In this document: positions 1 to 64,000 of the stretch, one piece after another
Position numbering within the stretch: the stretch's first letter is position 1
Layout: each line of letters starts with the position of its first letter
NCBI GenBank assembly: GCA_001464335.1
Contig: LNEV01000006.1
Span: forward strand, 124,001-188,000
Length of the DNA: 64,000 bases
Source: Rhizobiales bacterium Ga0077545
GTDB taxonomy: Bacteria; Pseudomonadota; Alphaproteobacteria; Rhizobiales; Methylopilaceae
Reading direction: 5' to 3'
Program-made: the position numbers and the translations under genes
The notes under the pieces: model-generated
Told to the model about the DNA's origin: nothing
The model's input: only the letters and a program-made list of their open reading frames with translations
Database searches by the model: none

Positions 1-527
1 GCCTGCCAGACCGCCGCGACCATCAGGAACAGCGCAAATCCGGCCTGTCGATTGTAAATACCAAACCCGTCAACCGAAGACTGCACGAAACGCTGGAAGA
101 TGTTGATCGGCAACAGTGTCATCGCGAGGAACGAGAAGACGAGGAGATACCCCACGGTCCGCGACCGCACATCCCGCAGTACGACCAGCAGAAACGGCAG
201 GCACAGCAGACCGAACGGAAGTTGTGCCGCCAGAACCGGATGCATGTTCGGGAACAAAGTGTCGAACAGCCAGAACAGATAGGTCGACAGCGGACCGAAC
301 GGCACGAAGAAATCGCGGTGCGGCATCTGGCCGAGCGCAATCCGGTATCCGCTGTCCAGATACATGGACAGATCCCAGTATCCGACGCCGATCGGCAGGT
401 TCAGCGGCAGCACGGCCAGGACTGCGCAGACGAGCACGAAGCCCGCCACCAGAACGCGCGCCGGAGACGGCGAGAATGCGGATGTCGTCGAGCTTCGGCC
501 TGCGAGCACCTGGTTATCGAACGTCAT
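1..527 (-). CDS. Polytopic membrane protein of the exopolysaccharide operon (partial, C-terminus outside window)
   Basis: The reverse strand reads open from an ATG at 527 to the window edge, about 175 residues with no stop. The start overlaps the stop of the upstream glycosyltransferase as ATGA, so it is probably translationally coupled. The N-terminus has a hydrophobic segment at about residues 25-45, then a motif reading GYRIALGQMPHRDFFVPFGP, then further hydrophobic stretches. A conserved loop of this style after the first membrane helix is typical of GT-C/GT39-like membrane glycosyltransferases and of uncharacterised membrane proteins in polysaccharide loci. It could transfer a sugar from a polyprenyl carrier, but this is inference. 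The missing C-terminus prevents a firm family call. Confidence 0.6.
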   Translation of the reverse strand, partial: MTFDNQVLAGRSSTTSAFSPSPARVLVAGFVLVCAVLAVLPLNLPIGVGYWDLSMYLDSGYRIALGQMPHRDFFVPFGPLSTYLFWLFDTLFPNMHPVLAAQLPFGLLCLPFLLVVLRDVRSRTVGYLLVFSFLAMTLLPINIFQRFVQSSVDGFGIYNRQAGFALFLMVAAVWQ

Positions 528-1780
528 TTCCTGGCTCCCGCTTCCCAGTGCAGGCGAAACAGTTCCTGCATTTGCACACCAACCGAATATTTGATGATCT
601 TGGCCCGCACGGCCGCCGTCGAAACGCGCCCCTGCCGGATGGCATCCCACAACGCGATCAGCTTTTCTGAAAAGCGCGCGGTCGTTTCCTCGTCGGTGCC
701 GGCACGGGCAATCACGGTGCCGGACACGCCTTCTTCCACGACGAGATCGAACTGCGGCAGGTCGATGACCGCCGCCGGACGTCCGACCGACAGGCTTTCC
801 AGAAGAAAACACGGCATGCCCTCGAAGAACGAGGTCAGGATCGCGATATGGCATCCGGCCATGATCCTCGCGACGTCAGGCGCGGTCTGAAAGCCGTGGC
901 GCGCGGTGAAAGATTCAACCAGCGAAAACTGCGGATAGCGGTGCGGATCGCTCGTGCCGATATAGTGGAACTCGCACGCCCCGCCGAGGCGCCGATGCGT
1001 CTCCGCGAGAACACGGAACATGGTCGGCGGGTCCTTGAACTCGTCGAGCCGCCCCGCAAAAACGACGCGCAGCACACCATCTGCAACATCGAACGGAGCC
1101 TCCGCAAAAGTGCGCGCATCGACCGAAACCGGCATGAACACGGAGCGCTCCCCCGCCGCCGGATAATCCCGCCGGTAACGTTCCAGAGTCTTCGGATGAA
1201 CGACCACGACACGGCGTGCCCATTTCACTGCAAACCACTCGCCTATCCGATTGACGAACCAGTATTTTTTAAGAAGCGAATCCATCCGAGCCCCAGGATC
1301 CGGCTCCCCATGCACGATCTGTACAAAAGGTACGTGCAACACGAGCGGAATGAGCGCAAATTCGAAGCGCTGGATCTCCATTGTGCCGGGCGCTCCCGCC
1401 ATTGCGCGCCGCAATGCGCCGATGTGACGGAGCATGGCAAGCAGAAACCGGAACGTCACCGAGCCCCCGATCGAGCTTGCCGCTTTGTGCAGATCCTCCT
1501 GCGGAAAACGCAATACGGGCAGGAATTCGATTGTACGGCCCTCGAATTCCAGTTTCCGCACCTTTCCGATCTCGCAGTCGCCAAACTCGTCGATACCGAT
1601 GAAAAGAAGCCGCCATCCAGCAGGATAATTACGCAGAAGAGAGCGTATATGCGTCTCGATTCCGCCGACCTTGTTCCCCCGAGGGTCCATTGGATGGATT
1701 AGACGCAGAAGGAACGGTCCAGCCAGATAAGGCGCGACATCGCTCGATGCGACAGCGTGCGAAACTTTGTGCATCGTCAT
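524..1780 (-). CDS. GT4-family (GT-B fold) glycosyltransferase
   Basis: This 418-residue protein has two-lobed GT-B architecture. A glycine-rich donor-lobe turn (VGGIETHIRSL) lies near residue 38. The C-terminal lobe begins near residue 237 (VVFAGRLDEFKDP). The E-x7-E motif (SFFEGMPCFLLE) has its glutamates at 320 and 328. It probably adds one sugar to the lipid-linked repeat unit at the cytoplasmic face of the membrane; donor and linkage cannot be read. Both ends overlap neighbours as ATGA. A second ATG two codons downstream is an equally possible start. Confidence 0.85.
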   Translation of the reverse strand: MTMHKVSHAVASSDVAPYLAGPFLLRLIHPMDPRGNKVGGIETHIRSLLRNYPAGWRLLFIGIDEFGDCEIGKVRKLEFEGRTIEFLPVLRFPQEDLHKAASSIGGSVTFRFLLAMLRHIGALRRAMAGAPGTMEIQRFEFALIPLVLHVPFVQIVHGEPDPGARMDSLLKKYWFVNRIGEWFAVKWARRVVVVHPKTLERYRRDYPAAGERSVFMPVSVDARTFAEAPFDVADGVLRVVFAGRLDEFKDPPTMFRVLAETHRRLGGACEFHYIGTSDPHRYPQFSLVESFTARHGFQTAPDVARIMAGCHIAILTSFFEGMPCFLLESLSVGRPAAVIDLPQFDLVVEEGVSGTVIARAGTDEETTARFSEKLIALWDAIRQGRVSTAAVRAKIIKYSVGVQMQELFRLHWEAGARK

Positions 1781-2967
1781 GACCGTCTGCTCATGTGCCG
1801 CTTGGAGAGAAGTTCTTCAAACAAGCTTTCGGTCTCGCGCGCCGCCTTCTTCCAGGAAAACCGCGTGGCATTTGCTCTCGACCGATGGGACATGTCCGCA
1901 TGCAGAACATCGTCGGAAAATATCTGTATGATACGTGCGGCCAATTCATCGGATTGTCTTGCATCGAAGAACAATCCTGCATCTCCCGCCACTTCCCGCA
2001 GAACGGGGATGTCCGAACAGATGACCGGCGTGCCCACGCTCTGGGCCTCGATCACCGGAAGGCAGAACCCCTCGTCCAGCGATGTCACGACAAGGCAGCG
2101 CGCCTGACGATAGAATTGCGCGAGACGGGCATCGTCCGGCGAACCGACCGAGACAATCGGATGGACCAGACCGGATTTCTTCTGGGCATCCGAGAGAAGT
2201 CCCAGTTCGTCTCTTCCGACGTGGAAGAACGGGACGTACCTGCCCTGCTCTTCGAGAGATTTCAGCGCCGCAACCAGCACTGCGGGATTCTTGTTTGGAG
2301 ACAGGTTTCCGACGATGAGACCAAAGCTCTGCTCCACGATGTCGAGAGGTTGGGAGCCATCATGAATGGACCAGTTGAGCGCTGAGGCCTCGAGAACGAC
2401 ATGCGTGCGGGGAGCGGCGGCAGGATAATGGCGGACAACCTGGTGCCGCGTCGCGTTGGAGACGCAGATGATCGCATCTGCGCTCGCCAAGACACGCGGA
2501 AAAATGAGATTCCACGCGATGCGCCGGCGCATCGGGTAATCCTGCGGACTGACATTGTAGTAGAGGTCATGGACGGTAACGACACGCGGCCAGTCCCCGA
2601 AAAATCCGCCAATAGGATTTGCGTTGAATTCGAGCGATGCCCCGGTCTCACGCATCAAGCGGCGCACCATGCGCAACTGCGCAAGCACGTTCAAAGGCAT
2701 GGAACCGATGTCACGCCGCGTCAGGCAGACAACACCCGCTCGCGTCAACGCGTCAGGCAGATCCTCGGCAGACCACGTCGTCGCCAGAACATAGCGATGG
2801 CGGCCCCGCTCGGCCAAAGCCTGCAGAAGCGCAAAAAGATATCGGGTGATGCCAGTCAGCCGGCCGGACGGCTCCAGCAGATGATTGACGAGGATTGTCG
2901 GAACCGCATCGCCGATCCCTGATGCCGGCGCCTGGTCATGATCGCTGACGTGAAACTGCGCACTCAT
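1777..2967 (-). CDS. GT4-family glycosyltransferase
   Basis: A 396-residue GT-B glycosyltransferase. The N-terminal lobe has the acceptor-side motif LTGITRYLFALLQAL near residue 38 and VTVHDLYYNVSP near 130. The donor lobe starts near 216 (GLIVGNLSPNKNP). The E-x7-E motif (DEGFCLPVIE) places glutamates at 299 and 307, followed by SVGTPVICSDIPVLREVAGDAG. It belongs to the RfaB/WbpX-like cluster that often uses GDP-mannose, which would fit the GDP-mannose enzyme at 15484-16905, although donor specificity is not proven. It overlaps the GH10 gene and the next glycosyltransferase by four bases each. Confidence 0.87.
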   Translation of the reverse strand: MSAQFHVSDHDQAPASGIGDAVPTILVNHLLEPSGRLTGITRYLFALLQALAERGRHRYVLATTWSAEDLPDALTRAGVVCLTRRDIGSMPLNVLAQLRMVRRLMRETGASLEFNANPIGGFFGDWPRVVTVHDLYYNVSPQDYPMRRRIAWNLIFPRVLASADAIICVSNATRHQVVRHYPAAAPRTHVVLEASALNWSIHDGSQPLDIVEQSFGLIVGNLSPNKNPAVLVAALKSLEEQGRYVPFFHVGRDELGLLSDAQKKSGLVHPIVSVGSPDDARLAQFYRQARCLVVTSLDEGFCLPVIEAQSVGTPVICSDIPVLREVAGDAGLFFDARQSDELAARIIQIFSDDVLHADMSHRSRANATRFSWKKAARETESLFEELLSKRHMSRRS

Positions 2968-4058
2968 GTGCTGAGTGCTCTCAATATGGCGTCATAAGCC
3001 GGTTTCGGCTTCAGCTCTGTGTCAAACGGAAGCGGTCGCGGCGGGCGGATTTCGTCAGAAGGTTCCCGCACATTGCCAGGATACCATGTGTGGCGGTCCG
3101 ACAGCTGCCATGTAATGATCGCCTTGACCGCATGGAACTGCAGGACATCGCGCAGATATGTCTCGTAAAACTCAGCCACGACACGATCGCGCGTCTCGAT
3201 ATCTCCTTTGACCCCGCCCTCATCGACATCGAGCTCGGTGATGTAGATGTCGAGCCCCAATTGCTGCAGCTTTTCGAGGAAGCGGCAATAATTTTCGGGA
3301 TCGTACTCACCGACTTGCAGGTGCGATTCGATGCCGACGCCGTCGATCGGCACATTCGCATCGAGCAGCTTCTCGACAATACGCAGAATATCGGCGGCAA
3401 CCGGCGGCCCCCAGTCCGGAAGTTCCATGCCGGATTCGTTGAGGATCAATTTTGCTTTGGGATCCGCCTTTCGCGCACGGCGAAACGCCCGGGCGATATA
3501 CCCTTCCCCGAAGGCCTCCAGCCATGGCCCGTCGCGAAGCCCACCCGGATTTCCATGATCACGCCAGATTGGCTCATTCACGACATCCCAGGAATGCACG
3601 CGCCCCGCATAGCGCCCGACCAGCTCGTCGATATGGCGGTCGAAAAGCGACCTGATCTTGTTGCGCGGAAGCCGATGCACCCAATCGGGCATCCAGTCGT
3701 TCCAGATGAGATTATGCCCGCGGACCGGCATTTTTAGCTCTTGCGCGAACTGGATCAGATAATCCGAACTCTCATATTTGACCGTTTGAGGGTCCGGACG
3801 GATGCTAGGGAATTTCAGGCTGTAATCCGTCGTAAGGATAGCGCATTCATCGCGCAGCAGCGCCGCGTATTCATGGTCATCGCCAACAAAGACATCGAAG
3901 GCTGACCCGAAAAGAATACCACGGCGCGCGGCGGCATCGCGAATAAGGCCGGTCTTGCGTGCGGGCTCCTCCTGCGCGCGGGCGCCGGGAACCGCACAGA
4001 GCGCGCTGCCCGCGAGCCCGGCCAGAACCGAGCGACGATCCGGAAATCGCTTTTTCAT
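2964..4058 (-). CDS. Secreted GH10 glycoside hydrolase (endo-beta-1,4-xylanase family)
   Basis: The 364-residue protein opens with a signal sequence carrying a twin arginine (DRRSVLAGLAGSALCAVPGARAQ), so export by Tat or Sec is expected. The GH10 signatures are all present: RGHNLIWN near 113, the acid/base glutamate in WDVVNEP (E162), and the nucleophile in ITELDVDE (E275), with ITWQLSDRHTW near 315. The family cleaves beta-1,4-xylan and some other beta-1,4 glycans by retention. Because it sits inside an overlapping exopolysaccharide operon, it more likely trims or releases the organism's own polymer than degrades plant xylan; this is inference from position. Confidence 0.88.
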   Translation of the reverse strand: MKKRFPDRRSVLAGLAGSALCAVPGARAQEEPARKTGLIRDAAARRGILFGSAFDVFVGDDHEYAALLRDECAILTTDYSLKFPSIRPDPQTVKYESSDYLIQFAQELKMPVRGHNLIWNDWMPDWVHRLPRNKIRSLFDRHIDELVGRYAGRVHSWDVVNEPIWRDHGNPGGLRDGPWLEAFGEGYIARAFRRARKADPKAKLILNESGMELPDWGPPVAADILRIVEKLLDANVPIDGVGIESHLQVGEYDPENYCRFLEKLQQLGLDIYITELDVDEGGVKGDIETRDRVVAEFYETYLRDVLQFHAVKAIITWQLSDRHTWYPGNVREPSDEIRPPRPLPFDTELKPKPAYDAILRALST

Positions 4059-5383
4059 TGCGGGACGCCTTGACCAACGGGAGCCTCAACGCGGTCCGGC
4101 GTCCGGAACGCATGCATGATCAGCACATACAATGCGTAGGAAATCGTCTTTCCGGACAGGCTGAGGGACGCGGTGGCGCACATCAGAAAGAAGAACGGCA
4201 CGAAGCCCATATAAATGTTTTGCACATCAAGGATCAGCCTGCCGACGAACAGAACGAAAAACGGCAGCATGGCTATGAGACCGTACAACAACACCATCGC
4301 GATCCAGAAAACCTCGACGCCGAAATCGAGCCCGAACATCTTTTGCACGGCACGGATCGATTCCGAGTTCATGCCGAAGAGCAGATCGTTCCAGGAAACC
4401 TGCTCAAGAACCGACGTGATGAGAAGACGGGCAAGTGCGCTTCCATTGTCGTCGGTAAAGCGGTCGATGAACGGCGCAAAGATGTCGGTCGCAAACAAAA
4501 GAACGGGAATGGCGCAAACGGCAATCAGCCCGCAGGCGAGAAAAAAGGCGGTCGTCTTTGACATGACATCCGAATAGAGCGCGCGCATCAAAGCGACGGT
4601 CCCCATCAGGACGAGCGAGACGCCAAGCGAAACCGCCGCCGCGCGGCCGCCAAACGCCAGCATTGCCAAGAGATGGATCGGGAGCAGGTAAACCGCGAAT
4701 GTCCGACGACCACTCAACGCCATAGCAGCGATGGCGACAATATAGATCCCTGTCGCCATGGATGCGTTGAGAGGGTGACCCAAAAGCGCGTAGGAACGCC
4801 AATCCAGATAGATGAGATAGGCCCCCGGCCCAAGCAGCCACGGAAACATCAAAACCAGTTTCTGGCCGGACACGAATTCGGCAATGCCGATCAGCGAATT
4901 TACCAGGAAGAAGATGTGAACCATCGCCGCAAGCCCTGGAATGACGGGCCTGCCAAGATGCTCAAGAATGAGGATCATCGCCGCAGGCAGAAGGAAGCTG
5001 TCAACCAGGAGTGAGATGGGATGCGCGCCAAGAACCACGTTTCGCGCAACAACGGCAAGTATGCACAAGAAAAATGCAAGATTGAAGGCTTGCCGACCCG
5101 TGATAACGACATTGCGCAGATTGATGAGATAATAGCCTATGATCGTAAAGGCGGTCAGGATCGCAACGTAGGAGGCAGGATGAATCTTCGATAGCGGCGA
5201 TCCTTCGGAGGTCGCATACGGGACTCCGAGAAAGAACAAAACGGCAGAGGATAGACTGAACAGCAGTGCCGCGATGAAAGCGAAAAGCAGGACGCCAAGA
5301 TCAAGCCGGACCGTCGCGCTGCCGGACGCAAAGTATGGCGGATCGTAATCCCGGGGGGTGCCGGTTGGAAAAGAGTGGCTCAT
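4055..5383 (-). CDS. VpsF/Wzy-like polysaccharide polymerase candidate (polytopic membrane protein)
   Basis: This 442-residue protein has about ten to twelve hydrophobic segments and a large loop around residues 290-340 containing GSALARLLITSVLEQVSWNDLLFGMNS, the usual layout of Wzy/O-antigen polymerase proteins. Overall pattern and length resemble the VpsF family. It would join lipid-linked repeat units at the periplasmic face. It starts three bases after the WecG-type gene stops and overlaps the GH10 gene as ATGA. A second O-antigen-ligase-like protein is encoded at 12591-13937, so which one is the polymerase is open. Confidence 0.68.
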   Translation of the reverse strand: MSHSFPTGTPRDYDPPYFASGSATVRLDLGVLLFAFIAALLFSLSSAVLFFLGVPYATSEGSPLSKIHPASYVAILTAFTIIGYYLINLRNVVITGRQAFNLAFFLCILAVVARNVVLGAHPISLLVDSFLLPAAMILILEHLGRPVIPGLAAMVHIFFLVNSLIGIAEFVSGQKLVLMFPWLLGPGAYLIYLDWRSYALLGHPLNASMATGIYIVAIAAMALSGRRTFAVYLLPIHLLAMLAFGGRAAAVSLGVSLVLMGTVALMRALYSDVMSKTTAFFLACGLIAVCAIPVLLFATDIFAPFIDRFTDDNGSALARLLITSVLEQVSWNDLLFGMNSESIRAVQKMFGLDFGVEVFWIAMVLLYGLIAMLPFFVLFVGRLILDVQNIYMGFVPFFFLMCATASLSLSGKTISYALYVLIMHAFRTPDRVEAPVGQGVPQ

Positions 5384-5386
5384 TCC

Positions 5387-6160
5387 CTACCCCCCCGTGA
5401 GCGGTGTCGTTCGGTTTCCAAGAGCTGCGGCGGCGAAAAGACGAACGAACAGCGCCACGCACAGTAGATAGCGTACACCCAGACGACGCGGATTTGTTGC
5501 CATACGCCACGCCCATTCGAGGTTAAGCTGCTGCAGAAGCCTCGGGCAGCGGGTCTGCGTTCCGGCCAGAAAGTCCAGGCCGCCACCAATACAGGCAAAG
5601 CCTATACCATGCGTTCTGTTCGCGGCGAAGGCCGCGAACAGTTCCTGCTTGGGTGCACCAAGCGCGATAAAGCACAAACGCGCTCCCGACGCAGCGACCT
5701 GCGCGGCCATTGCGGCCGCCTCGCTCGAGGTCGGATCAAATCCGTATGGCGGCGCCAGAATCCCGGCAACATCAAGCCCGGGAGCCACATCTGTGAGAGC
5801 CGCCCGCGCTTTCTCAAGCGTGGCCGCATCCGAACCGAGGAAAAAGACTCCAACGCCTGCCTTCGCAGCAGCCTGACAAAGCGGCACGATCAGATCCGCG
5901 CCCGTGGTCCGGCTCAGAGAGACGCCGACCATACGCGCGAGGAGGACTATCGGAAAACCATCCGCCGTAACGATATCCGCGGTCGCGTAAGAGGCGCGGA
6001 ATTCCCCGCTTTGCCGAAGCTTTACCAGATGATCGAGATTGAGCGTATGAATCTGAAACGAGGAGGTTTTGTCCAGACGGTCCATGACGGCGGCCACCGC
6101 CTCACAAGGGGAGCGGACGGTGACGGACACCCCGGAGATATCGAAAACCGGCGTCTTCAC
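5387..6160 (-). CDS. WecG/TagA/CpsF-family glycosyltransferase (GT26)
   Basis: A 257-residue protein with the GT26 signatures IHTLNLDHLVKLRQ near 37, TADIVTADGFPIVLLAR near 60 (catalytic-type Asp), RTTGADL near 84, VFFLGS near 104 and LGAPKQE in the second half. It ends with a hydrophobic, positively charged tail (EWAWRMATNPRRLGVRYLL) that tethers such enzymes to the inner membrane. Family members add the second sugar, often an N-acetylmannosamine derivative, to an undecaprenyl-diphosphate-linked sugar. The gene overlaps the upstream glycosyltransferase by four bases. Confidence 0.9.
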   Translation of the reverse strand: MKTPVFDISGVSVTVRSPCEAVAAVMDRLDKTSSFQIHTLNLDHLVKLRQSGEFRASYATADIVTADGFPIVLLARMVGVSLSRTTGADLIVPLCQAAAKAGVGVFFLGSDAATLEKARAALTDVAPGLDVAGILAPPYGFDPTSSEAAAMAAQVAASGARLCFIALGAPKQELFAAFAANRTHGIGFACIGGGLDFLAGTQTRCPRLLQQLNLEWAWRMATNPRRLGVRYLLCVALFVRLFAAAALGNRTTPLTGG

Positions 6161-7224
6161 GCGCGCCCCGCTTTGTTAAGCAAAAGGCGGAGAAATGCAC
6201 GCGCGTTCGCGGCATCGGCGGCGGCGGCAGCGTTCCACGTGGCCAGATTATCGAGTGCGGCTCGGCTGCGTTCAGCGCGCCAGTCCGGGCTTACGCAAGC
6301 GGCAGCAATTTTTTCGGCTGATCCATCTTCATCGTCCGTATCGACCAGAATCCCGGACGAGCCGAGCACTTCGCGGAAGATCGGCTTGTCCGGAGCGATC
6401 ACCGCTAGTCCGCCGTGCTGCACCTCAAGCAAGGGCAGCCCAAGTCCTTCGTCGTGCGAGGAGCTGATGAGAAAGTCCGACATGGTGAGGATGCTGCGTA
6501 CGGCCGCGTCGTCGACATATCCATGCACCACAACATGCGAATGTGCTTTCAGCAGCTCGGCATCCGGCCCCCACCCTTCCCGCCCGATGATGTGCAGTTC
6601 AACTGGGCGGCCGAGCGCCTTGCCGAGCGCCGCCGCGATGCGGGCGGCGGCGGAGAAATTCTTTCGGGGTTCGATCGTTCCGACCGCAGCCAGGCGCAAG
6701 GCATCGCCGATCGCAGGACGTGCCTCCCGTTCGTCGGCCGACAGCCCGAACACGTTGCGCACCACCGGCCGATAGGTCAGAATTTCGGCATCCGGACGGC
6801 AGTACTTACGCAACTCGTCGGCCGTCGTCAGCGAGTTCGTGAAAAAATAACGGAAGTTGCGCAGAGCTTCGGCGAAACAGGTGGCCATGTAATAGCGGCC
6901 TGTCGCGTTGAGGTCCTGCTTTCGGGTCAGAAGGAACAGGTCGTGGACGTAAAGAACCGCACGATCGGTAAAGGCCCGCAGCAGCGGCGATGGCGGAAAG
7001 CCGGGAAGCACCATGATGTCCGAGGAGTGCCGCAGCATGTGCCAAGGCAGACCGAACATCTGGGTGCCGAAAATCGAGAACCTGCTTTCTCCCGTCGCCC
7101 GCTTTGCGCGGCTTGGAAGCCCCTGAAGACTTTCCTGCCCAAACAATTCCGAAGTAATACGTTCGATGCCGCTGTTGCGGCGTCCCATATGGGTCCAATC
7201 GATGGTTAACTCACCGGAATACAT
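6157..7224 (-). CDS. GT4-family glycosyltransferase, first gene of the left exopolysaccharide operon
   Basis: The 355-residue protein is a GT-B enzyme with DWTHMGRRNSGIERITSELF at the N-terminus, VLYVHDLFLLTRKQD near 90, AVGTIEPRKNFSAAARI at the donor lobe near 180, and an E-x7-E motif (DEGLGLPLLE) at 259 and 267. Proteins of this type are often annotated mannosyltransferases, which would match GDP-mannose supply at this locus, but the donor is inferred. No clear ribosome binding site precedes the ATG; the upstream bases are A/T rich. Confidence 0.85.
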   Translation of the reverse strand: MYSGELTIDWTHMGRRNSGIERITSELFGQESLQGLPSRAKRATGESRFSIFGTQMFGLPWHMLRHSSDIMVLPGFPPSPLLRAFTDRAVLYVHDLFLLTRKQDLNATGRYYMATCFAEALRNFRYFFTNSLTTADELRKYCRPDAEILTYRPVVRNVFGLSADEREARPAIGDALRLAAVGTIEPRKNFSAAARIAAALGKALGRPVELHIIGREGWGPDAELLKAHSHVVVHGYVDDAAVRSILTMSDFLISSSHDEGLGLPLLEVQHGGLAVIAPDKPIFREVLGSSGILVDTDDEDGSAEKIAAACVSPDWRAERSRAALDNLATWNAAAAADAANARAFLRLLLNKAGRA

Positions 7225-7276
7225 GTTAGAATTTTAGTGTATTTCGATGCAACTTAGAACAGGTTTGACCGACCTC

Positions 7277-7289
7277 AGGTTGTTAACCT
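7277..7289. promoter_or_regulatory. Short palindrome in the divergent region between glycosyltransferase and flippase genes
   Basis: The 122-base gap between the divergent genes at 7224 and 7347 contains AGGTT-GTT-AACCT, a perfect inverted repeat of 5-base arms around a 3-base spacer. This is the only symmetric element seen in the gap, which must hold promoters for both directions. An operator is possible, but arms this short occur often by chance. No strong -35/-10 pair could be chosen. Confidence 0.2.
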
Positions 7290-7346
7290 TTACGCCGTGC
7301 TCTTTCGATCACTTAAATCACGCCTCATTTTCAGAGACCCCTCAAC

Positions 7347-8774
7347 GTGCTGATCTCCTCGACCCTGAGATATCTTCCGGCACAGGTTGTGGCGCCGCTT
7401 CTTCAGATCAGTGTCTTCCTTTACTGGACGTTCCATCTGCCGAGCGAAGTTCTGGGCTTCCTCAATCTTGGCATTGCCTCCCAAGAGCTGTTCTCCTCGC
7501 TCCTGCTCGTCTGGTGGCAGCACTATGTCCTGCGCTTTCGCAGCGAGCCGCGCGAGGGTCCTGACGCGGCAAGGTTCATCGCCAGCGAAGTGACGGTGAT
7601 GACGCTGGTTCTGCTCGCGCATCTTGCCTGCATGTCGCTGTTTCTGGCCTTCTGGGCAAAGGATGCGCCGGTTTCGACGCTGCTTGCTGCGCTTTGCTAC
7701 AGCGGAGGGCAGGCGCTGGCGGTCTATCTCAGCGATCGTGCGCGCGCGCTGAACGACACCTTTGCCTATACCGTCCTGCAAATATGCGGACCGGCAGGAG
7801 GGCTGGCCGCCTCCGCAGCCGGGTTTGCTCTCGGCGATCTCACCGCGAGCTGGCCGCTTGCGGGTCTGGGCCTCGGTTATCTGGCCGGATGTCTCTACGA
7901 CATCGCGAGGCGCTGGGGCTTTCGCGGCTGGATCCCACGTCCCGGCCTTTCCTTCATCCAGGCGGGCCTGCGCTTCGGCGGACCGCTCATACTTGCCAAC
8001 ATCTTCATCTGGACGATCTTCAACATCGGCCGCTACGTCATCGACTACGCGTTGGGAACGGAGGCCGTGGGGCAATTTTCCGTCGGCTATGGCCTCGGCA
8101 TGAGGGCGCTGTCGATAACCGCGATGCTGGTCGTTGCGGCCGGATACCCGCTTGCCGTCCGCCGTCTCAACGAAGAAGGGACGGCAGCTGCCATCGGGCA
8201 ATTGCGGCGGAATGCGCTTCTTTTGCTGGCACTGGTCATTCCGGCGACGGCCGGGCTTTTCGCAGTCACACCACTTGTCGTCGATAATCTCGTCGGTGCG
8301 AATTACCGCGCCGTCGCCCTTGTCGTCCTTCCGCTGGCCGCCCTCGCCGGCGCGCTGCGAAGTGTGCAGAGCCATGTCTTCGAGCAATGTCTTTTGCTGT
8401 TCAAGAGAAGCCACGTGGTCGCCGCCGTCACCTGTGCAATGGCGGCGCTGGTTTTGCTCCTCACGCTTCCGACCGTCTTGTCTTTCGGAGTAGTCGGCGT
8501 GCTTTATGCGCTGCTTGCCGTGCAAGGCGTAAGCATTTTCGTGCTCGGCCTTTACTGCCGCCGCGAGACGGGCTTCACGATCCCGATCCCGGAAACCGGA
8601 AAAGTGTTTCTGGCATCCCTAAGCGTGTTCGTGCCGGGCTTTTTCGTTACGGGCACCGGCCCGCTCAGTCTGGCAATCGCGGTCCTGGGAGGGGTGGGTC
8701 TTTACACGCTCGCCATGTTCATTCTGTTTCGCAACGACGCGATCAGCCTCTTGAAGCGGTTGCGCCCAGCCTGA
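7347..8774 (+). CDS. Wzx-like oligosaccharide flippase (MATE/PST superfamily)
   Basis: A 475-residue protein of about twelve to fourteen hydrophobic segments with the opening LRYLPAQVVAPLLQISVFLYWT and a duplicated-looking N and C half, as in polysaccharide transporters of the PST family. It would flip lipid-linked repeat units from cytoplasm to periplasm for polymerisation. It is the only plus-strand gene of the locus, and its stop codon directly abuts the stop of the convergent gene at 8775. The predicted start is the one giving the first membrane helix a short cytoplasmic leader. Confidence 0.82.
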   Translation: MLISSTLRYLPAQVVAPLLQISVFLYWTFHLPSEVLGFLNLGIASQELFSSLLLVWWQHYVLRFRSEPREGPDAARFIASEVTVMTLVLLAHLACMSLFLAFWAKDAPVSTLLAALCYSGGQALAVYLSDRARALNDTFAYTVLQICGPAGGLAASAAGFALGDLTASWPLAGLGLGYLAGCLYDIARRWGFRGWIPRPGLSFIQAGLRFGGPLILANIFIWTIFNIGRYVIDYALGTEAVGQFSVGYGLGMRALSITAMLVVAAGYPLAVRRLNEEGTAAAIGQLRRNALLLLALVIPATAGLFAVTPLVVDNLVGANYRAVALVVLPLAALAGALRSVQSHVFEQCLLLFKRSHVVAAVTCAMAALVLLLTLPTVLSFGVVGVLYALLAVQGVSIFVLGLYCRRETGFTIPIPETGKVFLASLSVFVPGFFVTGTGPLSLAIAVLGGVGLYTLAMFILFRNDAISLLKRLRPA

Positions 8775-9515
8775 TCACCGCCCCGGAATCCGGTCGATAC
8801 GCGCTTGCGTAAGATCCAGCTTGTAACCGCGAAAGTCGAACGCAGCGACAAGTTCCTGCCGCTCTTCAACAGGCGCAGCGGCCAGTGCCGGGAGCAATCG
8901 CGCATGGACGTTGCGGCCCGGCCCGAGCAGAAGCCGCACGACATCCTTGTAAAGACCGTTCTTCATGAGTTTGCGAAGATCGGCCACGGCCTCCCCCGCC
9001 AGATCTCCCGGAAGTGACGGGTAAAGAGGAAGCGAAAGCGCGCTGCGGCGTAAAATGATCCAGCCCTCGTTAGGGCCGAACGCATGGGACAAACGCAAGG
9101 CATCAAGGTTGCCTGCGCTGAATCCTGTCCGCGTGTTCTCCGCCCAGAAAAAGATCAGCCACAAAAACGGGTCGGTGGGTGCGGCCACAAGCGCCAAGCG
9201 AACAGAACTGGAAAGCGCGTCTGCGGCGCGATCGATCACCGCCGGATCACCCTCGTCCGTGCTGCGGCGGGCGGCCTCGAAATCAATGATTGCGATGGCA
9301 CGTCGAATATGTGGATCAGCAAAGCGGGCCCTGCGAGGACCATCGGTGAGCGCTCCGATCTCCGCAATCTGAGTAGAACTGTAGCGCTCGCCGTGCAGGA
9401 TGCGCTCGCTCGTGCGCTGCAAATTCCAGCGCGGCGGCGAAATCGCCAAAACGGTCAGCCCCGCCGCGATGCCGAACAGTCCGAATCCTATGATGAGCAG
9501 ACGTCCGGCGGTCAT
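8775..9515 (-). CDS. Membrane-anchored protein of the exopolysaccharide operon, function unknown
   Basis: This 246-residue protein has one N-terminal hydrophobic segment (about residues 5-27) and then a soluble, helix-rich region with alternating Ala/Leu/Arg, probably periplasmic. No catalytic motif was recognised. The helical content resembles a repeat scaffold (TPR-like), but no clear repeat could be aligned. It follows the tyrosine autokinase gene by eight bases, so it is almost certainly cotranscribed and may act in polymer export or assembly. Its stop abuts the flippase stop from the other strand. Confidence 0.7.
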   Translation of the reverse strand: MTAGRLLIIGFGLFGIAAGLTVLAISPPRWNLQRTSERILHGERYSSTQIAEIGALTDGPRRARFADPHIRRAIAIIDFEAARRSTDEGDPAVIDRAADALSSSVRLALVAAPTDPFLWLIFFWAENTRTGFSAGNLDALRLSHAFGPNEGWIILRRSALSLPLYPSLPGDLAGEAVADLRKLMKNGLYKDVVRLLLGPGRNVHARLLPALAAAPVEERQELVAAFDFRGYKLDLTQARIDRIPGR

Positions 9516-9523
9516 GATCCTGC

Positions 9524-11788
9524 TCAGTCGGTGTATCCGTACGACTTGTAGCTCTTGCCGAAGAAATAGTCTTTCACATTGCTGTCGTAGCGGCTCATCG
9601 CGCGCAGGTCAGCCTTGCTGAGCACGGCGCCGACCAGCTTGTCGCGGAGGCCAGGCGTCGCCTCGAGAGCGTATTTGGCGACTTCCCTCTTGGTCTTGCC
9701 CCATTCGACAACGAACAGATAGCTGTCGATCAACCGATAGGTCGCACGCACATCCACGACCGGTGCGAGCGGCGAGAGATCGACGATGATGTATTGATAC
9801 TCGGCACGCAGCGCATGGAACAGTTCGGAGACTTTCTCCGAAGCAAAGACATCGCTGGAGTGCGAAAGCGGGCTGCTGCTGTAGCACGGCAGAAACGACA
9901 GACCTGTCTCCGAATCCGACCACATCACTTCCTTCAGCTTTGTCGCGTCTTTCAGAACGTCGAGAATGCCGGAGCGTGTTTTTCGCGACAGCGTGCGCGT
10001 AAGAGTCGGATTGCGGAGATCGCCGTCGACAAGAAGGGTTTTCGCGCCCGTTTGGGCGATCAGCAGCGCAAGCGCCGTCGAGAGTGTCGACTTGCCCTCA
10101 CCCGGCAGTGAAGATGTAATGCCGATAACGCGCGCGCCACTGCTATGCGGCGTGCTGTCCACCGACAGCTTCATCGAACGGATCGCTTCCGCAAATCGCG
10201 AGAACGGCTTTTCGACAACAGTCCATGCCGGCGTGCCCCCGCTCGCGATCTGGAACTCGCCCGGTTTGTTGCGCCGGGATGTCTTTTTCACTCCATCCTG
10301 ATCGAGAGCCTTGGGGACGATGGCCAGACAGTCGAGGTGAAGATCATTCTCGATCTCCTCCGGAGAACGAAATGCCTGGTCGGCGAGATCGCGCGCCGCG
10401 CCAAGCCCTAGACCGAGCATCAACCCAGCGAATATCGACCCCAGCAGAATAAGCTTCTTCTTCGGCTGGCTCGGTCCCGCAGGCGGCTCCGCACGCGAAA
10501 TCACGCGCGCGTCCGAGATCGGGAACGACTGCTGCTGGATCGTTTCCATGTAACGACGCAGGAAGGTATCGTACAGCGTACGCAGACTTTGCGCCGAACT
10601 CTGTAGCTCGTTCAGCGTAACCTGCGCTTCGTTGCTGTCCTGCGACAGCGAAACGGCTTTTTCCAGGTTTGCCTGCATGTCTTCTTCGCGCTTGCGGGCA
10701 ATGTCGAGGTCGGAGGTGTAGACCTCTTCCAGCCGTTTCAGTTCGCTCTGAATCGAAATCTCAATCTCGCGAATCTGGTTGCGGGCGTTCACGGCGGCGA
10801 GGTGATCACGCCCGAATCTGCGACTCCAGTCGGACTCGCGCGCAACAACATCGAGATAGCGTGACCGCAGCGCATTGACGACGTCGCTGCGAAGCTGATC
10901 GGTAACGGTCGCACCGCTCACGCCGCTTTCGAGGATCTGACGGACGCGATTAAGCCGCGCGCGCGCCTCGGCCGTCTGCGATCGCGCCAGGATCAACTGC
11001 GTGTTGATCTCGGCAAGCTGCTGACGGTCCAGAAGCCGTCCGCCGCCGTCCTCCACGATGTTGTTCTTGGTCTTGTATTCAACGACCATGCGCTCGGCGG
11101 TCGAGGCCTGCTCGCGCAACTCGGTGATACGCTGCTGCATCCAGACGCTCGCGCGCTGGGCGGCATCGAATTTCGCGCTAAGCTGGTCCGCTATGTACAC
11201 ATTGGCGATCGTGTCGGCGACCTCGGCGGCACGGCGCGGATCGATTGAGCTGTATTCGATGGCAATTACATAAGTGAGGCCTACGCGATAGACCCGCGTG
11301 TTGCCGCGCACCGTACCGACAGCCGCACGATTGAGCGTGGTTTCGGACAACGGCTCCGGCGTTGAAAAATAGCCAAATATCTTGCGCTTGAGCGATCCGA
11401 GCGGACTGGCAGTACCGGTCGTGAATTCGGGATCGGTCTGCAGCTTGAGCTGTTGGGCGACTTTGTTGGCGATCGTTTCGGAGCGCAGAAGCTCGACCTG
11501 GCTTTCGATGGTTCCGACATCGAGCGCCATGTCCATGAATGGCGACTGCGGCTGCAGGATCTGCGCCTGAGGTTTGTCGATCAGAATACGCGTCTGGGCG
11601 GTGTAGACCGGCGGAGCGTTGACGATATAGACGATGCCGAGCAGAAGCATGCACCCGACCGCAGCACCAATGATAAGGATGCGGCGCTTGATGAATCCAA
11701 TCGTCGCCCGAACGAGCTGCGATGGAGAAATTAGGTGCTCAGGCTGCTGATGCGGCCTGATATTGAGCAGACGGTCAACGCTGTTCAT
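9524..11788 (-). CDS. Wzc/GumC-type exopolysaccharide co-polymerase with BY-kinase domain
   Basis: A 754-residue two-part protein. The N-terminal Wzz-type part has a first membrane helix at about 37-57, a long periplasmic coiled-coil region (about 200-420) and a second helix near 446-463. The C-terminal tyrosine kinase part has Walker A (LPGEGKST, 561-568), Walker A-prime (LLVDGDLRNP, 585-594) and Walker B (YIIVDLSP, 666-673). Tyrosines 734, 741, 747, 750 and 752 form a C-terminal cluster, the usual autophosphorylation tail. The family controls chain length and couples polymerisation to the Wza channel. Both halves are in one chain, as in proteobacterial Wzc. Confidence 0.93.
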   Translation of the reverse strand: MNSVDRLLNIRPHQQPEHLISPSQLVRATIGFIKRRILIIGAAVGCMLLLGIVYIVNAPPVYTAQTRILIDKPQAQILQPQSPFMDMALDVGTIESQVELLRSETIANKVAQQLKLQTDPEFTTGTASPLGSLKRKIFGYFSTPEPLSETTLNRAAVGTVRGNTRVYRVGLTYVIAIEYSSIDPRRAAEVADTIANVYIADQLSAKFDAAQRASVWMQQRITELREQASTAERMVVEYKTKNNIVEDGGGRLLDRQQLAEINTQLILARSQTAEARARLNRVRQILESGVSGATVTDQLRSDVVNALRSRYLDVVARESDWSRRFGRDHLAAVNARNQIREIEISIQSELKRLEEVYTSDLDIARKREEDMQANLEKAVSLSQDSNEAQVTLNELQSSAQSLRTLYDTFLRRYMETIQQQSFPISDARVISRAEPPAGPSQPKKKLILLGSIFAGLMLGLGLGAARDLADQAFRSPEEIENDLHLDCLAIVPKALDQDGVKKTSRRNKPGEFQIASGGTPAWTVVEKPFSRFAEAIRSMKLSVDSTPHSSGARVIGITSSLPGEGKSTLSTALALLIAQTGAKTLLVDGDLRNPTLTRTLSRKTRSGILDVLKDATKLKEVMWSDSETGLSFLPCYSSSPLSHSSDVFASEKVSELFHALRAEYQYIIVDLSPLAPVVDVRATYRLIDSYLFVVEWGKTKREVAKYALEATPGLRDKLVGAVLSKADLRAMSRYDSNVKDYFFGKSYKSYGYTD

Positions 11789-11829
11789 ACGCTTGCCTTC
11801 CGGGCGCCGTCTGACGTTTCGTCACCCAG

Positions 11830-12501
11830 TCACGGGCTTACAGGCGTAACAATCGAGTCTGTATCGTCTTCGTCGTCGAACACAGAGCCGCCCGCTCCGG
11901 AAACCGAAGACGTGTAGCTGAAGAAGGGCGTCGAGATCGGATTGGCGCCAATCGGCTCGGCGGGGCCGCCGCCGCCCAACGGGCCGCCGAAAGGCGATAC
12001 CTGACCGCCGGATGCACCCGTCGAAGAAGCACCGAAACCACCACCCGGCGCACCGCCGAGAGCAGCCGTCGGCCGATCGCCACTCGCGGCGGTGAAGGCC
12101 ACGATCACGCTTTCATCGCCCGAAGCCGCAACGGCTTCCTGGATCTGGCTGGCATAAGGATTGTTCGCACGCACGCAACCCGCAGCGGCCTGAGCGAGAG
12201 CCGTTGCCAGCGCGGATTTCTGGTCGTCGTTCGCCTGCTTCAGAAGCTCGATCATCGGCGCCAGCGTCGACGTGTCGGTCGACACCAGATCGCGAGCGTC
12301 ACGAATAAGGGCTCCGCCGCCATCCGGGTGGGTGCCGAGAAGAGCGGGTGGATTGCTTAGAAAGAGTCCGATCTGCTCGGTCGAAGCTCCAAGATCGCTG
12401 CGAAAACACCCGGCCGGAGCCGCTTCAGCCTGCGACACGGACACAACGGTCAGAAGAGCAATGGCCAGCGATTTATGCGGTGCCAACAGGTGTTTAAGCA
12501 T
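11830..12501 (-). CDS. Exported Gly/Ser/Pro-rich protein of the exopolysaccharide operon, function unknown
   Basis: From the ATG at 12501 the protein is 223 residues. That start is chosen because GGGAGAGG lies eight bases upstream and a Sec signal peptide (KSLAIALLTVVSVSQAEA, ending near residue 27) follows directly. The middle is a helical domain with two likely disulphide cysteines. The last third is low-complexity Gly/Ser/Pro and ends in a short acidic patch (FDDEDDTD). No family was recognised. Position between the ligase-like gene and the autokinase gene suggests a periplasmic or outer-membrane accessory role in polymer export. Confidence 0.7.
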   Translation of the reverse strand: MLKHLLAPHKSLAIALLTVVSVSQAEAAPAGCFRSDLGASTEQIGLFLSNPPALLGTHPDGGGALIRDARDLVSTDTSTLAPMIELLKQANDDQKSALATALAQAAAGCVRANNPYASQIQEAVAASGDESVIVAFTAASGDRPTAALGGAPGGGFGASSTGASGGQVSPFGGPLGGGGPAEPIGANPISTPFFSYTSSVSGAGGSVFDDEDDTDSIVTPVSP

Positions 12502-12537
12502 TTTCGGGACCTCTCCCATCAAGTTGTGTTCTTCTAC

Positions 12538-12583
12538 CTTAAATAAAGTTGGAGGCAAATAGCACGCGTAAGACTTATTTAAG
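12538..12583. repeat. Nine-base inverted repeat CTTAAATAA/TTATTTAAG in an AT-rich gap
   Basis: The gap upstream of the exported-protein gene carries CTTAAATAA at 12538-12546 and its exact reverse complement at 12575-12583, 28 bases apart. Both arms are much AT-richer than the surroundings. There is no T-run to make it a terminator. A paired binding site for a regulator, or a promoter-proximal element for the gene at 12501, is possible. Confidence 0.35.
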
Positions 12584-12590
12584 AACGTGA

Positions 12591-13937
12591 TTACCGGCCG
12601 GACCGCGACATCCTCATCGACTGCGATATCCCTGCTCCCACGAGGATAAGAACGGGCACAGCAAGTCCCGGAATCTGCAACGAAAAGTCGACCAGCGAAT
12701 GCCCAAGAACAAGCGCCAAGATCGCGAGGCTCCCAATAGTCACATGTGAAACCTTTCGTCGTTTAACCAACGCACGAAGTAAAAGCCCAAGAACAGCCAA
12801 GCTGAACACAAGGCTGAGCGCCGCCACCGGCACACCTGCCTCGACTGCCACCTGAAGCAGGACATTGTGGGCGCGATCCCAGGTTCCCCACACGCTCATG
12901 TCGCCGCTGCGGAAGATCGGAAAATAGGTCTCGAAGCTACCGAGACCCAATCCGATCATGGGCCGCTGCCAGACCATTTCCCAAGCCGAACGATAGGCTT
13001 CGAAGCGGCCCCCATCGCCGAAACCCTCAAGATTGAGGCGGCCATGGATCAAGACGCTCAGCACGGCAAAGCCGGCAACGCCGACAAAGATGTTGCGTCC
13101 ACTGCGGGAAAAACGGGAGTCGTTGAACAGCATGAACAGGCCTGCAGCCAGCGCGCATGCGCCGATCGACAGCACACCTCCGGCGCGCGAATGTGTCATC
13201 AGAAGCGCGGTGAAGCAGAGCGCTAGCCGGACGAGATCGCTGAAAAGGCGCTTGCGCGGATCGCCGCTCGGCACGGCTTCGACAGCCAACTTGCCCTCCC
13301 CCTCCCAGCCTCCGCCCAGCGCTTTTAAAGCGCGAAGCACACGAAGGCTGGCCCAGACACAGGCGATCCCGAAGAACACCGCCGCCGTGTTTCGATTGGT
13401 GAACGTGGCGGTCAGATCTTCAAAATGCCCTTCCTTTGGCAGCCACAGCACATATCCGGGTGCGACGAGGTGCTGGACGATGCCGAAGATTGCATAAACG
13501 CTCGCAACCCAGAGAAAGACTTCAATCAGAGCCCGACATGCCCGTTGGCCGGTGCCGAGAACGAGACCTGCCGCCAAGGCGAAGATCGCTGCCAATGCGG
13601 GGACCATCGCCTGGACGTACTGGCCTATGAGCGCCCCGGAAGCCGACACACCGGAACCGAGCAGACGGACGATCCTGTCACGCTCGGCTGACGGCACCCA
13701 CGGGCCCGCGGCGACCTGCAAGGCAGCCACAACACAAAGAGCAAGAGCAAGGATTGCGAGAGCGGCGAGGATCGCCCAATGGCGTCCATCCAGCCTGTCA
13801 ATCGGAGACAGAACAAGTGCCAGCGCGCAAAGGACAATGAGGCCTGCTCCCGCGACGGGATTCATGGCCCCGAAGAACAAGGGCGCCAGCGCGATCGCTA
13901 CAGCCAGAACGAAAAGGGCAGGCTTTCGGGCGTCCAT
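12591..13937 (-). CDS. O-antigen-ligase-family membrane protein (Wzy_C domain)
   Basis: From the ATG at 13937 the protein is 448 residues; this start has GGGAG seven bases upstream, whereas longer in-frame starts would give an Arg/Ser-rich leader before the first helix. There are roughly eleven hydrophobic segments. The conserved Wzy_C region holds LTHSRAGGVLS and later GLGLGSFETYFP followed by WDRAHNVLLQVAVEAG, with the His in the usual place of ligase/polymerase proteins. It may be the polymerase for the exopolysaccharide or may attach the polymer to an acceptor. It is cotranscribed with the Wza gene 58 bases upstream. Confidence 0.82.
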   Translation of the reverse strand: MDARKPALFVLAVAIALAPLFFGAMNPVAGAGLIVLCALALVLSPIDRLDGRHWAILAALAILALALCVVAALQVAAGPWVPSAERDRIVRLLGSGVSASGALIGQYVQAMVPALAAIFALAAGLVLGTGQRACRALIEVFLWVASVYAIFGIVQHLVAPGYVLWLPKEGHFEDLTATFTNRNTAAVFFGIACVWASLRVLRALKALGGGWEGEGKLAVEAVPSGDPRKRLFSDLVRLALCFTALLMTHSRAGGVLSIGACALAAGLFMLFNDSRFSRSGRNIFVGVAGFAVLSVLIHGRLNLEGFGDGGRFEAYRSAWEMVWQRPMIGLGLGSFETYFPIFRSGDMSVWGTWDRAHNVLLQVAVEAGVPVAALSLVFSLAVLGLLLRALVKRRKVSHVTIGSLAILALVLGHSLVDFSLQIPGLAVPVLILVGAGISQSMRMSRSGR

Positions 13938-13995
13938 GGACGACTCCCGGACCTTCATCCTGCCAGCCCGAGACCGTGCCGGCAGGACAGAAGGA

Positions 13996-15180
13996 TCACT
14001 GGAGCGAGTTGTGAAGATCCACACCGTTTTGCGCCGCAACGAGCGGATCGTTTGTGGTCGCTGTGATGAGGCGGATGTAGTTGAGGATCTTCGCGGTCTC
14101 CACGGCAGTCGCGTTGGAGACGTAGAGCAAATCCTTGTTCCGCATCTGGAACTTGGTGGCGAGGAAATACTCCGACGGATCGCGGAAATTGACGTGATAC
14201 ACGACCGGAATCACAGGTCCGGGGAAGCGTGTCACATCGAGACCGAGACTCTCGGCAACTTCGCGACTTTCGCCACGATAGACGAAGACCATGCCCGGAT
14301 CGGCGAGAGTGTCGTTCAGACCACCGGCCTTGGCGACGCCTTCGGCCATCGAAATACGCCAAGCGTCGAAATTGAACTGCCCCTGCTGTCCGGCAGCGCC
14401 GAAGGCAACGAAGGTCTGCGGCTCACGATAGACATAGATGGTGTCGTTCGGATGGACGTAGATGTTGTTGGACGGCTCATAGACCAGCGCGCCGAACGGC
14501 ACGGATTCACGACGCCCCTTGCGCTCAAGCGTGATCCACGTGTCGAAGCCCTGCCCCTTCGGACCGCCCGCGCGCGTGATCGCGTCAAGGATGCGTTCAG
14601 CGGCCGCGCTTGCCGGAATACGCGCCGGCGCGTTGACCTCACCGAGCACGCTGAACAGAGACGTCCGCTGATCGACCAGCGCCACGACAACCTGCGGCTC
14701 GATGGCCCGGTTCGAAAGCGCATCCACGATGGACTTCTGAACATCGGCAGCCGTGCGTCCAGCCGCAGCAATCGCGCCAGCATACGGAACCGAAATATTG
14801 CCGGCACTGTCGACGGCCTGATTGGGCAGCGAAATGAAATTGCCCGGGCGATCGCCTTGTTCAGGAATGAACAGGCCGCCGGCCTGAGACTCGAAGATCG
14901 TGACGGCAACCACATCGCCGACACCGAACTTGATCTCGCCTGGCGCTCGACGATCCTGGAACACCCGCGACAGCCCCGGCGTATGCCGAGTCAGAATGTC
15001 GAGGCTCCTCTCGTTCAGGGGAACCAGCGCATAAGGAAGGCTATCGGGAGTGACTTTGCCCTTAACGATATCGGACCCTTTGGGTCCCATGGAGGGCATG
15101 CTCTGACAGCCGACGAGAAGCGTCGACACCAGTCCAAGCGTAACCAGCCGTGGCGCGAATCGAAACAAGCGAACCCCCAA
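13996..15180 (-). CDS. Wza/KpsD-type polysaccharide export lipoprotein
   Basis: A 394-residue outer-membrane polysaccharide export protein. It starts with a lipoprotein signal peptide and lipobox LLVGC (Cys25). A Poly_export domain follows (GVGDVVAVTIFE near 87, with VPYAGAIAAAGRTAADVQKSI near 130) and then SLBB-type segments (GEVNAPARIPASAAAERILDAITRAGG; ITMAEGVAKAGGL-like repeats). The family forms the periplasm-spanning channel that docks on the Wzc-type protein. No ATG is available at the signal peptide: the start is a TTG, either at 15180 or four codons on, the latter with GGGGG five bases upstream. Confidence 0.9.
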   Translation of the reverse strand: MGVRLFRFAPRLVTLGLVSTLLVGCQSMPSMGPKGSDIVKGKVTPDSLPYALVPLNERSLDILTRHTPGLSRVFQDRRAPGEIKFGVGDVVAVTIFESQAGGLFIPEQGDRPGNFISLPNQAVDSAGNISVPYAGAIAAAGRTAADVQKSIVDALSNRAIEPQVVVALVDQRTSLFSVLGEVNAPARIPASAAAERILDAITRAGGPKGQGFDTWITLERKGRRESVPFGALVYEPSNNIYVHPNDTIYVYREPQTFVAFGAAGQQGQFNFDAWRISMAEGVAKAGGLNDTLADPGMVFVYRGESREVAESLGLDVTRFPGPVIPVVYHVNFRDPSEYFLATKFQMRNKDLLYVSNATAVETAKILNYIRLITATTNDPLVAAQNGVDLHNSLQ

Positions 15181-15339
15181 TCAACCCGCCTTTGAGTAGC
15201 ATCCGGTTTGCTGGAGCCACAAGCAAACCCGGCGATTTCGTGACTCTTTGAACGAGTACTGTTGCTTTGGGGACACGCAATGCGAGTGGCAAAGAAAGCC
15301 GTGCTGAAGGGCTTCTTAAGGCATTGAAAAATCTATATA

Positions 15340-15368
15340 ATTATTTACGAAAGATAACATGCTGGCAA
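15340..15368 (-). promoter_or_regulatory. Candidate sigma-70-like promoter for the Wza operon
   Basis: The 303-base gap 15181-15483 holds no gene that I can support. Its middle (about 15325-15360) is strikingly AT-rich. On the minus strand it reads TTGCCA (15368-15363), a 17-base spacer, and AATAAT (15345-15340), each matching the sigma-70 consensus at five of six positions. Transcription would begin near 15333 and leave a leader of about 150 bases before the export lipoprotein gene. Confidence 0.4.
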
Positions 15369-15483
15369 TTGCGTCCCGCAGCGCGGAAGCCACAAAACCG
15401 ATGGGTTCTCTCGAGGCATACGGCACTCGCTGCAACGCGTATCAATCGGTCCAGAAAGCGATCACTGGAACCGCTTGCGGCTG

Positions 15484-16905
15484 TCAGCGACCGTAGATGT
15501 CGTCGAAACGTTCAATATCATCTTCGCCCAGATAGCTGCCGGTCTGGACCTCGATCAGTTCGAGATCGATCTTGCCCGGATTGGCGAGCCGGTGGATCGC
15601 TCCTTGCGGAATGTAGGTGGACTCGTTCTCCAGCAGCATCCGCGTCTCGTTGCCGATAACGACCTCGGCCGTCCCTCGCACGACGATCCAGTGCTCGGCG
15701 CGATGCAGATGCTTCTGCAGCGACAGGCGCCCGCCCGGCTTGACGACGATGCGCTTCACCTGAAAGCGGGAGCCGGTGTCGATTGATTGATAGAAGCCCC
15801 AAGGGCGGTAGCCACGTGCGTGGCTGTCGGCCTGCGCATAGCGTTTCTCGCGCAGTTTCGTGACCGTTGCGCGAATGCTGTCGGCGTCGGAACGGCGGGC
15901 GACGAGGATGGCGTCGTCGTCGGCAACAACAACAACGTCATCAAGGCCAGCGACCGCGATCAGGTGCCGATCGGACATCGCGAAGGAATTGGTGCTGCCC
16001 ACCATCTCGACCGGACCGCGCACGACATTGCCGCTGCTATCCTTTGTTCCAACGTCCCAGATCGCGTCCCAGGTGCCGAGATCGGACCATCCGTGATCGA
16101 TCGGCAGCACGGCGGCCCGCAGGGTGTGCTCCATCACCGCATAATCGAGGCTTCGCGCGGTGGCGCGGCCGAAAGCTTCCTCATTCAGCCGCAGGAAGTT
16201 CAGATCCTTCTCGGCAGACCCGACCGCCTCCGCAACGGCCTTAACCGTGCGCGGATCGACGGCCTCGTATTCCCCGAGCATGATTTTCGCGGAGAAGAGG
16301 AAATTGCCCGAGTTCCAGAGATAGCCGTCCGCGAGGTAGCGCGCCGCGGTTGCCGCGTCCGGCTTTTCAACAAAGGCCTCGACCGCGCTGAGGCCCGTTT
16401 CGGCAAGCGCTGCGCCCGGCCGGATGTAGCCGTAAGCGGTGGACGGCGTGGCCGGAGACACGCCGAACACGACGATATGGCCGGCTTCGGCGACCGGCAG
16501 CGCGGCGGCGCAGGCCGCGCGGAAAATGTCTGGCCGTCGCACGAGATGATCGGCGGCGAGAACAAGCACGACCGCTTCGGGATCGCGCGACAGGGCAAAA
16601 AGGGCCGCAGCCGCCACCGCCGGTCCGGAATCGCGGCGGCAGGGTTCGAGAAGGATTTCGGCAGATGCGCCGATGCCTTCAAGCTGCTCGTTGACAAGAA
16701 AGCCGTGGTCCCGGTTCGCGACGACGATGGGCTTTGCGAAAAGCTCGGTGTCGGACACCGTCAATACGGCTTCCTGGAACGTGGAGCGCGGCCCGGCCAG
16801 AGGAAGAAACTGCTTGGGGCGCGTTTCGCGTGAGGCCGGCCAGAGCCTCGTGCCTGCCCCGCCGCACAGAATAACCGGGACAATCTTTACCTGTGCCATG
16901 CGCAT
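15484..16905 (-). CDS. Mannose-1-phosphate guanylyltransferase / mannose-6-phosphate isomerase
   Basis: A 473-residue bifunctional enzyme, normal length for the ManC/XanB/CpsB/AlgA family. The nucleotidyltransferase signature GGAGTRLWPASRETRPKQF begins near residue 15, VEKPDAATAARYL lies mid-protein, and the C-terminal type II isomerase cupin has RPWGFYQSID and LQKHLHRAEHWIVVRGTAEV. It makes mannose-6-P and GDP-mannose in the cytoplasm for the mannose-using glycosyltransferases encoded to the left. The chain could start two codons later at a second ATG; neither has a strong ribosome binding site. Confidence 0.93.
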   Translation of the reverse strand: MRMAQVKIVPVILCGGAGTRLWPASRETRPKQFLPLAGPRSTFQEAVLTVSDTELFAKPIVVANRDHGFLVNEQLEGIGASAEILLEPCRRDSGPAVAAAALFALSRDPEAVVLVLAADHLVRRPDIFRAACAAALPVAEAGHIVVFGVSPATPSTAYGYIRPGAALAETGLSAVEAFVEKPDAATAARYLADGYLWNSGNFLFSAKIMLGEYEAVDPRTVKAVAEAVGSAEKDLNFLRLNEEAFGRATARSLDYAVMEHTLRAAVLPIDHGWSDLGTWDAIWDVGTKDSSGNVVRGPVEMVGSTNSFAMSDRHLIAVAGLDDVVVVADDDAILVARRSDADSIRATVTKLREKRYAQADSHARGYRPWGFYQSIDTGSRFQVKRIVVKPGGRLSLQKHLHRAEHWIVVRGTAEVVIGNETRMLLENESTYIPQGAIHRLANPGKIDLELIEVQTGSYLGEDDIERFDDIYGR

Positions 16906-17166
16906 TCAACTTTCGGTCGATCCTCGCAGCACAATGCATCTTCGTCGTGTTGGCTCAATTTTATTCAATTGGGATGGTAAATCGCGAAAGGCCCGACGCT
17001 TAGCCTTTGCCGAAGCAAATAACAGACCTAGATTGTTCTGGTGGGGATTCGGGGCGCGAACCGGGGCCTCCTCCTCGCCCGAAAATAAGAGCCGGCTCAA
17101 CCGATTGTTAGAAATTTGCACCAATTTTAGAGACAGCTGCGGCCCGTACCGCGCCTTGAGTTGAAA

Positions 17167-17436
17167 ATGGCACCGCCCGACGAGAAAAAAGAAGAGCTGC
17201 GGAAGTCGCAGCGTCATCGCACCCTCAAAGGGGCCAGCCTCGTTCTCCCCGGCTCGGGTTCGACCTTTTCCTGCACATTGCGCAACCTGTCCGATGGCGG
17301 CGCGATGGTGGAGCTGCCCTCCACGCTCGGCATTCCCTATGAAGTGATCCTTGAGACGGCGGACGCACAAATCCGCCGCCGCGTCCGCATCGCCTGGCGT
17401 ACCGAAACGCGGATGGGCCTCGCTTTCATCGACTGA
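17167..17436 (+). CDS. Single-domain PilZ protein (cyclic-di-GMP binding)
   Basis: An 89-residue protein from the ATG at 17167. Both ligand motifs are intact: RKSQR (RxxxR, residues 12-16) and NLSDGG (N/D-x-S-x-x-G, residues 40-45). Nothing but the PilZ barrel is present, so it would act as a diffusible receptor or adaptor. It lies beside the exopolysaccharide locus, transcribed away from the GDP-mannose gene, which suggests but does not show that it adjusts polymer production in response to cyclic-di-GMP. A TTG two codons earlier is an alternative start. Confidence 0.85.
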   Translation: MAPPDEKKEELRKSQRHRTLKGASLVLPGSGSTFSCTLRNLSDGGAMVELPSTLGIPYEVILETADAQIRRRVRIAWRTETRMGLAFID

Positions 17437-17494
17437 GCCCTCTGCCGATGAAACATCTGTTGCGAAAACTGCATCAGTGATTGTAGATCGCGGC

Positions 17495-18364
17495 ATGGCC
17501 GACACTTTTTCCAGTCTCGTGGACAAGATCCGTTCGCGATATGTCGATCTCAGCCCCCAGCAGAGACGTGCGGCCGCCTTCGTTCTGAAGCGGCCGGAGG
17601 AAGTGGCCATCGTGTCCATGCGCACCCTGGCGGCCAATGCCGGTGTCCAGCCGGTCACCTTCGTGCGTCTCGCACGTACGCTTGGCTACACCGCATGGGA
17701 AGACTTCAAGGAGCCGTTCATCGAGCGCATGCGCAGTGCGCCGGCCTTCTATTCGGACCGCGCGAAGAAACTGCCCGCCACCGCGCCCGCCGAACTTCAC
17801 CTCAGCCACATCAAGACGCTCGAGGCGACGCAGGCGCTGAACGATGCTTCGACCTTTTCGGCCGCGGCGGAAGCGCTCGAAAGCGCGCAGAATGTCTTTG
17901 TCGCCGGTTTTCGCGCCTGTTTCGGCCCGGCCCATGCGTTTGCCTATGTCTACCAGCTGTTCCGGCGCGATGTGGTGCTGCTGTCGGGACTTGGCGGCGG
18001 GCTCGAAGCGGAGTTGCGCGCGGTCGATGAGGGCGATGTCGTCTGCATCATCGGCTTCCGGCCCTATTCGCGCGAAAGCGTCACGGTCGCCGAGCACGCG
18101 GCACGGCGTGGCGCTACGCTGATCGCCATTGCCGACAGCCCCCTCGCCCCGTTCGCGCGCGAGGCGAAGATCGTCCTGACATTTTCAACCGAAGGCCCGA
18201 GCCTGTTCCCGTCGCTCGTGTCCGCCTCGGCGATCGCCGAGCATCTGCTGGACACGCTGGCCGCGCGCGGCGGAGATGCGGCTTTGGAGCGGCTCAAATC
18301 GGCAGAAGCACAGCTTCAGGCGCTGGGCGTTTTCGTCCCCGCCTACGACCCCACCGACGACTGA
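17495..18364 (+). CDS. MurR/RpiR-family transcriptional regulator
   Basis: A 289-residue regulator from the ATG at 17495. The N-terminal HTH_6 domain spans about 1-77 (LSPQQRRAAAFVLKRPEEVAIVSMR with helix-turn-helix LAANAGVQPVTFVRLARTLG). A SIS sugar-phosphate-binding domain covers about 110-260 (VFVAGFRACFGPAH; VVCIIGFRPYSRES; ATLIAIADSPLAPFAREA). Such proteins sense phosphosugars or related ligands and usually repress catabolic genes. No sugar catabolic gene adjoins it, so its target is unknown. It follows the PilZ gene by 58 bases on the same strand and may share its transcript. Confidence 0.88.
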   Translation: MADTFSSLVDKIRSRYVDLSPQQRRAAAFVLKRPEEVAIVSMRTLAANAGVQPVTFVRLARTLGYTAWEDFKEPFIERMRSAPAFYSDRAKKLPATAPAELHLSHIKTLEATQALNDASTFSAAAEALESAQNVFVAGFRACFGPAHAFAYVYQLFRRDVVLLSGLGGGLEAELRAVDEGDVVCIIGFRPYSRESVTVAEHAARRGATLIAIADSPLAPFAREAKIVLTFSTEGPSLFPSLVSASAIAEHLLDTLAARGGDAALERLKSAEAQLQALGVFVPAYDPTDD

Positions 18365-18421
18365 AGATTTTACGCGATCCGGATTCACCTTGGATTCAGC
18401 TCCACAGGCTAATCTGCGCCC

Positions 18422-18568
18422 ATGCGCCTTTACCTCACCGTGCTCCTCGTTGCCCTGATGATCGACTGGATCTTCTTTTCGGGCATCTATGTCGCCTTGC
18501 CGCTCGGCAATAGCGTGTCGGCGGGCGCGGGCTTTGCGGCCGACCTTGTGATGAAGCAGGTCGGCTGA
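18422..18568 (+). CDS. Possible small single-helix membrane protein (48 aa)
   Basis: The gap after the RpiR gene contains an ATG-initiated frame of 48 codons. It begins MRLYLTVLLVALMIDWIFFS and forms one convincing transmembrane helix followed by a short Gly/Ala-rich tail ending MKQVG. The hydrophobic pattern is more regular than expected for random coding of this length, but no strong ribosome binding site precedes it and no family was recognised. Confidence 0.4.
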   Translation: MRLYLTVLLVALMIDWIFFSGIYVALPLGNSVSAGAGFAADLVMKQVG

Positions 18569-18605
18569 CACCGCGCCCATTTTACAACGCCGGCGGGCTT
18601 CAACC

Positions 18606-19082
18606 CTATTTCAGGATCGTGTTGCTCGCACCGGGCGCCGCCTGATCGATGACGAGCAGCTTTACCGTCTCGTTTCCGAGCGTTCGCCCGTAATGCCATT
18701 CATCGAGCATTTCGACGATGAACTGGCCAGGTCCGTATTCGAATGTCTTCACCCCGTCGCCGGTCGACACTTCCAGCTGTCCGGCCAGGACATAGGCATA
18801 GCGCGGATGGGGGTGCTTGTGGACCGGCAGCGTCGCGCCCGGCGGTATTTCATAGGACAGAACGGTGACTTCGACCGGGCCCTGCGGAAGGGCCAGCGGC
18901 TGGCCGAGCGCGGTGGTGGTGCCGGAGAACAGCTTTGTAACAACGGCCTTCGGAACCGCTGGCGCGGGCGCCCGCGCCTCGGCAACCGGCGGCACGCCCG
19001 CCATGTCCGCAATCGCGGGCGTGAGCCACAAGGACAAAGCGAGGCCGCCGAAGGCGGCTGCGGAACGGCACAAGCGGATCAT
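18606..19082 (-). CDS. Exported single-domain cupin protein
   Basis: A 158-residue protein with a Sec signal peptide (about 1-25, ending in LTPAIA) and one cupin barrel. The first cupin motif includes PPGATLPVHKHPHPRYAYVLAGQLEV, with the metal-binding histidines and a Tyr in the usual Glu area; the second is YGPGQFIVEMLDEWHYGRTLG. It is predicted periplasmic. Ligand and reaction are unknown. It points toward the Dps gene region but 96 bases separate them, so cotranscription is uncertain. Confidence 0.75.
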   Translation of the reverse strand: MIRLCRSAAAFGGLALSLWLTPAIADMAGVPPVAEARAPAPAVPKAVVTKLFSGTTTALGQPLALPQGPVEVTVLSYEIPPGATLPVHKHPHPRYAYVLAGQLEVSTGDGVKTFEYGPGQFIVEMLDEWHYGRTLGNETVKLLVIDQAAPGASNTILK

Positions 19083-19178
19083 GTTTTCCCCCCGAGATTG
19101 AGGAGACCCTACCCGGATTCGCAGAAGGGGCCGGGAAATTCGCTCCGCCGCACGCGTGCCGTCCCGGAGATCAAACGC

Positions 19179-19700
19179 TCAGCTGCGGCCCGTCTCGAAC
19201 AGGAACCAGACCCGCCGTTCGGCTTCGTCGATCCAGTTCTCGATCAGGCTCGCGGTCGCGACATCCTCGTGCTCGTCGCACAGATCGTGGACCTCGCGCA
19301 GGCGCTGGACGACTTCCTTGTTGTCCTCGCGCAGTTCCGCAAGCATGCCTTCCGGCGTCACGAAGTCCGCATCGTTGTCGAGAACGCGCTGCAGACGGGC
19401 AATGTGGCCGATCGAGCGTATGGTCGTCCCGCCGATCTTTCGCACGCGCTCGGCGATATCGTCGGTCGTTGCGAAGATCTGCTCGGCCTGCTCATCGAGC
19501 ATCAGGTGATAATCGCGGAAATGCGGCCCGCTGACGTGCCAATGGAAGTTCTTGGTCTTGAGGTAGAGCGCGAACGTGTCGGCCAGAACGCCGTTCAGCG
19601 CCGCCGAGATGTCCTGCGTTGCGTTGCTTCCCAGATCGGTCGGCGTGGCCAGATCCGCCTTGCGGCGCGCCTTTGCGGACGAGGTGTCTTTCTTTCCCAT
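19179..19700 (-). CDS. dps: Dps-family DNA-binding ferritin-like protein
   Basis: From the ATG at 19700 the protein has 173 residues. AGGAG sits eight bases upstream, which decides this start over a longer one. The ferroxidase signature HWHVSGPHFRDYHLMLDEQAEQIF holds the conserved His, Asp and Glu residues of the inter-subunit iron site. The N-terminal tail (KKDTSSAKARRKADL) is rich in Lys/Arg, as needed for DNA binding by dodecamers. The family stores iron and consumes peroxide, protecting DNA in stress. Lies 84 bases after the cytochrome gene on the same strand. Confidence 0.92.
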   Translation of the reverse strand: MGKKDTSSAKARRKADLATPTDLGSNATQDISAALNGVLADTFALYLKTKNFHWHVSGPHFRDYHLMLDEQAEQIFATTDDIAERVRKIGGTTIRSIGHIARLQRVLDNDADFVTPEGMLAELREDNKEVVQRLREVHDLCDEHEDVATASLIENWIDEAERRVWFLFETGRS

Positions 19701-19784
19701 CGGAGGGTCTCCTGAGCGCTTCCCGCCCACCCAGACATTACCTCGTGCGGCAAAGCTGCAAATCAAGTCATCCGTTGGCAGTAG

Positions 19785-20681
19785 TCAGGGAGCCTCGCGG
19801 GCGGGCAAGCTCTTCAGATAGGCGGCCATGGCCTGCCGGTCGGCTTCGGGCAATTGCGATGTATTGGCAATGACGGACGCCATCTCGCCGCCCGTCACAT
19901 CGCCTTCGGGCGTCGTGCCGTCCTCGAAGAAGAAGACGAGATCTTCCTGCGTCCACTCCCCGATCCCGCCTTTGCCGGGCGTGATGTTCGGCACGCTGTC
20001 GCCATCGGGCAGCTTGCCGCCCGCATAGAGCCGGTCCTCGGCCACGGCGCCGGTGATGTCGCGCGGCGAATGGCATTCGCCGCAATGGCCGAGCGCCTCC
20101 ACAAGATAGCGCCCGCGCACAAGCTGCGGGTCTGCAGCCGGATCGTCATAGGGCTCGCCACGGAAATTGATGAGCTTCCACAGCCCCATTCCACGGCGCA
20201 CGATTGCCAGATCCAGCGGAAAATCGTGCCCGGGATTGGTCTGGCCGGTGGCCGGGAGCGTTTGGATGAACGCGAAAAGGTCGCGGACATCTTCCGATTT
20301 CATGTGCTGATAGGCCGTATAGGGGAAGGCAGGATAGTAATGACGCCCGCGTGGCGAGACGCCTTTCAGGAGGGCGCTCGCGAACTGTTCCTGCGTCCAG
20401 GCGCCGATGCCGTGCTGCAGATCGGGAGAGATGTTCGGCGCGACGAAGTTTCCGACCGGGCTTGCGAGAGCATGGCCGCCGCCGAGCAGCGTGCGGTCCG
20501 GCTGGTCGGGCGTCGCATGGCAGGAGGCGCAGCCGCCGGCGAAGAAGACCGTGCGGCCGTTGTCTAGATCGGGCGCGCCCTCCGACACCGTCGCGCCGGC
20601 TTGCTCGGGCGCCGTGACAAACCAGAAGGCCGCAAACGCGACCGCAAGGGCCAGCGTCAGAACCACAGCAACCTTCCGCAT
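19785..20681 (-). CDS. Membrane-anchored diheme cytochrome c
   Basis: The start at 20681 has GGAG six bases upstream and gives 298 residues. A single N-terminal helix (VAVVLTLALAVAFAAFWF) acts as anchor or signal. Two CxxCH haem sites follow: CASCH near residue 51 and CGECH near residue 200, each in its own cytochrome c domain with a later Met-containing region. It resembles the diheme cytochrome c subunit that serves periplasmic dehydrogenases such as aldehyde or alcohol dehydrogenases, but no dehydrogenase gene is adjacent, so its partner is unknown. Confidence 0.85.
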   Translation of the reverse strand: MRKVAVVLTLALAVAFAAFWFVTAPEQAGATVSEGAPDLDNGRTVFFAGGCASCHATPDQPDRTLLGGGHALASPVGNFVAPNISPDLQHGIGAWTQEQFASALLKGVSPRGRHYYPAFPYTAYQHMKSEDVRDLFAFIQTLPATGQTNPGHDFPLDLAIVRRGMGLWKLINFRGEPYDDPAADPQLVRGRYLVEALGHCGECHSPRDITGAVAEDRLYAGGKLPDGDSVPNITPGKGGIGEWTQEDLVFFFEDGTTPEGDVTGGEMASVIANTSQLPEADRQAMAAYLKSLPAREAP

Positions 20682-20808
20682 CCATCTCTCCATCCTGCGA
20701 ATCTGGAACAAATCTAGACGGCCCGGGCGTCATTTCCGATCAACAACTTGCGACAGAACACGATTGTCGCGGCGGAACCGCCAGCGGCCTCGTCGCCTTG
20801 CTTTCGCC

Positions 20809-20825
20809 TATATCGGTTCGATATA
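20809..20825. promoter_or_regulatory. Palindromic operator candidate upstream of the PadR gene
   Basis: TATATCG-GTT-CGATATA is a perfect inverted repeat of seven-base arms, 22 bases before the PadR start codon. It stands out because it is AT-rich within GC-rich DNA. PadR regulators bind palindromes of this size in their own promoters, so an autoregulatory operator governing padR and the downstream efflux genes is the likely role. No separate -35/-10 pair could be assigned. Confidence 0.6.
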
Positions 20826-20847
20826 TACCGGGCCGATAGGAGAGCGC

Positions 20848-21447
20848 ATGAACATCCGCACCATCTGTCTGGCCATCCTCGCCCACGGCGAGGCGTCCGG
20901 CTACGACCTGAAGAAGCATTGGGAGGAAGGGCCCTTCCATCATCTGGGCGGTGCAAGCTTCGGCTCTATCTATCCGGCCTTGGCGCGCATGGAGAAGGAC
21001 GGCCTGATCCGCAGCCGCGAAGAAGTGCAGCCCGGCAAACCCGCGCGGCGGGTCTATTCCCTGACCGAGACTGGCTATCAGGCCTTCATCGACGAGATGA
21101 GCGCCCTGCCCGAGCCGGACGATTTCCGCTCCCATTTCGGGGTCATCACGCTGTGCGCGCGCCATCTGACGCGGGACACGCTCGCCCGCGCGCTCGATGA
21201 GCGCGTGCGCCAGCAGAAGGCCGAGATTTCCAAACTGACGCCGATCGCCGAGATCGAGAAGGACCGGCCGGTCGGATGGCTGATCGAATGGGGCCTGGCG
21301 ATCATGGCCACAGAGGTCGCCTTCATCGAGAAGAACCGCGCGCGCCTGGAGGCGTTTGCGGGCACGGCCGGGCCCGGCGATGAACTTTCCATCTGCTGCC
21401 TGCCGGACATGCCGGCGGTCAAACAGCAATCCACCGCCGCCGAGTAA
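20848..21447 (+). CDS. PadR-family transcriptional regulator
   Basis: A 199-residue PadR protein. The N-terminal winged helix covers about 1-85 (ICLAILAHGEASGYDLKKHWEE; SFGSIYPALARMEKDGLIRSREE; RRVYSLTETGYQAF). The C-terminal Vir_act_alpha_C-type helical region completes the dimer. A good ribosome site (GGAG, nine bases upstream) supports the ATG. It precedes the RND adaptor gene by six bases, so it probably represses its own operon until a phenolic or other toxic compound is bound. Confidence 0.92.
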   Translation: MNIRTICLAILAHGEASGYDLKKHWEEGPFHHLGGASFGSIYPALARMEKDGLIRSREEVQPGKPARRVYSLTETGYQAFIDEMSALPEPDDFRSHFGVITLCARHLTRDTLARALDERVRQQKAEISKLTPIAEIEKDRPVGWLIEWGLAIMATEVAFIEKNRARLEAFAGTAGPGDELSICCLPDMPAVKQQSTAAE

Positions 21448-21453
21448 CATGTC

Positions 21454-22626
21454 ATGCGTCGCATTCTGATCATCGTTTCCATCTCGGCGGCCGGCCTTGT
21501 TCTTGGCGGCTGGCTTTTGTGGGGTGGCGCGTCCGACACCGCTTCCGGTGCGACCGAGGCCGTTGAACGCCGCCCCCCGAGCGTGACCGTGGTGCGCGCC
21601 GCGCGCCGGGAGATCGTGGAAGACGTCCACATCTCCGGAACGCTTGTGCCACGCGAGGAAGTGCTCGTTGCACCGGAGGTCGACAACCTCGCGGTGACGG
21701 CCATCCTTGTCGAGGAAGGCGACCGCGTCGCGGCCGGCGATGTGCTGGCGCGCCTGTCGCGCTCGGCGGTCGATGCCGAGAATGCACAGGCTGCCGCCTC
21801 GATTGCGCAGGCGAAGGCGCAGATCGCCGAAAGCGATGCGAGCCTTGTCGAAGCACGCCTCGCTTTGGAACGCGCGCAATCGCTCGTCAAATCCTCCACC
21901 GTCAGCAAGTCCGTCTACGAACAGCGCCTCTCCGCCTTCCAGGTGGCCGAAGCGCGCAAGACGGCGGCGGAGGAGAATCTGAAGGTCGCGGAAGCGCAGA
22001 AGGAACAGGCGGACATCAAGCTCCGCCGAACCGAGATCAAGGCACCCGCAGCCGGTGTCATCAGCCGCCGCACTCTGCGGGTCGGCGGCATTGCCAGCAT
22101 GGCGGCGGAGCCTGCCTTCCGCATCATCGAAGACGGCGCGATCGAGCTTGAGGCAGAGGTGGTCGACGCCACTCTGGCGCGGTTTGCGACCGGGCAGACC
22201 GTGCGCGTCATCGCGGCGGGCACGACCGAGGCGCTGGTCGGTACGATCCGCCTGATCTCGCCGGAGGTGGACGCGACGACCCGGCTTGGACGGATGCGTG
22301 TCGCGCTTCCTCTCGATGCCAAAGTGAGCATCGGCTCGTTTGCCTCGGGTGTCGTCGAGATCGGTCGTCAGGTCGCCATTACGCTCCCGCTGTCGGCGGT
22401 GACCGCGACCGGCGGCAAAAACATTGTTCAGGTCGTGAAGGACAACAAGGTCGAAAGCCGCGAGGTCGAACTCGGCCTGCGGTCCGCGACGCGTGTCGAG
22501 GTCAAGTCCGGGATTGCCGAGAACGAGATCGTTGTGGCCCGCGCGGGCTCGTTCCTACGCAGCGGCGATGAGGTCACGCCGATCGAAGCGAACGTCGAAA
22601 CCAGCGATGCCGGGGCCGCGAAATGA
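21454..22626 (+). CDS. RND efflux periplasmic adaptor (HlyD/AcrA type)
   Basis: A 390-residue membrane fusion protein with an N-terminal anchor helix (about residues 2-21), a split biotinyl-lipoyl half (VLVAPEVDNLAVTAILVEEGDRVAAGDVLARL near 69), a long alpha-helical hairpin (about 105-195), a second lipoyl half (IKAPAAGVISRRTLRVGG) and beta-barrel and membrane-proximal domains. It bridges the pump to an outer-membrane channel; no TolC-type gene is adjacent. The stop overlaps the permease start as ATGA, showing tight coupling. Confidence 0.92.
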   Translation: MRRILIIVSISAAGLVLGGWLLWGGASDTASGATEAVERRPPSVTVVRAARREIVEDVHISGTLVPREEVLVAPEVDNLAVTAILVEEGDRVAAGDVLARLSRSAVDAENAQAAASIAQAKAQIAESDASLVEARLALERAQSLVKSSTVSKSVYEQRLSAFQVAEARKTAAEENLKVAEAQKEQADIKLRRTEIKAPAAGVISRRTLRVGGIASMAAEPAFRIIEDGAIELEAEVVDATLARFATGQTVRVIAAGTTEALVGTIRLISPEVDATTRLGRMRVALPLDAKVSIGSFASGVVEIGRQVAITLPLSAVTATGGKNIVQVVKDNKVESREVELGLRSATRVEVKSGIAENEIVVARAGSFLRSGDEVTPIEANVETSDAGAAK

Positions 22627-25600
22627 GACTGAACATTTCGGCGGCTTCGATCCGCCGCCCGATCCCCGGAATCGTGCTCTTCGTCGTCCTGTCGGTGCTC
22701 GGGCTGTTTTCGTTCGCCGAACTGCCGATCACGCGTTTTCCGAGCATCGACATTCCGCTGGTTTCGGTCGCGGTGTCTGAATCGGGTGCTGCACCGTCGG
22801 AACTTGAAACGCAGGTCACGAAACGCATCGAGGATTCGGTCGCGAACCTCACGGGCGTCAAGCACGTGATGTCGAGCGTGTCGGACGGGCTGTCCTCGAC
22901 CGTGATCGAATTCCAGCTGGAAACCGACACCGACCGCGCGGTCAACGACGTCAAGGATGCGGTTGCGAAAATACGCGCCGATTTGCCGGGCACGATCGAG
23001 GAACCGATCATCGACCGCATCGACGTCGAGGGACAATCCATCGTCTCCTATGCGGCTTCCTCGCCCGGCATGACGCTCGAGCAATTGTCCTGGCATGTGG
23101 ACGATGTCGTCATCCGCCAATTGCAGGGTCTCAAAGGCGTCGGGCGCGTCCAGCGCATCGGCGGTGTGTCGCGCGAAATCCGCGTTGAGCTCGATCCCGA
23201 CCGCCTGAAGGCGCTGGGCGTGACAGCGGCCGACGTCAACGCGCAGATCCGCGCCGTCAATACGGACATGGCGGGCGGACGCGGCGAGATCGGCGGGCAG
23301 GAACAGACCATCCGCACGCTCGCCAACCAGCGCAGCACCGAGAACCTGACGGATCTCAAGATCGCGCTTGCCAACGGCCGTCAGGTCCGGCTGGCCGAGC
23401 TTGGCACCGTGATCGACACGGCCGAGGAAGCGCGCTCGTTCGCGCGCCTCAACGGCGAGCCCGTCGTGTCCTTCAATGTGTTCCGCATCAAGGGCGCAAG
23501 CGATGTCGCCGTGGCCGAAGAAGCCGCCCGCAAGATCAAGGAGCTTGAGGCGGCAAATCCCGATGTCAGCTTTTCGCTGATCGACGACAGCGTCAGCTAC
23601 ACGCACGGCAATTACGAAAGCGCCATGCACACGCTGATCGAAGGCGCGGTCCTCGCCGTCATCGTGGTCTTCCTGTTCCTGCGCGACATGCGGGCGACGA
23701 TGATCGCCGCCGTGGCGCTGCCGCTGTCGATCATTCCGACCTTCTTCCTCATGGATCTGATGGGCTTCTCGCTGAACCTTGTCAGCCTGCTGGCTCTGAC
23801 TCTCGTGACCGGCATTCTGGTGGACGATGCCATCGTCGAGATCGAGAACATCGTGCGCCACATGCGCATGGGCAAATCGCCCTACCGCGCGGCGATGGAA
23901 GCGGCGGACGAGATCGGCCTTGCGGTCATCGCCATCACGTTCACCATCGTTGCGGTGTTCGCGCCGGTCTCGTTCATGGGCGGCGTTGCGGGGCAGTATT
24001 TCTCGCAGTTCGGACTGACGGTCGCGGCGGCGGTTCTGATTTCGCTGTTCGTGGCACGCCTGATTACCCCGCTGATGGCGGCCTATCTGCTGCGTCCGCA
24101 CGCGCATGTCGAAGAAAAAGACGGCCGCATCATGCGCGCCTACACCAAGGCGCTCGACATCTCGCTCAGGCACCGCTGGAAGACCCTGACGGCGGGCATC
24201 GTGATCTTCATAGGCTCGATTGGGCTCACCAGCCTTCTGCCGACGGGCTTCATGCCGAATGAGGATTCGGCGCGCGTCGTCGTGCAGGCGGAACTGCCTC
24301 CGGGTTCGCGTCTCGAAGACACCCGCGCCGTGACGGACGACATCACACGACGGCTGCGCGAGCTTCCCGAAGTCGCCTCGGTGTTCGTCATGGGCGGCAC
24401 GACGCCGACCGGCACGCTCGAAATCCGCAAATCCGCGCTGATCCTTCGGCTGACGCCGAAGAACGCGCGCGACCTGACGCAGAAAGAGGTCGAGGCGAAG
24501 GTGGCGCAGATCGTCTCCGAGGTCCCCGATGTGCGGTCCTGGTATGTGAACGAACGCGGCGAGCGCGAGCTGTCGATCACGGTCACCGGCCCCGATGCCG
24601 ACAAACTCGCGCAAGGGGCCGCGGCGCTCGAGAACGGGATGCGGCGCGTTCCCGAATTTCTCAACGTCGCGCCGTCGACAGGGCTTTCGCGGCCCGAACT
24701 CGTGGTCGAACCCAAGCTCGACCGCGCGGCCGATCTCGGCATCACGACAAGCGCCATCTCGCAGACGATCCGCGTTGCGACCATCGGCGATGTCGATGCC
24801 AATCTCGCCAAGCTGAACACCGGCGACCGGCTTATTCCCATCCGTGTGCAATTGCGCGAAGGCGCGCGCGGCAGCGCCGGGGTTCTCGAAGAACTCGCCG
24901 TGCCGACCGGGGGCGGAAAATCCGTTCCGCTGTCGGCCGTCGCCGATATCGGGTTCGGCGAGGGCCCCTCCTCCATCGAGCGTTACGACCGCCAGCGGCG
25001 CGTCGTTCTCGGCGCGGACCTGACCGGCGGCATGCAGCTCGGTCAGGCGATTGAGGCCGTGCTGGCGCTTCCCGAGGCGAAGAACCTGCCGCAGGGCGTA
25101 CGTATCGTTCAAGGCGCGGACGCGGAGATCATGAACGAGGTGTTCACCGGTTTCGCAAAGGCGATGGGCGCCGGCATCATGATGGTCCTCGGCGTGCTGG
25201 TCCTTCTGTTCGGCGGCATCTTCCAGCCGATCACGATTCTGGCCTCGCTTCCGCTGTCCATCGGCGGCGTGTTCCTCGCGCTCTCGGTGACGGGGAATGC
25301 GGTCTCCATGCCGGTCGTCATCGGCATTCTGATGCTGATGGGCATCGTGACGAAGAACGCGATCATGCTGGTCGATTTCGCCGTCGAGGCGGAGCATCAC
25401 GGCGTGCCGCGAGATCATGCCATCATCGACGCAGGTCGCAAGCGTGCGCGCCCGATTGTCATGACGACGATCGCGATGATCGCGGGCATGGTGCCGTCCG
25501 CGCTCGGCATCGGCCAAGGCGGCGAATTCCGCGCTCCGATGGCGATTGCGGTGATCGGCGGCCTTGCGGTGTCGACCGTTCTGTCGCTGATGTTCGTCCC

Positions 25601-25757
25601 GAGCTTCTACACGATCATGGACGATCTCGGTGCGTTGACCGCCCGGAAGCTCGGACGCTTCATCGGGCCGACCGAGAATCTGGACGATGATCCGCACATC
25701 GCGCAGGCGCCGCCACGCATCTCCGCGCCAAGGCCGCTCTCCGAGGCCGCCGAATAA
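22623..25757 (+). CDS. RND efflux permease (AcrB/HAE1 type)
   Basis: A 1044-residue inner-membrane pump. The N-terminus has the family opening SAASIRRPIPGIVLFVVLSVLGLFSF-like layout with PITRFPSIDIPLVSV. Two sets of six helices flank two large periplasmic loops. The paired aspartates of the proton relay are in GILVDDAIVEIENIVRH (TM4). The second half contains GIVTKNAIMLVDFAVE and RKRARPIVMTTIAMIAGMVP. Export of drugs, detergents or aromatic compounds is the family role; the substrate is not readable. It is transcribed with padR and the adaptor and ends at a strong terminator. Confidence 0.94.
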   Translation: MRLNISAASIRRPIPGIVLFVVLSVLGLFSFAELPITRFPSIDIPLVSVAVSESGAAPSELETQVTKRIEDSVANLTGVKHVMSSVSDGLSSTVIEFQLETDTDRAVNDVKDAVAKIRADLPGTIEEPIIDRIDVEGQSIVSYAASSPGMTLEQLSWHVDDVVIRQLQGLKGVGRVQRIGGVSREIRVELDPDRLKALGVTAADVNAQIRAVNTDMAGGRGEIGGQEQTIRTLANQRSTENLTDLKIALANGRQVRLAELGTVIDTAEEARSFARLNGEPVVSFNVFRIKGASDVAVAEEAARKIKELEAANPDVSFSLIDDSVSYTHGNYESAMHTLIEGAVLAVIVVFLFLRDMRATMIAAVALPLSIIPTFFLMDLMGFSLNLVSLLALTLVTGILVDDAIVEIENIVRHMRMGKSPYRAAMEAADEIGLAVIAITFTIVAVFAPVSFMGGVAGQYFSQFGLTVAAAVLISLFVARLITPLMAAYLLRPHAHVEEKDGRIMRAYTKALDISLRHRWKTLTAGIVIFIGSIGLTSLLPTGFMPNEDSARVVVQAELPPGSRLEDTRAVTDDITRRLRELPEVASVFVMGGTTPTGTLEIRKSALILRLTPKNARDLTQKEVEAKVAQIVSEVPDVRSWYVNERGERELSITVTGPDADKLAQGAAALENGMRRVPEFLNVAPSTGLSRPELVVEPKLDRAADLGITTSAISQTIRVATIGDVDANLAKLNTGDRLIPIRVQLREGARGSAGVLEELAVPTGGGKSVPLSAVADIGFGEGPSSIERYDRQRRVVLGADLTGGMQLGQAIEAVLALPEAKNLPQGVRIVQGADAEIMNEVFTGFAKAMGAGIMMVLGVLVLLFGGIFQPITILASLPLSIGGVFLALSVTGNAVSMPVVIGILMLMGIVTKNAIMLVDFAVEAEHHGVPRDHAIIDAGRKRARPIVMTTIAMIAGMVPSALGIGQGGEFRAPMAIAVIGGLAVSTVLSLMFVPSFYTIMDDLGALTARKLGRFIGPTENLDDDPHIAQAPPRISAPRPLSEAAE

Positions 25758-25786
25758 AAAAAGCCCGCCGTTAAGGCGGGCTTTTT
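25758..25786 (+). terminator. Rho-independent terminator of the padR-RND operon
   Basis: Directly after the permease stop the sequence forms AAAAAGCCCGCC - GTTAA - GGCGGGCTTTTT, a 12-base-pair stem with a five-base loop, followed by U-rich RNA. The A-tract on the other side means it can also work for the convergent pssA transcript. Confidence 0.9.
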
Positions 25787-25809
25787 CAATTCACTGAGCG
25801 TGCTGACGG

Positions 25810-26706
25810 CTAGTGCAGCCGCAGATCGTCCTTGGTCTCGTCGTCCGGAGTCCGGATGTCCTGCTCGCCATCCGGCCCCGCCTCCGCGGGAGCCGCGGCT
25901 GCGGCAAGCCCGGCGGTGTGGGCGCGGGCGCGCGACTTGTAATTGAAATAGGCGACCGGCAGGAGCGCCAGATAGATCAGCGCGCTGACGGTGAGCGTTT
26001 CCCACGTGTAGCTGACGAGGATTGCCGCGAAGAGAACCGCGATGAAAAACACCGGGGCAACCATGTCGCGCGACACGCGGGCGGTGGACTTCTTGAACGA
26101 CCAGGTCGGGAAACGCGAGACCATCAGAAGCGCGATCACGACGATGTAGACGAGCGAAACCGTGGCGGTGACGGCCGGCAGGTTCACCGAGCCGAGATGA
26201 CCGAGATAGATCGGCAGCATGACGAGCAACGCGCCCACAGGAGCCGGAACGCCGGTGAAGAAGTCCTGCGCGTAATCGGGCTTTGGGGAATCGAGCGCAA
26301 CGTTGAAACGGGCAAGGCGCAAGGCCGCCGCGACGGCGAACACGATGGAGCCCGCCCAACCGACCGAACCGAGTTCGCTGGTCGTGTAGATGTAGAGCAG
26401 CACCGCCGGGACAACGCCGAAATTGACGAAATCGCACAGGCTGTCGAGTTCGGCGCCGAAGCGCGACGTTCCCTTCAGAAGCCGCGCCAGACGCCCGTCG
26501 AGGCCATCGAGGAAGGCGGCGACGACGACCGCATAGACCGCCAGTTCCATCCGGCCTTCCATGCCCATGCGGATCGCGGTCAGGCCAATGCAGATGGCCA
26601 AAAGCGTGATCAGATTGGGGATGAGAACGCGGATCGGAACCGAGCGGAAACGGCGCGGCTTCGGCTCGTTGCCGTCGGGATCGAAGGGCGAAAACAGACC
26701 GGACAT
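25810..26706 (-). CDS. pssA: CDP-diacylglycerol-serine O-phosphatidyltransferase (phosphatidylserine synthase)
   Basis: A 298-residue inner-membrane protein of about eight helices. The CDP-alcohol phosphotransferase motif is intact: D67-x2-D70-G71-x2-A74-R75-x8-G84-x3-D88-x3-D92 (LDGLDGRLARLLKG, then GAELDSLCD). It forms phosphatidylserine from CDP-diacylglycerol and serine. It lies 54 bases downstream of the decarboxylase gene, which supplies the next step to phosphatidylethanolamine, so the pair forms a psd-pssA operon. A Lys/Arg-rich cytoplasmic tail precedes helix 1. Confidence 0.95.
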   Translation of the reverse strand: MSGLFSPFDPDGNEPKPRRFRSVPIRVLIPNLITLLAICIGLTAIRMGMEGRMELAVYAVVVAAFLDGLDGRLARLLKGTSRFGAELDSLCDFVNFGVVPAVLLYIYTTSELGSVGWAGSIVFAVAAALRLARFNVALDSPKPDYAQDFFTGVPAPVGALLVMLPIYLGHLGSVNLPAVTATVSLVYIVVIALLMVSRFPTWSFKKSTARVSRDMVAPVFFIAVLFAAILVSYTWETLTVSALIYLALLPVAYFNYKSRARAHTAGLAAAAAPAEAGPDGEQDIRTPDDETKDDLRLH

Positions 26707-26760
26707 TCGGCAACCTCTTTTGCGGCAGTCTCTTTTGTAACGCGCGAGCGCCCGAAAAGA

Positions 26761-27465
26761 CTAATCCTGCCGGAACACGCCCGCGGGACGGCTTCCGGCG
26801 AAATCGCCAAGCACCGTCTCGCCGCCCACCGCCGTCTGGCCGACCGAGACGAGCACGGAGGTGCCTTCGGGCAGATAGACATCGAGGCGCGAGCCGAAGC
26901 GGATGAGGCCGAAACGGGCGCCGGGGGCGATGATGTCGCCCTCCTTGGCCCAGCAGACGATGCGCCGGGCGATGAGGCCCGCGATCTGCACCACCGCGAC
27001 CTGCCGCTCGCCGGAGGTGACGAGAAGGCTGTTGCGCTCATTGTCCTCGCTGGCCTTGTCGAGATCGGCGTTGAGGAATTTGCCGGGGCGATAGGCGATG
27101 CGGGTGACGGTGCCGCCGACCGGCACGCGGTTCACATGGACGTTAAAGACCGACAGGAACACGGAAATCCGTGGGCGGGGTTCGAGCCCGAGGCCCAGTT
27201 CGGCGGGCGGGACCGCGCGGTCCACCGCCGTCACGATGCCGTCGGCCGGGGACAAAACGAGGTTCGGATCGGCCGGCACGGTGCGGATCGGATCGCGGAA
27301 GAAATAGGCGACATAGACCGTGAGGATGAGCCCGATCCAGCCGAGCGGCTGCCACAGGAGCATCAGCAGCAGCGCGATCACGAAGGCGATGGCGATGAAC
27401 GGATAGCCCTCGCGGTGGACCGGCGGGATGAATTTGCGGATGGAGTCGAAAACGGACGAGATCAT
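26761..27465 (-). CDS. psd: Phosphatidylserine decarboxylase (short type)
   Basis: A 234-residue pyruvoyl enzyme of the shorter, archaeal/alphaproteobacterial type. The catalytic Asp (SPADG, D75), His (NVHVNR, H110) and the Gly-Ser self-cleavage site (RFGSRLD, G191-S192) are all present. Self-cleavage at Ser192 would make the pyruvoyl group on the small subunit. N-terminal hydrophobic segments (about 20-55) anchor it in the inner membrane. It converts phosphatidylserine to phosphatidylethanolamine and is the first gene of the pair with pssA. Confidence 0.95.
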
Positions 27466-27617
27466 GGTTTCCTCGGGTCAGGGGCGCCGAGATAGCACGG
27501 ATGGCGCGTGTCCCGGAAGCTTCGGGCGGGTCTTCCCTTTGTTTTGAACGGGAAGCGGGTCCCACGTGACGACGAAGCTGCTCTGGTTGGGCTCCTGCGG
27601 CACGCTCCTTGCGCTGG

Positions 27618-27648
27618 GTCCCGGATCGGCGCTGCGCTTGTCCGGGAC
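27618..27648. repeat. Intergenic palindromic element, copy 1
   Basis: The 229-base gap between psd and the ABC exporter holds no gene. It contains GTCCCGGA (27618-27625) and TCCGGGAC (27641-27648), an eight-base inverted repeat round a GC-rich loop. The same TCCCGGA/TCCGGGA core recurs in intergenic DNA near 31.9, 33.7 and 36.7 kb. It is a dispersed REP-like family rather than a terminator, since no U-tract follows. Confidence 0.6.
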
Positions 27649-27694
27649 ACGGGCATCCTCATCCTGAGCAGGCGCGGAGATTGGCGGCCTTTCG

Positions 27695-29692
27695 CTACCC
27701 GACCGACCCGGCGGCCACCGCGATGACGGGCGGCTTGTCGAGATGGGGCTCGTCGGCGTCTTCGGGCTCCGCCCCGTCCGACGCGAACTCCCCCTCCTCC
27801 GCCAGAAGCTCGCGGGCCTTGTCGACTTCGCGCTGGCGATTCCACATGCCGGCGTACAGACCGCCCTTCTCGAGAAGCTCCGCATGGGTGCCGCGTTCGG
27901 CGATCTGGCCCACTGCAAGAACGATGATCTCGTCGGCGTTGACGATGGTGGACAGGCGGTGGGCGATGACGAGCGTCGTGCGGCCGCGCGAGACCTGTTC
28001 CAGTTCGTCCTGGATTTCCTTCTCGGTGTAGCTGTCGAGCGCCGAGGTTGCCTCGTCGAGAATGAGGATCGGCGGGCCTTTCAGAACTGTGCGGGCAATG
28101 GCGACGCGCTGCTTTTCGCCGCCCGAGAGCTTCAGACCGCGCTCGCCGACTTCCGTGTCGTAGCCCTTCGGCATGGCGCGGATGAACGTGTCGATCTGCG
28201 CCATCTGCGCGGCACGCTCGATCTCGTCCTCGCTCGCGTCCCAGCGTCCATACCTGATGTTGTAGCGGATCGTGTCGTTGAACAGGACCGTGTCCTGCGG
28301 GACCATGCCGATGGCCTCGCGCAGACTGTGCTGCGTGATATTGCGCACATCCTGACCGTCGATGAGAATGCGGCCCTGCTGGACATCGTAGAAGCGGAAC
28401 AAAAGACGCGAAATCGTGGACTTGCCCGCACCGGACGGGCCGACGATGGCGACCGTCTTTCCGGCGGGGATCTCGAACGAGACGCCCTTCAGAATCTGCC
28501 GTTCCGGATCGTAGGCGAAATGCACGTCCTCGAAGCGCACGCGCCCATCCGTTACGGAAAGTGGCTTCGCGCCCGGCGCATCGCGCACTTCGGGATCTTC
28601 GCCCAGAAGCTTGAACATGGCCTCGATGTCGGTGACGGCCTGCTTGATCTCGCGATAGACCCAGCCCATGAAATTCAGCGGCTGGTAAAGCTGGATCATC
28701 ATGGCGTTGATGAGCACGAAATCGCCGACCGTGTTGTTGCCCGCGCGCACATCCATGACCGCCATGCCCATGCACACCGCAAGGCCGATGGAGAAGATGA
28801 CCGCCTGCCCCGCGTTCAGCCATGAAAGCGATGTGTAGGTCTTGATGGCGGACTTTTCATAGCCCTCCATCGCCCGGTCGAAGCGCGCGGCCTCGCGCTC
28901 CTCGTTGCCGAAATATTTGACCGTCTCGTAATTGAGCAGGCTGTCGATGGCTTTCGAACTTGCGTCCGTGTCCTGATCGTTCATCACGCGGCGTATTGAC
29001 AGACGCCATTCCGAGGCCCGGAAGGTGAACCAGCCGTAGACGAACACCATACCGCAGATGGCCACGACATAGCGCCAGTCGAACTGCCACCACAGGACGC
29101 CGAGGACGAGCACGAATTCGAACAAGGTCGGCATCACCGTCAGCATGGCGGTGCGCGTCAGGGTTTCGATGGCGGTGCGGCCGCGTTCGACGACGCGGGC
29201 AAGGCCGCCGGTGCGGCGCTTCAGGTGAAAGCGCAGGCTGAGGCGGTGGATGTGCTCGAAGACGCGGCGCGCAAGGCGGCGCACCGCATGCATGACGACC
29301 GCCGCTGTGAGGCCGTCTCGAAGCTGGGCCGTGACGACCATGAGGACGCGCCCGAGACCGTACAGCGCGACCATGGCCAAAGGCGCGCCGAGGGCCATCG
29401 CCATCCATGTGGTTTCCGACGCCGGGGCAGCAGCACCTTGCGTGTAGGTCAGCGCATCCGTCGCCCATTTGAACGCATAGGGCACCGCGATGGTGACGAG
29501 CTTGGTCAGCACCAGCATGATGAGCGCGAGCGCGATGCGCAGCTTCAGATCGGGCCGGTCTCCCGGCCACATGAAGGGGCGCAGATCGCGGAAGGCGCGG
29601 AAAAACGCGCTTCCTTCCGCGTTGACGCGCGGCGCGGCGCCAGAATCGGACTGGACGCGCGCCGCAGGCTGCGCGTCGGACGAAGACGACAT
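27695..29692 (-). CDS. Atm1-type ABC exporter (fused membrane and ATPase domains)
   Basis: A 665-residue half-transporter: an N-terminal extension, a six-helix ABC_membrane domain (about 60-350) and one ATPase domain with Walker A GPSGAGKST, signature LKLSGGEKQR, Walker B ILILDEATSALD and the switch His in IAHRLSTI. The membrane domain motif NYETVKYFGNEEREAARFDRAM is characteristic of the mitochondrial Atm1/ABCB7 and bacterial NaAtm1 group, which export glutathione-based sulphur compounds and metal adducts. It acts as a homodimer in the inner membrane. Confidence 0.93.
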   Translation of the reverse strand: MSSSSDAQPAARVQSDSGAAPRVNAEGSAFFRAFRDLRPFMWPGDRPDLKLRIALALIMLVLTKLVTIAVPYAFKWATDALTYTQGAAAPASETTWMAMALGAPLAMVALYGLGRVLMVVTAQLRDGLTAAVVMHAVRRLARRVFEHIHRLSLRFHLKRRTGGLARVVERGRTAIETLTRTAMLTVMPTLFEFVLVLGVLWWQFDWRYVVAICGMVFVYGWFTFRASEWRLSIRRVMNDQDTDASSKAIDSLLNYETVKYFGNEEREAARFDRAMEGYEKSAIKTYTSLSWLNAGQAVIFSIGLAVCMGMAVMDVRAGNNTVGDFVLINAMMIQLYQPLNFMGWVYREIKQAVTDIEAMFKLLGEDPEVRDAPGAKPLSVTDGRVRFEDVHFAYDPERQILKGVSFEIPAGKTVAIVGPSGAGKSTISRLLFRFYDVQQGRILIDGQDVRNITQHSLREAIGMVPQDTVLFNDTIRYNIRYGRWDASEDEIERAAQMAQIDTFIRAMPKGYDTEVGERGLKLSGGEKQRVAIARTVLKGPPILILDEATSALDSYTEKEIQDELEQVSRGRTTLVIAHRLSTIVNADEIIVLAVGQIAERGTHAELLEKGGLYAGMWNRQREVDKARELLAEEGEFASDGAEPEDADEPHLDKPPVIAVAAGSVG

Positions 29693-29786
29693 GAATCGAG
29701 GCCCTGAATCTGTGAGTTCAGGGCCTCATATAGGAGCGCGGCGCGGAAATCGCGAGACCTGCCAGAGGCAGACGTGCCCGACGGGC

Positions 29787-31124
29787 CTATTTGCCCGGCA
29801 TCACGAAGACCTGGCCGGGATAGATGCGATCCGGATCGCGGATCTGATCTGTGTTGGCGTCGTAGATGGTCGAGAAGCGCACGCCCTCGCCATAGGCGCG
29901 GCGGCTGATGCGCCACAGGCTGTCGCCGCGCTTTACCGTGACCGTGCCGAGTTCGCGCACGACCGGGTTTGCGGCCTGATCGGCGGGGCTCGCCGCCGGC
30001 TGCGGCGCGGACGCGGTGGCGGCAGGTGCGGACGGCGTGCCGGGCGCCGTTTCCGGCGTGGCTGCCGGAGCCGGTGCGGCGGGAGCCGAGGGCGCGGACG
30101 CCGAGGGAACCGACGACGGCGACGGCGCCTGCGGCATGGCCGGAGAGGACGTGGACGGAACCGGGGCTGCGGGTGCGGCCGGGGAGGACGGTGCGGCGGC
30201 CAGTTCCGAGGGCATGTCGGACGTGAACGGCACTTCGGCGCGCGCGATGACCTTGCCCGCCGGATCGACCTGATCGACCCGGATCGTGTAATCGCCCGTG
30301 GTCAGCCCCTTCTCGATGGTGAGCGACCAGCGGCCGTCCGCTCCGATCTGCGCTTCCGACAGAGGCGTGTCGTTCAGATAGATGATGGCCTTCGACCCCG
30401 ACGGGCCCGTGCCCTGCACGAACAGGCGCCCGCCCGCCGCCTCGACCGCGCCGACGCGCAGAGGCTGCTGCGGATTTGCGATTTGGGGCGTCGCGCCCGG
30501 CACATCCGGCACCGTGCCCGCCGAGGGACCGGACGGCGCACCGGCCTGGACCACCTGCGAGGGCTTGCCCGGCTCGCCGACGACGACCAGCACTTCGCTT
30601 TGCCCGGTCTGCGGCACCGAAACGGTGACAGCCTGAGTGGACGCGGAATCCGATGTCTTCAGCGTGAGTTCGTGGTTTCCCGGCTGAAGCGGCGGCGGCA
30701 TCAGGACGAATTCGCCCTGCTCGTTCGCGATGGTGCGGCCGATGACCGTGCCGTTCGACAGCAATTGGACCTCTCCGCCCGGCACGGTGCGCCCGGCGAT
30801 GACGGCGGACCCGTTCGGCTCGACGCGCACCACATCGAAACTGGGGCGCGTGCCGCTCGGCGCGGCAGGCGTTGCTTCCGCGGGCTGAGCCTCGGGCTGA
30901 ACCTTGGCGGGGGCCTCTTTCGGGGTTTCGGGCGCGGGAGCTTCGGCCAGCGGCGCAGGGGCGCTCGTGGCAGGTGGAGTTTCAGGCTGGGGCGCGGGAG
31001 ACATCGCGGCGGGCGGTGGTGGCGCCTCGGCCTCGCGCTCCATGACCTCGCGACGCAGGAAAACACCCACAAGAATGGCCAAAACAATGACCATGCCGAA
31101 AACGGCCAGACGACGCGCAGTCAT
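29787..31124 (-). CDS. LysM-domain protein with Pro/Ala-rich linkers, membrane anchored
   Basis: The ATG at 31124 has GGGGAG eight bases upstream and gives 445 residues; longer starts lack this. One N-terminal helix (LAVFGMVIVLAILVGVF) anchors the protein. Two long Pro/Ala-rich low-complexity linkers separate an Ig-like/carboxypeptidase-regulatory-like middle region (VEPNGSAVIAGRTVPGGEVQLLSNGTVIG; WSLTIEKGLTTGDYTIRVDQVD). The C-terminus is one LysM domain (VKRGDSLWRISRRAYGEG to IYPGQVFVMPGK) that would bind peptidoglycan. It probably acts at the cell wall; the precise role is unknown. Confidence 0.88.
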   Translation of the reverse strand: MTARRLAVFGMVIVLAILVGVFLRREVMEREAEAPPPPAAMSPAPQPETPPATSAPAPLAEAPAPETPKEAPAKVQPEAQPAEATPAAPSGTRPSFDVVRVEPNGSAVIAGRTVPGGEVQLLSNGTVIGRTIANEQGEFVLMPPPLQPGNHELTLKTSDSASTQAVTVSVPQTGQSEVLVVVGEPGKPSQVVQAGAPSGPSAGTVPDVPGATPQIANPQQPLRVGAVEAAGGRLFVQGTGPSGSKAIIYLNDTPLSEAQIGADGRWSLTIEKGLTTGDYTIRVDQVDPAGKVIARAEVPFTSDMPSELAAAPSSPAAPAAPVPSTSSPAMPQAPSPSSVPSASAPSAPAAPAPAATPETAPGTPSAPAATASAPQPAASPADQAANPVVRELGTVTVKRGDSLWRISRRAYGEGVRFSTIYDANTDQIRDPDRIYPGQVFVMPGK

Positions 31125-31294
31125 GATCTCAACTCCCCGCCCCCGGCGCCATCCGGGCGGCACCCGAATATCGCCACTGTTCCCGCGTTGATTTCCGGGA
31201 GCGTCACGATCACGTGGCAGAATGGCAAATGCAACCCCAGTTAAGGTTTTAGGGCTCTAATGAGCCGAGAAAACAAAGGGAAAGAACAAGAAGA

Positions 31295-31912
31295 ATGGGA
31301 CTTATCAAATCGGTCTGTGTCTATTGCGGCTCCGGGCTGGGCCGCGATCCCCGTCATGAAGCAGATGCACGAACACTTGGGGGTATCCTCGGGGAGAACG
31401 ATGTGTCGCTCGTCTACGGCGGCGGCGGCAACGGCCTTATGGGAACCGTCGCACGGGGGGTCCTCGACGCCGGGGGCCACGTCACCGCGATCATTCCGGA
31501 ATTCCTCGTCAACCGCGAGAGCATGCTGCAGGACGCGCAGGAGCACATCGTCGTCGAGGACATGCACACCCGCAAACGCCTGATGTTCGAAAAGGCGGAC
31601 GCGTTCGTCGCGCTGCCGGGCGGCATCGGCACGCTGGAAGAACTGGTCGAACAGCTCACCTGGGCGCAGCTCGGACGGCACCGCAAGCCGATCCTGATCG
31701 CCAATTTCAACGGCTACTGGGAACCGCTTCTGGCGATGCTCGAACACATGACGGCGCATGCCTTCATCCGCGAAAGCCTGTGGGTGCCCTACCTTATCGC
31801 CGACCGCGTCGAGGATGTGCTGCCCATGCTGGAAAACGCGGCGGCGGATGTGCTCGATTCCGGCGAGCTGCCGAAGCGTTCGGTGGCCGGGACGCCGCTC
31901 GGAAAGATGTGA
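31295..31912 (+). CDS. LOG-family protein (TIGR00730; cytokinin riboside 5'-monophosphate phosphoribohydrolase family)
   Basis: A 205-residue Rossmann-fold protein. The family signatures are VYGGGGNGLMGTVARG near 40 and LPGGIGTLEELVEQLTWAQLG near 106, the PGGxGTxxE motif that binds nucleoside monophosphate. Plant and actinobacterial members release free cytokinin bases from riboside monophosphates; many bacterial members hydrolyse nucleotides and the true role is uncertain. It is divergent from the LysM gene and convergent with cimA. Confidence 0.92.
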   Translation: MGLIKSVCVYCGSGLGRDPRHEADARTLGGILGENDVSLVYGGGGNGLMGTVARGVLDAGGHVTAIIPEFLVNRESMLQDAQEHIVVEDMHTRKRLMFEKADAFVALPGGIGTLEELVEQLTWAQLGRHRKPILIANFNGYWEPLLAMLEHMTAHAFIRESLWVPYLIADRVEDVLPMLENAAADVLDSGELPKRSVAGTPLGKM

Positions 31913-31920
31913 GTACGTCT

Positions 31921-32004
31921 TCCCGGACGTGCGCAGCACGATCCGGGATCGCCATCCTCTTTTTGCCCGGAACGATCCTGGACAATCGCTGCGCGATTTC
32001 CGGG
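31921..32004. repeat. Intergenic palindromic element, copy 2 (two hairpins)
   Basis: The gap between the convergent LOG and cimA genes holds two hairpins of one family. The first (31921-31948) is TCCCGGA + CGTGC, loop GCA, GCACG + A + TCCGGGA, so it has one unpaired A. The second (31966-32004) uses CCCGGAA and TTCCGGG arms. Position between converging genes suggests a bidirectional stop or a passive repeat. Confidence 0.65.
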
Positions 32005-32017
32005 ATGACGCGGGGGA

Positions 32018-33619
32018 TCAAGGCGCCGGGGCTTCGCTTTTCAGCAGCTTGAACGTCAGCGAATCCACCAAGGCCTGAAAGCTGGCATCTATGATGTTTT
32101 CGGAGACGCCGACCGTCGTCCAGACATCGCCGTTCCCATCGGTGGATTCGATCGTCACGCGCGTCACCGCTTCCGTGCCGCCGTTGAGGATGCGGACCTT
32201 GAAGTCCGTCAGGCGCAGATCGGCGATGAAGGGCTGGTAGATGCCGAGGTCTTTCCGCAGCGCGCCGTCGAGCGCGTTGACGGGGCCATTGCCCTCCGCG
32301 ACCGACATCCGGCTTTCGCCTTTCACGCGCAGCTTCACCACCGCTTCGCAGACCGTGTCCCACGCGCCCTTCCTGTCCTGACGGCGCTCGACCGAGGTGC
32401 GGAAGGTGTCGATGATGAAGTAATCGGGCACGGTGCCGAGCGCACGGCGCGCCAGAAGCTCGAAGCTCGCCGCCGCGCCCTCATAGGCATAGCCCGCATT
32501 CTCGCGCTCCTTCACCTCGTCCAGAAGACGCGCGAGCCTTGGATCGTCCTTGTCGACCTGCATGCCGATGCGCTCCAGCTCGGCCAGGAGGTTCGATTTG
32601 CCGCCCTGATCCGACACCATCAGGCGGCGCTTGTTGCCGATGGCTTCCGGCGGCACATGCTCGTAAGTGCGCGGATCTTTCAGGATGGCCGAGGCGTGGA
32701 TGCCCGCTTTCGTCGCGAACGCATTGACGCCGACATAGGGCGCGTGGCGGTTCGGGTTGCGATTCAGGATTTCGTCGAGAAGGCGAGAGAGCTGGGTGAG
32801 GCTTTTGAGGCTTTCATCCGTGATGCCGATCTCGAACCGGGACCTGTAATCCTCTTTCAGTTTCAGCGTCGGGATGAGCGTGACGAGATTTGTGTTGCCG
32901 CAGCGCTCGCCAAGGCCGTTGAGCGTGCCCTGGATCTGCCGCACGCCCGCATCGACCGCCGCGAGCGCGTTCGCGACCGCGCAGCCGGTGTCGTCGTGCG
33001 CGTGAATGCCGAGCCGGTCGCCGGGTATGTGCGCCGTGACCTCCGACACGATCCGCGAGACTTCGTGCGGGAGCGTGCCGCCATTGGTGTCGCAGAGGAC
33101 GACCCAGCGCGCGCCGGATTCGTGGGCCGCCTTTGCGCAGGCGAGCGCGTAGGCGGGATTGGCCTTGTAGCCGTCGAAGAAATGCTCGCAGTCCACCATT
33201 GTCTCGCGGCCGGAGGCGGTGCCGGCCTCGACAGTTTCGCGGATGGACCGGAGGTTTTCGTCGAGCGTCGTGCCGAGCGCGACCTCGACGTGGTAGTCCC
33301 AGCTCTTGCCGACGAAGCACAGCGCATCGGCATGCGCGGCAAGGACGGTCTGGAGCCCCGGATCGTTCGAGACCGAGCGGCCGGGCCGTTTGGTCATTCC
33401 GAAGGCGGTGACGCGGGCTTTGCCGAAACGGCGCGGTTCGCCGAAAAAGGCGGTGTCGGTGGGGTTCGCGCCGGGATAGCCGCCTTCGATGTAATCCACA
33501 CCGATATCACCGAGCATGCGCGCGACCGTGAGTTTTTCCTCCAGCGCGAAATCGACGCCCGCCGTCTGCTGGCCGTCGCGCAGCGTGGTGTCGAAAAGGT
33601 AGAGGCGTTCGCGTGTCAT
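32018..33619 (-). CDS. cimA: (R)-citramalate synthase (TIGR00977 type)
   Basis: A 533-residue enzyme, the length expected for the longer CimA group. The DRE-TIM barrel starts with LFDTTLRDGQQTAGVDF near residue 8, HAHDDTGCAVAN carries the metal-binding His pair, and a GxGERxGN motif follows (LNGLGERCGNTNL). The C-terminal LeuA-like allosteric domain occupies about 390-520. It condenses pyruvate with acetyl-CoA to citramalate, opening a threonine-independent route to isoleucine. It lies about 110 bases downstream of cysS on the same strand. Confidence 0.93.
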   Translation of the reverse strand: MTRERLYLFDTTLRDGQQTAGVDFALEEKLTVARMLGDIGVDYIEGGYPGANPTDTAFFGEPRRFGKARVTAFGMTKRPGRSVSNDPGLQTVLAAHADALCFVGKSWDYHVEVALGTTLDENLRSIRETVEAGTASGRETMVDCEHFFDGYKANPAYALACAKAAHESGARWVVLCDTNGGTLPHEVSRIVSEVTAHIPGDRLGIHAHDDTGCAVANALAAVDAGVRQIQGTLNGLGERCGNTNLVTLIPTLKLKEDYRSRFEIGITDESLKSLTQLSRLLDEILNRNPNRHAPYVGVNAFATKAGIHASAILKDPRTYEHVPPEAIGNKRRLMVSDQGGKSNLLAELERIGMQVDKDDPRLARLLDEVKERENAGYAYEGAAASFELLARRALGTVPDYFIIDTFRTSVERRQDRKGAWDTVCEAVVKLRVKGESRMSVAEGNGPVNALDGALRKDLGIYQPFIADLRLTDFKVRILNGGTEAVTRVTIESTDGNGDVWTTVGVSENIIDASFQALVDSLTFKLLKSEAPAP

Positions 33620-33630
33620 GACATGGGCTC

Positions 33631-33722
33631 GTCATCCCGGAAAACGCGACGCGTTTGTCCGGGATCGTTCTCCTGCCCGTCGTGAGCGATCCCGGATCGC
33701 GCTTCACGCGTCCGGGATGACG
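33631..33722. repeat. Intergenic palindromic element, copy 3 (nested hairpins)
   Basis: Between cysS and cimA lies TCCCGGA + AAACGCG, loop A, CGCGTTT + G + TCCGGGA (33635-33664), with one unpaired base at the same place as in copy 2. A second hairpin (33690-33717) pairs TCCCGGA with TCCGGGA. The outermost arms GTCATCCCGGA (from 33631) and TCCGGGATGAC (to 33721) also pair, so the whole 92-base unit is itself an inverted repeat. Confidence 0.75.
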
Positions 33723-33731
33723 GCCTTGGTT

Positions 33732-35069
<1,338 letters not shown>

Positions 35070-35355
35070 GAATGATCCGTGCCTTGTGCCGGCCCCGGCA
35101 GTCGCGTCTCTCCAATTCAGTCAGACAGATACGGCCACGGCCAGCTTTGGAGCTAACCGCAAATGATAACGATCCGGCAAATGGTGGATGCGTGGGCCGA
35201 CATGGCGCCGAAATAGGTGGAAGGCCGACGGCCCGTCAAGCCTTGGTCTTTCCCCTCCCTTTCCTCCGCCCCGGCGCCATGCTTCACACTTGCGCCCGAT
35301 TTGGACGGTTTACCCGGGGGTTCTTCGCCCGGCCGATGCGCTATAGATTGGTGTG

Positions 35356-36573
35356 ATGCTGAAAAAGATTCTGGTTCCCGCGCTCGGCGCGCTTTGTCTC
35401 GGTGCCGCGGCGACTTTCGCTCTTGCGCAGCAGGAGCCCGTCTACGCGCCGCCCGGCCAGCCCCAGCCGCAATATCAGCAGCAGCCCCAGTATCAGCAGC
35501 AGCCGCAATATCAGGCCCAGCCGCAGGCCAACCCGGCCTGCGTGCGGCTCGAAAGCCAGCTTGCCTCGCTCGACGCCCAGGGCGGCGCCGACCCGCAGCG
35601 CCAGCAGGTCGAGCAGGCCTACAACAAGCAGCGCGGCCAGATGGACGCCATGATCGCCCGCTCGCGCGGCATGGGCTGCGGCCGCAACTTCCTGTTCGGC
35701 CCCCGCCCGCCCGCCGAATGCCGCGGCCTCGAAGCCCAGATCGACCGTGTGCGCGACCAGGTGGAACGGCTGGAAGACCAGCTGCGCCGCGGCGGCGGCG
35801 ATGCGGGCCTGCGCGAAGCGCGGCGGCGCGACATCATCGCCGCACTCGCCGAGCGCCAGTGCGGCCCGCAATACCAGGCGGCGGCCCCCCAGCAGCGGCA
35901 GCAGCCGCGCGGCGCGGGCGGCCTGTTCGGCATGCTGTTCGGCGATCGCGGCGGCGGCTACCAGCAGAACGCGCCGCAGGATTATGTCGAGGTGCCGCAG
36001 ACCTCGACCTTCCGCACCGTGTGCGTGCGCACCTGCGACGGCTTCTTCTTTCCGGTCAGCTATTCCACGGTGCCCTCGCGCTTCCCGCAGGACGAGAACA
36101 TGTGCCGCCGCACCTGCCCGGGCACGCAGGCCATGATGTTCTCCTACCCCAATCCCGGCGGCACGATGCAGCAGGCGACCTCGCAGGACGGCCAGCCTTA
36201 CACGGCGCTGCCCAACGCCTTCCGCTACCAGACCGAGTTCGTGAAGGATTGCTCGTGCAAGCCCGCGAACATGACCTGGGAGCAGGCGCTCGCGGGCGCC
36301 GAGGACGACAGCGTGCAGCGCGGCGACATCATCGTCGACGAGCAGCGCTCGCGTGCCATGTCGCAGGGCGGAGAGGCGGCGACGCCCGACGAGGCCGCCC
36401 GCGCCGCGCAGGACCAGACCTTCACGAACGAAGGCGTGACCGAGGCGCCCGCCAACACCGACCCGCCGCCCGGCCTCGAAAGCTACGGCACGCAGCCGAC
36501 CGAGCGCACGGCCGTGCCCTATTACGCGCCGCCGCCGCGCCGCGAACAGCCGGTGCATCCGAACTTCCGGTAA
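35356..36573 (+). CDS. DUF2865-domain exported protein
   Basis: From the ATG at 35356 the protein is 405 residues; a GTG one codon earlier is also possible. A signal peptide (about 1-25, ending ATFALAQ) precedes a Gln/Pro-rich stretch, then a helical region with cysteines (RGMGCGRNFLF; PPAECRGLEAQIDRVRDQVERLEDQL). The C-terminal half has a Cys-rich core (TVCVRTCDGFFFPVSYSTVPSRF; MCRRTCPGTQAMMFSYPN; CSCKPANMTWEQAL) that defines DUF2865. The domain is common in Hyphomicrobiales; its function is unknown, probably at the periplasm or cell envelope. Confidence 0.88.
   Translation: MLKKILVPALGALCLGAAATFALAQQEPVYAPPGQPQPQYQQQPQYQQQPQYQAQPQANPACVRLESQLASLDAQGGADPQRQQVEQAYNKQRGQMDAMIARSRGMGCGRNFLFGPRPPAECRGLEAQIDRVRDQVERLEDQLRRGGGDAGLREARRRDIIAALAERQCGPQYQAAAPQQRQQPRGAGGLFGMLFGDRGGGYQQNAPQDYVEVPQTSTFRTVCVRTCDGFFFPVSYSTVPSRFPQDENMCRRTCPGTQAMMFSYPNPGGTMQQATSQDGQPYTALPNAFRYQTEFVKDCSCKPANMTWEQALAGAEDDSVQRGDIIVDEQRSRAMSQGGEAATPDEAARAAQDQTFTNEGVTEAPANTDPPPGLESYGTQPTERTAVPYYAPPPRREQPVHPNFR
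35467..35520 (+). repeat. Three tandem 18-base units encoding Pro-Gln-Tyr-Gln repeats
   Basis: The DUF2865 gene contains three tandem units of 18 bases (35467-35484, 35485-35502, 35503-35520), each encoding PQYQQQ or a close variant. The second and third differ from the first at a few third-codon positions and one Gln-to-Ala change. Such units can expand or contract by slippage and alter the linker after the signal peptide. Confidence 0.8.
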
Positions 36574-36636
36574 CGGCACGGAAGGCGCGCCTGAATGCAC
36601 CTCAAGTCTGTGTCAGGGCCGGGGGAATGAGGCGTT

Positions 36637-36781
36637 TCCCGGACAAGCGCGGTGAAGCCGTGCGCCGATCCGGGACCCAGGAGCGGAGTGCGCCGAAGGC
36701 GCTCTACAAGTAAAGAGCGGCTGCGCGCGTTTGTGCGCTGGGCCCCGGATCGGGCGATGCGCTGCGCGCACGCCGTCCGGG
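36637..36781. repeat. Intergenic palindromic element, copy 4
   Basis: The 239-base gap between the DUF2865 gene and nadE, which converge, carries TCCCGGA (36637-36643) with TCCGGGA (36669-36675) and a second, looser pair CCCGGAT and GTCCGGG ending at 36781. Between them is a GC-rich segment rich in GCGC. No gene is supported in this gap. Confidence 0.6.
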
Positions 36782-36812
36782 TACACAATTCCTCATGCTT
36801 GCTTTCCGGGAT

Positions 36813-38477
36813 TTACCCCTGATCGCGGAAGCGGTTCGTGATGGGATAGCGGCGGTCGCGGCCGAAATTCCGGCGCGTCACCTTCACGCCCGGCGCCGCC
36901 TGGCGGCGCTTGTATTCGGCGAGATAGAGCAGCCGCTCGACCTTCTTCACCGTTTCGAGGTCGAAGCCCTGCGCGACGATTTCGGCAACGCTCTTCTCAT
37001 CCTCGACAAGGGCTTCGAGGATTGCGTCCAGCACCTCGTAGGGCGGCAGCGAATCCTGATCTTTCTGATTGTCGCGCAGTTCCGCCGTCGGCGCCTTGGT
37101 GATGATGTTGACGGGGATCACCTCCCCGTCCGGGCCGAGCGCGCCGACCGGCTTCCATCTGTTGCGCAGTTCCGACAGGCGATAAACTTGAGTCTTGTAA
37201 ATATCCTTGATCGGATTGAAGCCGCCGTTCATGTCGCCGTAGAGCGTGGCGTAGCCGACCGACATTTCGGACTTGTTGCCGGTCGTGACGACCATCGGAC
37301 CGAACTTGTTGGACACCGACATCAGGATCGTGCCGCGCACGCGCGACTGAAGGTTCTCTTCCGTGATGCCGCGTTCGGTGCCTTCGAACAGAGGTTTCAG
37401 CGCCGCCTCGAACCCCTCGACCGGCTCGGAGATCGGCACGACATCGTAGCGCACGCCGAGCGCCTTGGCGCATCCGGCGGCATCGCCCAGACTCTCTTCC
37501 GAGGTGAAGCGGTAGGGCATCATGATGCAATGCACCTTGTCCGCACCGAGCGCATCCACCGCCATCGCGGCGCAGATGGCGCTGTCGATGCCCCCCGACA
37601 GGCCGAGCACGACGCCGGGAAATCCGTTCTTCGTGACGTAATCGCGAAGGCCCAGAACGCAGGCCGTGTAATCGGCCTCGTCGTCCTCGATCAGGACCGC
37701 TTTCGGCCCTTCGCAATGAAACGTCTTTCCCTTGCGTTTCCAGTGCGTAACGACGACCTCTTCAGAGAAGGTGGGAAGCTGGAGCGCAAGCGTCGCATCG
37801 CCGTTCAGCGCGAACGAGCCGCCGTCGAAAATGAGATCGTCCTGTCCGCACATCTGGTTGGTGTAGATCAGCGCAAGCCCGCTCTCGACGACGCGCGCGG
37901 CGGCGATCTGGATGCGCTCGTCCGGCTTGCCGCGCCAATAGGGCGAGCCGTTCGGAACGATGAGAAGCTCCGCGCCGGTCTCTGCCAGGGTCTCGATGAC
38001 CTCGTCGGTCCAGATGTCCTCGCAGACGGGCACGCCGATATGGACACCACGGAAATCGAACGGGCCGGTCAGCAGGCCCGGCACGAAGACGCGCTTCTCG
38101 TCGAACACGCCGTAATTGGGAAGATCGACCTTGAAACGGACCCCGGCCACCTTGCCGCCGTCGAGCAGCGCGGCCGCGTTGTGCACCCCGGCCTTGCCCT
38201 TCCACGGCGTGCCGATGAGCACGCCCGGACCGCCGTCCGCGGTGTCCTTCGCCAGATCCTCGACCGCAGCCTGACAGGCCGCAACAAAGCTCGGCTTCAG
38301 GATGAGGTCTTCCGGCGGATAGCCGCCGATGAAGATTTCCGTGAAGGCGATGAGATCCGCCCCGCCTTTCGCCGCCTCGGCGCGCGCCGCGCGGGCCTTT
38401 GCGAGATTGCCGGATATGTCTCCGACGACCGGATTGAGCTGGGCAATGGCGACGGAGATTTTGTCGGGCGGGGTCAT
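36813..38477 (-). CDS. nadE: Glutamine-dependent NAD+ synthetase
   Basis: A 554-residue two-domain enzyme. The N-terminal carbon-nitrogen hydrolase domain (about 1-260) has the Glu of FTEIFIGGYPPEDLI and the nucleophile Cys of VCEDIW. The C-terminal synthetase domain carries the P-loop GLSGGIDSAICAAMAVDALG and the later GYATLYGDMNGGFNPIKDIYKTQVY signature. It hydrolyses glutamine and uses the ammonia to amidate nicotinic-acid adenine dinucleotide. It is monocistronic-looking, with the palindromic region downstream. Confidence 0.96.
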   Translation of the reverse strand: MTPPDKISVAIAQLNPVVGDISGNLAKARAARAEAAKGGADLIAFTEIFIGGYPPEDLILKPSFVAACQAAVEDLAKDTADGGPGVLIGTPWKGKAGVHNAAALLDGGKVAGVRFKVDLPNYGVFDEKRVFVPGLLTGPFDFRGVHIGVPVCEDIWTDEVIETLAETGAELLIVPNGSPYWRGKPDERIQIAAARVVESGLALIYTNQMCGQDDLIFDGGSFALNGDATLALQLPTFSEEVVVTHWKRKGKTFHCEGPKAVLIEDDEADYTACVLGLRDYVTKNGFPGVVLGLSGGIDSAICAAMAVDALGADKVHCIMMPYRFTSEESLGDAAGCAKALGVRYDVVPISEPVEGFEAALKPLFEGTERGITEENLQSRVRGTILMSVSNKFGPMVVTTGNKSEMSVGYATLYGDMNGGFNPIKDIYKTQVYRLSELRNRWKPVGALGPDGEVIPVNIITKAPTAELRDNQKDQDSLPPYEVLDAILEALVEDEKSVAEIVAQGFDLETVKKVERLLYLAEYKRRQAAPGVKVTRRNFGRDRRYPITNRFRDQG

Positions 38478-38544
38478 GGGGCGTCTAGTTAGCCTGTCGC
38501 TCCCGGCGCTTCAATGTTGACCGCCGCTTTCCGCCAATCGCCGC

Positions 38545-39108
38545 TCAGAAGGCGATGCGCCCGATCGGAGCGCCGCCTCCCGGTCCGGCCTTCAGCACCA
38601 CGATCTCGCCGGATCGCGGTACTTCGCCGGTCAGGGCGGTGATGTTGACCTGGTGCGTGACGAAAAGCACGATCTCGTCCGGCCCGACCGAGGCCACGGC
38701 CTGCCGGAACGCTGCGGTCTGGCTTTTCTCGGACCCGCGCCCCGCGAAAAACGAATCCAGGAATGGCGCCGGCTCAACCTTGCCGACAGCGAGCAAGCCG
38801 GCTGTTTCGGAGGCGCGGCACCAGCGGCTCGTCTGAAGGCGCGTGATCTGCACGCCCGCCGCGCGGATCGCGGCACCGATGCGCCGCGCCTGGTCGCGTC
38901 CGCGATCATCGAGATTGCGCTGGGTGGCACAGTCGCCGAGCGTGAAACCCGGCGGGTCGCCGATGCCCGGGGCGTTGGCATGCCGCAGCAGCAGGGCATA
39001 GCCGCCTTCGCGCACTTTCCGCCAGATAGCCTCATCCGCGCGCGCGGCCTCGCCCGCCGCAAGGAGCAGAAAGACCGTCAAAACCAAGTGCCGTGCGCGC
39101 GATGCCAT
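38545..39108 (-). CDS. Exported histidine phosphatase-family protein
   Basis: A 187-residue protein with an N-terminal signal peptide (about 1-24, HLVLTVFLLLAAGEAARA). The catalytic RHxxxxG motif is LLRHANAPG (near 40-48), LDDRGRDQARRIGAAI supplies the second loop, and THQVNITALTG holds the second His. Two cysteines (CATQRN; WCRASE) may pair. It resembles periplasmic branch-1 phosphatases. Substrate is unknown. It lies about 40 bases downstream of the colicin-immunity-like gene. Confidence 0.85.
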   Translation of the reverse strand: MASRARHLVLTVFLLLAAGEAARADEAIWRKVREGGYALLLRHANAPGIGDPPGFTLGDCATQRNLDDRGRDQARRIGAAIRAAGVQITRLQTSRWCRASETAGLLAVGKVEPAPFLDSFFAGRGSEKSQTAAFRQAVASVGPDEIVLFVTHQVNITALTGEVPRSGEIVVLKAGPGGGAPIGRIAF

Positions 39109-39150
39109 GTCTGCTAAACGAACGGCGCCGTGCGATGGATCACTTGCGCG

Positions 39151-39492
39151 CTACGCCCGGTTCAGAATCCGCAGCTTCTGGAGCACCACCACCGCTTCCT
39201 CGCGGAGCGTCTTTTCGGTGATGAAGAATTCGGGATCGGCCGTCAGCACGGCGCGGTCGGTGGTGAAGCTGTCGACCGCCGCGAACATCTGGTGCAGGAG
39301 CGCGCCGAGCTCATCCTCCCGGTCCGGGCGATCCGGATCGTGAAGGTAGAGCCGGCGATATTCCGCCTGAAATTCGCTCGCGCCGATCTCGCCCATCACA
39401 TAGGCCGCGACCAGCTTGATGTAGGCCCCGCCCCGCATGAAGCGCAGGCGGGTGCCTTCCCCGATCCGGCCGAACGGGCGATCGAAGCTCAT
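39151..39492 (-). CDS. Colicin-immunity-like domain protein, coupled to DAHP synthase
   Basis: A 113-residue protein. The pattern YVMGEIGASEFQAEYRRLYL, then an acidic DRPDREDELGALLHQMFAAVDSF, then EKTLREEAVVVLQKL, resembles the colicin D immunity / bacterial self-protective colicin-like immunity domain. The ATG overlaps the aroG stop as TAATG, giving strong coupling. Such small domains are widespread outside toxin loci, so a toxin-neutralising role is doubtful; a regulatory partner of the synthase is possible. No toxin gene is adjacent. Confidence 0.68.
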   Translation of the reverse strand: MSFDRPFGRIGEGTRLRFMRGGAYIKLVAAYVMGEIGASEFQAEYRRLYLHDPDRPDREDELGALLHQMFAAVDSFTTDRAVLTADPEFFITEKTLREEAVVVLQKLRILNRA

Positions 39493-40871
39493 TACTCGGC
39501 GGCGATGATCGGCCGCTCCCTGCCCTGCCGCTCTTTCTTGAGCTGCTCGGCAAGAAGGAAGGCCAGTTCGATCGCCTGCTCCGCGTTGAGGCGCGGATCG
39601 CAGAAGGTGTGATAGCGGGCCGACAGATCGGTGTCCGAAATCGCGCGGGCGCCGCCCGTGCATTCGGTGACGTTCTGGCCGGTCATCTCGATGTGGATGC
39701 CGCCCGCATAGGTGCCCTCGGCGCGGTGGACCGCGAAGAAGTCCGTGACCTCTTTCAGGATGCGGTCGAACGGACGGGTCTTGTAGCCGCCTGCGGTGAT
39801 CGTGTTGCCGTGCATCGGGTCGCTCGACCACACGACGTTCTTTCCCTCGCGCTGCACGGCGCGGATCAGGCCCGGCAGCACGTCCGCGACCTTGTCGGAG
39901 CCTGCACGCACAATCAGCGTCAAACGGCCCGCTTCGTTCTCCGGGTTGAGGAGATCGATCAGTTCCAGAAGATCGTCCGGCTTCAGGCTCGGGCCGCATT
40001 TGAGGCCGAGCGGGTTCTTTACACCGCGCGCATATTCGATGTGCGCGTGATCCTTCTGGCGCGTGCGGTCGCCGATCCAGAGCATGTGCCCGGAGGTCGC
40101 GTACCAATCGCCGGAGGTGGAATCGACACGCGTCAGGGCCTGCTCGTAGCCGAGCAGAAGCGCCTCGTGCGAGGTGTAGAAATCGGTCGTGCGCAGTTCC
40201 GGATGCACTTCCGGATCGATGCCGCAGGCGCGCATGAAATCGAGCGTCTCGGTGATCCGGTCCGCCAGTTCCTGATAGCGGCTCGACTGCGGGCTGTCCT
40301 TGATGAAGCCGAGCATCCACTGATGCGCGTTGTCGAGATTGGCGTAGCCGCCCGTCGCAAACGCACGGATGAGGTTGAGCGTCGCCGCCGACTGGCGGTA
40401 GGCGCGCAGAAGGCGCTGCGGATCGGGCACGCGCGATTCGGTCGAGAAGGCGCTGTCGTTGATGATGTCGCCGCGATAGCTCGGCAGCGTCACGCCGCCG
40501 ATCGTCTCGACATCGGACGAGCGTGGCTTGGCGAACTGGCCCGCGACGCGGCCGACCTTCACCACCGGCGAGGACGCCGCGAAGGTGAGCACGACCGCCA
40601 TCTGAAGCACGACGCGGAAGAAATCACGGATGTTGTCGGCGCGGTGTTCGAGGAAGCTCTCGGCGCAATCGCCGCCCTGCAGCAGGAAAGCTTGGCCCGC
40701 GGCCACTTTGGCGAGATCTTTCTTGAGCTTGCGGGCTTCGCCCGCAAAGACGAGCGGCGGAAAAGTGCCGAGCTGCTCTTCGACAGCGTTCAATGCGGCC
40801 TCATCCGGGTAACCCGGAACCTGGACAATCGGCTTCGATCTCCAGCTGTCCGGCGTCCAGCGCTCAGTCAT
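39492..40871 (-). CDS. Class II 3-deoxy-7-phosphoheptulonate (DAHP) synthase
   Basis: A 459-residue plant-like (type II) enzyme. Signatures include QGGDCAES (Cys87 region; metal ligand), [15 protein letters not shown] (phosphate binding), [25 protein letters not shown] and [19 protein letters not shown] (metal-binding Glu and Cys-rich loop). It condenses phosphoenolpyruvate with erythrose-4-phosphate to begin the shikimate pathway. The upstream gap holds no clear regulator. The stop overlaps the following small gene by one base. Confidence 0.95.
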
Positions 40872-41068
40872 CGTCCCCTACTCCGTTGCGGCCGGCAGGT
40901 GCCCGGCCCAAGGCGGGGTATATAGCCCCGGGGTGCCCCGAGTGCAAAGCATGGCTGGGGCGCGGCGAAGCGGGGAACGGCTTTATGGCGCCGACGCCAC
41001 ACAACACCGGAAGTGAGGTCCGGGCGTGCGCGGGCACACGGCCGCGCACGGCATGGCAGGTCTTGATT

Positions 41069-42019
41069 CTATTGAGAAAATGCCTGCGCGGCCCGACGCG
41101 CCTTGCCGACCGCCGCGATGCCGACGAGAACGCCGCCGAACACCGCCGCGATGCCGACCGCTTCGGGAACGGTCGGCCAGCGCCCTTCCCACAGAAAGCC
41201 GTAGACGACGCCGAATGCCGGTTCGCTGACATAGAGCTGTCCGGACAGAACGAGCGGAAGCCGGCTTGAGGCGACGTTCCAGAAATAGGTGGCGATCCAG
41301 CCGCCGAGTACGCCGGTCAGGAGCGACCAGACGAGGAGGTTCTTCGCGTCGGGCCATGCGAGGCCGAGATCGATAAGGTTCACATAACCGAACGGCTCGG
41401 CGGCAAGGCCGAACGCAAGAATGCCGAGCCCGGCACCCACGCCCTGAAGCGAGGTCCAGCCGATCGTGTCGAGATTGGGGATCGTGGCGACGGCGCGCGC
41501 GTTGAGAATGCCGTAGCCGACCCAGGACGCGACCGAGCAGAGCGCCGCGACGATGCCGAACACGATCTCGCCGCGCGCGGCGGGCGTTCCGGCGTCCATC
41601 AGCGCAAAACCGTTCACGATGAGAAGGCCCAGCGCGAGGAGGACCAGCGGAAGGGCGAGCGCACGCCATCTGAGGCCCGCGCTGACATTTCCGGCCAGCG
41701 CGAGGATGATCGGCAGAAGGCCGAGTACGACCGCCGAGACCTGAACGCCCGCATGGGCGACCGCGATGACGAGAAAGCCGTAGAAGATGGAATAGCCCAG
41801 AACGCCGAGCCAGATGCCGTTCAGCACCGTTGTCAGGCTGAGCCCCGGCATCCGCGCGTGGCGCCAGAAGACGAGCACCGCGACCGAGACCGCCATGAAC
41901 GCCAGATAGCGGCCGATCGCGAGATCCACCCCCGAATAGGGCGCGACCGCGAGCGGCGCGATGAAGATGAGACCCCAGAGGGCGCCGGTCGCAAGACCGG
42001 CAAGGATGCCGAGAAGCAT
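41069..42019 (-). CDS. DMT-superfamily (EamA) transporter
   Basis: A 316-residue protein of about ten helices arranged as two EamA repeats, the first starting LGILAGLATGALWGLIFIAPL with the conserved WG, the second near residue 150 (VFGIVAALCSVASWVGYGIL) with a SWVGYG motif in the same place. Members export metabolites or amino acids. The substrate is not readable. The gene stands alone, 36 bases after the chemoreceptor-like gene on the same strand, so the two may be cotranscribed. Confidence 0.88.
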   Translation of the reverse strand: MLLGILAGLATGALWGLIFIAPLAVAPYSGVDLAIGRYLAFMAVSVAVLVFWRHARMPGLSLTTVLNGIWLGVLGYSIFYGFLVIAVAHAGVQVSAVVLGLLPIILALAGNVSAGLRWRALALPLVLLALGLLIVNGFALMDAGTPAARGEIVFGIVAALCSVASWVGYGILNARAVATIPNLDTIGWTSLQGVGAGLGILAFGLAAEPFGYVNLIDLGLAWPDAKNLLVWSLLTGVLGGWIATYFWNVASSRLPLVLSGQLYVSEPAFGVVYGFLWEGRWPTVPEAVGIAAVFGGVLVGIAAVGKARRAAQAFSQ

Positions 42020-42055
42020 GGTGCGGAACGTCGGGAGTTGAGCGGCTCTGCCGCC

Positions 42056-43111
42056 TCAGTGGACGCCCTGAACGATGACGCCGTACCAGCCGAGGCCGCG
42101 ATAGGTCTCATAGCCGGGTGTGGCGTGGAACGCCACGAGACTTCCGTCCGGCTCGATGTAATAGCCGCTGCCCTGCCCATCCAGCTTGAGCGACAAACGC
42201 TCGCTGAGAACGCCCTGCCCGTCCGAAGATGCGATGATGCGATGGGAGGCATCGACGAGCATCACACGCGAATGGGCGCGCTCTTCCGCGGAAAGGCGCA
42301 CGCCCTCGACGATGGTCCTGGCCTGCGGCGCCCAATCGAAATGCACGGCCAGAACGCCGAGCGGCGCACCGTCGGCGCGGCCACCCGTACAGACTTTGGT
42401 GGCATAGGTGGCGGTCGTCGCGCCGGACAGCGCCGCTTGCGGAGCGATGTCGGCGACGGTGTAGTCATCGCCGGAGGCAAGGCCCTTCGCCGCGCGAAAC
42501 CATTGTTCCTGCGAGACGTTGCGCCCGACGGCCGAATACTGGCCCGGGCGCCCGTTCGCGATGATCTTTCCGTCCAGATCGCACAGCCACAGATCGAGAT
42601 AGACGGTGTAGGCATCGAGAATGACGCCGAGCCGTTCGCTGGCGTAACTGCACGTGCCCTCGCCCGGATTGTGCGCGCAATCGACAAGCGCCGCATCCGT
42701 TGCCCACCAGCGCACGTCGCAGGTGCGTTCGTACAGATTGCGGTCCACGATCTCGATGGCGTTCAAGGCAAGATCGACGAGGCGGGCGCCACGCGCCTGT
42801 TCCGCCATGACGGCGATGAGGCGTTCGAGCTTGACGATCTGGCCGGCGAGTTCCTGCTCGAGGGCGGTTGCGACCTGCGCGACCTCGCCGCCGACGCCGC
42901 GCACTTCCTGCGCCACGATCGAGAAGCCGGCACCGGCGGTTCCGGCGCGCGCGGCCTCGATCATCGCGTTCAGGGCCAGCATGCGCATGCGGCCCGTAAT
43001 CTTCTGGATTTCCTGGATTTTCTGATTCGTAACGGCGCTCACATGGCCGGTCAGACCGGCCACGTCCGACAGGGAAACATGTCCCTCAGCGACATCCGTT
43101 TTCGCAAGCAT
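42056..43111 (-). CDS. Soluble chemoreceptor-like protein: MCP signalling tip followed by Cache-like sensor domain
   Basis: From the ATG at 43111 the protein is 351 residues with no membrane helix or signal peptide. Residues about 30-105 match the MCP kinase-binding hairpin tip (MLALNAMIEAARAGTAGAGF, then SIVAQEVRGVGGEVAQVATAL). The remaining two thirds look like a Cache-type ligand domain (DLWLCDLDGKIIANGRPGQY; EQWFRAAKGLASGDDYTVADI; LGVLAVHFDW; RVMLVDASHRIIASSDGQG). The domains are thus in reverse order to classical receptors, and methylation helices are absent. It may be a cytoplasmic sensor that uses a minimal signalling tip. Confidence 0.72.
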   Translation of the reverse strand: MLAKTDVAEGHVSLSDVAGLTGHVSAVTNQKIQEIQKITGRMRMLALNAMIEAARAGTAGAGFSIVAQEVRGVGGEVAQVATALEQELAGQIVKLERLIAVMAEQARGARLVDLALNAIEIVDRNLYERTCDVRWWATDAALVDCAHNPGEGTCSYASERLGVILDAYTVYLDLWLCDLDGKIIANGRPGQYSAVGRNVSQEQWFRAAKGLASGDDYTVADIAPQAALSGATTATYATKVCTGGRADGAPLGVLAVHFDWAPQARTIVEGVRLSAEERAHSRVMLVDASHRIIASSDGQGVLSERLSLKLDGQGSGYYIEPDGSLVAFHATPGYETYRGLGWYGVIVQGVH

Positions 43112-43209
43112 AGCCAAGCCCCAGCCGGCAGATTCGTGGCGACGATAAGGGCCAGCGGTAAATTTACCGTTTCAAAAACGTCCTTTTTTGCCAAAGGCTT
43201 GGGCAGCGC

Positions 43210-44595
43210 TCAGATGGCGCCGCCGGGATTTGGGACGTGGATCTTGTCGCGCATGGTGACCAGTTCTTCCGCCGCGGACGGGTGGACGGCCACCGTGCGG
43301 TCGAAATCGGCCTTGGTGGCGCCCATGCCGACGGCCACCGCCGCAAGCTGGATCATCTCGCCCGCATCTTCGCCGAGAATATGTACGCCAAGAACCTTGT
43401 CCGATTTCGCGTCGACGACGAGCTTCATATAGGTGCGTTCCTGACGCCGGGTCATCGTGTGCTTCAGGCTGCGGAAGCGCGATTTGTAAATATCGATGGG
43501 CCGCAGATCCTCGCGCGCCTGCTGCTCGGTGATGCCGAGCGTGCCGATTTCCGGCGTCGTGAACACCGCCGTCGCCACGAGCGAATGATCGGCGGTCCAT
43601 TCCTTGCCGCCAAACACCGTGTCGGCCAGAGCGTGGCCCTCGCGAATGGCGACGGGCGTGAGATTGACGCGGTCGGTGACGTCTCCCACCGCGAAAATAT
43701 GCGGCACATTCGTGCGCGAAGCGGCATCGACCTTCACCGCGCCGTTTTCCCTGAGGTGCACGCCAGCCTTTTCGAGGCAGAGCCCCGACGTGTTCGGCGC
43801 GCGGCCGGTGGCGAAGAACACGACGTCGAATTCGTCGTCGTCGCCGCTCACATAGGTCACCTTGCGGCAATCGTCCGCGGCCTTCTCGATCCTGGCGACG
43901 GTGTTGTTCATCTTCAGCGTGATGCCCTGGGCGGCAAGTGCGAGCATGAGCTCGTCGCGCAGATCCTCGTCGAAACCACGCAGGATCTTTTCGCCGCGAT
44001 GGACGAGCGTGACCTCCGCGCCAAGGCGATCGAACAGGCAGGCGAATTCCAGCGCAATGTACCCGCCGCCGACGATGAGGATGCGCCTTGGCAATTCCTT
44101 GAGGTCGAACGCCTCGTTGGACGAGATCGCCAGCTCCGCGCCGGGTATGTGCGGCGCGACCGGATGGCCGCCGGTGGCGATCAGGATGTTTTTGGCGCGC
44201 ACGGCCTTGCCGTCCGCCAGGCGCACCGTGTGCTCGTCCTCCAGCACCGCGCGGCTGGCATATTGGGTGACGCCGGAGCGTTCGAGATTCTTGGCATAAA
44301 GCTCCGACAGGCGGGCGATTTCCTTGTCCTTGGCGGCAACGAGCGTCGGCCACGAGAATTCCGGCCGGGTCTTCAGCGTCCATCCATATCCCGCCGCGTC
44401 GTCGAACGCGTCGTGGAACCGGCTGGCGATGACCATGATCTTCTTCGGCACGCAGCCGCGCACCACGCAGGTGCCGCCCGTGCGGAATTCCTCCGCCACC
44501 GCGACCTTCGCGCCGTGCCCGGCCGCGATGCGCGCGGCACGGGTGCCGCCGGAGCCTGCGCCCAGGACGAAAAGATCCACGTCGAAATCAACCAT
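43210..44595 (-). CDS. gor: Glutathione-disulphide reductase
   Basis: The 461-residue protein (ATG at 44595; a GTG three codons upstream is an alternative) has the FAD motif GAGSGGTRAARIAAGHGAKVAVAE, the redox-active disulphide GGTCVVRGCVPKK, a central NADPH-binding GGGYIALEFACLFDRLGAEVTLVHRGE (the Arg in the last part favouring NADPH), and the C-terminal dimer motif with the active-site His (TVAVHPSAAEELVTM). It reduces GSSG with NADPH. The upstream tctC gene is divergent, with about 100 bases between. Confidence 0.93.
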   Translation of the reverse strand: MVDFDVDLFVLGAGSGGTRAARIAAGHGAKVAVAEEFRTGGTCVVRGCVPKKIMVIASRFHDAFDDAAGYGWTLKTRPEFSWPTLVAAKDKEIARLSELYAKNLERSGVTQYASRAVLEDEHTVRLADGKAVRAKNILIATGGHPVAPHIPGAELAISSNEAFDLKELPRRILIVGGGYIALEFACLFDRLGAEVTLVHRGEKILRGFDEDLRDELMLALAAQGITLKMNNTVARIEKAADDCRKVTYVSGDDDEFDVVFFATGRAPNTSGLCLEKAGVHLRENGAVKVDAASRTNVPHIFAVGDVTDRVNLTPVAIREGHALADTVFGGKEWTADHSLVATAVFTTPEIGTLGITEQQAREDLRPIDIYKSRFRSLKHTMTRRQERTYMKLVVDAKSDKVLGVHILGEDAGEMIQLAAVAVGMGATKADFDRTVAVHPSAAEELVTMRDKIHVPNPGGAI

Positions 44596-44698
44596 GTCTG
44601 TCACCGGAAGGAACTAGGCGGGACCCCTCGACTTCCCGAAGGGCACAGACCAAGATATGCACCAAGAGCTTCAACGCCAAGAATAAGGGAGGATTTCC

Positions 44699-45652
44699 AT
44701 GGGCGTTCTTACCCGGTTTGCAACAGGGTTTCTCGTCGCCGCGGCCATGGCCGCGCCGGCTCTCGCACAAGAACTGACCATCATTGCCCCGGCTGGGCCG
44801 GGCGGCGGATGGGACCAGACGGCCCGTTCGCTGCAGACCGCCTTGCAGACCGAAGGTCTCGCCAAGAACGTCCAGGTCGTGAACGTGCCCGGCGCCGGCG
44901 GAACCATCGGGCTCGCCCAGTTCGTCTCCCAGCACAAGGGCAACCCGAACACCCTCATTGTCGGCGGCTATGTCATGGTCGGCGCCATCGCCACCAATGC
45001 CTCCCCCGTGACGCTCGACCAGGTGACGCCCGTTGCGCGCCTGACCGGCGAATACGAAGCCATCGTTGTCCCCACGTCCTCGCCCATCAAGACGATCGGC
45101 GACCTCGTGGCCCAGCTCAAGGCCGATCCAGGCACGGTGAGCTGGGGCGGCGGCTCTGCGGGCGGTACCGACCACATCACGGTCGGCCTGATCGCCAAGG
45201 CGGCCGGTGTCGACCCGACCAAGATCAACTACATTCCCTTCTCCGGCGGCGGCGAAGCCCTCGCGGCCATTGTCGGCGGCAAGGTCACGGCCGGCATTTC
45301 CGGCTGGGGCGAATTCGAGCAGCAGGTGAAGGCGGGCAAACTGCGCGTCATCGCCGTCTCCGCCCCCGAGCGGATCGCGGGCATCGATGCCCCGACGCTC
45401 AAGGAATCGGGCCTCGACGTCGAAGTGCAGAACTGGCGCGGCGTCTGGGCCGCTCCCGGCCTCACAGACGAGCAGAAGGCCGGCCTGATCGCCCTCGTCG
45501 AGAAGGTGAACGCCTCCAAGAGCTGGACGGACACCCTCGCCACCAAGGGCTGGGCCAACACCTTTCTCGCGGGCGACGCCTTCGGCACGGTGCTGAAGGA
45601 CGAAATCGCCAAGACCAATGTCGTCCTCAAGGACATCGGCCTCATTAAATGA
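44699..45652 (+). CDS. tctC: TctC-type periplasmic substrate-binding protein of a tripartite tricarboxylate transporter
   Basis: A 317-residue Bug-family solute receptor. The signal peptide (about 1-23, ending APALAQ) is followed by LTIIAPAGPGGGWDQTARSLQ, the glycine-rich ligand loop, and VNVPGAGGTIGLAQFV. GGGSAGGTDHITVGLIAKAAG and IPFSGGGEALAAIVGGKVTAGISGWGEF supply the second lobe. GGGAGG precedes the ATG. It captures a tri- or dicarboxylate in the periplasm for the TctAB membrane pair; ligand identity is not readable. Its stop overlaps the tctB start as ATGA. Confidence 0.93.
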   Translation: MGVLTRFATGFLVAAAMAAPALAQELTIIAPAGPGGGWDQTARSLQTALQTEGLAKNVQVVNVPGAGGTIGLAQFVSQHKGNPNTLIVGGYVMVGAIATNASPVTLDQVTPVARLTGEYEAIVVPTSSPIKTIGDLVAQLKADPGTVSWGGGSAGGTDHITVGLIAKAAGVDPTKINYIPFSGGGEALAAIVGGKVTAGISGWGEFEQQVKAGKLRVIAVSAPERIAGIDAPTLKESGLDVEVQNWRGVWAAPGLTDEQKAGLIALVEKVNASKSWTDTLATKGWANTFLAGDAFGTVLKDEIAKTNVVLKDIGLIK

Positions 45653-46136
45653 CCTCCCAGGACGAAGGAAAATCCCGAGCACGGCCTGACAAGGCCGTGC
45701 TCGTCATCGCCGTGGTGCTTGTCGGCATTGCGGCGCTGGTCGCCTGGGATGCGGCGCATCTGTCGGCACGTGTCTCGACCTATTCACGGGTGGGAGCGGC
45801 CGCCTTCCCCTACACCGTCGCCGGTGCACTGGCGATCCTGTCTCTTGTGACCGCCATCGCGGCGTTTCGCGGGACCTTTCCCGAACGTGCTCCGCTTGAA
45901 ATCGGCCCGCTGGGCTGGGTGGCCGGCGGGCTTTTCCTGCAGATCGCGATCCTGCCCTTCGTCGGCTTTTCGATCGCCACCGGCCTGATGTTTGCGCTGG
46001 TTGCGCGCGGCTTTGGCGGCAAACCGCTCTGGGCGTCGATTCCGGCCGGAATCGTTCTGTCCTTCGTCCTCTATGTCCTCTTTTCCAAGGGGCTTCAGCT
46101 CAGTCTTCCGCAGGGCCCGCTGGAGCGTTTGATCTG

Positions 46137-46137
<1 letters not shown>
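45649..46137 (+). CDS. tctB: TctB-type small membrane subunit of the tripartite tricarboxylate transporter
   Basis: A 162-residue protein with four hydrophobic segments (about 18-38, 57-77, 86-108, 122-145), the standard TctB topology. The four-helix layout and a conserved short [15 protein letters not shown] start to the second segment support it. It overlaps tctC by four bases and tctA by one, so the trio is a single transcript. The subunit pairs with TctA in the inner membrane. Confidence 0.92.
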
Positions 46138-47657
<1,520 letters not shown>

Positions 47658-47665
47658 TCGGAAAT

Positions 47666-47699
47666 AAAAAACGCGGTGGCCCAGGCCACCGCGTTTTTT
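47666..47699 (+). terminator. Rho-independent terminator of the tctCBA operon
   Basis: AAAAAACGCGGTGGC, a short CCAG loop, then GCCACCGCGTTTTTT form a 15-base-pair stem with an A-run and T-run on the arms, eight bases after the tctA stop. By symmetry it can also end the convergent DUF2059 transcript. Confidence 0.92.
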
Positions 47700-47723
47700 C
47701 CGGCTGGCTATCGGCCGAAGAAC

Positions 47724-48239
47724 TTAGAGGTCGTGGCCCTTCCTCTTCATGTCGGCCCGCAGGCTGTCCATGAGGGCAAGGCTCAAGGTGCGGGACCAGT
47801 CCTGAACGAGCTGGTAGCTGGCGTTCAGCACGTTCGGCAGTTCCGCGGTCATCTTCTTGCCCGCCGGGGACTGGTAGAACGAAGCGATCGCCCTCAGCTC
47901 TTCCTCGGTGAACCGGCTCGCATAGACCAGCGCGATCTTGCTGACGAGATCCTCATCCGCGTTCGCAAACCTCTTGCCGACATCGACGATGGAAGCGTCG
48001 AGATCCGCCTGGAGGTTCGGCTGCGTGCGCAGGAACATGTTGCGCGCGTCCGTCAGCAGGCGCGGGACGACATTGTCGAAGCTCCTGCGGGCGCCGGTGA
48101 AATCGAGCACCGCGCGGGCAAGGGCGACATGTTCCGGGCTCGGAGGTTTCGCCGCCGGGGCCTGCGCGAAGGCCGGTGCGGCCAAAGTGCAGGCCACGAG
48201 GAGGGCGGCACCCGCGCGGCGTAGCGAATGGAGTGTCAT
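47724..48239 (-). CDS. DUF2059-domain exported protein
   Basis: The ATG at 48239 has GGAG nine bases upstream and gives 171 residues. A Sec signal peptide (about 1-25, ending APAFAQ) precedes a helical DUF2059 domain whose core is ALVYASRFTEEELRAIASFYQSPAGKKMTAELP, the usual family signature. The domain is widespread in proteobacterial periplasms; its function is unknown. It ends at the bidirectional terminator and starts 19 bases after the rpiA stop on the same strand, so it may be cotranscribed with rpiA. Confidence 0.85.
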   Translation of the reverse strand: MTLHSLRRAGAALLVACTLAAPAFAQAPAAKPPSPEHVALARAVLDFTGARRSFDNVVPRLLTDARNMFLRTQPNLQADLDASIVDVGKRFANADEDLVSKIALVYASRFTEEELRAIASFYQSPAGKKMTAELPNVLNASYQLVQDWSRTLSLALMDSLRADMKRKGHDL

Positions 48240-48258
48240 CAAAGTTTTCTCCGGAACA

Positions 48259-48963
48259 TCAGTTGGAAGATCGGACGATATGTTCGATGCCGGAGGGCCC
48301 GGCGACGAACGCATCACTGGCGAGACCGATGAACAGCCCGTGCTCAACTACCCCAGGAACAGCCGCCAGTCCATGCGCCAGAGCCTCCGGCTCGGCTATC
48401 CGCCCGAGCGAGGCATCGAGGATGAAGTGGCCCGAATCCGTGACCAAAGCATGACCATCCGGGCGAAGCCGCAGCTTTATCTGGCCGTCGCAGCCCGCCT
48501 GGGAGATGGCCCGCCGCACCGCGATTTCCGTGGCGCCGAGGCCGAACTGGATGACCTCGATGGGCAGCGGAAAAGCGCCGAGCACATCAACTTTTTTTGA
48601 TGCGTCCGCGATGATCACCATGCGCTTTGAGGCATAGGCGACGATCTTTTCGCGCAGAAGCGCGGCCCCGCCGCCCTTGATGAGGCGAAGGTGCGGATCG
48701 AGCTCGTCCGCGCCGTCGACCGTCAGATCGAGCTCAGGGATTTCCTCGAGCGTCGTCAGGGGGATGCCCGCATGCTTTGCAAGGCCGCGCGTCGCCTCCG
48801 ATGTCGGTACACCGACTACATCGAGCCCTGCCCGCACCTTCTCGCCGAGCAGTTCGACGAAATGCGCCGCCGTCGAGCCCGTGCCGAGACCGAGCTTCAT
48901 GCCGGGCTGGACAAATTCGAGTGCGGCGGCCGCGGCCGCGCGTTTCTGATCGTTACCGCTCAC
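48259..48963 (-). CDS. rpiA: Ribose-5-phosphate isomerase A
   Basis: A 234-residue enzyme of normal length. Signatures are [16 protein letters not shown] (phosphate-binding GTGST), [31 protein letters not shown] (catalytic Asp/Glu and Lys) and [15 protein letters not shown]. It interconverts ribose-5-P and ribulose-5-P in the pentose phosphate pathway. The start is a GTG that overlaps the stop of the upstream dehydrogenase gene as GTGA, so translation is coupled. Confidence 0.96.
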
Positions 48964-50411
48964 GCCTGAAGGCCCCCAAGAAGAACATATTTGAGTTCGG
49001 TGAATTCCTCGACGCCGTGGCGCGAGCCCTCGCGCCCGATGCCGGACTGCTTCACGCCGCCGAACGGCGCGACCTCGGTGGAAATGGCGCCCGAATTGAC
49101 GCCGACAATTCCGTAGTCGAGCCCTTCGGCCACGCGGAAGATGCGCCCGACATCGCGTGCGTAGAAATAAGAAGCGAGGCCGAATTCCGTCGCGTTGGCG
49201 TAAGCGATCGCCTCCTCTTCCGTCGTGAAACGGAAGACCGGCGCGACGGGGCCGAACGTCTCCTCGCGGGCGATCTTCATGTCCTGCGTGACATGGGACA
49301 GAACGGTCGGCTCGAAGAAGGAACCGCCAAGCGCGTGGCGCTTGCCGCCAAGCTCGAGCTTCGCGCCCTTCGCGAGCGCGTCGGCGATGTGGTCCTCGAC
49401 CTTTTCCACGGCGTCTTCGTTGATGAGCGGCCCTTGCGTGACGCCCTCCTCAAGCCCGTTGCCGACCTTCAGTTTCTTCACCGCCGCGGCGAGCTTTTCG
49501 ACGAAGGCGTCGTAAATACCGTCCTGCGCGTAAATGCGGTTCGCGCAGACGCAGGTCTGCCCCATATTGCGGAACTTGGACTGGATCGCCCCCGCCACCG
49601 CCGCGTCCACATCCGCATCGTCGAAAACGAGGAACGGCGCGTTACCGCCAAGCTCGAGGCCGACCTTCTTGACGCCTTCGGCGGCCTGCTTCATCAGCGC
49701 CTTGCCGATCTCGGTCGATCCGGTGAACGTCACCACACGAACCGCTTCATGCGTGGTCAGCACTTCGCCGATGGGCCCGGACTTTCCGGTGACGATGTTG
49801 AGCACGCCCGCTGGAACGCCCGCCTTCTCGGCCAGAACGCCGAGCGCAAGCGCGGTGAAGGGTGTTGCCGTCGCGGGCTTGACCACCGCTGTGCAACCCG
49901 CTGCGAGCGCCGGACCGACCTTGCGGGTGATCATGGCCGCCGGAAAATTCCACGGCGTAATGGCGGACACGACGCCCGCCGCCTGCCGCAGGACGAGAAT
50001 GCGCGAACCGGGCCATGGGCTCGGAATCGTCTCGCCGTACAGACGCTTGGCCTCTTCGGCGTAGAATTCGATGAACCCCGCGGCATACTCGATCTCGCCG
50101 CGGCTTTCGGCGAGCGGCTTTCCCTGCTCGCGGGTCATGATGACGGCGAGGTCTTCCTTGTTGGCGAGGATGAGATCGAACCAGGCGCGCAGGACGGTCG
50201 AGCGCTCCTTGGCGGTCTTGCCCGACCAGGACTTCAGCGCCTTTGCAGCCGCCTCGACCGCCTGTTTTGCCTCATCGGCGGCAAATTCCGGCACGCGGCC
50301 GACAAGCTCGCCGGTTGCGGGGTTCGTCACCTCGATCTTCGGCGTGCCGATCCACCGTCCGTCGACGAGGCAGGCCTCCCGCAGAAGGTCCTTGTTCTTC
50401 AGCTCAGGCAT
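48960..50411 (-). CDS. gabD: NAD(P)-dependent succinate-semialdehyde dehydrogenase
   Basis: A 483-residue aldehyde dehydrogenase. [23 protein letters not shown] is the coenzyme-binding core, [14 protein letters not shown] the second NAD motif, [23 protein letters not shown] the catalytic Glu region (E of LELGG) and [13 protein letters not shown] the catalytic Cys. The close match to GabD (GAANR/CANR-like motif and [27 protein letters not shown]) fits oxidation of succinic semialdehyde to succinate. No gabT transaminase is adjacent. It precedes rpiA in a coupled pair. Confidence 0.92.
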
Positions 50412-50486
50412 AAAATATCTCTCGGACTAGCATGGGTACCAGCCCCAACGCACAGAACCGGCTTTGCGGCTCGGCGGCCTTCCGAT

Positions 50487-50876
50487 TCAGCGTGCCTGGG
50501 GCGTGCACACCACGCGCTCGGCGAGGACATAGCAGACACTGATCTCGCCTGTCCTCGTGTTCACGCGGAAGATACCGCCCTCGCGCTCGTGATTGGAACG
50601 CACGAGATCGTAATCGCCGGGTACAGGCTGCGGCCCGGCCCCCTCGCCCGCCGCGTAACAGACCGACACGCCGACGGTGTTTTCTTTGATGGCATATTGG
50701 CAGGCGCCCATTTCGCCGGTCAGTCGGTTGACGCGGTAGAGCCGGTTGAGGTCGATCTGCGGGGCCGGCAGGAAGCGGTATTCCTGCGCAAGAGCGGCAC
50801 CGGAGCCCGAAAAAAGCACGGTGCCGACGGCACCTGCCACGAGGATGAGCGAGAAGCGTTGCATACCTTGTTCCAT
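50487..50876 (-). CDS. Small exported protein with a duplicated Tyr/Arg-Val-Asn-x-TGE motif
   Basis: A 129-residue protein with a signal peptide (about 1-30, ending AALAQ). The mature part holds two similar segments, LYRVNRLTGEMGACQYA and IFRVNTRTGEISVCYV, each with a conserved Val-Asn-x-x-Thr-Gly-Glu core and a Cys a few residues on. Two more cysteines occur (VSVCYAAG; VVCTP). It appears to be a duplicated beta-hairpin module stabilised by disulphides. No family name was recognised; function unknown, probably periplasmic. Confidence 0.72.
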   Translation of the reverse strand: MEQGMQRFSLILVAGAVGTVLFSGSGAALAQEYRFLPAPQIDLNRLYRVNRLTGEMGACQYAIKENTVGVSVCYAAGEGAGPQPVPGDYDLVRSNHEREGGIFRVNTRTGEISVCYVLAERVVCTPQAR

Positions 50877-50933
50877 GGCGACTCACCGCCGCGCGGGTGA
50901 TATTAGCCGCTTGCCTTCCCCGATCCCACCTGC

Positions 50934-51632
50934 ATGGCCGCCATGACCAAACCTCTCTTTGTGTTCGATCTCGACGGCACGCTCGTCGACAGCGCCCCAG
51001 ATCTCGTCGGGGCGCTCAACGCCGCGCTCGCGCTTGAGGATCTCGCGCCGCTCGGGGTGGACGAGGTGCGGATGATGGTCGGGCGCGGCGCGCGCGTGCT
51101 CCTCCGGCGCGGCCTGTCTTCGCGCGGGCGGGAGGTCGCGGACGGTCGTTTCGAAGAACTGACTTCTGCGTTCCTGACCCATTACGAGCGGCACATCGCC
51201 GATCATTCGAGCATCTATCCCGATGTCGAGCGCGTGCTCGGGGAACTCGAAGAGGCCGGGCACACGCTGGCGGTGTGCACCAACAAGCCGGAACACCTGT
51301 CGCTTCTTCTGCTCGACGCGCTCGGCATGCGGAACCGTTTCGCGGCGATCTGCGGCGCCGATACGTTTTCAGGGCGCAAGCCCGATCCGGTGCATTTGCT
51401 CGGCACGATCGAGCGCGCCGGAGGGCTGCGCGAGAGTGCCGTGCTGATCGGCGATTCACCGACCGACCGCGAAGCCGCGCGCAACGCGGCCGTGCCCTGC
51501 GTTCTTCTCGATTATGGCTATTCGGATGTCGATGTGCGCGATCTGGATGCCGAGGCGGTCATTTCGCACTTTGCCGATGTGCCGGCGGCAGCCGCGCAGG
51601 CCCTGGCCGTGAAAGTCGCCGCCGCGAAGTAA
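50934..51632 (+). CDS. HAD-family hydrolase, phosphoglycolate phosphatase-like
   Basis: A 232-residue HAD phosphatase. The nucleophile motif is VFDLDGTLVDSAPD (DxDGT), the Thr/Lys motif is VCTNKPEHL, and motif IV is IGDSPTDREAA. A four-helix cap (about 17-80) puts it with the Gph group, which removes phosphate from 2-phosphoglycolate, but substrate specificity in this family is broad. An ATG three codons on is an alternative start. It is convergent with the L,D-transpeptidase gene. Confidence 0.9.
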   Translation: MAAMTKPLFVFDLDGTLVDSAPDLVGALNAALALEDLAPLGVDEVRMMVGRGARVLLRRGLSSRGREVADGRFEELTSAFLTHYERHIADHSSIYPDVERVLGELEEAGHTLAVCTNKPEHLSLLLLDALGMRNRFAAICGADTFSGRKPDPVHLLGTIERAGGLRESAVLIGDSPTDREAARNAAVPCVLLDYGYSDVDVRDLDAEAVISHFADVPAAAAQALAVKVAAAK

Positions 51633-51639
51633 AAATGAA

Positions 51640-51663
51640 AAGGCCGGCGCAAGCGCCGGCCTT
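51640..51663. terminator. Convergent hairpin terminator
   Basis: AAGGCCGGCGC-AA-GCGCCGGCCTT forms a very stable stem 8 bases after the HAD gene stop and about 30 before the convergent L,D-transpeptidase stop. The T-run is short, so it is a GC-rich terminator of moderate quality that could serve both strands. Confidence 0.65.
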
Positions 51664-51693
51664 CATGCTGATCCCTTAGCCCCCGCCCTCGGA

Positions 51694-52278
51694 TCAGCGA
51701 AGAACCACCACGCGGGCGCCGACATTCACGCGCTCGTAAAGATCGGCGACGTCCTCGTTCGTCATGCGGAAACAGCCGGACGACACAGCCTGGCCGATCG
51801 TCCACGGCTCGTTGGAGCCGTGGATGCGGTAGATGGTCGAGCCGAGATAGAGCGCACGCGCGCCGAGCGGATTGTTCGGGCCGCCGGGCATGAAACGCGG
51901 CAGGTCCGGACGGCGCTTCAGCATGGCCGCCGGCGGACGCCAATCCGGCCATTCGCGCTTCATCGTCACCGAATGCGCCCCGCCCCATGTGAAGCCGTCG
52001 CGACCGACACCGATGCCGTATTTCAGCGCCTTGCCATCCGGCTGGATGAGATAGAGGCGACGCTCGGTCGTGTTCACGACGATCGTGCCGGGTTTGTATT
52101 TTCCCGGATACTCGACGACCGTCTTCTTGATCGGCGAGGTGCCCATGCGGCCGGTGCCACGGTTTTCCAGCGGCTGGCGGCTCGACGGATCGACCATCAG
52201 GGGCGCAAACGCATTCGCGGGAACGACAAAAGCCGCGGCTGCGGCAAGAGCGGCGAAGGAAAGAAGGATACGGCGCAT
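51694..52278 (-). CDS. L,D-transpeptidase (YkuD domain), exported
   Basis: The ATG at 52278 has GAGG six bases upstream and gives 194 residues; longer frames lack a credible start. A signal peptide (about 1-24, LLSFAALAAAAAFVVPANA) leads to a YkuD domain: VVNTTERRLYLIQPDGKALKYGIGVG near 68, IYRIHGSNEPWTIGQAVSSGCFRM, holding the catalytic His-Gly and Ser-x-Gly-Cys motif. It cross-links peptidoglycan or attaches proteins to it in the periplasm. Many Hyphomicrobiales encode several such enzymes. Confidence 0.93.
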   Translation of the reverse strand: MRRILLSFAALAAAAAFVVPANAFAPLMVDPSSRQPLENRGTGRMGTSPIKKTVVEYPGKYKPGTIVVNTTERRLYLIQPDGKALKYGIGVGRDGFTWGGAHSVTMKREWPDWRPPAAMLKRRPDLPRFMPGGPNNPLGARALYLGSTIYRIHGSNEPWTIGQAVSSGCFRMTNEDVADLYERVNVGARVVVLR

Positions 52279-52437
52279 GTTCGGCCTCGTTCCAGGGGCG
52301 GCACTCAAAGCCTGCCCACAGTGTTCCCTGTTCTTCCCAAGGTAAGACTGATTTTTCAATTGCGATGACACGGTTCGGACGCCGTTAAGGCAGGAGTGTG
52401 GCCGGAGGGACACGGTTTGCGTGGCACAAAAGCGCGA

Positions 52438-52466
52438 TTGAACTCAAAACGAAGCACAACTATAAC
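52438..52466 (+). promoter_or_regulatory. Candidate promoter for the GT8-capsule gene
   Basis: The 420-base gap 52279-52698 changes from GC-rich to AT-rich near 52400. It has TTGAAC (52438-52443), a 17-base spacer and TATAAC (52461-52466), a good sigma-70 pair, with expected start near 52473 and a leader of about 225 bases. No other gene, repeat or integrase could be supported in this gap. Confidence 0.45.
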
Positions 52467-52698
52467 GATTACAATTTTAATCCTACAGCCCATCCGGTGC
52501 GGCAATGACTTGGCTCAAAACGGCTGCACTCATCGCAAGCGTGTCGATCACAAAATATTGGCACCTCTATGCGAATGCCCCAATCCCCCACGGCACATAA
52601 GCCCCTGAGGATAACTCGATCAATGCTGCCCGATCGCCCACCTCACGCGTGAACGCCTGTGTCTTACATCGCGTCATCTAGAAACAGAACCGATCTCT

Positions 52699-53352
52699 AT
52701 GACCAAACATTTTTCTGCGCTATCTTCCAACGTAACAACACTCAACAGCGTCAATGTTGTGTTCGGCTCCGACCGACCATTTCTTCCGTACACAGCCGTT
52801 GCTCTCCAATCCCTTCTATCGAACTATAAGGACCACAGGAATCTCCGGATATTTCTGCTCGTCGATCAGCCTCTTTCGGACGACGACCAGCGTAGGTTCG
52901 AAAGCCTTACGGCGGGCCGTCCGTTCGAGTTGAACGTGATTGTCGCAGATGCATCAGCGTTTAAGAATATAAGAACAACAAACGGCATAACAACGCCGAC
53001 TTACTATCGCCTCTATATGCATCTGCTTCTACCGCCCGACGTCGATAAAGCCATCTGGCTGGATGGCGATGTTATCGTGCGATCGGATATCTCCGAATTA
53101 TTCGACATCGAAATGGGTGACACCTTGTTCGCGGGCGTCGAAGACACTCTCAGCAACCGTTATCGTCGCCAATTCAATCTTGAGGCGACAGCCAAACACA
53201 TAAACTGCGGTGTCCTCGTATCGAACGTCAGTGGAATGCGCCGCTTCGATTTCCTAAGAAAAATTGAAGATTTTATAACGGACAATAAGTACATAATCAC
53301 GCTCGGAGATCAGCAGATTATCAATACACTTTTCAGGGATCGATTAAGTTAG
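52699..53352 (+). CDS. GT8-family glycosyltransferase, N-terminal part, cut by a frameshift
   Basis: The 217-residue frame is a near-complete GT8 catalytic domain: VNVVFGSDRPFLPYTAVALQSLL at the N-terminus, the metal-binding DxD in WLDGDVIVRSDI (D122 and D124), NCGVLVSNV near 169 and GDQQIIN near 203. It stops at TAG where the family normally continues into a beta-strand and HxxGxxKPW. That continuation is found, in a different reading frame, in the next frame. GC content is well below neighbours and codon use includes many A/T third bases. It is probably inactive unless the break is a sequencing error. Confidence 0.75.
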   Translation: MTKHFSALSSNVTTLNSVNVVFGSDRPFLPYTAVALQSLLSNYKDHRNLRIFLLVDQPLSDDDQRRFESLTAGRPFELNVIVADASAFKNIRTTNGITTPTYYRLYMHLLLPPDVDKAIWLDGDVIVRSDISELFDIEMGDTLFAGVEDTLSNRYRRQFNLEATAKHINCGVLVSNVSGMRRFDFLRKIEDFITDNKYIITLGDQQIINTLFRDRLS

Positions 53353-53360
53353 TACATTTG
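53340..53360 (+). other. Frameshift junction joining the GT8 and capsule-synthesis frames
   Basis: Reading the second frame back from 53358 gives Ile-Lys-Leu-Val-His-Leu-Lys-Trp-Asn, exactly the GT8 strand that should follow the Asp-Arg at 53338-53343 of the first frame. Adding one base near 53343 would join both into one frame of about 709 residues. There is no homopolymer and no slippery heptamer, so neither phase variation nor programmed frameshifting is supported. Confidence 0.75.
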
Positions 53361-54827
53361 AAATGGAACCTTCATGGACACGTCCTTGATGGCTTCAGAT
53401 CCCGAGATTCAAATGGAATATCGCCTAAGGAAATTGCAGATGCACGCACAGATCCCGCAATCATGCACTACTGCGGTGAGATAAAGCCCTGGAGCGCTGG
53501 AAGAAAACATCGCAAGAACTGCGAGTGGCATGATTACGCTAGCCTATCTCCATACTGGGATGTCCTAAATTCTTCACTTTCGCAGACATCTGGATCCCCC
53601 TTAGCTCGGCAAACTGGCTTGCTAAAACGCTTTTGGGATCGCATCCGAAAACGGCCACGCGAACTACGTCACGTTATAAAATTACTGCAAGCGAACGCCG
53701 ATATTGCAGATATATCCTTGCGATGCCAAATGCAGTCGTTGTTACGACGACACGGGGAAAATATTTCGTCAAGGCATTTTAGCGCAAGCGGATTCGTTGC
53801 ATCTTTGCCGGAAAATAGCCGTATCGCTTACAGCGGAAACGGCGATGATCTTTCGGGTGGCTTTCATGAGAACTTAAAGAATATTTTCCGCACAGCGAAC
53901 ATCGGCACAAACATACATCCGGCCAATGCAGACTTCTCGATGCTTCTTCTCCAAGATCTTTATAGTGACAGACAATGGAAGTGTCTGATGGCATCACAAA
54001 TGGGAGTGAGTATCATATTCGCAGAAGCATCGTTCTTCGGTGCGTACGCTGGATATCATGACCCGCTTGCGCCTTATCATCAGAAGAAAGCGTTTGGGTA
54101 TGTTCTTGACGATCTAGGGTATTTTTTCGACGCGAGCCAACCATCTCGTCTAGAGACCATCCTGAATAGCTCGACATTCCAACTCGATTCCAAAGACATC
54201 GCACGTTGCCAAAAACTGATTCAACAGATCAAAGACGAGAAGATAACGAAGTATAATAAGTACGCGGGTCAAGATGCATCCCCTATGATAGCGGGATCTG
54301 TCCTTGTGGTAGACCAGAAACTATCAGATGCCTCCGTGGCCTTCGGAGGCGGCTCCGCGCAAACTTTCCAAGAAATGATAGCAGCCGCGGTCAGCGAAAA
54401 CCCAGGCAGGAAAGTCTATCTGAAGCGGCATCCCGACAACATTCATAATAACAAATCGGCATTCCCAAAAGTCCCATCCTTAGTTTCCGTTCTGCCCGAC
54501 GATTGCGATGTAACTTCCATCCTCGACTCCTGCCATGCTGTCTATACTGTCTCTTCTCAAGTCAGCTTCGAGGCCCTTTTGCGGGACAAAAAAGTTGTTA
54601 CTTTTGGAATGCCCTTCTATTCAGGATGGGGCCTGACGGATGATAGACAAAAGATCCGGCGGAGAACCCAGGCGAGGACGATTGAGGAGCTGTTCCATAC
54701 GGCGTGCATCAGACTTTCGGTCTATTATGACCCCCGAACACGTAAGCTGATTGAGATAGAAGGTGCATTCGACCTCATTAGAGAAATGAGGAACGAGGAT
54801 CGACAAGCCCTTCAGGGCCTCCAATAA
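53358..54827 (+). CDS. GT8 C-terminal segment fused to a KpsC-like capsule polysaccharide synthesis domain
   Basis: The 489-residue frame starts at a TTG with no ATG nearby, and its first 60 residues are the missing end of the GT8 domain (KWNLHGHVLDG; HYCGEIKPW at 37-45). After a Lys/Arg-rich linker (about 85-130) the rest resembles the Capsule_synth (KpsC/KpsS/LipB) family: KRHPD at 356-360, SSQVSFEALL at 399-408 and FGMPFYSGWGLTDDR at 416-430. Such domains transfer Kdo when priming lipid-anchored capsules. A GT8-KpsC-like fusion is unusual. AT-rich and next to a tRNA, it looks acquired. Confidence 0.72.
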   Translation: MKWNLHGHVLDGFRSRDSNGISPKEIADARTDPAIMHYCGEIKPWSAGRKHRKNCEWHDYASLSPYWDVLNSSLSQTSGSPLARQTGLLKRFWDRIRKRPRELRHVIKLLQANADIADISLRCQMQSLLRRHGENISSRHFSASGFVASLPENSRIAYSGNGDDLSGGFHENLKNIFRTANIGTNIHPANADFSMLLLQDLYSDRQWKCLMASQMGVSIIFAEASFFGAYAGYHDPLAPYHQKKAFGYVLDDLGYFFDASQPSRLETILNSSTFQLDSKDIARCQKLIQQIKDEKITKYNKYAGQDASPMIAGSVLVVDQKLSDASVAFGGGSAQTFQEMIAAAVSENPGRKVYLKRHPDNIHNNKSAFPKVPSLVSVLPDDCDVTSILDSCHAVYTVSSQVSFEALLRDKKVVTFGMPFYSGWGLTDDRQKIRRRTQARTIEELFHTACIRLSVYYDPRTRKLIEIEGAFDLIREMRNEDRQALQGLQ

Positions 54828-54863
54828 CCATCATCGCCCACGACTTTTCAGTTCGTGCTTCAT

Positions 54864-54899
54864 GCCCGATATGGTCGCAAAGTCGCGCCAATATCGGGC
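54864..54899. repeat. Nine-base inverted repeat between the capsule gene and tRNA-Val
   Basis: GCCCGATAT (54864-54872) and ATATCGGGC (54891-54899) are perfect reverse complements, separated by 18 bases, in the 109-base gap. It lies just downstream of the tRNA 3' end on the tRNA strand, with no T-run. It may help end or process the tRNA transcript, or be a trace of the insertion boundary. Confidence 0.45.
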
Positions 54900-54936
54900 C
54901 TCGGGTTGTGAGTAAAGGCTGGTGGCGGAGGTAAAA

Positions 54937-55011
54937 TGGTGGGCGATACAGGGATTGAACCTGTGACCCCTCCCGTGTGAAGGGAGTGCTCTCCCGCTGA
55001 GCTAATCGCCC
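54937..55011 (-). tRNA. tRNA-Val (anticodon CAC)
   Basis: The minus strand folds as a full cloverleaf: acceptor GGGCGAT pairing with ATCGCCC, D arm GCTC-AGCGGGA-GAGC, anticodon stem CTCCC/GGGAG around loop TTCACAC (anticodon CAC, reading GTG), and T arm ACAGG-TTCAATC-CCTGT. The discriminator is A and the CCA end is encoded. It stands alone; the 3' end faces the AT-rich insert. Confidence 0.97.
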
Positions 55012-55076
55012 GCCCTGCCGGGGTTGGTATGGGGATGGGGGCGGGCTGTCAAGCTGTGTCGCATCCGGCAGGTGGA

Positions 55077-55442
55077 TCAGCCGCGGTTCAGGCCCTTTTC
55101 CGCCAGGGCCGCGAGATAGGCGGCCCAGACGGTCTCGTTTTCCTCGGCGAGCTTGCGCAGATAGGGCCAGCTGTAGAGGCCGGTGTTGTGGCCGTCGCTG
55201 AAGGTGAGGCGCACGGCGTAGGAGCCGACGGGTTCGACATTTTTGATCGTCACGTCGCGCTTGCCGGGCACGGTCTGTTTTTCGGTGGGCGAATGCCCCT
55301 GCACTTCCGCACTCGGGCTTTCGACGCGCAGATATTCGGCGGGCAGCTCGTCGGTGCGGCCATCCTCCCACACGACGATGAGGGTGCTTTTCTGATCGGC
55401 GAGGCGAAGCTCGACCGGCCAGGGTTCGGCGGAAACAGTCAT
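55077..55442 (-). CDS. DUF971-domain protein
   Basis: A 121-residue protein with the DUF971 / GBBH-like N-terminal pattern: ELRLADQKSTLIVVWEDGRTDELPAEYLRVESP and then VTIKNVEPVGSYAVRLTFSDGHNTGLYSWPYLRKLAEE. The domain is the zinc/iron-linked N-terminal module of gamma-butyrobetaine hydroxylases but also occurs alone in bacteria, often near Mrp/ApbC iron-sulphur carrier genes. An mrp-type gene lies nearby (57834-58928), supporting a link to iron-sulphur assembly. It follows otsA by 11 bases on the same strand. Confidence 0.87.
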   Translation of the reverse strand: MTVSAEPWPVELRLADQKSTLIVVWEDGRTDELPAEYLRVESPSAEVQGHSPTEKQTVPGKRDVTIKNVEPVGSYAVRLTFSDGHNTGLYSWPYLRKLAEENETVWAAYLAALAEKGLNRG

Positions 55443-55453
55443 TTTTCGAAATC

Positions 55454-56869
55454 TCAGCTTGCCGCGGCGGGATGTTCTTTCGGCATTTCGGGCGCTGAGG
55501 CCAGACAGTCAAGATAGGAACGGCACCAGTTGGCGACATCGTGCTTGCGGAGCTTTGGCATCATGGCGTTGTAGCGCTCGCGGCGCGCATCCAGCGGCAT
55601 GGAGATGGCGCGGCCGATGGCGTTTGCCGTCGCTTCCGTGTCGTAGGGGTTCACGATGAGCGCACCGTCGAGCTCACGCGCGGCCCCGGCAAAGCGCGAC
55701 AAAACGAGGACGCCCGGATTTTCCGGATCCTGCGCGGCCACATATTCCTTGGCGACGAGGTTCATGCCGTCGCGCAGCGGCGTAACGAGGCCAGCTTTCG
55801 ACATCCGGTAAAGGCCTGCAAGCTCGCGCTGGCCGATCGCCTTGTTGACGTAGCGGATGGGCACCCAGTCGACATCGCCGAGTTGGCCGTTGACGCGGCC
55901 CGTCAGTTCCGCGATCTCGCGCTGCATGTCCGCATATTCGGGCACTTCGGAGCGCGATTTCGGTGTGATCTGGAGGAAAGTGGTCTGTCCGCGCGCGCTC
56001 GGGCTCATTTCGCAGAAGCGCGAAAACGCCTCGATGCGCTGGCCGATGCCCTTGGAATAATCGAGACGGTCGACCCCGATGACGAGATCGCGGCCGTTGA
56101 GGCTCTGCAAGGTGCGTTTGACGGTCGGGTTCTTGACCGCCTCCGCAGCCGTCTTGACGAAGGCCCCGGTGTCTATCCCGATGGGGAAATTGCCGACCTG
56201 GAAACGGTGGCCGTAGCTTTCATACCAATTGCCGCCGAGCGGCTTGCCGAAGCCTTCGCGCAGAAGGCATCCCTCGAAATTCTCGACATCGTAATCGGTC
56301 TGCAGGCCGACGAGATCATAGGCGGCAAGGCCCCGCATGATCGTGTCGTAGACCGGCAGCGCGGCGAGCACGTCCACCGGCGGCCAGGGGATGTGGTGGA
56401 AATAGCCGATGCGGTTCTTCACGCCCATATGGCGCAATTCGGACGCCAGCGGGATGAGGTGATAATCGTGAATCCAGATCAGATCGTCCTTGCGCAGAAG
56501 CGGCGCAAGAAGCCGCGCGAAGGAACGGTTGACGCGGAAATAGCCCGCCATGTCCTTGCGCGAAAAATCGGTCAGGTCGAGACGGTAATGACAGAGCGGC
56601 CACAGCGCACGGTTGGCGAAACCGGCATAATACTCCTCGACATCGCGGCGGTTGAGATCGGCCACCGCATAGGTGACGTTGCCGACATCGCGGATCTCCA
56701 GCCACTCGACTTCGCGCTCGCCGGAGGTCTTTCCCGACCAGCCGAACCAAAGCCCGCCATGGCTTTTCAGCGCGGCCTCGAGGGCAATGGCAAGGCCGCC
56801 GGCCGTTGCCGTCGAGCCCTGAGAGGAAGGCACGGGAACGCGGTTGGATACGACTACGAGACGGGGCAC
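55454..56869 (-). CDS. otsA: Trehalose-6-phosphate synthase
   Basis: A 471-residue GT20 enzyme starting at a GTG two bases after the otsB stop, with GGAG upstream inside otsB; longer frames would run into otsB. LVVVSNRVPVP opens the protein, followed by GGLAIALEAAL, WIHDYHLIPLASELR, GYFHHIPWPPVDVLAALP, and GVDRLDYSKGIGQRIEAF, the UDP-glucose and glucose-6-phosphate motifs. It makes trehalose-6-phosphate for osmotic and desiccation stress tolerance, working with OtsB. Confidence 0.96.
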   Translation of the reverse strand: MPRLVVVSNRVPVPSSQGSTATAGGLAIALEAALKSHGGLWFGWSGKTSGEREVEWLEIRDVGNVTYAVADLNRRDVEEYYAGFANRALWPLCHYRLDLTDFSRKDMAGYFRVNRSFARLLAPLLRKDDLIWIHDYHLIPLASELRHMGVKNRIGYFHHIPWPPVDVLAALPVYDTIMRGLAAYDLVGLQTDYDVENFEGCLLREGFGKPLGGNWYESYGHRFQVGNFPIGIDTGAFVKTAAEAVKNPTVKRTLQSLNGRDLVIGVDRLDYSKGIGQRIEAFSRFCEMSPSARGQTTFLQITPKSRSEVPEYADMQREIAELTGRVNGQLGDVDWVPIRYVNKAIGQRELAGLYRMSKAGLVTPLRDGMNLVAKEYVAAQDPENPGVLVLSRFAGAARELDGALIVNPYDTEATANAIGRAISMPLDARRERYNAMMPKLRKHDVANWCRSYLDCLASAPEMPKEHPAAAS

Positions 56870-56871
56870 GG

Positions 56872-57678
56872 TCAGTTTTTCTCCGGCATCAAGGCGGCGT
56901 GGATGAGCATTTCCGAGAGCCATTCGATGACGGCGGCCGGGTCTGCGAGGCTTTCATGGGCTTCGGTAAGGCGTTTGTCGCGGCCGACGCGGATGGAGCG
57001 CCCACCGCGGTCGTTGGCGACGCGGAAGCCGGCTTCGTCCGTCCAGTCGTCACCGATCATCAGCGGCATGCGGCCGAGATACGGCGCCTCGTCTAGAAAG
57101 GCGATCATGGCCTGCCCTTTGTCGGCCCGGCCCGGCCGGACCTCGACCACCATCTTGCCGGGCTGAACTTCGAGGCCGGATTCGGCCTTTTCCACCGACC
57201 CACGCACACAGGCCTCGACCGCCTCGCCAAGCTCGGGATTGAGCCGGTAATGGATGGCGACCGCGCGGCCCTTGGCTTCGACGAGAATGCCCTCGTTCGC
57301 ACGCGCGAAGGCTTGCAGATCCTCGACGATGCGCGGCAGATCGGGATGCGGAGGCGCGCCGCGGCGCTCGCCATCCGGAAAGCGTAATTCGGCGCCGTGA
57401 ATGCCGCCGACCGCAAACTTCAGCGGATCAAACAGGCGGTCGATGACGGCGATCTCGCGGCCCGTGACCAGCGCCAGCGCGCCGTCCAGCGCCTCGGACA
57501 AGGATGACAGCAGCCCCGGCAGTTCGGGACGCACGATGACGGCATCGGGGCTCGGAGCAATGTCGAGAAGCGTGCCGTCGACGTCCAGAAACAGGGCCCA
57601 TTTCGTCAGATCCTGAGGAAAGGGCGGCGTCGGCTCGTCGTCGGCGAGCGGGCCGGTCACGTTGTCGATCAGATTCAT
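56872..57678 (-). CDS. otsB: Trehalose-6-phosphate phosphatase
   Basis: A 268-residue HAD phosphatase. Motif I is LFLDVDGTLLDIAPSPDAV (DxDGT near residue 31), motif II/III has GIHGAELRF and KGRAVAIHYR, and motif IV is IGDDWTDEAGF. It removes phosphate from trehalose-6-P. It is the first gene of otsBA, with otsA starting two bases after its stop. Confidence 0.95.
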   Translation of the reverse strand: MNLIDNVTGPLADDEPTPPFPQDLTKWALFLDVDGTLLDIAPSPDAVIVRPELPGLLSSLSEALDGALALVTGREIAVIDRLFDPLKFAVGGIHGAELRFPDGERRGAPPHPDLPRIVEDLQAFARANEGILVEAKGRAVAIHYRLNPELGEAVEACVRGSVEKAESGLEVQPGKMVVEVRPGRADKGQAMIAFLDEAPYLGRMPLMIGDDWTDEAGFRVANDRGGRSIRVGRDKRLTEAHESLADPAAVIEWLSEMLIHAALMPEKN

Positions 57679-57833
57679 CCCGCCCTTTCCGCACGCAACG
57701 CGGCAGACACTCTCCCGGCTTTCCTGGTGGCAACACCCCGCCCGCTAACGCAACGCGCCCGCATTGCGGAAGGTTCCACCAAGCGATGTTCGGGCGGATG
57801 CTGCCCTCGCGCAATCAGTTTATGCGCCGTTTG

Positions 57834-58928
57834 CTACCCGACGATGATGCGCGGCGCAGGGCGTTGGCCGGAACCCGCCTCGAGCGCTGTCCACACCTTG
57901 TCGGCGATGGCCGAATAGGCGGCGGCATATTCGCCGTCCGGCTCGGTTGCGAAGATGGGCGTGCCGGCATCCGACATTTCGCGGATGCGGGCGTGCAGCG
58001 GAATTTCGCCGAGGAAGCGCACCCCGAGGCGCTCCGCCTCCTCCGCCGCACCGCCATGGCCGAACAATTCGGTGCGGTGGCCGCAATTGGGGCAGCAGAA
58101 ATAGCTCATGTTCTCGACGACGCCGAGAATCGGCACATCGACCTTGCGGAACATCGCAACGCCGCGCCGCGCATCGGCGAGAGCGATGTCCTGCGGCGTC
58201 GACACGATGACCGAGCCCGCGAGCCGCACCTGCTGGGCCATCGTGAGCTGGGCATCGCCGGTGCCGGGCGGCATGTCGACCACGAGAACATCGAGATCGC
58301 CCCACACCACATCGCGCAGCATCTGCGTGATCGCGCTCATCACCATCGGCCCGCGCCAGACCATCGCGGTGTCGGCCTCGATGAGGAACCCGATCGACAT
58401 GATCTTGAGACCATAGGCCTCGATGGGCTCGATGGTCTTGCCGTCGGATTTCGGCTTCGTGCGTACACCGAAAAGAAGCGGCATGGAGGGTCCATACACA
58501 TCGGCATCGAGAACGCCGACGCGCAGACCCTTTGCGGAGAGCGCAAGCGCCAGATTGGCGGCCGTGGTGGATTTGCCGACGCCGCCTTTGCCCGATGCGA
58601 CCGCCATGATGTAGCGCACATTCAGCGGCGCCGGGGCTTTTGCAGGTCCGGCGGCGGGCGGCGCCTTCGGCGCGCCCTGCGGGCGGTCCGCCGTCAGCGC
58701 AACCAGAGCGTCAGTGACGCCCGGAACCGCTTTGACAGCCGCTTCGGCGGCGCTGCGGATCGTTTCCAGAGAGGAGGCCTTTTCGGGCGTGGTCAGAATG
58801 GCGAAGGAGACGCGGCCATCCTGGATCACGATCTCCGAAACCTGTGGACTGTCGGCCAGGCTGCCGCGTCCTTCCGGGGCCGGGACGGCGCCAAGCGCAC
58901 GGATCACATCATCTCTGGAAACAGCCAT
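57834..58928 (-). CDS. mrp: Mrp/ApbC-type P-loop iron-sulphur cluster carrier
   Basis: A 364-residue protein with a DUF59/MIP18-like N-terminal domain (about 1-95; GRVSFAILTTPEKASSLETIRSAAEAAVKAVPGV) and a C-terminal ATPase with deviant Walker A SGKGGVGKSTTAANLALAL, VLDADVYGPSMPLLFG and VVDMPPGTGDAQLT. The CxxC pair (YFCCPNCGHRTELFGHGG) would hold the 4Fe-4S cluster at a dimer interface. It delivers clusters to apoproteins in the cytoplasm. Confidence 0.95.
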   Translation of the reverse strand: MAVSRDDVIRALGAVPAPEGRGSLADSPQVSEIVIQDGRVSFAILTTPEKASSLETIRSAAEAAVKAVPGVTDALVALTADRPQGAPKAPPAAGPAKAPAPLNVRYIMAVASGKGGVGKSTTAANLALALSAKGLRVGVLDADVYGPSMPLLFGVRTKPKSDGKTIEPIEAYGLKIMSIGFLIEADTAMVWRGPMVMSAITQMLRDVVWGDLDVLVVDMPPGTGDAQLTMAQQVRLAGSVIVSTPQDIALADARRGVAMFRKVDVPILGVVENMSYFCCPNCGHRTELFGHGGAAEEAERLGVRFLGEIPLHARIREMSDAGTPIFATEPDGEYAAAYSAIADKVWTALEAGSGQRPAPRIIVG

Positions 58929-59064
58929 TTACGCCTCGAAAGTGGTTTTGCGGCACCATAGTCGGACAAGCTCGCGGGTCAATTCGCCTCGGCGGGGTCG
59001 ACTTGTCCCCGTAGGAAGCGTGGCTCAGACTTGCCGGGTTAATAGATTTCAGCGGTTTTATCGA

Positions 59065-59841
59065 ATGATTCGAATGATACTGGGGTTGACGTTTTCAACC
59101 CTGCTTGCCGCGAGCGCCCTCGCAGATACACACGCAGACAGACATATCCGCATCGGCGTGGTCGACCATTATGCGCCGTTCAGCTCCTTCGGCAAAACAG
59201 GTAAGCCCGAGGGCTTCGAAATCGACATCGCGACCGCGCTGTGCCGGCAGATGAAGGTCGAGTGCCGTTTCATCAAACAGGACTGGACGAACGTGATCCC
59301 TGCTCTCTTGGCGCGGCAGTTCGATGCGATCTTCGCCTCGCTGTCGATCACCGAAGAGCGCAAGAAGCTGATCGCGTTCTCGCAGCGCTATTACCGGACA
59401 ACGTCCACATTCGCCGTCACCCGCTCATCGAACATTCGCGACACGAGCCCGCAGGCCATGAAGGGCCGGCTCATCGGCGTCGTCTCCGATACCGTGCAGG
59501 CCGCCTATCTCGACCGCGTCTACAAGCCGGCGGGCGCATCCATCCGCCATTATTCCAGCGTGCCCGAGCAGCAATACGACCTCGTGCGCGGCCGCATCGA
59601 CGCCATCCTGATGGACAAGCTCGCCGTGGATGAATGGCTGCAGAAAACCGAGCAGGGAGCCTGCTGCGCACGCGGCGGGGAAATCCGCGATCCGGCCATC
59701 ATCGGCGAAGGCATTGGAATCGGACTGCGCAAGGAAGCCCCCGCCCTCAAGGCCGAATTCGACGCCGCACTCGATGCCCTGCTCGCAAATGGCACTTATC
59801 AGCGAATTAACGACAAATACTTTCCATTCAGCGTCTACTGA
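59065..59841 (+). CDS. Periplasmic solute-binding protein (family 3, amino-acid type)
   Basis: A 258-residue protein from the ATG at 59065, with a second ATG three codons on. The signal peptide (about 1-20, LGLTFSTLLAASALA) leads to an SBP_bac_3 domain: IRIGVVDHYAPFSSFGKTGKPEGFEIDIATALCRQM, then CRFIKQDWTNVIPALLARQFDAIFASLSITEERKKLIAFSQRYYRT. The pattern matches lysine/arginine/ornithine or polar amino-acid receptors. No permease or ATPase gene is adjacent, so it is an orphan receptor whose transporter is elsewhere. Confidence 0.9.
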   Translation: MIRMILGLTFSTLLAASALADTHADRHIRIGVVDHYAPFSSFGKTGKPEGFEIDIATALCRQMKVECRFIKQDWTNVIPALLARQFDAIFASLSITEERKKLIAFSQRYYRTTSTFAVTRSSNIRDTSPQAMKGRLIGVVSDTVQAAYLDRVYKPAGASIRHYSSVPEQQYDLVRGRIDAILMDKLAVDEWLQKTEQGACCARGGEIRDPAIIGEGIGIGLRKEAPALKAEFDAALDALLANGTYQRINDKYFPFSVY

Positions 59842-59974
59842 CGCCCGCTTGCGGCCGCCCGACAGGGAACCGATGCAATTGGGGTGATTTTCGCAACCCC
59901 TCGTCAACCATCTCGGTCAGCCTCGTCTTAAGGTTTTTAATTTCATAGTCCGTCCCGGGACAAAGACCGGAAAA

Positions 59975-61582
59975 ATGACGGACGAAGCGACAGGGCACGT
60001 CGAAACGGCGAGAGATCGGGCGCTGCACGCAGCGGACGAAGCCGCATGGACGATGAGCCAGATCCGGCATCGCCTCGCCCATGAAAGCAGCGACGAGACG
60101 CTGCGCGTGCGCGAGAAGCGCCGCCATGTGAACCAGAAGGTTCGCGAAGCGCGCCAGAAGCTGACATCCTCGACCGGAACGCGGCCGGAATTCGACGCCG
60201 AACTTGCTCGCCTTTACGCCGAGAACCGTGCCGCGGCGGCCTATGCAATCGCGGCACTGGAAATCGGCGTTGCCGGAACTCTGGCGATCTGGCTTCCGCC
60301 GCTGACGGTCTCGATCTGGCTCGCCGCCGCGCTGGCCATGCACGGCCTCATCCTCTTTTACGTGCGGCGCTATCTCTCGTCCAAGACAAGCCAGAAGGAC
60401 CTGAAAAGCTGGCGCAGCCGCTTCGCGCTCGCCGAATTCGGGCATGCGTGCATTTTTGCGATGATCGTTCCACCGCTGGCGCTCGTCGACAACGACAGCG
60501 CGCGGATTTTCCTCATCTTCGCGATGCTTCTGATCGTTGCCGTGCGTACAATTTTGTCGGCGAGCCTGCCCGTCGTCGTCTATGCCGGCTCGCTGCCGAT
60601 CACTCTCGCCATCGCCGCCTTCTTCCTGTTCATGCAGACGCCGGGCCTGCGCACCGTCGCCATCATCGCCCCGTTCGCGCAGCTTTTTTTCGGGCTTCTG
60701 GGTCAGCGCCTGTTCAAATCCTCGCTGGTGACGCTGCAATACCGCGCGGAAAAGGATGCGCTGATCGCCGAGCTCGAACAGGCCAAGGCGAATTCCGACG
60801 AAGCACGCCGCAGGGCCGAGGAAGCCAATGTGGCCAAATCGCGCTTTCTGGCGACGATGAGCCACGAATTGCGCACGCCGCTGAACGCCATTCTGGGCTT
60901 TTCCGAAGTGCTGAAGACCGAGATCTTCGGCGCGCACGCAAACCCGACCTACAAGGAATATGCGGGCGACATCCACCAATCGGGCGAGCACCTGCTCAAT
61001 CTCATCAACGAGGTCCTCGATCTTTCGCGCATCGAGGCGGGACGCTACGAACTGAACGAGGAAAGCGTCGGCCTGACCGGCGTGGTCGACGAGTGCTGCC
61101 ACCTCCTCAAGCTGCGCGCGAAGAACCGCGGCATCACGATCCGCGACGCGTTCGAGCCGGGCATGTCGCAGCTCTGGGCCGACGAGCGGGCGATCCGGCA
61201 GATCGCGCTCAACATCCTGTCCAACGCCATCAAGTTCACGCCGCAGGGCGGCGAAATCACCGTACGCACGGGATCGACCGTCAACGGCGGCCAGTATCTG
61301 TCGATCCGCGACACCGGCCCCGGCATCCCGGAAAATGAAATCCCGGTCATCCTCTCCTCGTTCGGACAGGGAACGCTTGCGATGAAGACCGCCGAACAGG
61401 GCGCGGGTCTCGGCCTGCCCATCGTTCAGGGCCTCATCGATCTTCACGGCGGCACATTCGACCTGAAGAGCAGATTGCGCGAGGGCACGGAAGTGACCGT
61501 GACCTTCCCGGCCAACCGCGTGATGACGCCCCTCGCCCCGCTGACAACGCCCGAGCCGCCGAGAATGCGCCACTCCGCCTGA
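59975..61582 (+). CDS. Membrane sensor histidine kinase
   Basis: A 535-residue kinase. The first 80 residues are soluble and charged. About four to six helices span roughly 85-245. A short coiled coil follows. HisKA has the phosphorylated His in FLATMSHELRTPLNAILGFSEVLKTEIFG. HATPase_c has the N box QIALNILSNAIKFTP, G1 box DTGPGIPENEI and G2 box AGLGLPIVQGLIDLHGG. No PAS or periplasmic loop is seen, and no response regulator is adjacent, so it is an orphan kinase; the DivJ/PdhS-like helical layout suggests a membrane-state or developmental sensor. Confidence 0.9.
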   Translation: MTDEATGHVETARDRALHAADEAAWTMSQIRHRLAHESSDETLRVREKRRHVNQKVREARQKLTSSTGTRPEFDAELARLYAENRAAAAYAIAALEIGVAGTLAIWLPPLTVSIWLAAALAMHGLILFYVRRYLSSKTSQKDLKSWRSRFALAEFGHACIFAMIVPPLALVDNDSARIFLIFAMLLIVAVRTILSASLPVVVYAGSLPITLAIAAFFLFMQTPGLRTVAIIAPFAQLFFGLLGQRLFKSSLVTLQYRAEKDALIAELEQAKANSDEARRRAEEANVAKSRFLATMSHELRTPLNAILGFSEVLKTEIFGAHANPTYKEYAGDIHQSGEHLLNLINEVLDLSRIEAGRYELNEESVGLTGVVDECCHLLKLRAKNRGITIRDAFEPGMSQLWADERAIRQIALNILSNAIKFTPQGGEITVRTGSTVNGGQYLSIRDTGPGIPENEIPVILSSFGQGTLAMKTAEQGAGLGLPIVQGLIDLHGGTFDLKSRLREGTEVTVTFPANRVMTPLAPLTTPEPPRMRHSA

Positions 61583-61635
61583 AGGCTTGGCCCAGGCCGC
61601 CCCTGCCCCTATCTTTCCGGGGAACGGGAGACAAA

Positions 61636-61914
61636 ATGCGCAACACATTGCTCTGGGTCGGACTTGCCGTGGTCGTGACGGGCATGATCCTGCTCGTCCT
61701 CGGCGACATGTTCACCGGCATGGGAGGGGCACGCGGCGACCAGATCGTTTCGCTCGTCGCCATGACCGCGCTTCTGATCGTGTTCGGCGGCGGGATATTC
61801 GGAAGCTATGCCGGGCGCGGCGGCACGATGCTGCAGCACATCGCGATCTGGCTTGCCATCGCGGCCGTCATCGCCCTCGCCTACACCTACCGCGAAAGCC
61901 TCGGCTTTTCCTGA
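61636..61914 (+). CDS. Small membrane protein resembling the N-terminus of TIGR02281 aspartic proteases
   Basis: A 92-residue protein with three hydrophobic segments (about 5-23, 37-57, 66-83) and the tail WLAIAAVIALAYTYRESLG. This topology and the ending match the membrane leader of the TIGR02281 clan AA retropepsin-like proteases of alphaproteobacteria, but the catalytic DTGA domain that should follow is absent: the frame stops, and a converging gene starts within four bases. It is either a standalone small protein or a truncated remnant. Confidence 0.65.
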   Translation: MRNTLLWVGLAVVVTGMILLVLGDMFTGMGGARGDQIVSLVAMTALLIVFGGGIFGSYAGRGGTMLQHIAIWLAIAAVIALAYTYRESLGFS

Positions 61915-61917
61915 CGC

Positions 61918-62763
61918 TCAGTCGACCAGATTGACGATGAGGTCGATGAGGAAACGCCCGCCCATCGTGATGAGAAAAATCCCGAGCGCGACTTCGAGCT
62001 GGCGGCGCGAAAAGGCGTGGGCGATGCGCACGCCGAGCGGCGCGACCAGCATGCTGACCGGCGCGATCAAGAGCGCGCCGATGGCCGAGACATAGCCGAG
62101 CGAGAACGGCGGAAGCTCCGCCATTTCCGGCCAGCCCGCCACCGCAAAACCGATGGCGCCCGGAATCGAGATGAGGACGCCGACCCCCGCGCCCGTGGCA
62201 ACGCCCTGATGGATCGTGCGCCCGTACATCGTGAAAACGAGCGTGACGAGCGCGCCCCCGCCGATCCCGATCAGCGACGAGAACATGCCGATGGCGCCCC
62301 CAAAAAGCGACATCGCCGTGCGGCCGGGAAGATCGTTCGCGATCTTCAGCCGGCTCGTTCCGGCAAACAGCATCTGACTGCCGAGCAGGACGCCGAACAG
62401 GCCGAACGCGAGTTTCAGAAGGTCGGACCCCAGCACCGCGGCGAGCGCCGCGCCCAAAAGCACACCGACAATGAGCGGCACCGCCAGGATGCGCAGCGCC
62501 TGCATGTCCACCGCGCCGCGCTTCTTGTGGCTGAGATAGGAGCGGATGGAGGTCGGGATGATGATGGCAAGCGATGTGCCGACCGACAGATGCATCCGAA
62601 GATCGTCCGGCACGTCGAGCACGCCGAACAGATAATACAGGACGGGCACGATGATCGCGCCGCCGCCAATGCCCAGCAGACCCGCGAGAAGGCCCGTCGC
62701 CACGCCTCCGACCAGAAGCAGCGCACCGAGAAAAGCGAGTTCCTGGACGGGAATTCCGAACAT
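61918..62763 (-). CDS. TauE/SafE-family transporter
   Basis: A 281-residue polytopic protein of about eight helices. The family layout is two halves with glycine-rich motifs GVATGLLAGLLGIGGGAIIVPVLYYL near residue 18 and GAIGMFSSLIGIGGGALVTLVF in the second half, both carrying the conserved GIGGG. Members export sulphite, sulphoacetate or related organosulphonates. The substrate is not readable here. It is convergent with the small membrane protein gene. Confidence 0.92.
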   Translation of the reverse strand: MFGIPVQELAFLGALLLVGGVATGLLAGLLGIGGGAIIVPVLYYLFGVLDVPDDLRMHLSVGTSLAIIIPTSIRSYLSHKKRGAVDMQALRILAVPLIVGVLLGAALAAVLGSDLLKLAFGLFGVLLGSQMLFAGTSRLKIANDLPGRTAMSLFGGAIGMFSSLIGIGGGALVTLVFTMYGRTIHQGVATGAGVGVLISIPGAIGFAVAGWPEMAELPPFSLGYVSAIGALLIAPVSMLVAPLGVRIAHAFSRRQLEVALGIFLITMGGRFLIDLIVNLVD

Positions 62764-62839
62764 GGGATGCGTCTTGTGAGGCCTTGGGGACCTCCACGCA
62801 AGTGATGTTACGTGATGCTTTCGGCCAAGACTTCGAATG

Positions 62840-63895
62840 TCAGGCCGCGCGGGCCGCGCTTTCCCGGACGAAGGACAGGGCCTCCAGCAGAACCTCCGCC
62901 CCCGCCCCCGGCTTCACGGCCTCGGTGGCGAGATGGCGGCGCCAGGCACGCGCGCCCGGCAGCCCCTGGAACAGGCCGAGCATGTGGCGCGTGACGTTCG
63001 AGACCTTGCCGCCCGAGGCGATATGGGCCTCGATATACGGCACCATGCTTTCGGCGACAGCGCGGGCCTCGGCGGAACTGTCCGCGCCGAACAGGCGGGC
63101 ATCGACATCCAGGAGAAGCCCCGGATTCTGATAGGCGGCGCGGCCGAGCATGACGCCGTCGAGGTGCTTCAGCTGTTCCTCGGCCTCGTCCAGCGTTGCG
63201 ATGCCGCCATTGATGGAGACCGGCAGGTCCGGCAAGCGCTGCTTCAGGCGGTGGACGCGCGCATAATCCAGCGGCGGAACATCGCGGTTTTCCTTCGGGG
63301 ACAGACCCTGAAGCCATGCCTTGCGGGCGTGGACGATGAGCGCACCGACGCCCTCCGCCACAACCGCATCGGCCAGATCGTCGAGCGCGATCTCGGTGTC
63401 CTGATCGTCGACCCCGATGCGGCATTTGACGGTGACGGGAACCTTCACCGCGCGCTTCATGGCGGCCACGCATTCGCCGACAAGGCGCGGCTCGCGCATC
63501 AGGCAGGCGCCGAACCTGCCGTCCTGCACCCGGTCCGAGGGGCAGCCGACATTGAGGTTGACCTCGATATAGCCGAAGGCCTCCGCGATGCTCGCCGCCT
63601 CCGCGAGGGCCGCCGGGTCGGAGCCGCCGAGCTGAACCGCGACCGGCTGCTCCTCCGGCGAAAAGCCGAGAAGCCGCTCGCGCGGGCCATGAATGACCGC
63701 ACCCGTCGTCACCATTTCCGTATAGAGCCGCGCATGCGCGCTCAGCCTCCGGTGGAAGGCGCGGCAGTGACGGTCCGACCAGTCCATCATCGGGGCGACC
63801 GAAAAGCGGTGCTCGCTCGGTTTCAGCGAAACTCTCCTGGAAAGCGCGGTTTGCGACGGCGTTGATATGGCGGCGACGGGCTGCCCTGCAACCAT
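62840..63895 (-). CDS. dusA: tRNA-dihydrouridine synthase A
   Basis: The ATG at 63895 gives 351 residues; a TTG thirteen codons upstream is a weaker alternative. HRFSVAPMMDWSDRHCRAFHRRL near 30 is the DusA opening, VQLGGSDPAALAEAASIAEAFGYIEVNLNVGCPSDRVQDGRFGACLM carries the FMN site and catalytic Cys, VKCRIGVDDQD the second motif and INGGIATLDEAEEQLKHLDGVMLGRAAYQNP the third. It reduces U20/U20a in the D arm of tRNAs using NADPH. The 66 bases to the window end hold nothing I can support. Confidence 0.95.
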   Translation of the reverse strand: MVAGQPVAAISTPSQTALSRRVSLKPSEHRFSVAPMMDWSDRHCRAFHRRLSAHARLYTEMVTTGAVIHGPRERLLGFSPEEQPVAVQLGGSDPAALAEAASIAEAFGYIEVNLNVGCPSDRVQDGRFGACLMREPRLVGECVAAMKRAVKVPVTVKCRIGVDDQDTEIALDDLADAVVAEGVGALIVHARKAWLQGLSPKENRDVPPLDYARVHRLKQRLPDLPVSINGGIATLDEAEEQLKHLDGVMLGRAAYQNPGLLLDVDARLFGADSSAEARAVAESMVPYIEAHIASGGKVSNVTRHMLGLFQGLPGARAWRRHLATEAVKPGAGAEVLLEALSFVRESAARAA

Positions 63896-64000
63896 CGGCC
63901 CGCGACAGAAAGCCGGATCGGCCCGAGGATGCAAGCCCGGGGGGTCTGTTCGAAGCGGCCTAACGGGCCTAAGTCATGCCGCAACCATCCTGTCGGACGA

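Follow-up and report, generated by a model that had tools for sequence, protein, structure and literature searches.

Two open reading frames (ORFs) in the window, the whole stretch of 64,000 nucleotides from Rhizobiales bacterium Ga0077545 analysed here, are, judged by their sequence, the two halves of one gene with a single frame change, as assembled. The gene joins a GT8 glycosyltransferase domain to a KpsC-like beta-Kdo transferase domain. On balance, we favour the view that it is a broken copy of a mobile bifunctional polymerase, which would make an [alpha-Hex-beta-Kdo]n capsule or K-antigen and whose most likely effect would be to re-coat the host.

The divided gene in the window

We searched both frames against Pfam. 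The first frame matched PF01501 (Glyco_transf_8) over profile positions 1-207 of 253 (E 6.4e-28, 98.4 bits; cut-off 24.3 bits). The second frame overlaps the first, lies in the -1 register relative to it, and matched PF01501 positions 212-250 (E 7.2e-4; 19.6 bits, which alone is below the 24.3-bit cut-off) as well as PF05159 (Capsule_synth; E 7.5e-29, 101.6 bits; cut-off 20). The GT8 assignment is given by a first half that scores above the profile cut-off, with the remainder of the profile found in the second frame. Both the PF05159 score and sequence matches to KpsC chains in the PDB (best 6mgb, E 9.9e-41) identify the Capsule_synth domain as KpsC-like, presumably of GT107 type. The second half counts 489 residues from a TTG at 53358, and its reading frame is open already from 53289.

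An earlier, sequence-only reading had described GT8 motifs that run to a stop in the first frame and resume in the -1 frame, and had proposed a GT8 domain fused to a KpsC-like domain across one frame change. ORFs and Pfam agree with the description. The proposal is borne out by Pfam, which matched GT8 and then Capsule_synth across the two frames, and also by the existence of six intact relatives in fused form and the folds matched by a sister protein. The motifs named in that reading (HLKWN, HYCGEIKPW, KRHPD and FGMPFYSGWGLTDDR) are all present in the window sequence.

Table 1. Features of the window gene, its surroundings and its nearest relative
Feature	Position	Strand	Basis
Presumed insertion: stretch unaligned with the collinear G298 locus, with the gene in its low-G+C core	52139..54935	.	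genome comparison
First half: GT8 without its C-terminal end, 217 aa	52699..53352	+	PF01501; G298 alignment
Asp-Gly-Asp (DxD) codons, GT8 half	53062..53070	+	sequence, alignment
Second half, -1 frame: GT8 end, linker, KpsC-like beta-Kdo transferase domain	53358..54827	+	PF05159 and PF01501 positions 212-250
HYCGEIKPW, C-terminal GT8 motif, in second frame	53466..53492	+	sequence, alignment
Glu codon aligned with Glu of EDGF in KpsC modules, candidate general base	54024..54026	+	alignment
QXXXD motif (QKLSD), candidate nucleophile Asp	54315..54329	+	alignments; motif in PMC10148158 (excerpt)
HPD codons (HP motif, CMP binding)	54429..54437	+	alignments; motif in PMC12887879 (excerpt)
tRNA-Val (CAC), 3' end faces insertion	54937..55011	-	ARAGORN
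G298 fusion, same genus as window genome, 728 aa	L032:8558-10744	-	aligns with both window halves

We read the two ORFs as halves of one gene because the intact 728-residue fusion of a genome of the same genus, G298, is collinear across the junction. The first frame is 56% identical to this fusion over first-frame residues 18-217 (200 residues), and the second frame is 49% identical over 492 columns, starting from its third residue. The first block stops at G298 residue 234 and the second starts at residue 236, which leaves one residue between them. No slippery heptamer was found in the overlap of the two frames, and six intact relatives are each a single protein that needs none; on these grounds we ruled out both a programmed frameshift and a pair of native genes. 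Translation of the halves as separate, cooperating proteins, with a restart at TTG 53358, would suit the open second frame and the position of this TTG, 5 bp past the first stop codon. However, such a split would cut the GT8 fold and part the DxD from the KPW motif, and the single-protein build of all six relatives also argues against it, as does the missing slippery site. We regard this explanation as very improbable.

The frame change could also be an assembly or sequencing error, with the gene intact in the organism. In favour of an error, no other break was found over the 2.1 kb compared with G298 (about 50% identity), and the genome is a single draft assembly of 19 contigs. Against an error, the junction has no long homopolymer (the only run of at least four bases in 53281-53400 is one TTTT), the long ORFs around it in the window are uninterrupted, and a transposase gene breaks the copy on virus contig L130 as well. 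Because the L130 copy is broken in this way, loss does occur in the family. We consider an error unlikely, and the split gene as assembled has probably lost its activity.

Comparison with the collinear G298 locus suggests how the gene came to lie in the window. Between two shared aligned blocks, the window has 2797 bp and G298 has 292 bp, and the G+C content of the gene is 0.479 vs 0.63 for the window. G298 was the only collinear genome in this empty-site comparison (G285 is rearranged, and G297 lacks the LDT gene in the compared stretch). The end of the gene faces the 3' end of tRNA-Val; tRNA 3' ends are common integration sites. From its sequence context, the window copy is presumably an AT-rich single-gene insertion beside tRNA-Val that has since been broken. 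Among the ORFs checked around the gene, no integrase and no phage-type gene was recognised, and no flanking repeat with tRNA-Val was seen. A prophage remnant was considered and ruled out for the lack of a nearby phage-type gene and of a flanking repeat. Phage carriage is seen in six IMG/VR contigs, and the window copy does not lie within a recognisable prophage.

Intact relatives, their settings and their rarity

Six fusions without internal stops were found, of 728-769 residues: those of G298, Lampropedia cohaerens (769 residues) and the virus contigs L127, L129, L134 and L135. The homologues are not invariably two separate genes, and both profiles were matched, so neither of the outcomes that the sequence-only reading had named as refuting it was seen. 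All six have the bifunctional build of two transferase domains in one protein, whereas the window copy is split as assembled. The fusions of L129 (the L129-type homologue has 732 residues), L134 and L135 are 74-79% identical among themselves, and the remaining pairs are 38-46% identical. We built a tree from 58 of 142 dereplicated KpsC-like domains (8 fusions, 3 fixed, 25 best-scoring and 22 random; the L130 copy was dropped). The eight fusion rows lie on one side of a branch with an SH-aLRT of 94, which is below the 95 mark and comes from a quick method, and the window copy adjoins that of G298.

In Lampropedia, the fusion sits in a capsule locus, between export genes and Kdo-synthesis genes. 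The locus encodes KpsS, two ABC transporter parts, a Poly_export protein, KdsA, KdsB with a phosphatase part and a two-module KpsC. A further protein is, by its sequence, one that we take to be of KdsD type, and another without a Pfam match is probably of KpsE type, named from its position. Within 16.6 kb, KpsS and KpsC are the only recognised sugar transferases other than the fusion, and none of the ten locus proteins scanned gave a further sugar-transferase match. The fusion's neighbour orf262 has no Pfam match and gave a poor structure model (pLDDT 49). Because the G+C content of the fusion and orf262 is 0.37-0.38 vs 0.58-0.62 for the kps and kds genes, this part of the locus looks imported.

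The G298 fusion lies on a tRNA-linked island, with a tyrosine integrase adjoining tRNA-Glu and a type I restriction-modification set nearby. It overlaps by four bases a gene for a 338-residue protein, whose only Pfam match, to DUF6716, is below threshold (E 0.006); the Lampropedia KpsS matches DUF6716 also (E 4.5e-5). A homologue of this partner was not found in the window genome. While the Lampropedia fusion belongs to a kps-type capsule locus, a profile search found no second PF05159 (KpsC/KpsS-type) protein in the window genome or in G298, and no primer or linker enzyme was found in either. Because the window genome is 94% complete, its absences are not final. It does encode three Poly_export proteins and one protein of the CMP-sugar-synthetase family (CTP_transf_3), which is probably KdsB.

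The gene is present on six IMG/VR contigs: four copies are intact, an L129-type gene is interrupted by the transposase gene in L130, and in L131 only the end of the gene is present, at the contig edge. In all six, a large gene that is of tail-fibre type, or that sits in the place of one, runs convergently to the fusion gene or to the piece of it present. PHROGs identify this large gene as a tail fibre or tail spike in L127 and L135. In L129, L130 and L131 it has a GDSL-lipase match, which is just below the Pfam cut-off in L129 and L131; in L134 it has no Pfam match and is of tail-fibre type by place alone. On the other side of the fusion, L129 has an endolysin gene (PHROGs), and L130 shows an equal ORF by eye; L135 has a muramidase on the far side of its tail gene. 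Methyltransferase genes lie beside several phage copies (two in L127, one each in L134 and L135), and L129 has a hexapeptide-repeat transferase as neighbour, with an equal ORF by eye in L130. L127 additionally encodes a KpsC-like module of its own, apart from the fusion, and a protein with 42% identity to orf262. In the phage stretches, which were read rather than searched with profiles, we saw no kps transporter.

The fusion family looks rare. With the second half of the window gene as query, 60 of 297 genomes of the order had a KpsC-like match, and the listed matches outside the window genome start at query residue 213 at the earliest. In the family, 15 of 18 genomes matched, and besides the window genome only G298 did so over nearly the whole query. 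Surveys of the class, the phylum and Lampropedia's family used alignments of the Kdo half without GT8, and their genome draws overlap. Matches were found in 14 of 385 genomes of the class, where besides the window genome only G504 matched over most of the model, and in 56 of 398 genomes of the phylum, where none but the window genome matched before position 86. Lampropedia's family gave 22 matches in 200 genomes, with only Lampropedia itself matching before model position 113.

Among ORFs in 127 loci, both parts occur together only in copies of the window gene and of the G298, Lampropedia and L127 fusions. A contig scan of 84,980 species with two short patterns, whose reach is small, returned two relatives, G298 and Lampropedia. 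One viral scan was empty, and the others together gave the six distinct contigs. No plasmid record covered 80% of the Lampropedia fusion or was a near match to L135, and one (H1) covered 85% of the second half of the window gene, with 26% identity. Among phage records, none matched the L127 fusion over 80% of its length.

Other KpsC-like fusions were considered as candidates for an equal build and set aside. Two proteins of G504 (755 and 1019 residues) matched only the KpsC-like part of the Lampropedia fusion, L037 joins its KpsC-like domain to GT2 instead, and phage RHph_X2_30 encodes a 1177-residue KpsC-like protein without a GT8 match.

Active-site residues and folds

HxxGxxKPW is the C-terminal motif of GT8 enzymes. 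The window has both DGD and HYCGEIKPW, though in separate frames, and the Gly of the motif is missing in the Lampropedia and phage fusions. The window and the intact rows of the alignment all retain the DxD, GDQQ, KPW, QXXXD and HPD motifs, a Lys-Tyr pair and the Glu at the EDGF position; the alignment suggests that this Glu is the counterpart of KpsC Glu66. QXXXD and HP form the conserved core of retaining Kdo transferases (excerpts of PMC10148158 and PMC12887879). By alignment count, the Kdo contacts Lys133, Tyr134 and Asp196 of KpsC have identical counterparts in the window, and at the position of the contact Tyr93 the window has Phe and the other aligned fusions have Tyr. No PHROGs family was matched by either window half or by the two phage fusions searched.

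We modelled the sister protein of G298 (mean pLDDT 64, pTM 0.42), which gave two confident cores with a weak linker and N-lobe. Residues 35-310 match the alpha-galactosyltransferase LgtC (Z 26.1, 267 residues, 3.3 A), so that in this model, which is of the sister protein and not of the window protein, the GT8 domain has a GT-A fold like that of LgtC, itself a single-domain enzyme. WbbM (PDB 6u4b), a bifunctional transferase with a GT8-like domain, was also a fold match (Z 24.5); to our knowledge, its other domain is not KpsC-like. Residues 379-720 match the KpsC beta-2,4-Kdo transferase (6mgb; Z 23.9, 245 residues, 4.2 A, with a low-confidence N-lobe), and in the model the nearest folds of the C-terminal domain are Kdo transferases. 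The acceptor-binding N-lobe, where the sequence of the fusion departs from KpsC, is the weakest modelled region. GT-A folds filled the VIA-align match list, and families missing from that list carry no meaning.

These comparisons bear on the donor of the C-terminal domain, which could be another ulosonic acid, such as a pseudaminic acid, rather than Kdo. The KpsS relative KpsS1 (GT118) transfers a pseudaminic acid derivative (PMC12887879, excerpt), and some rhizobial K-antigens contain pseudaminic-type sugars (PMC4881576, excerpt). However, the three identical Kdo-contact residues argue for Kdo, as do the nearest folds predicted for the domain, and we find another donor improbable. The Kdo-synthesis genes near the Lampropedia fusion do not decide the donor because the Kdo linker would need them anyway.

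A proposed hexose-Kdo polymerase and its alternatives

We infer the sugars, the linkages, polymerisation and the change of surface as follows. With a UDP-sugar as donor, the N-terminal GT8 domain would attach an alpha-linked hexose, probably galactose or glucose; the C-terminal KpsC-type domain would use CMP-Kdo and attach beta-Kdo by way of a covalent Asp-Kdo intermediate. By alternating, the two domains would extend a Kdo-ended glycolipid with a chain of the form [alpha-Hex-beta-Kdo]n, which a capsule ABC transporter would export. The gene would spread by islands and by phages, in which it lies beside a tail-fibre-type gene, and would alter the host surface. We predict alpha-hexose and beta-Kdo because GT8 enzymes (PMC9587256, excerpt) and KpsC-type enzymes (PMC10148158, excerpt) are retaining. 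Polymers of alpha-Gal and beta-Kdo are reported as K-antigens for the S. fredii strains USDA205 and USDA208, as are 2-O-methylated hexoses adjoining Kdo for USDA201, USDA205 and USDA257 (PMC4881576, excerpt). The methyltransferases beside the phage copies would suit the 2-O-methylated hexoses of such K-antigens.

Two known enzymes are precedents for one two-domain protein making a sugar-Kdo repeat polymer. CsaA of Kingella kingae type a joins a hexosamine transferase at its N-terminus to a beta-Kdo transferase at its C-terminus and makes a sugar-Kdo repeat; unlike the retaining GT8, its N-terminal domain makes a beta-GalNAc linkage, a comparison made from its description, and phage carriage, as found for the fusion, is absent from its description in the excerpt of PMC9592894. 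KrkA of E. coli K13 is likewise bifunctional and makes a sugar-beta-Kdo repeat with a retaining Kdo transferase and a QXXXD nucleophile, but its Kdo domain is GT140 and N-terminal, and its partner is a ribofuranosyltransferase rather than GT8 (PMC12887879, excerpt). KpsC (GT107) resembles the C-terminal domain of the fusion in active-site residues and, for the confidently modelled core, in fold; it has two Kdo modules and builds the linker, whereas the fusion has one module, joined to GT8, with a divergent N-lobe (PMC10148158, excerpt).

The sequence-only reading had suggested capsule priming or glycan decoration. Priming is less likely because the Lampropedia primers, KpsS and KpsC, are separate genes and the fusion is at the expected place of the polymer enzyme. 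The decoration part fits the phage cassettes, but the window gene has no partner genes. In its full form, this rival holds that the fusion transfers a single hexose and a single Kdo to some glycan, such as LPS core or O-antigen, in the manner of phage Gtr systems; P22 GtrABC alters O-antigen and blocks adsorption (PMC10883804, excerpt). It is the main rival because no KpsS/KpsC relative that could act as primer was detected in the two Hyphomicrobiales genomes, window genome and G298. Carriage beside a tail-fibre-type gene resembles receptor modification, and the GT8 half has a weak NCBIfam match to an LPS galactosyltransferase (E 1.7e-17), whose 63.6 bits fall far short of the 461-bit cut-off. 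A polymerase is favoured by the place of the Lampropedia copy in a complete capsule locus and by the build of two transferase domains in one chain, which is that of CsaA and KrkA. We judge decoration to be doubtful.

Phage genes that change host surface polysaccharide are known from Acinetobacter prophages (PMC13228068, excerpt), which the fusion may resemble in effect, but these encode Wzy polymerases. The surface-changing gtrABC genes of P22 (PMC10883804, excerpt) form a Gtr system, in contrast to a two-domain GT8-Kdo enzyme with a putative effect. A GT29-GT107 protein and GT99/GT107-like domains are reported in E. coli capsule loci in the excerpt of PMC13171606, the main text of which has no 'GT8'. 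Among the matches listed by full-text literature searches, judged by titles and abstracts, no description of a GT8-KpsC fusion or of its phage carriage was found; one paper, PMC10327509, matched both Capsule_synth and Glyco_transf_8. Both domains and two-domain Kdo polymerases are known already, and the GT8-KpsC pairing and its phage carriage beside tail-fibre-type genes are undescribed among the matches listed.

If the polymerase reading is right, alpha-hexose-beta-Kdo K-antigens gain a candidate enzyme in this family; one such K-antigen is that of S. fredii USDA205, and the excerpt of PMC4881576 names no polymerase for it. The family would also be a case of phages carrying a whole polymerase for a capsule-type chain, and it makes a sharp prediction, namely the alternating addition of hexose and beta-Kdo by one protein.

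A more specific possibility, which we put forward tentatively, is that the fusions are rare mobile one-gene K-antigen switches, in which a complete [hexose-Kdo] polymerase takes over the Kdo primer or LPS of the host and re-coats the cell. The polymer might then be trimmed by phage-specific methylation or acetylation, and the adjacent tail-fibre gene might evolve with the new coat. Hosts might later lose the gene, through a frameshift as in the window or through a transposon as in L130.

Genomic setting and interruption of the fusion

In G298, a genome of the window's genus, the GT8-KpsC-like fusion has a type I restriction-modification set on one side and, on the other, a tyrosine integrase linked to tRNA-Glu (L032:5532-18051). 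Because it lies between these elements, the G298 fusion may be part of a defence-type island. In the virus contig L130, a transposase gene (DUF772/DDE, 366 aa) splits the phage copy of the fusion inside its GT8 part (L130:2840-6578). This interruption is a second loss of the fusion gene, of another kind than the frame change in the window copy.

A shared neighbour of the fusion

Homologous proteins (42% identity) adjoin the fusion both in a phage (virus contig L127:830-2056) and in the Lampropedia cohaerens capsule locus (orf262, L054:9036-9824). Neither protein has a family in Pfam or PHROGs, and structure prediction for orf262 gave a poor-quality model. Their shared GSSK(A/S)xY motif reads like a hydrolase nucleophile elbow.

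Other KpsC-like proteins

Each genome of the neighbouring genus g2 (13 of 13; L019, L021 and L042-L052) has one KpsC-like match; the reading frame that holds it is about 530-570 aa long in most genomes and 1088 aa in two. Capsule_synth was the sole domain in the three of these proteins that we scanned with Pfam. An adjacent pair of KpsC-like proteins (1019 and 755 aa) is encoded on the minus strand of L075:6710-12063, in a genome that is one contig of 1.3 Mb. Their N-terminal parts differ from that of the fusion and, judging by sequence, resemble GT2-type transferases. Another large KpsC-like protein carried by a phage is encoded near the endolysin and tail genes of Rhizobium phage RHph_X2_30 (MW980061.1; L139:7473-11006). 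It is 1177 aa long, contains two KpsC-like stretches and has a weak TPR match.

Exopolysaccharide-type locus in the window

Elsewhere in the window, ORFs named by reading resemble a Wzy-type exopolysaccharide locus.

Features of the exopolysaccharide-type locus (window coordinates)
Feature	Position	Strand	Basis
Wzc-like protein, 754 aa	within 9524-16905	-	name by reading
O-antigen-polymerase-like membrane protein	within 9524-16905	-	name by reading
Poly_export protein	PF02563 match at 14677-14946	-	profile match
Mannose-1-phosphate guanylyltransferase-like protein	within 9524-16905	-	name by reading
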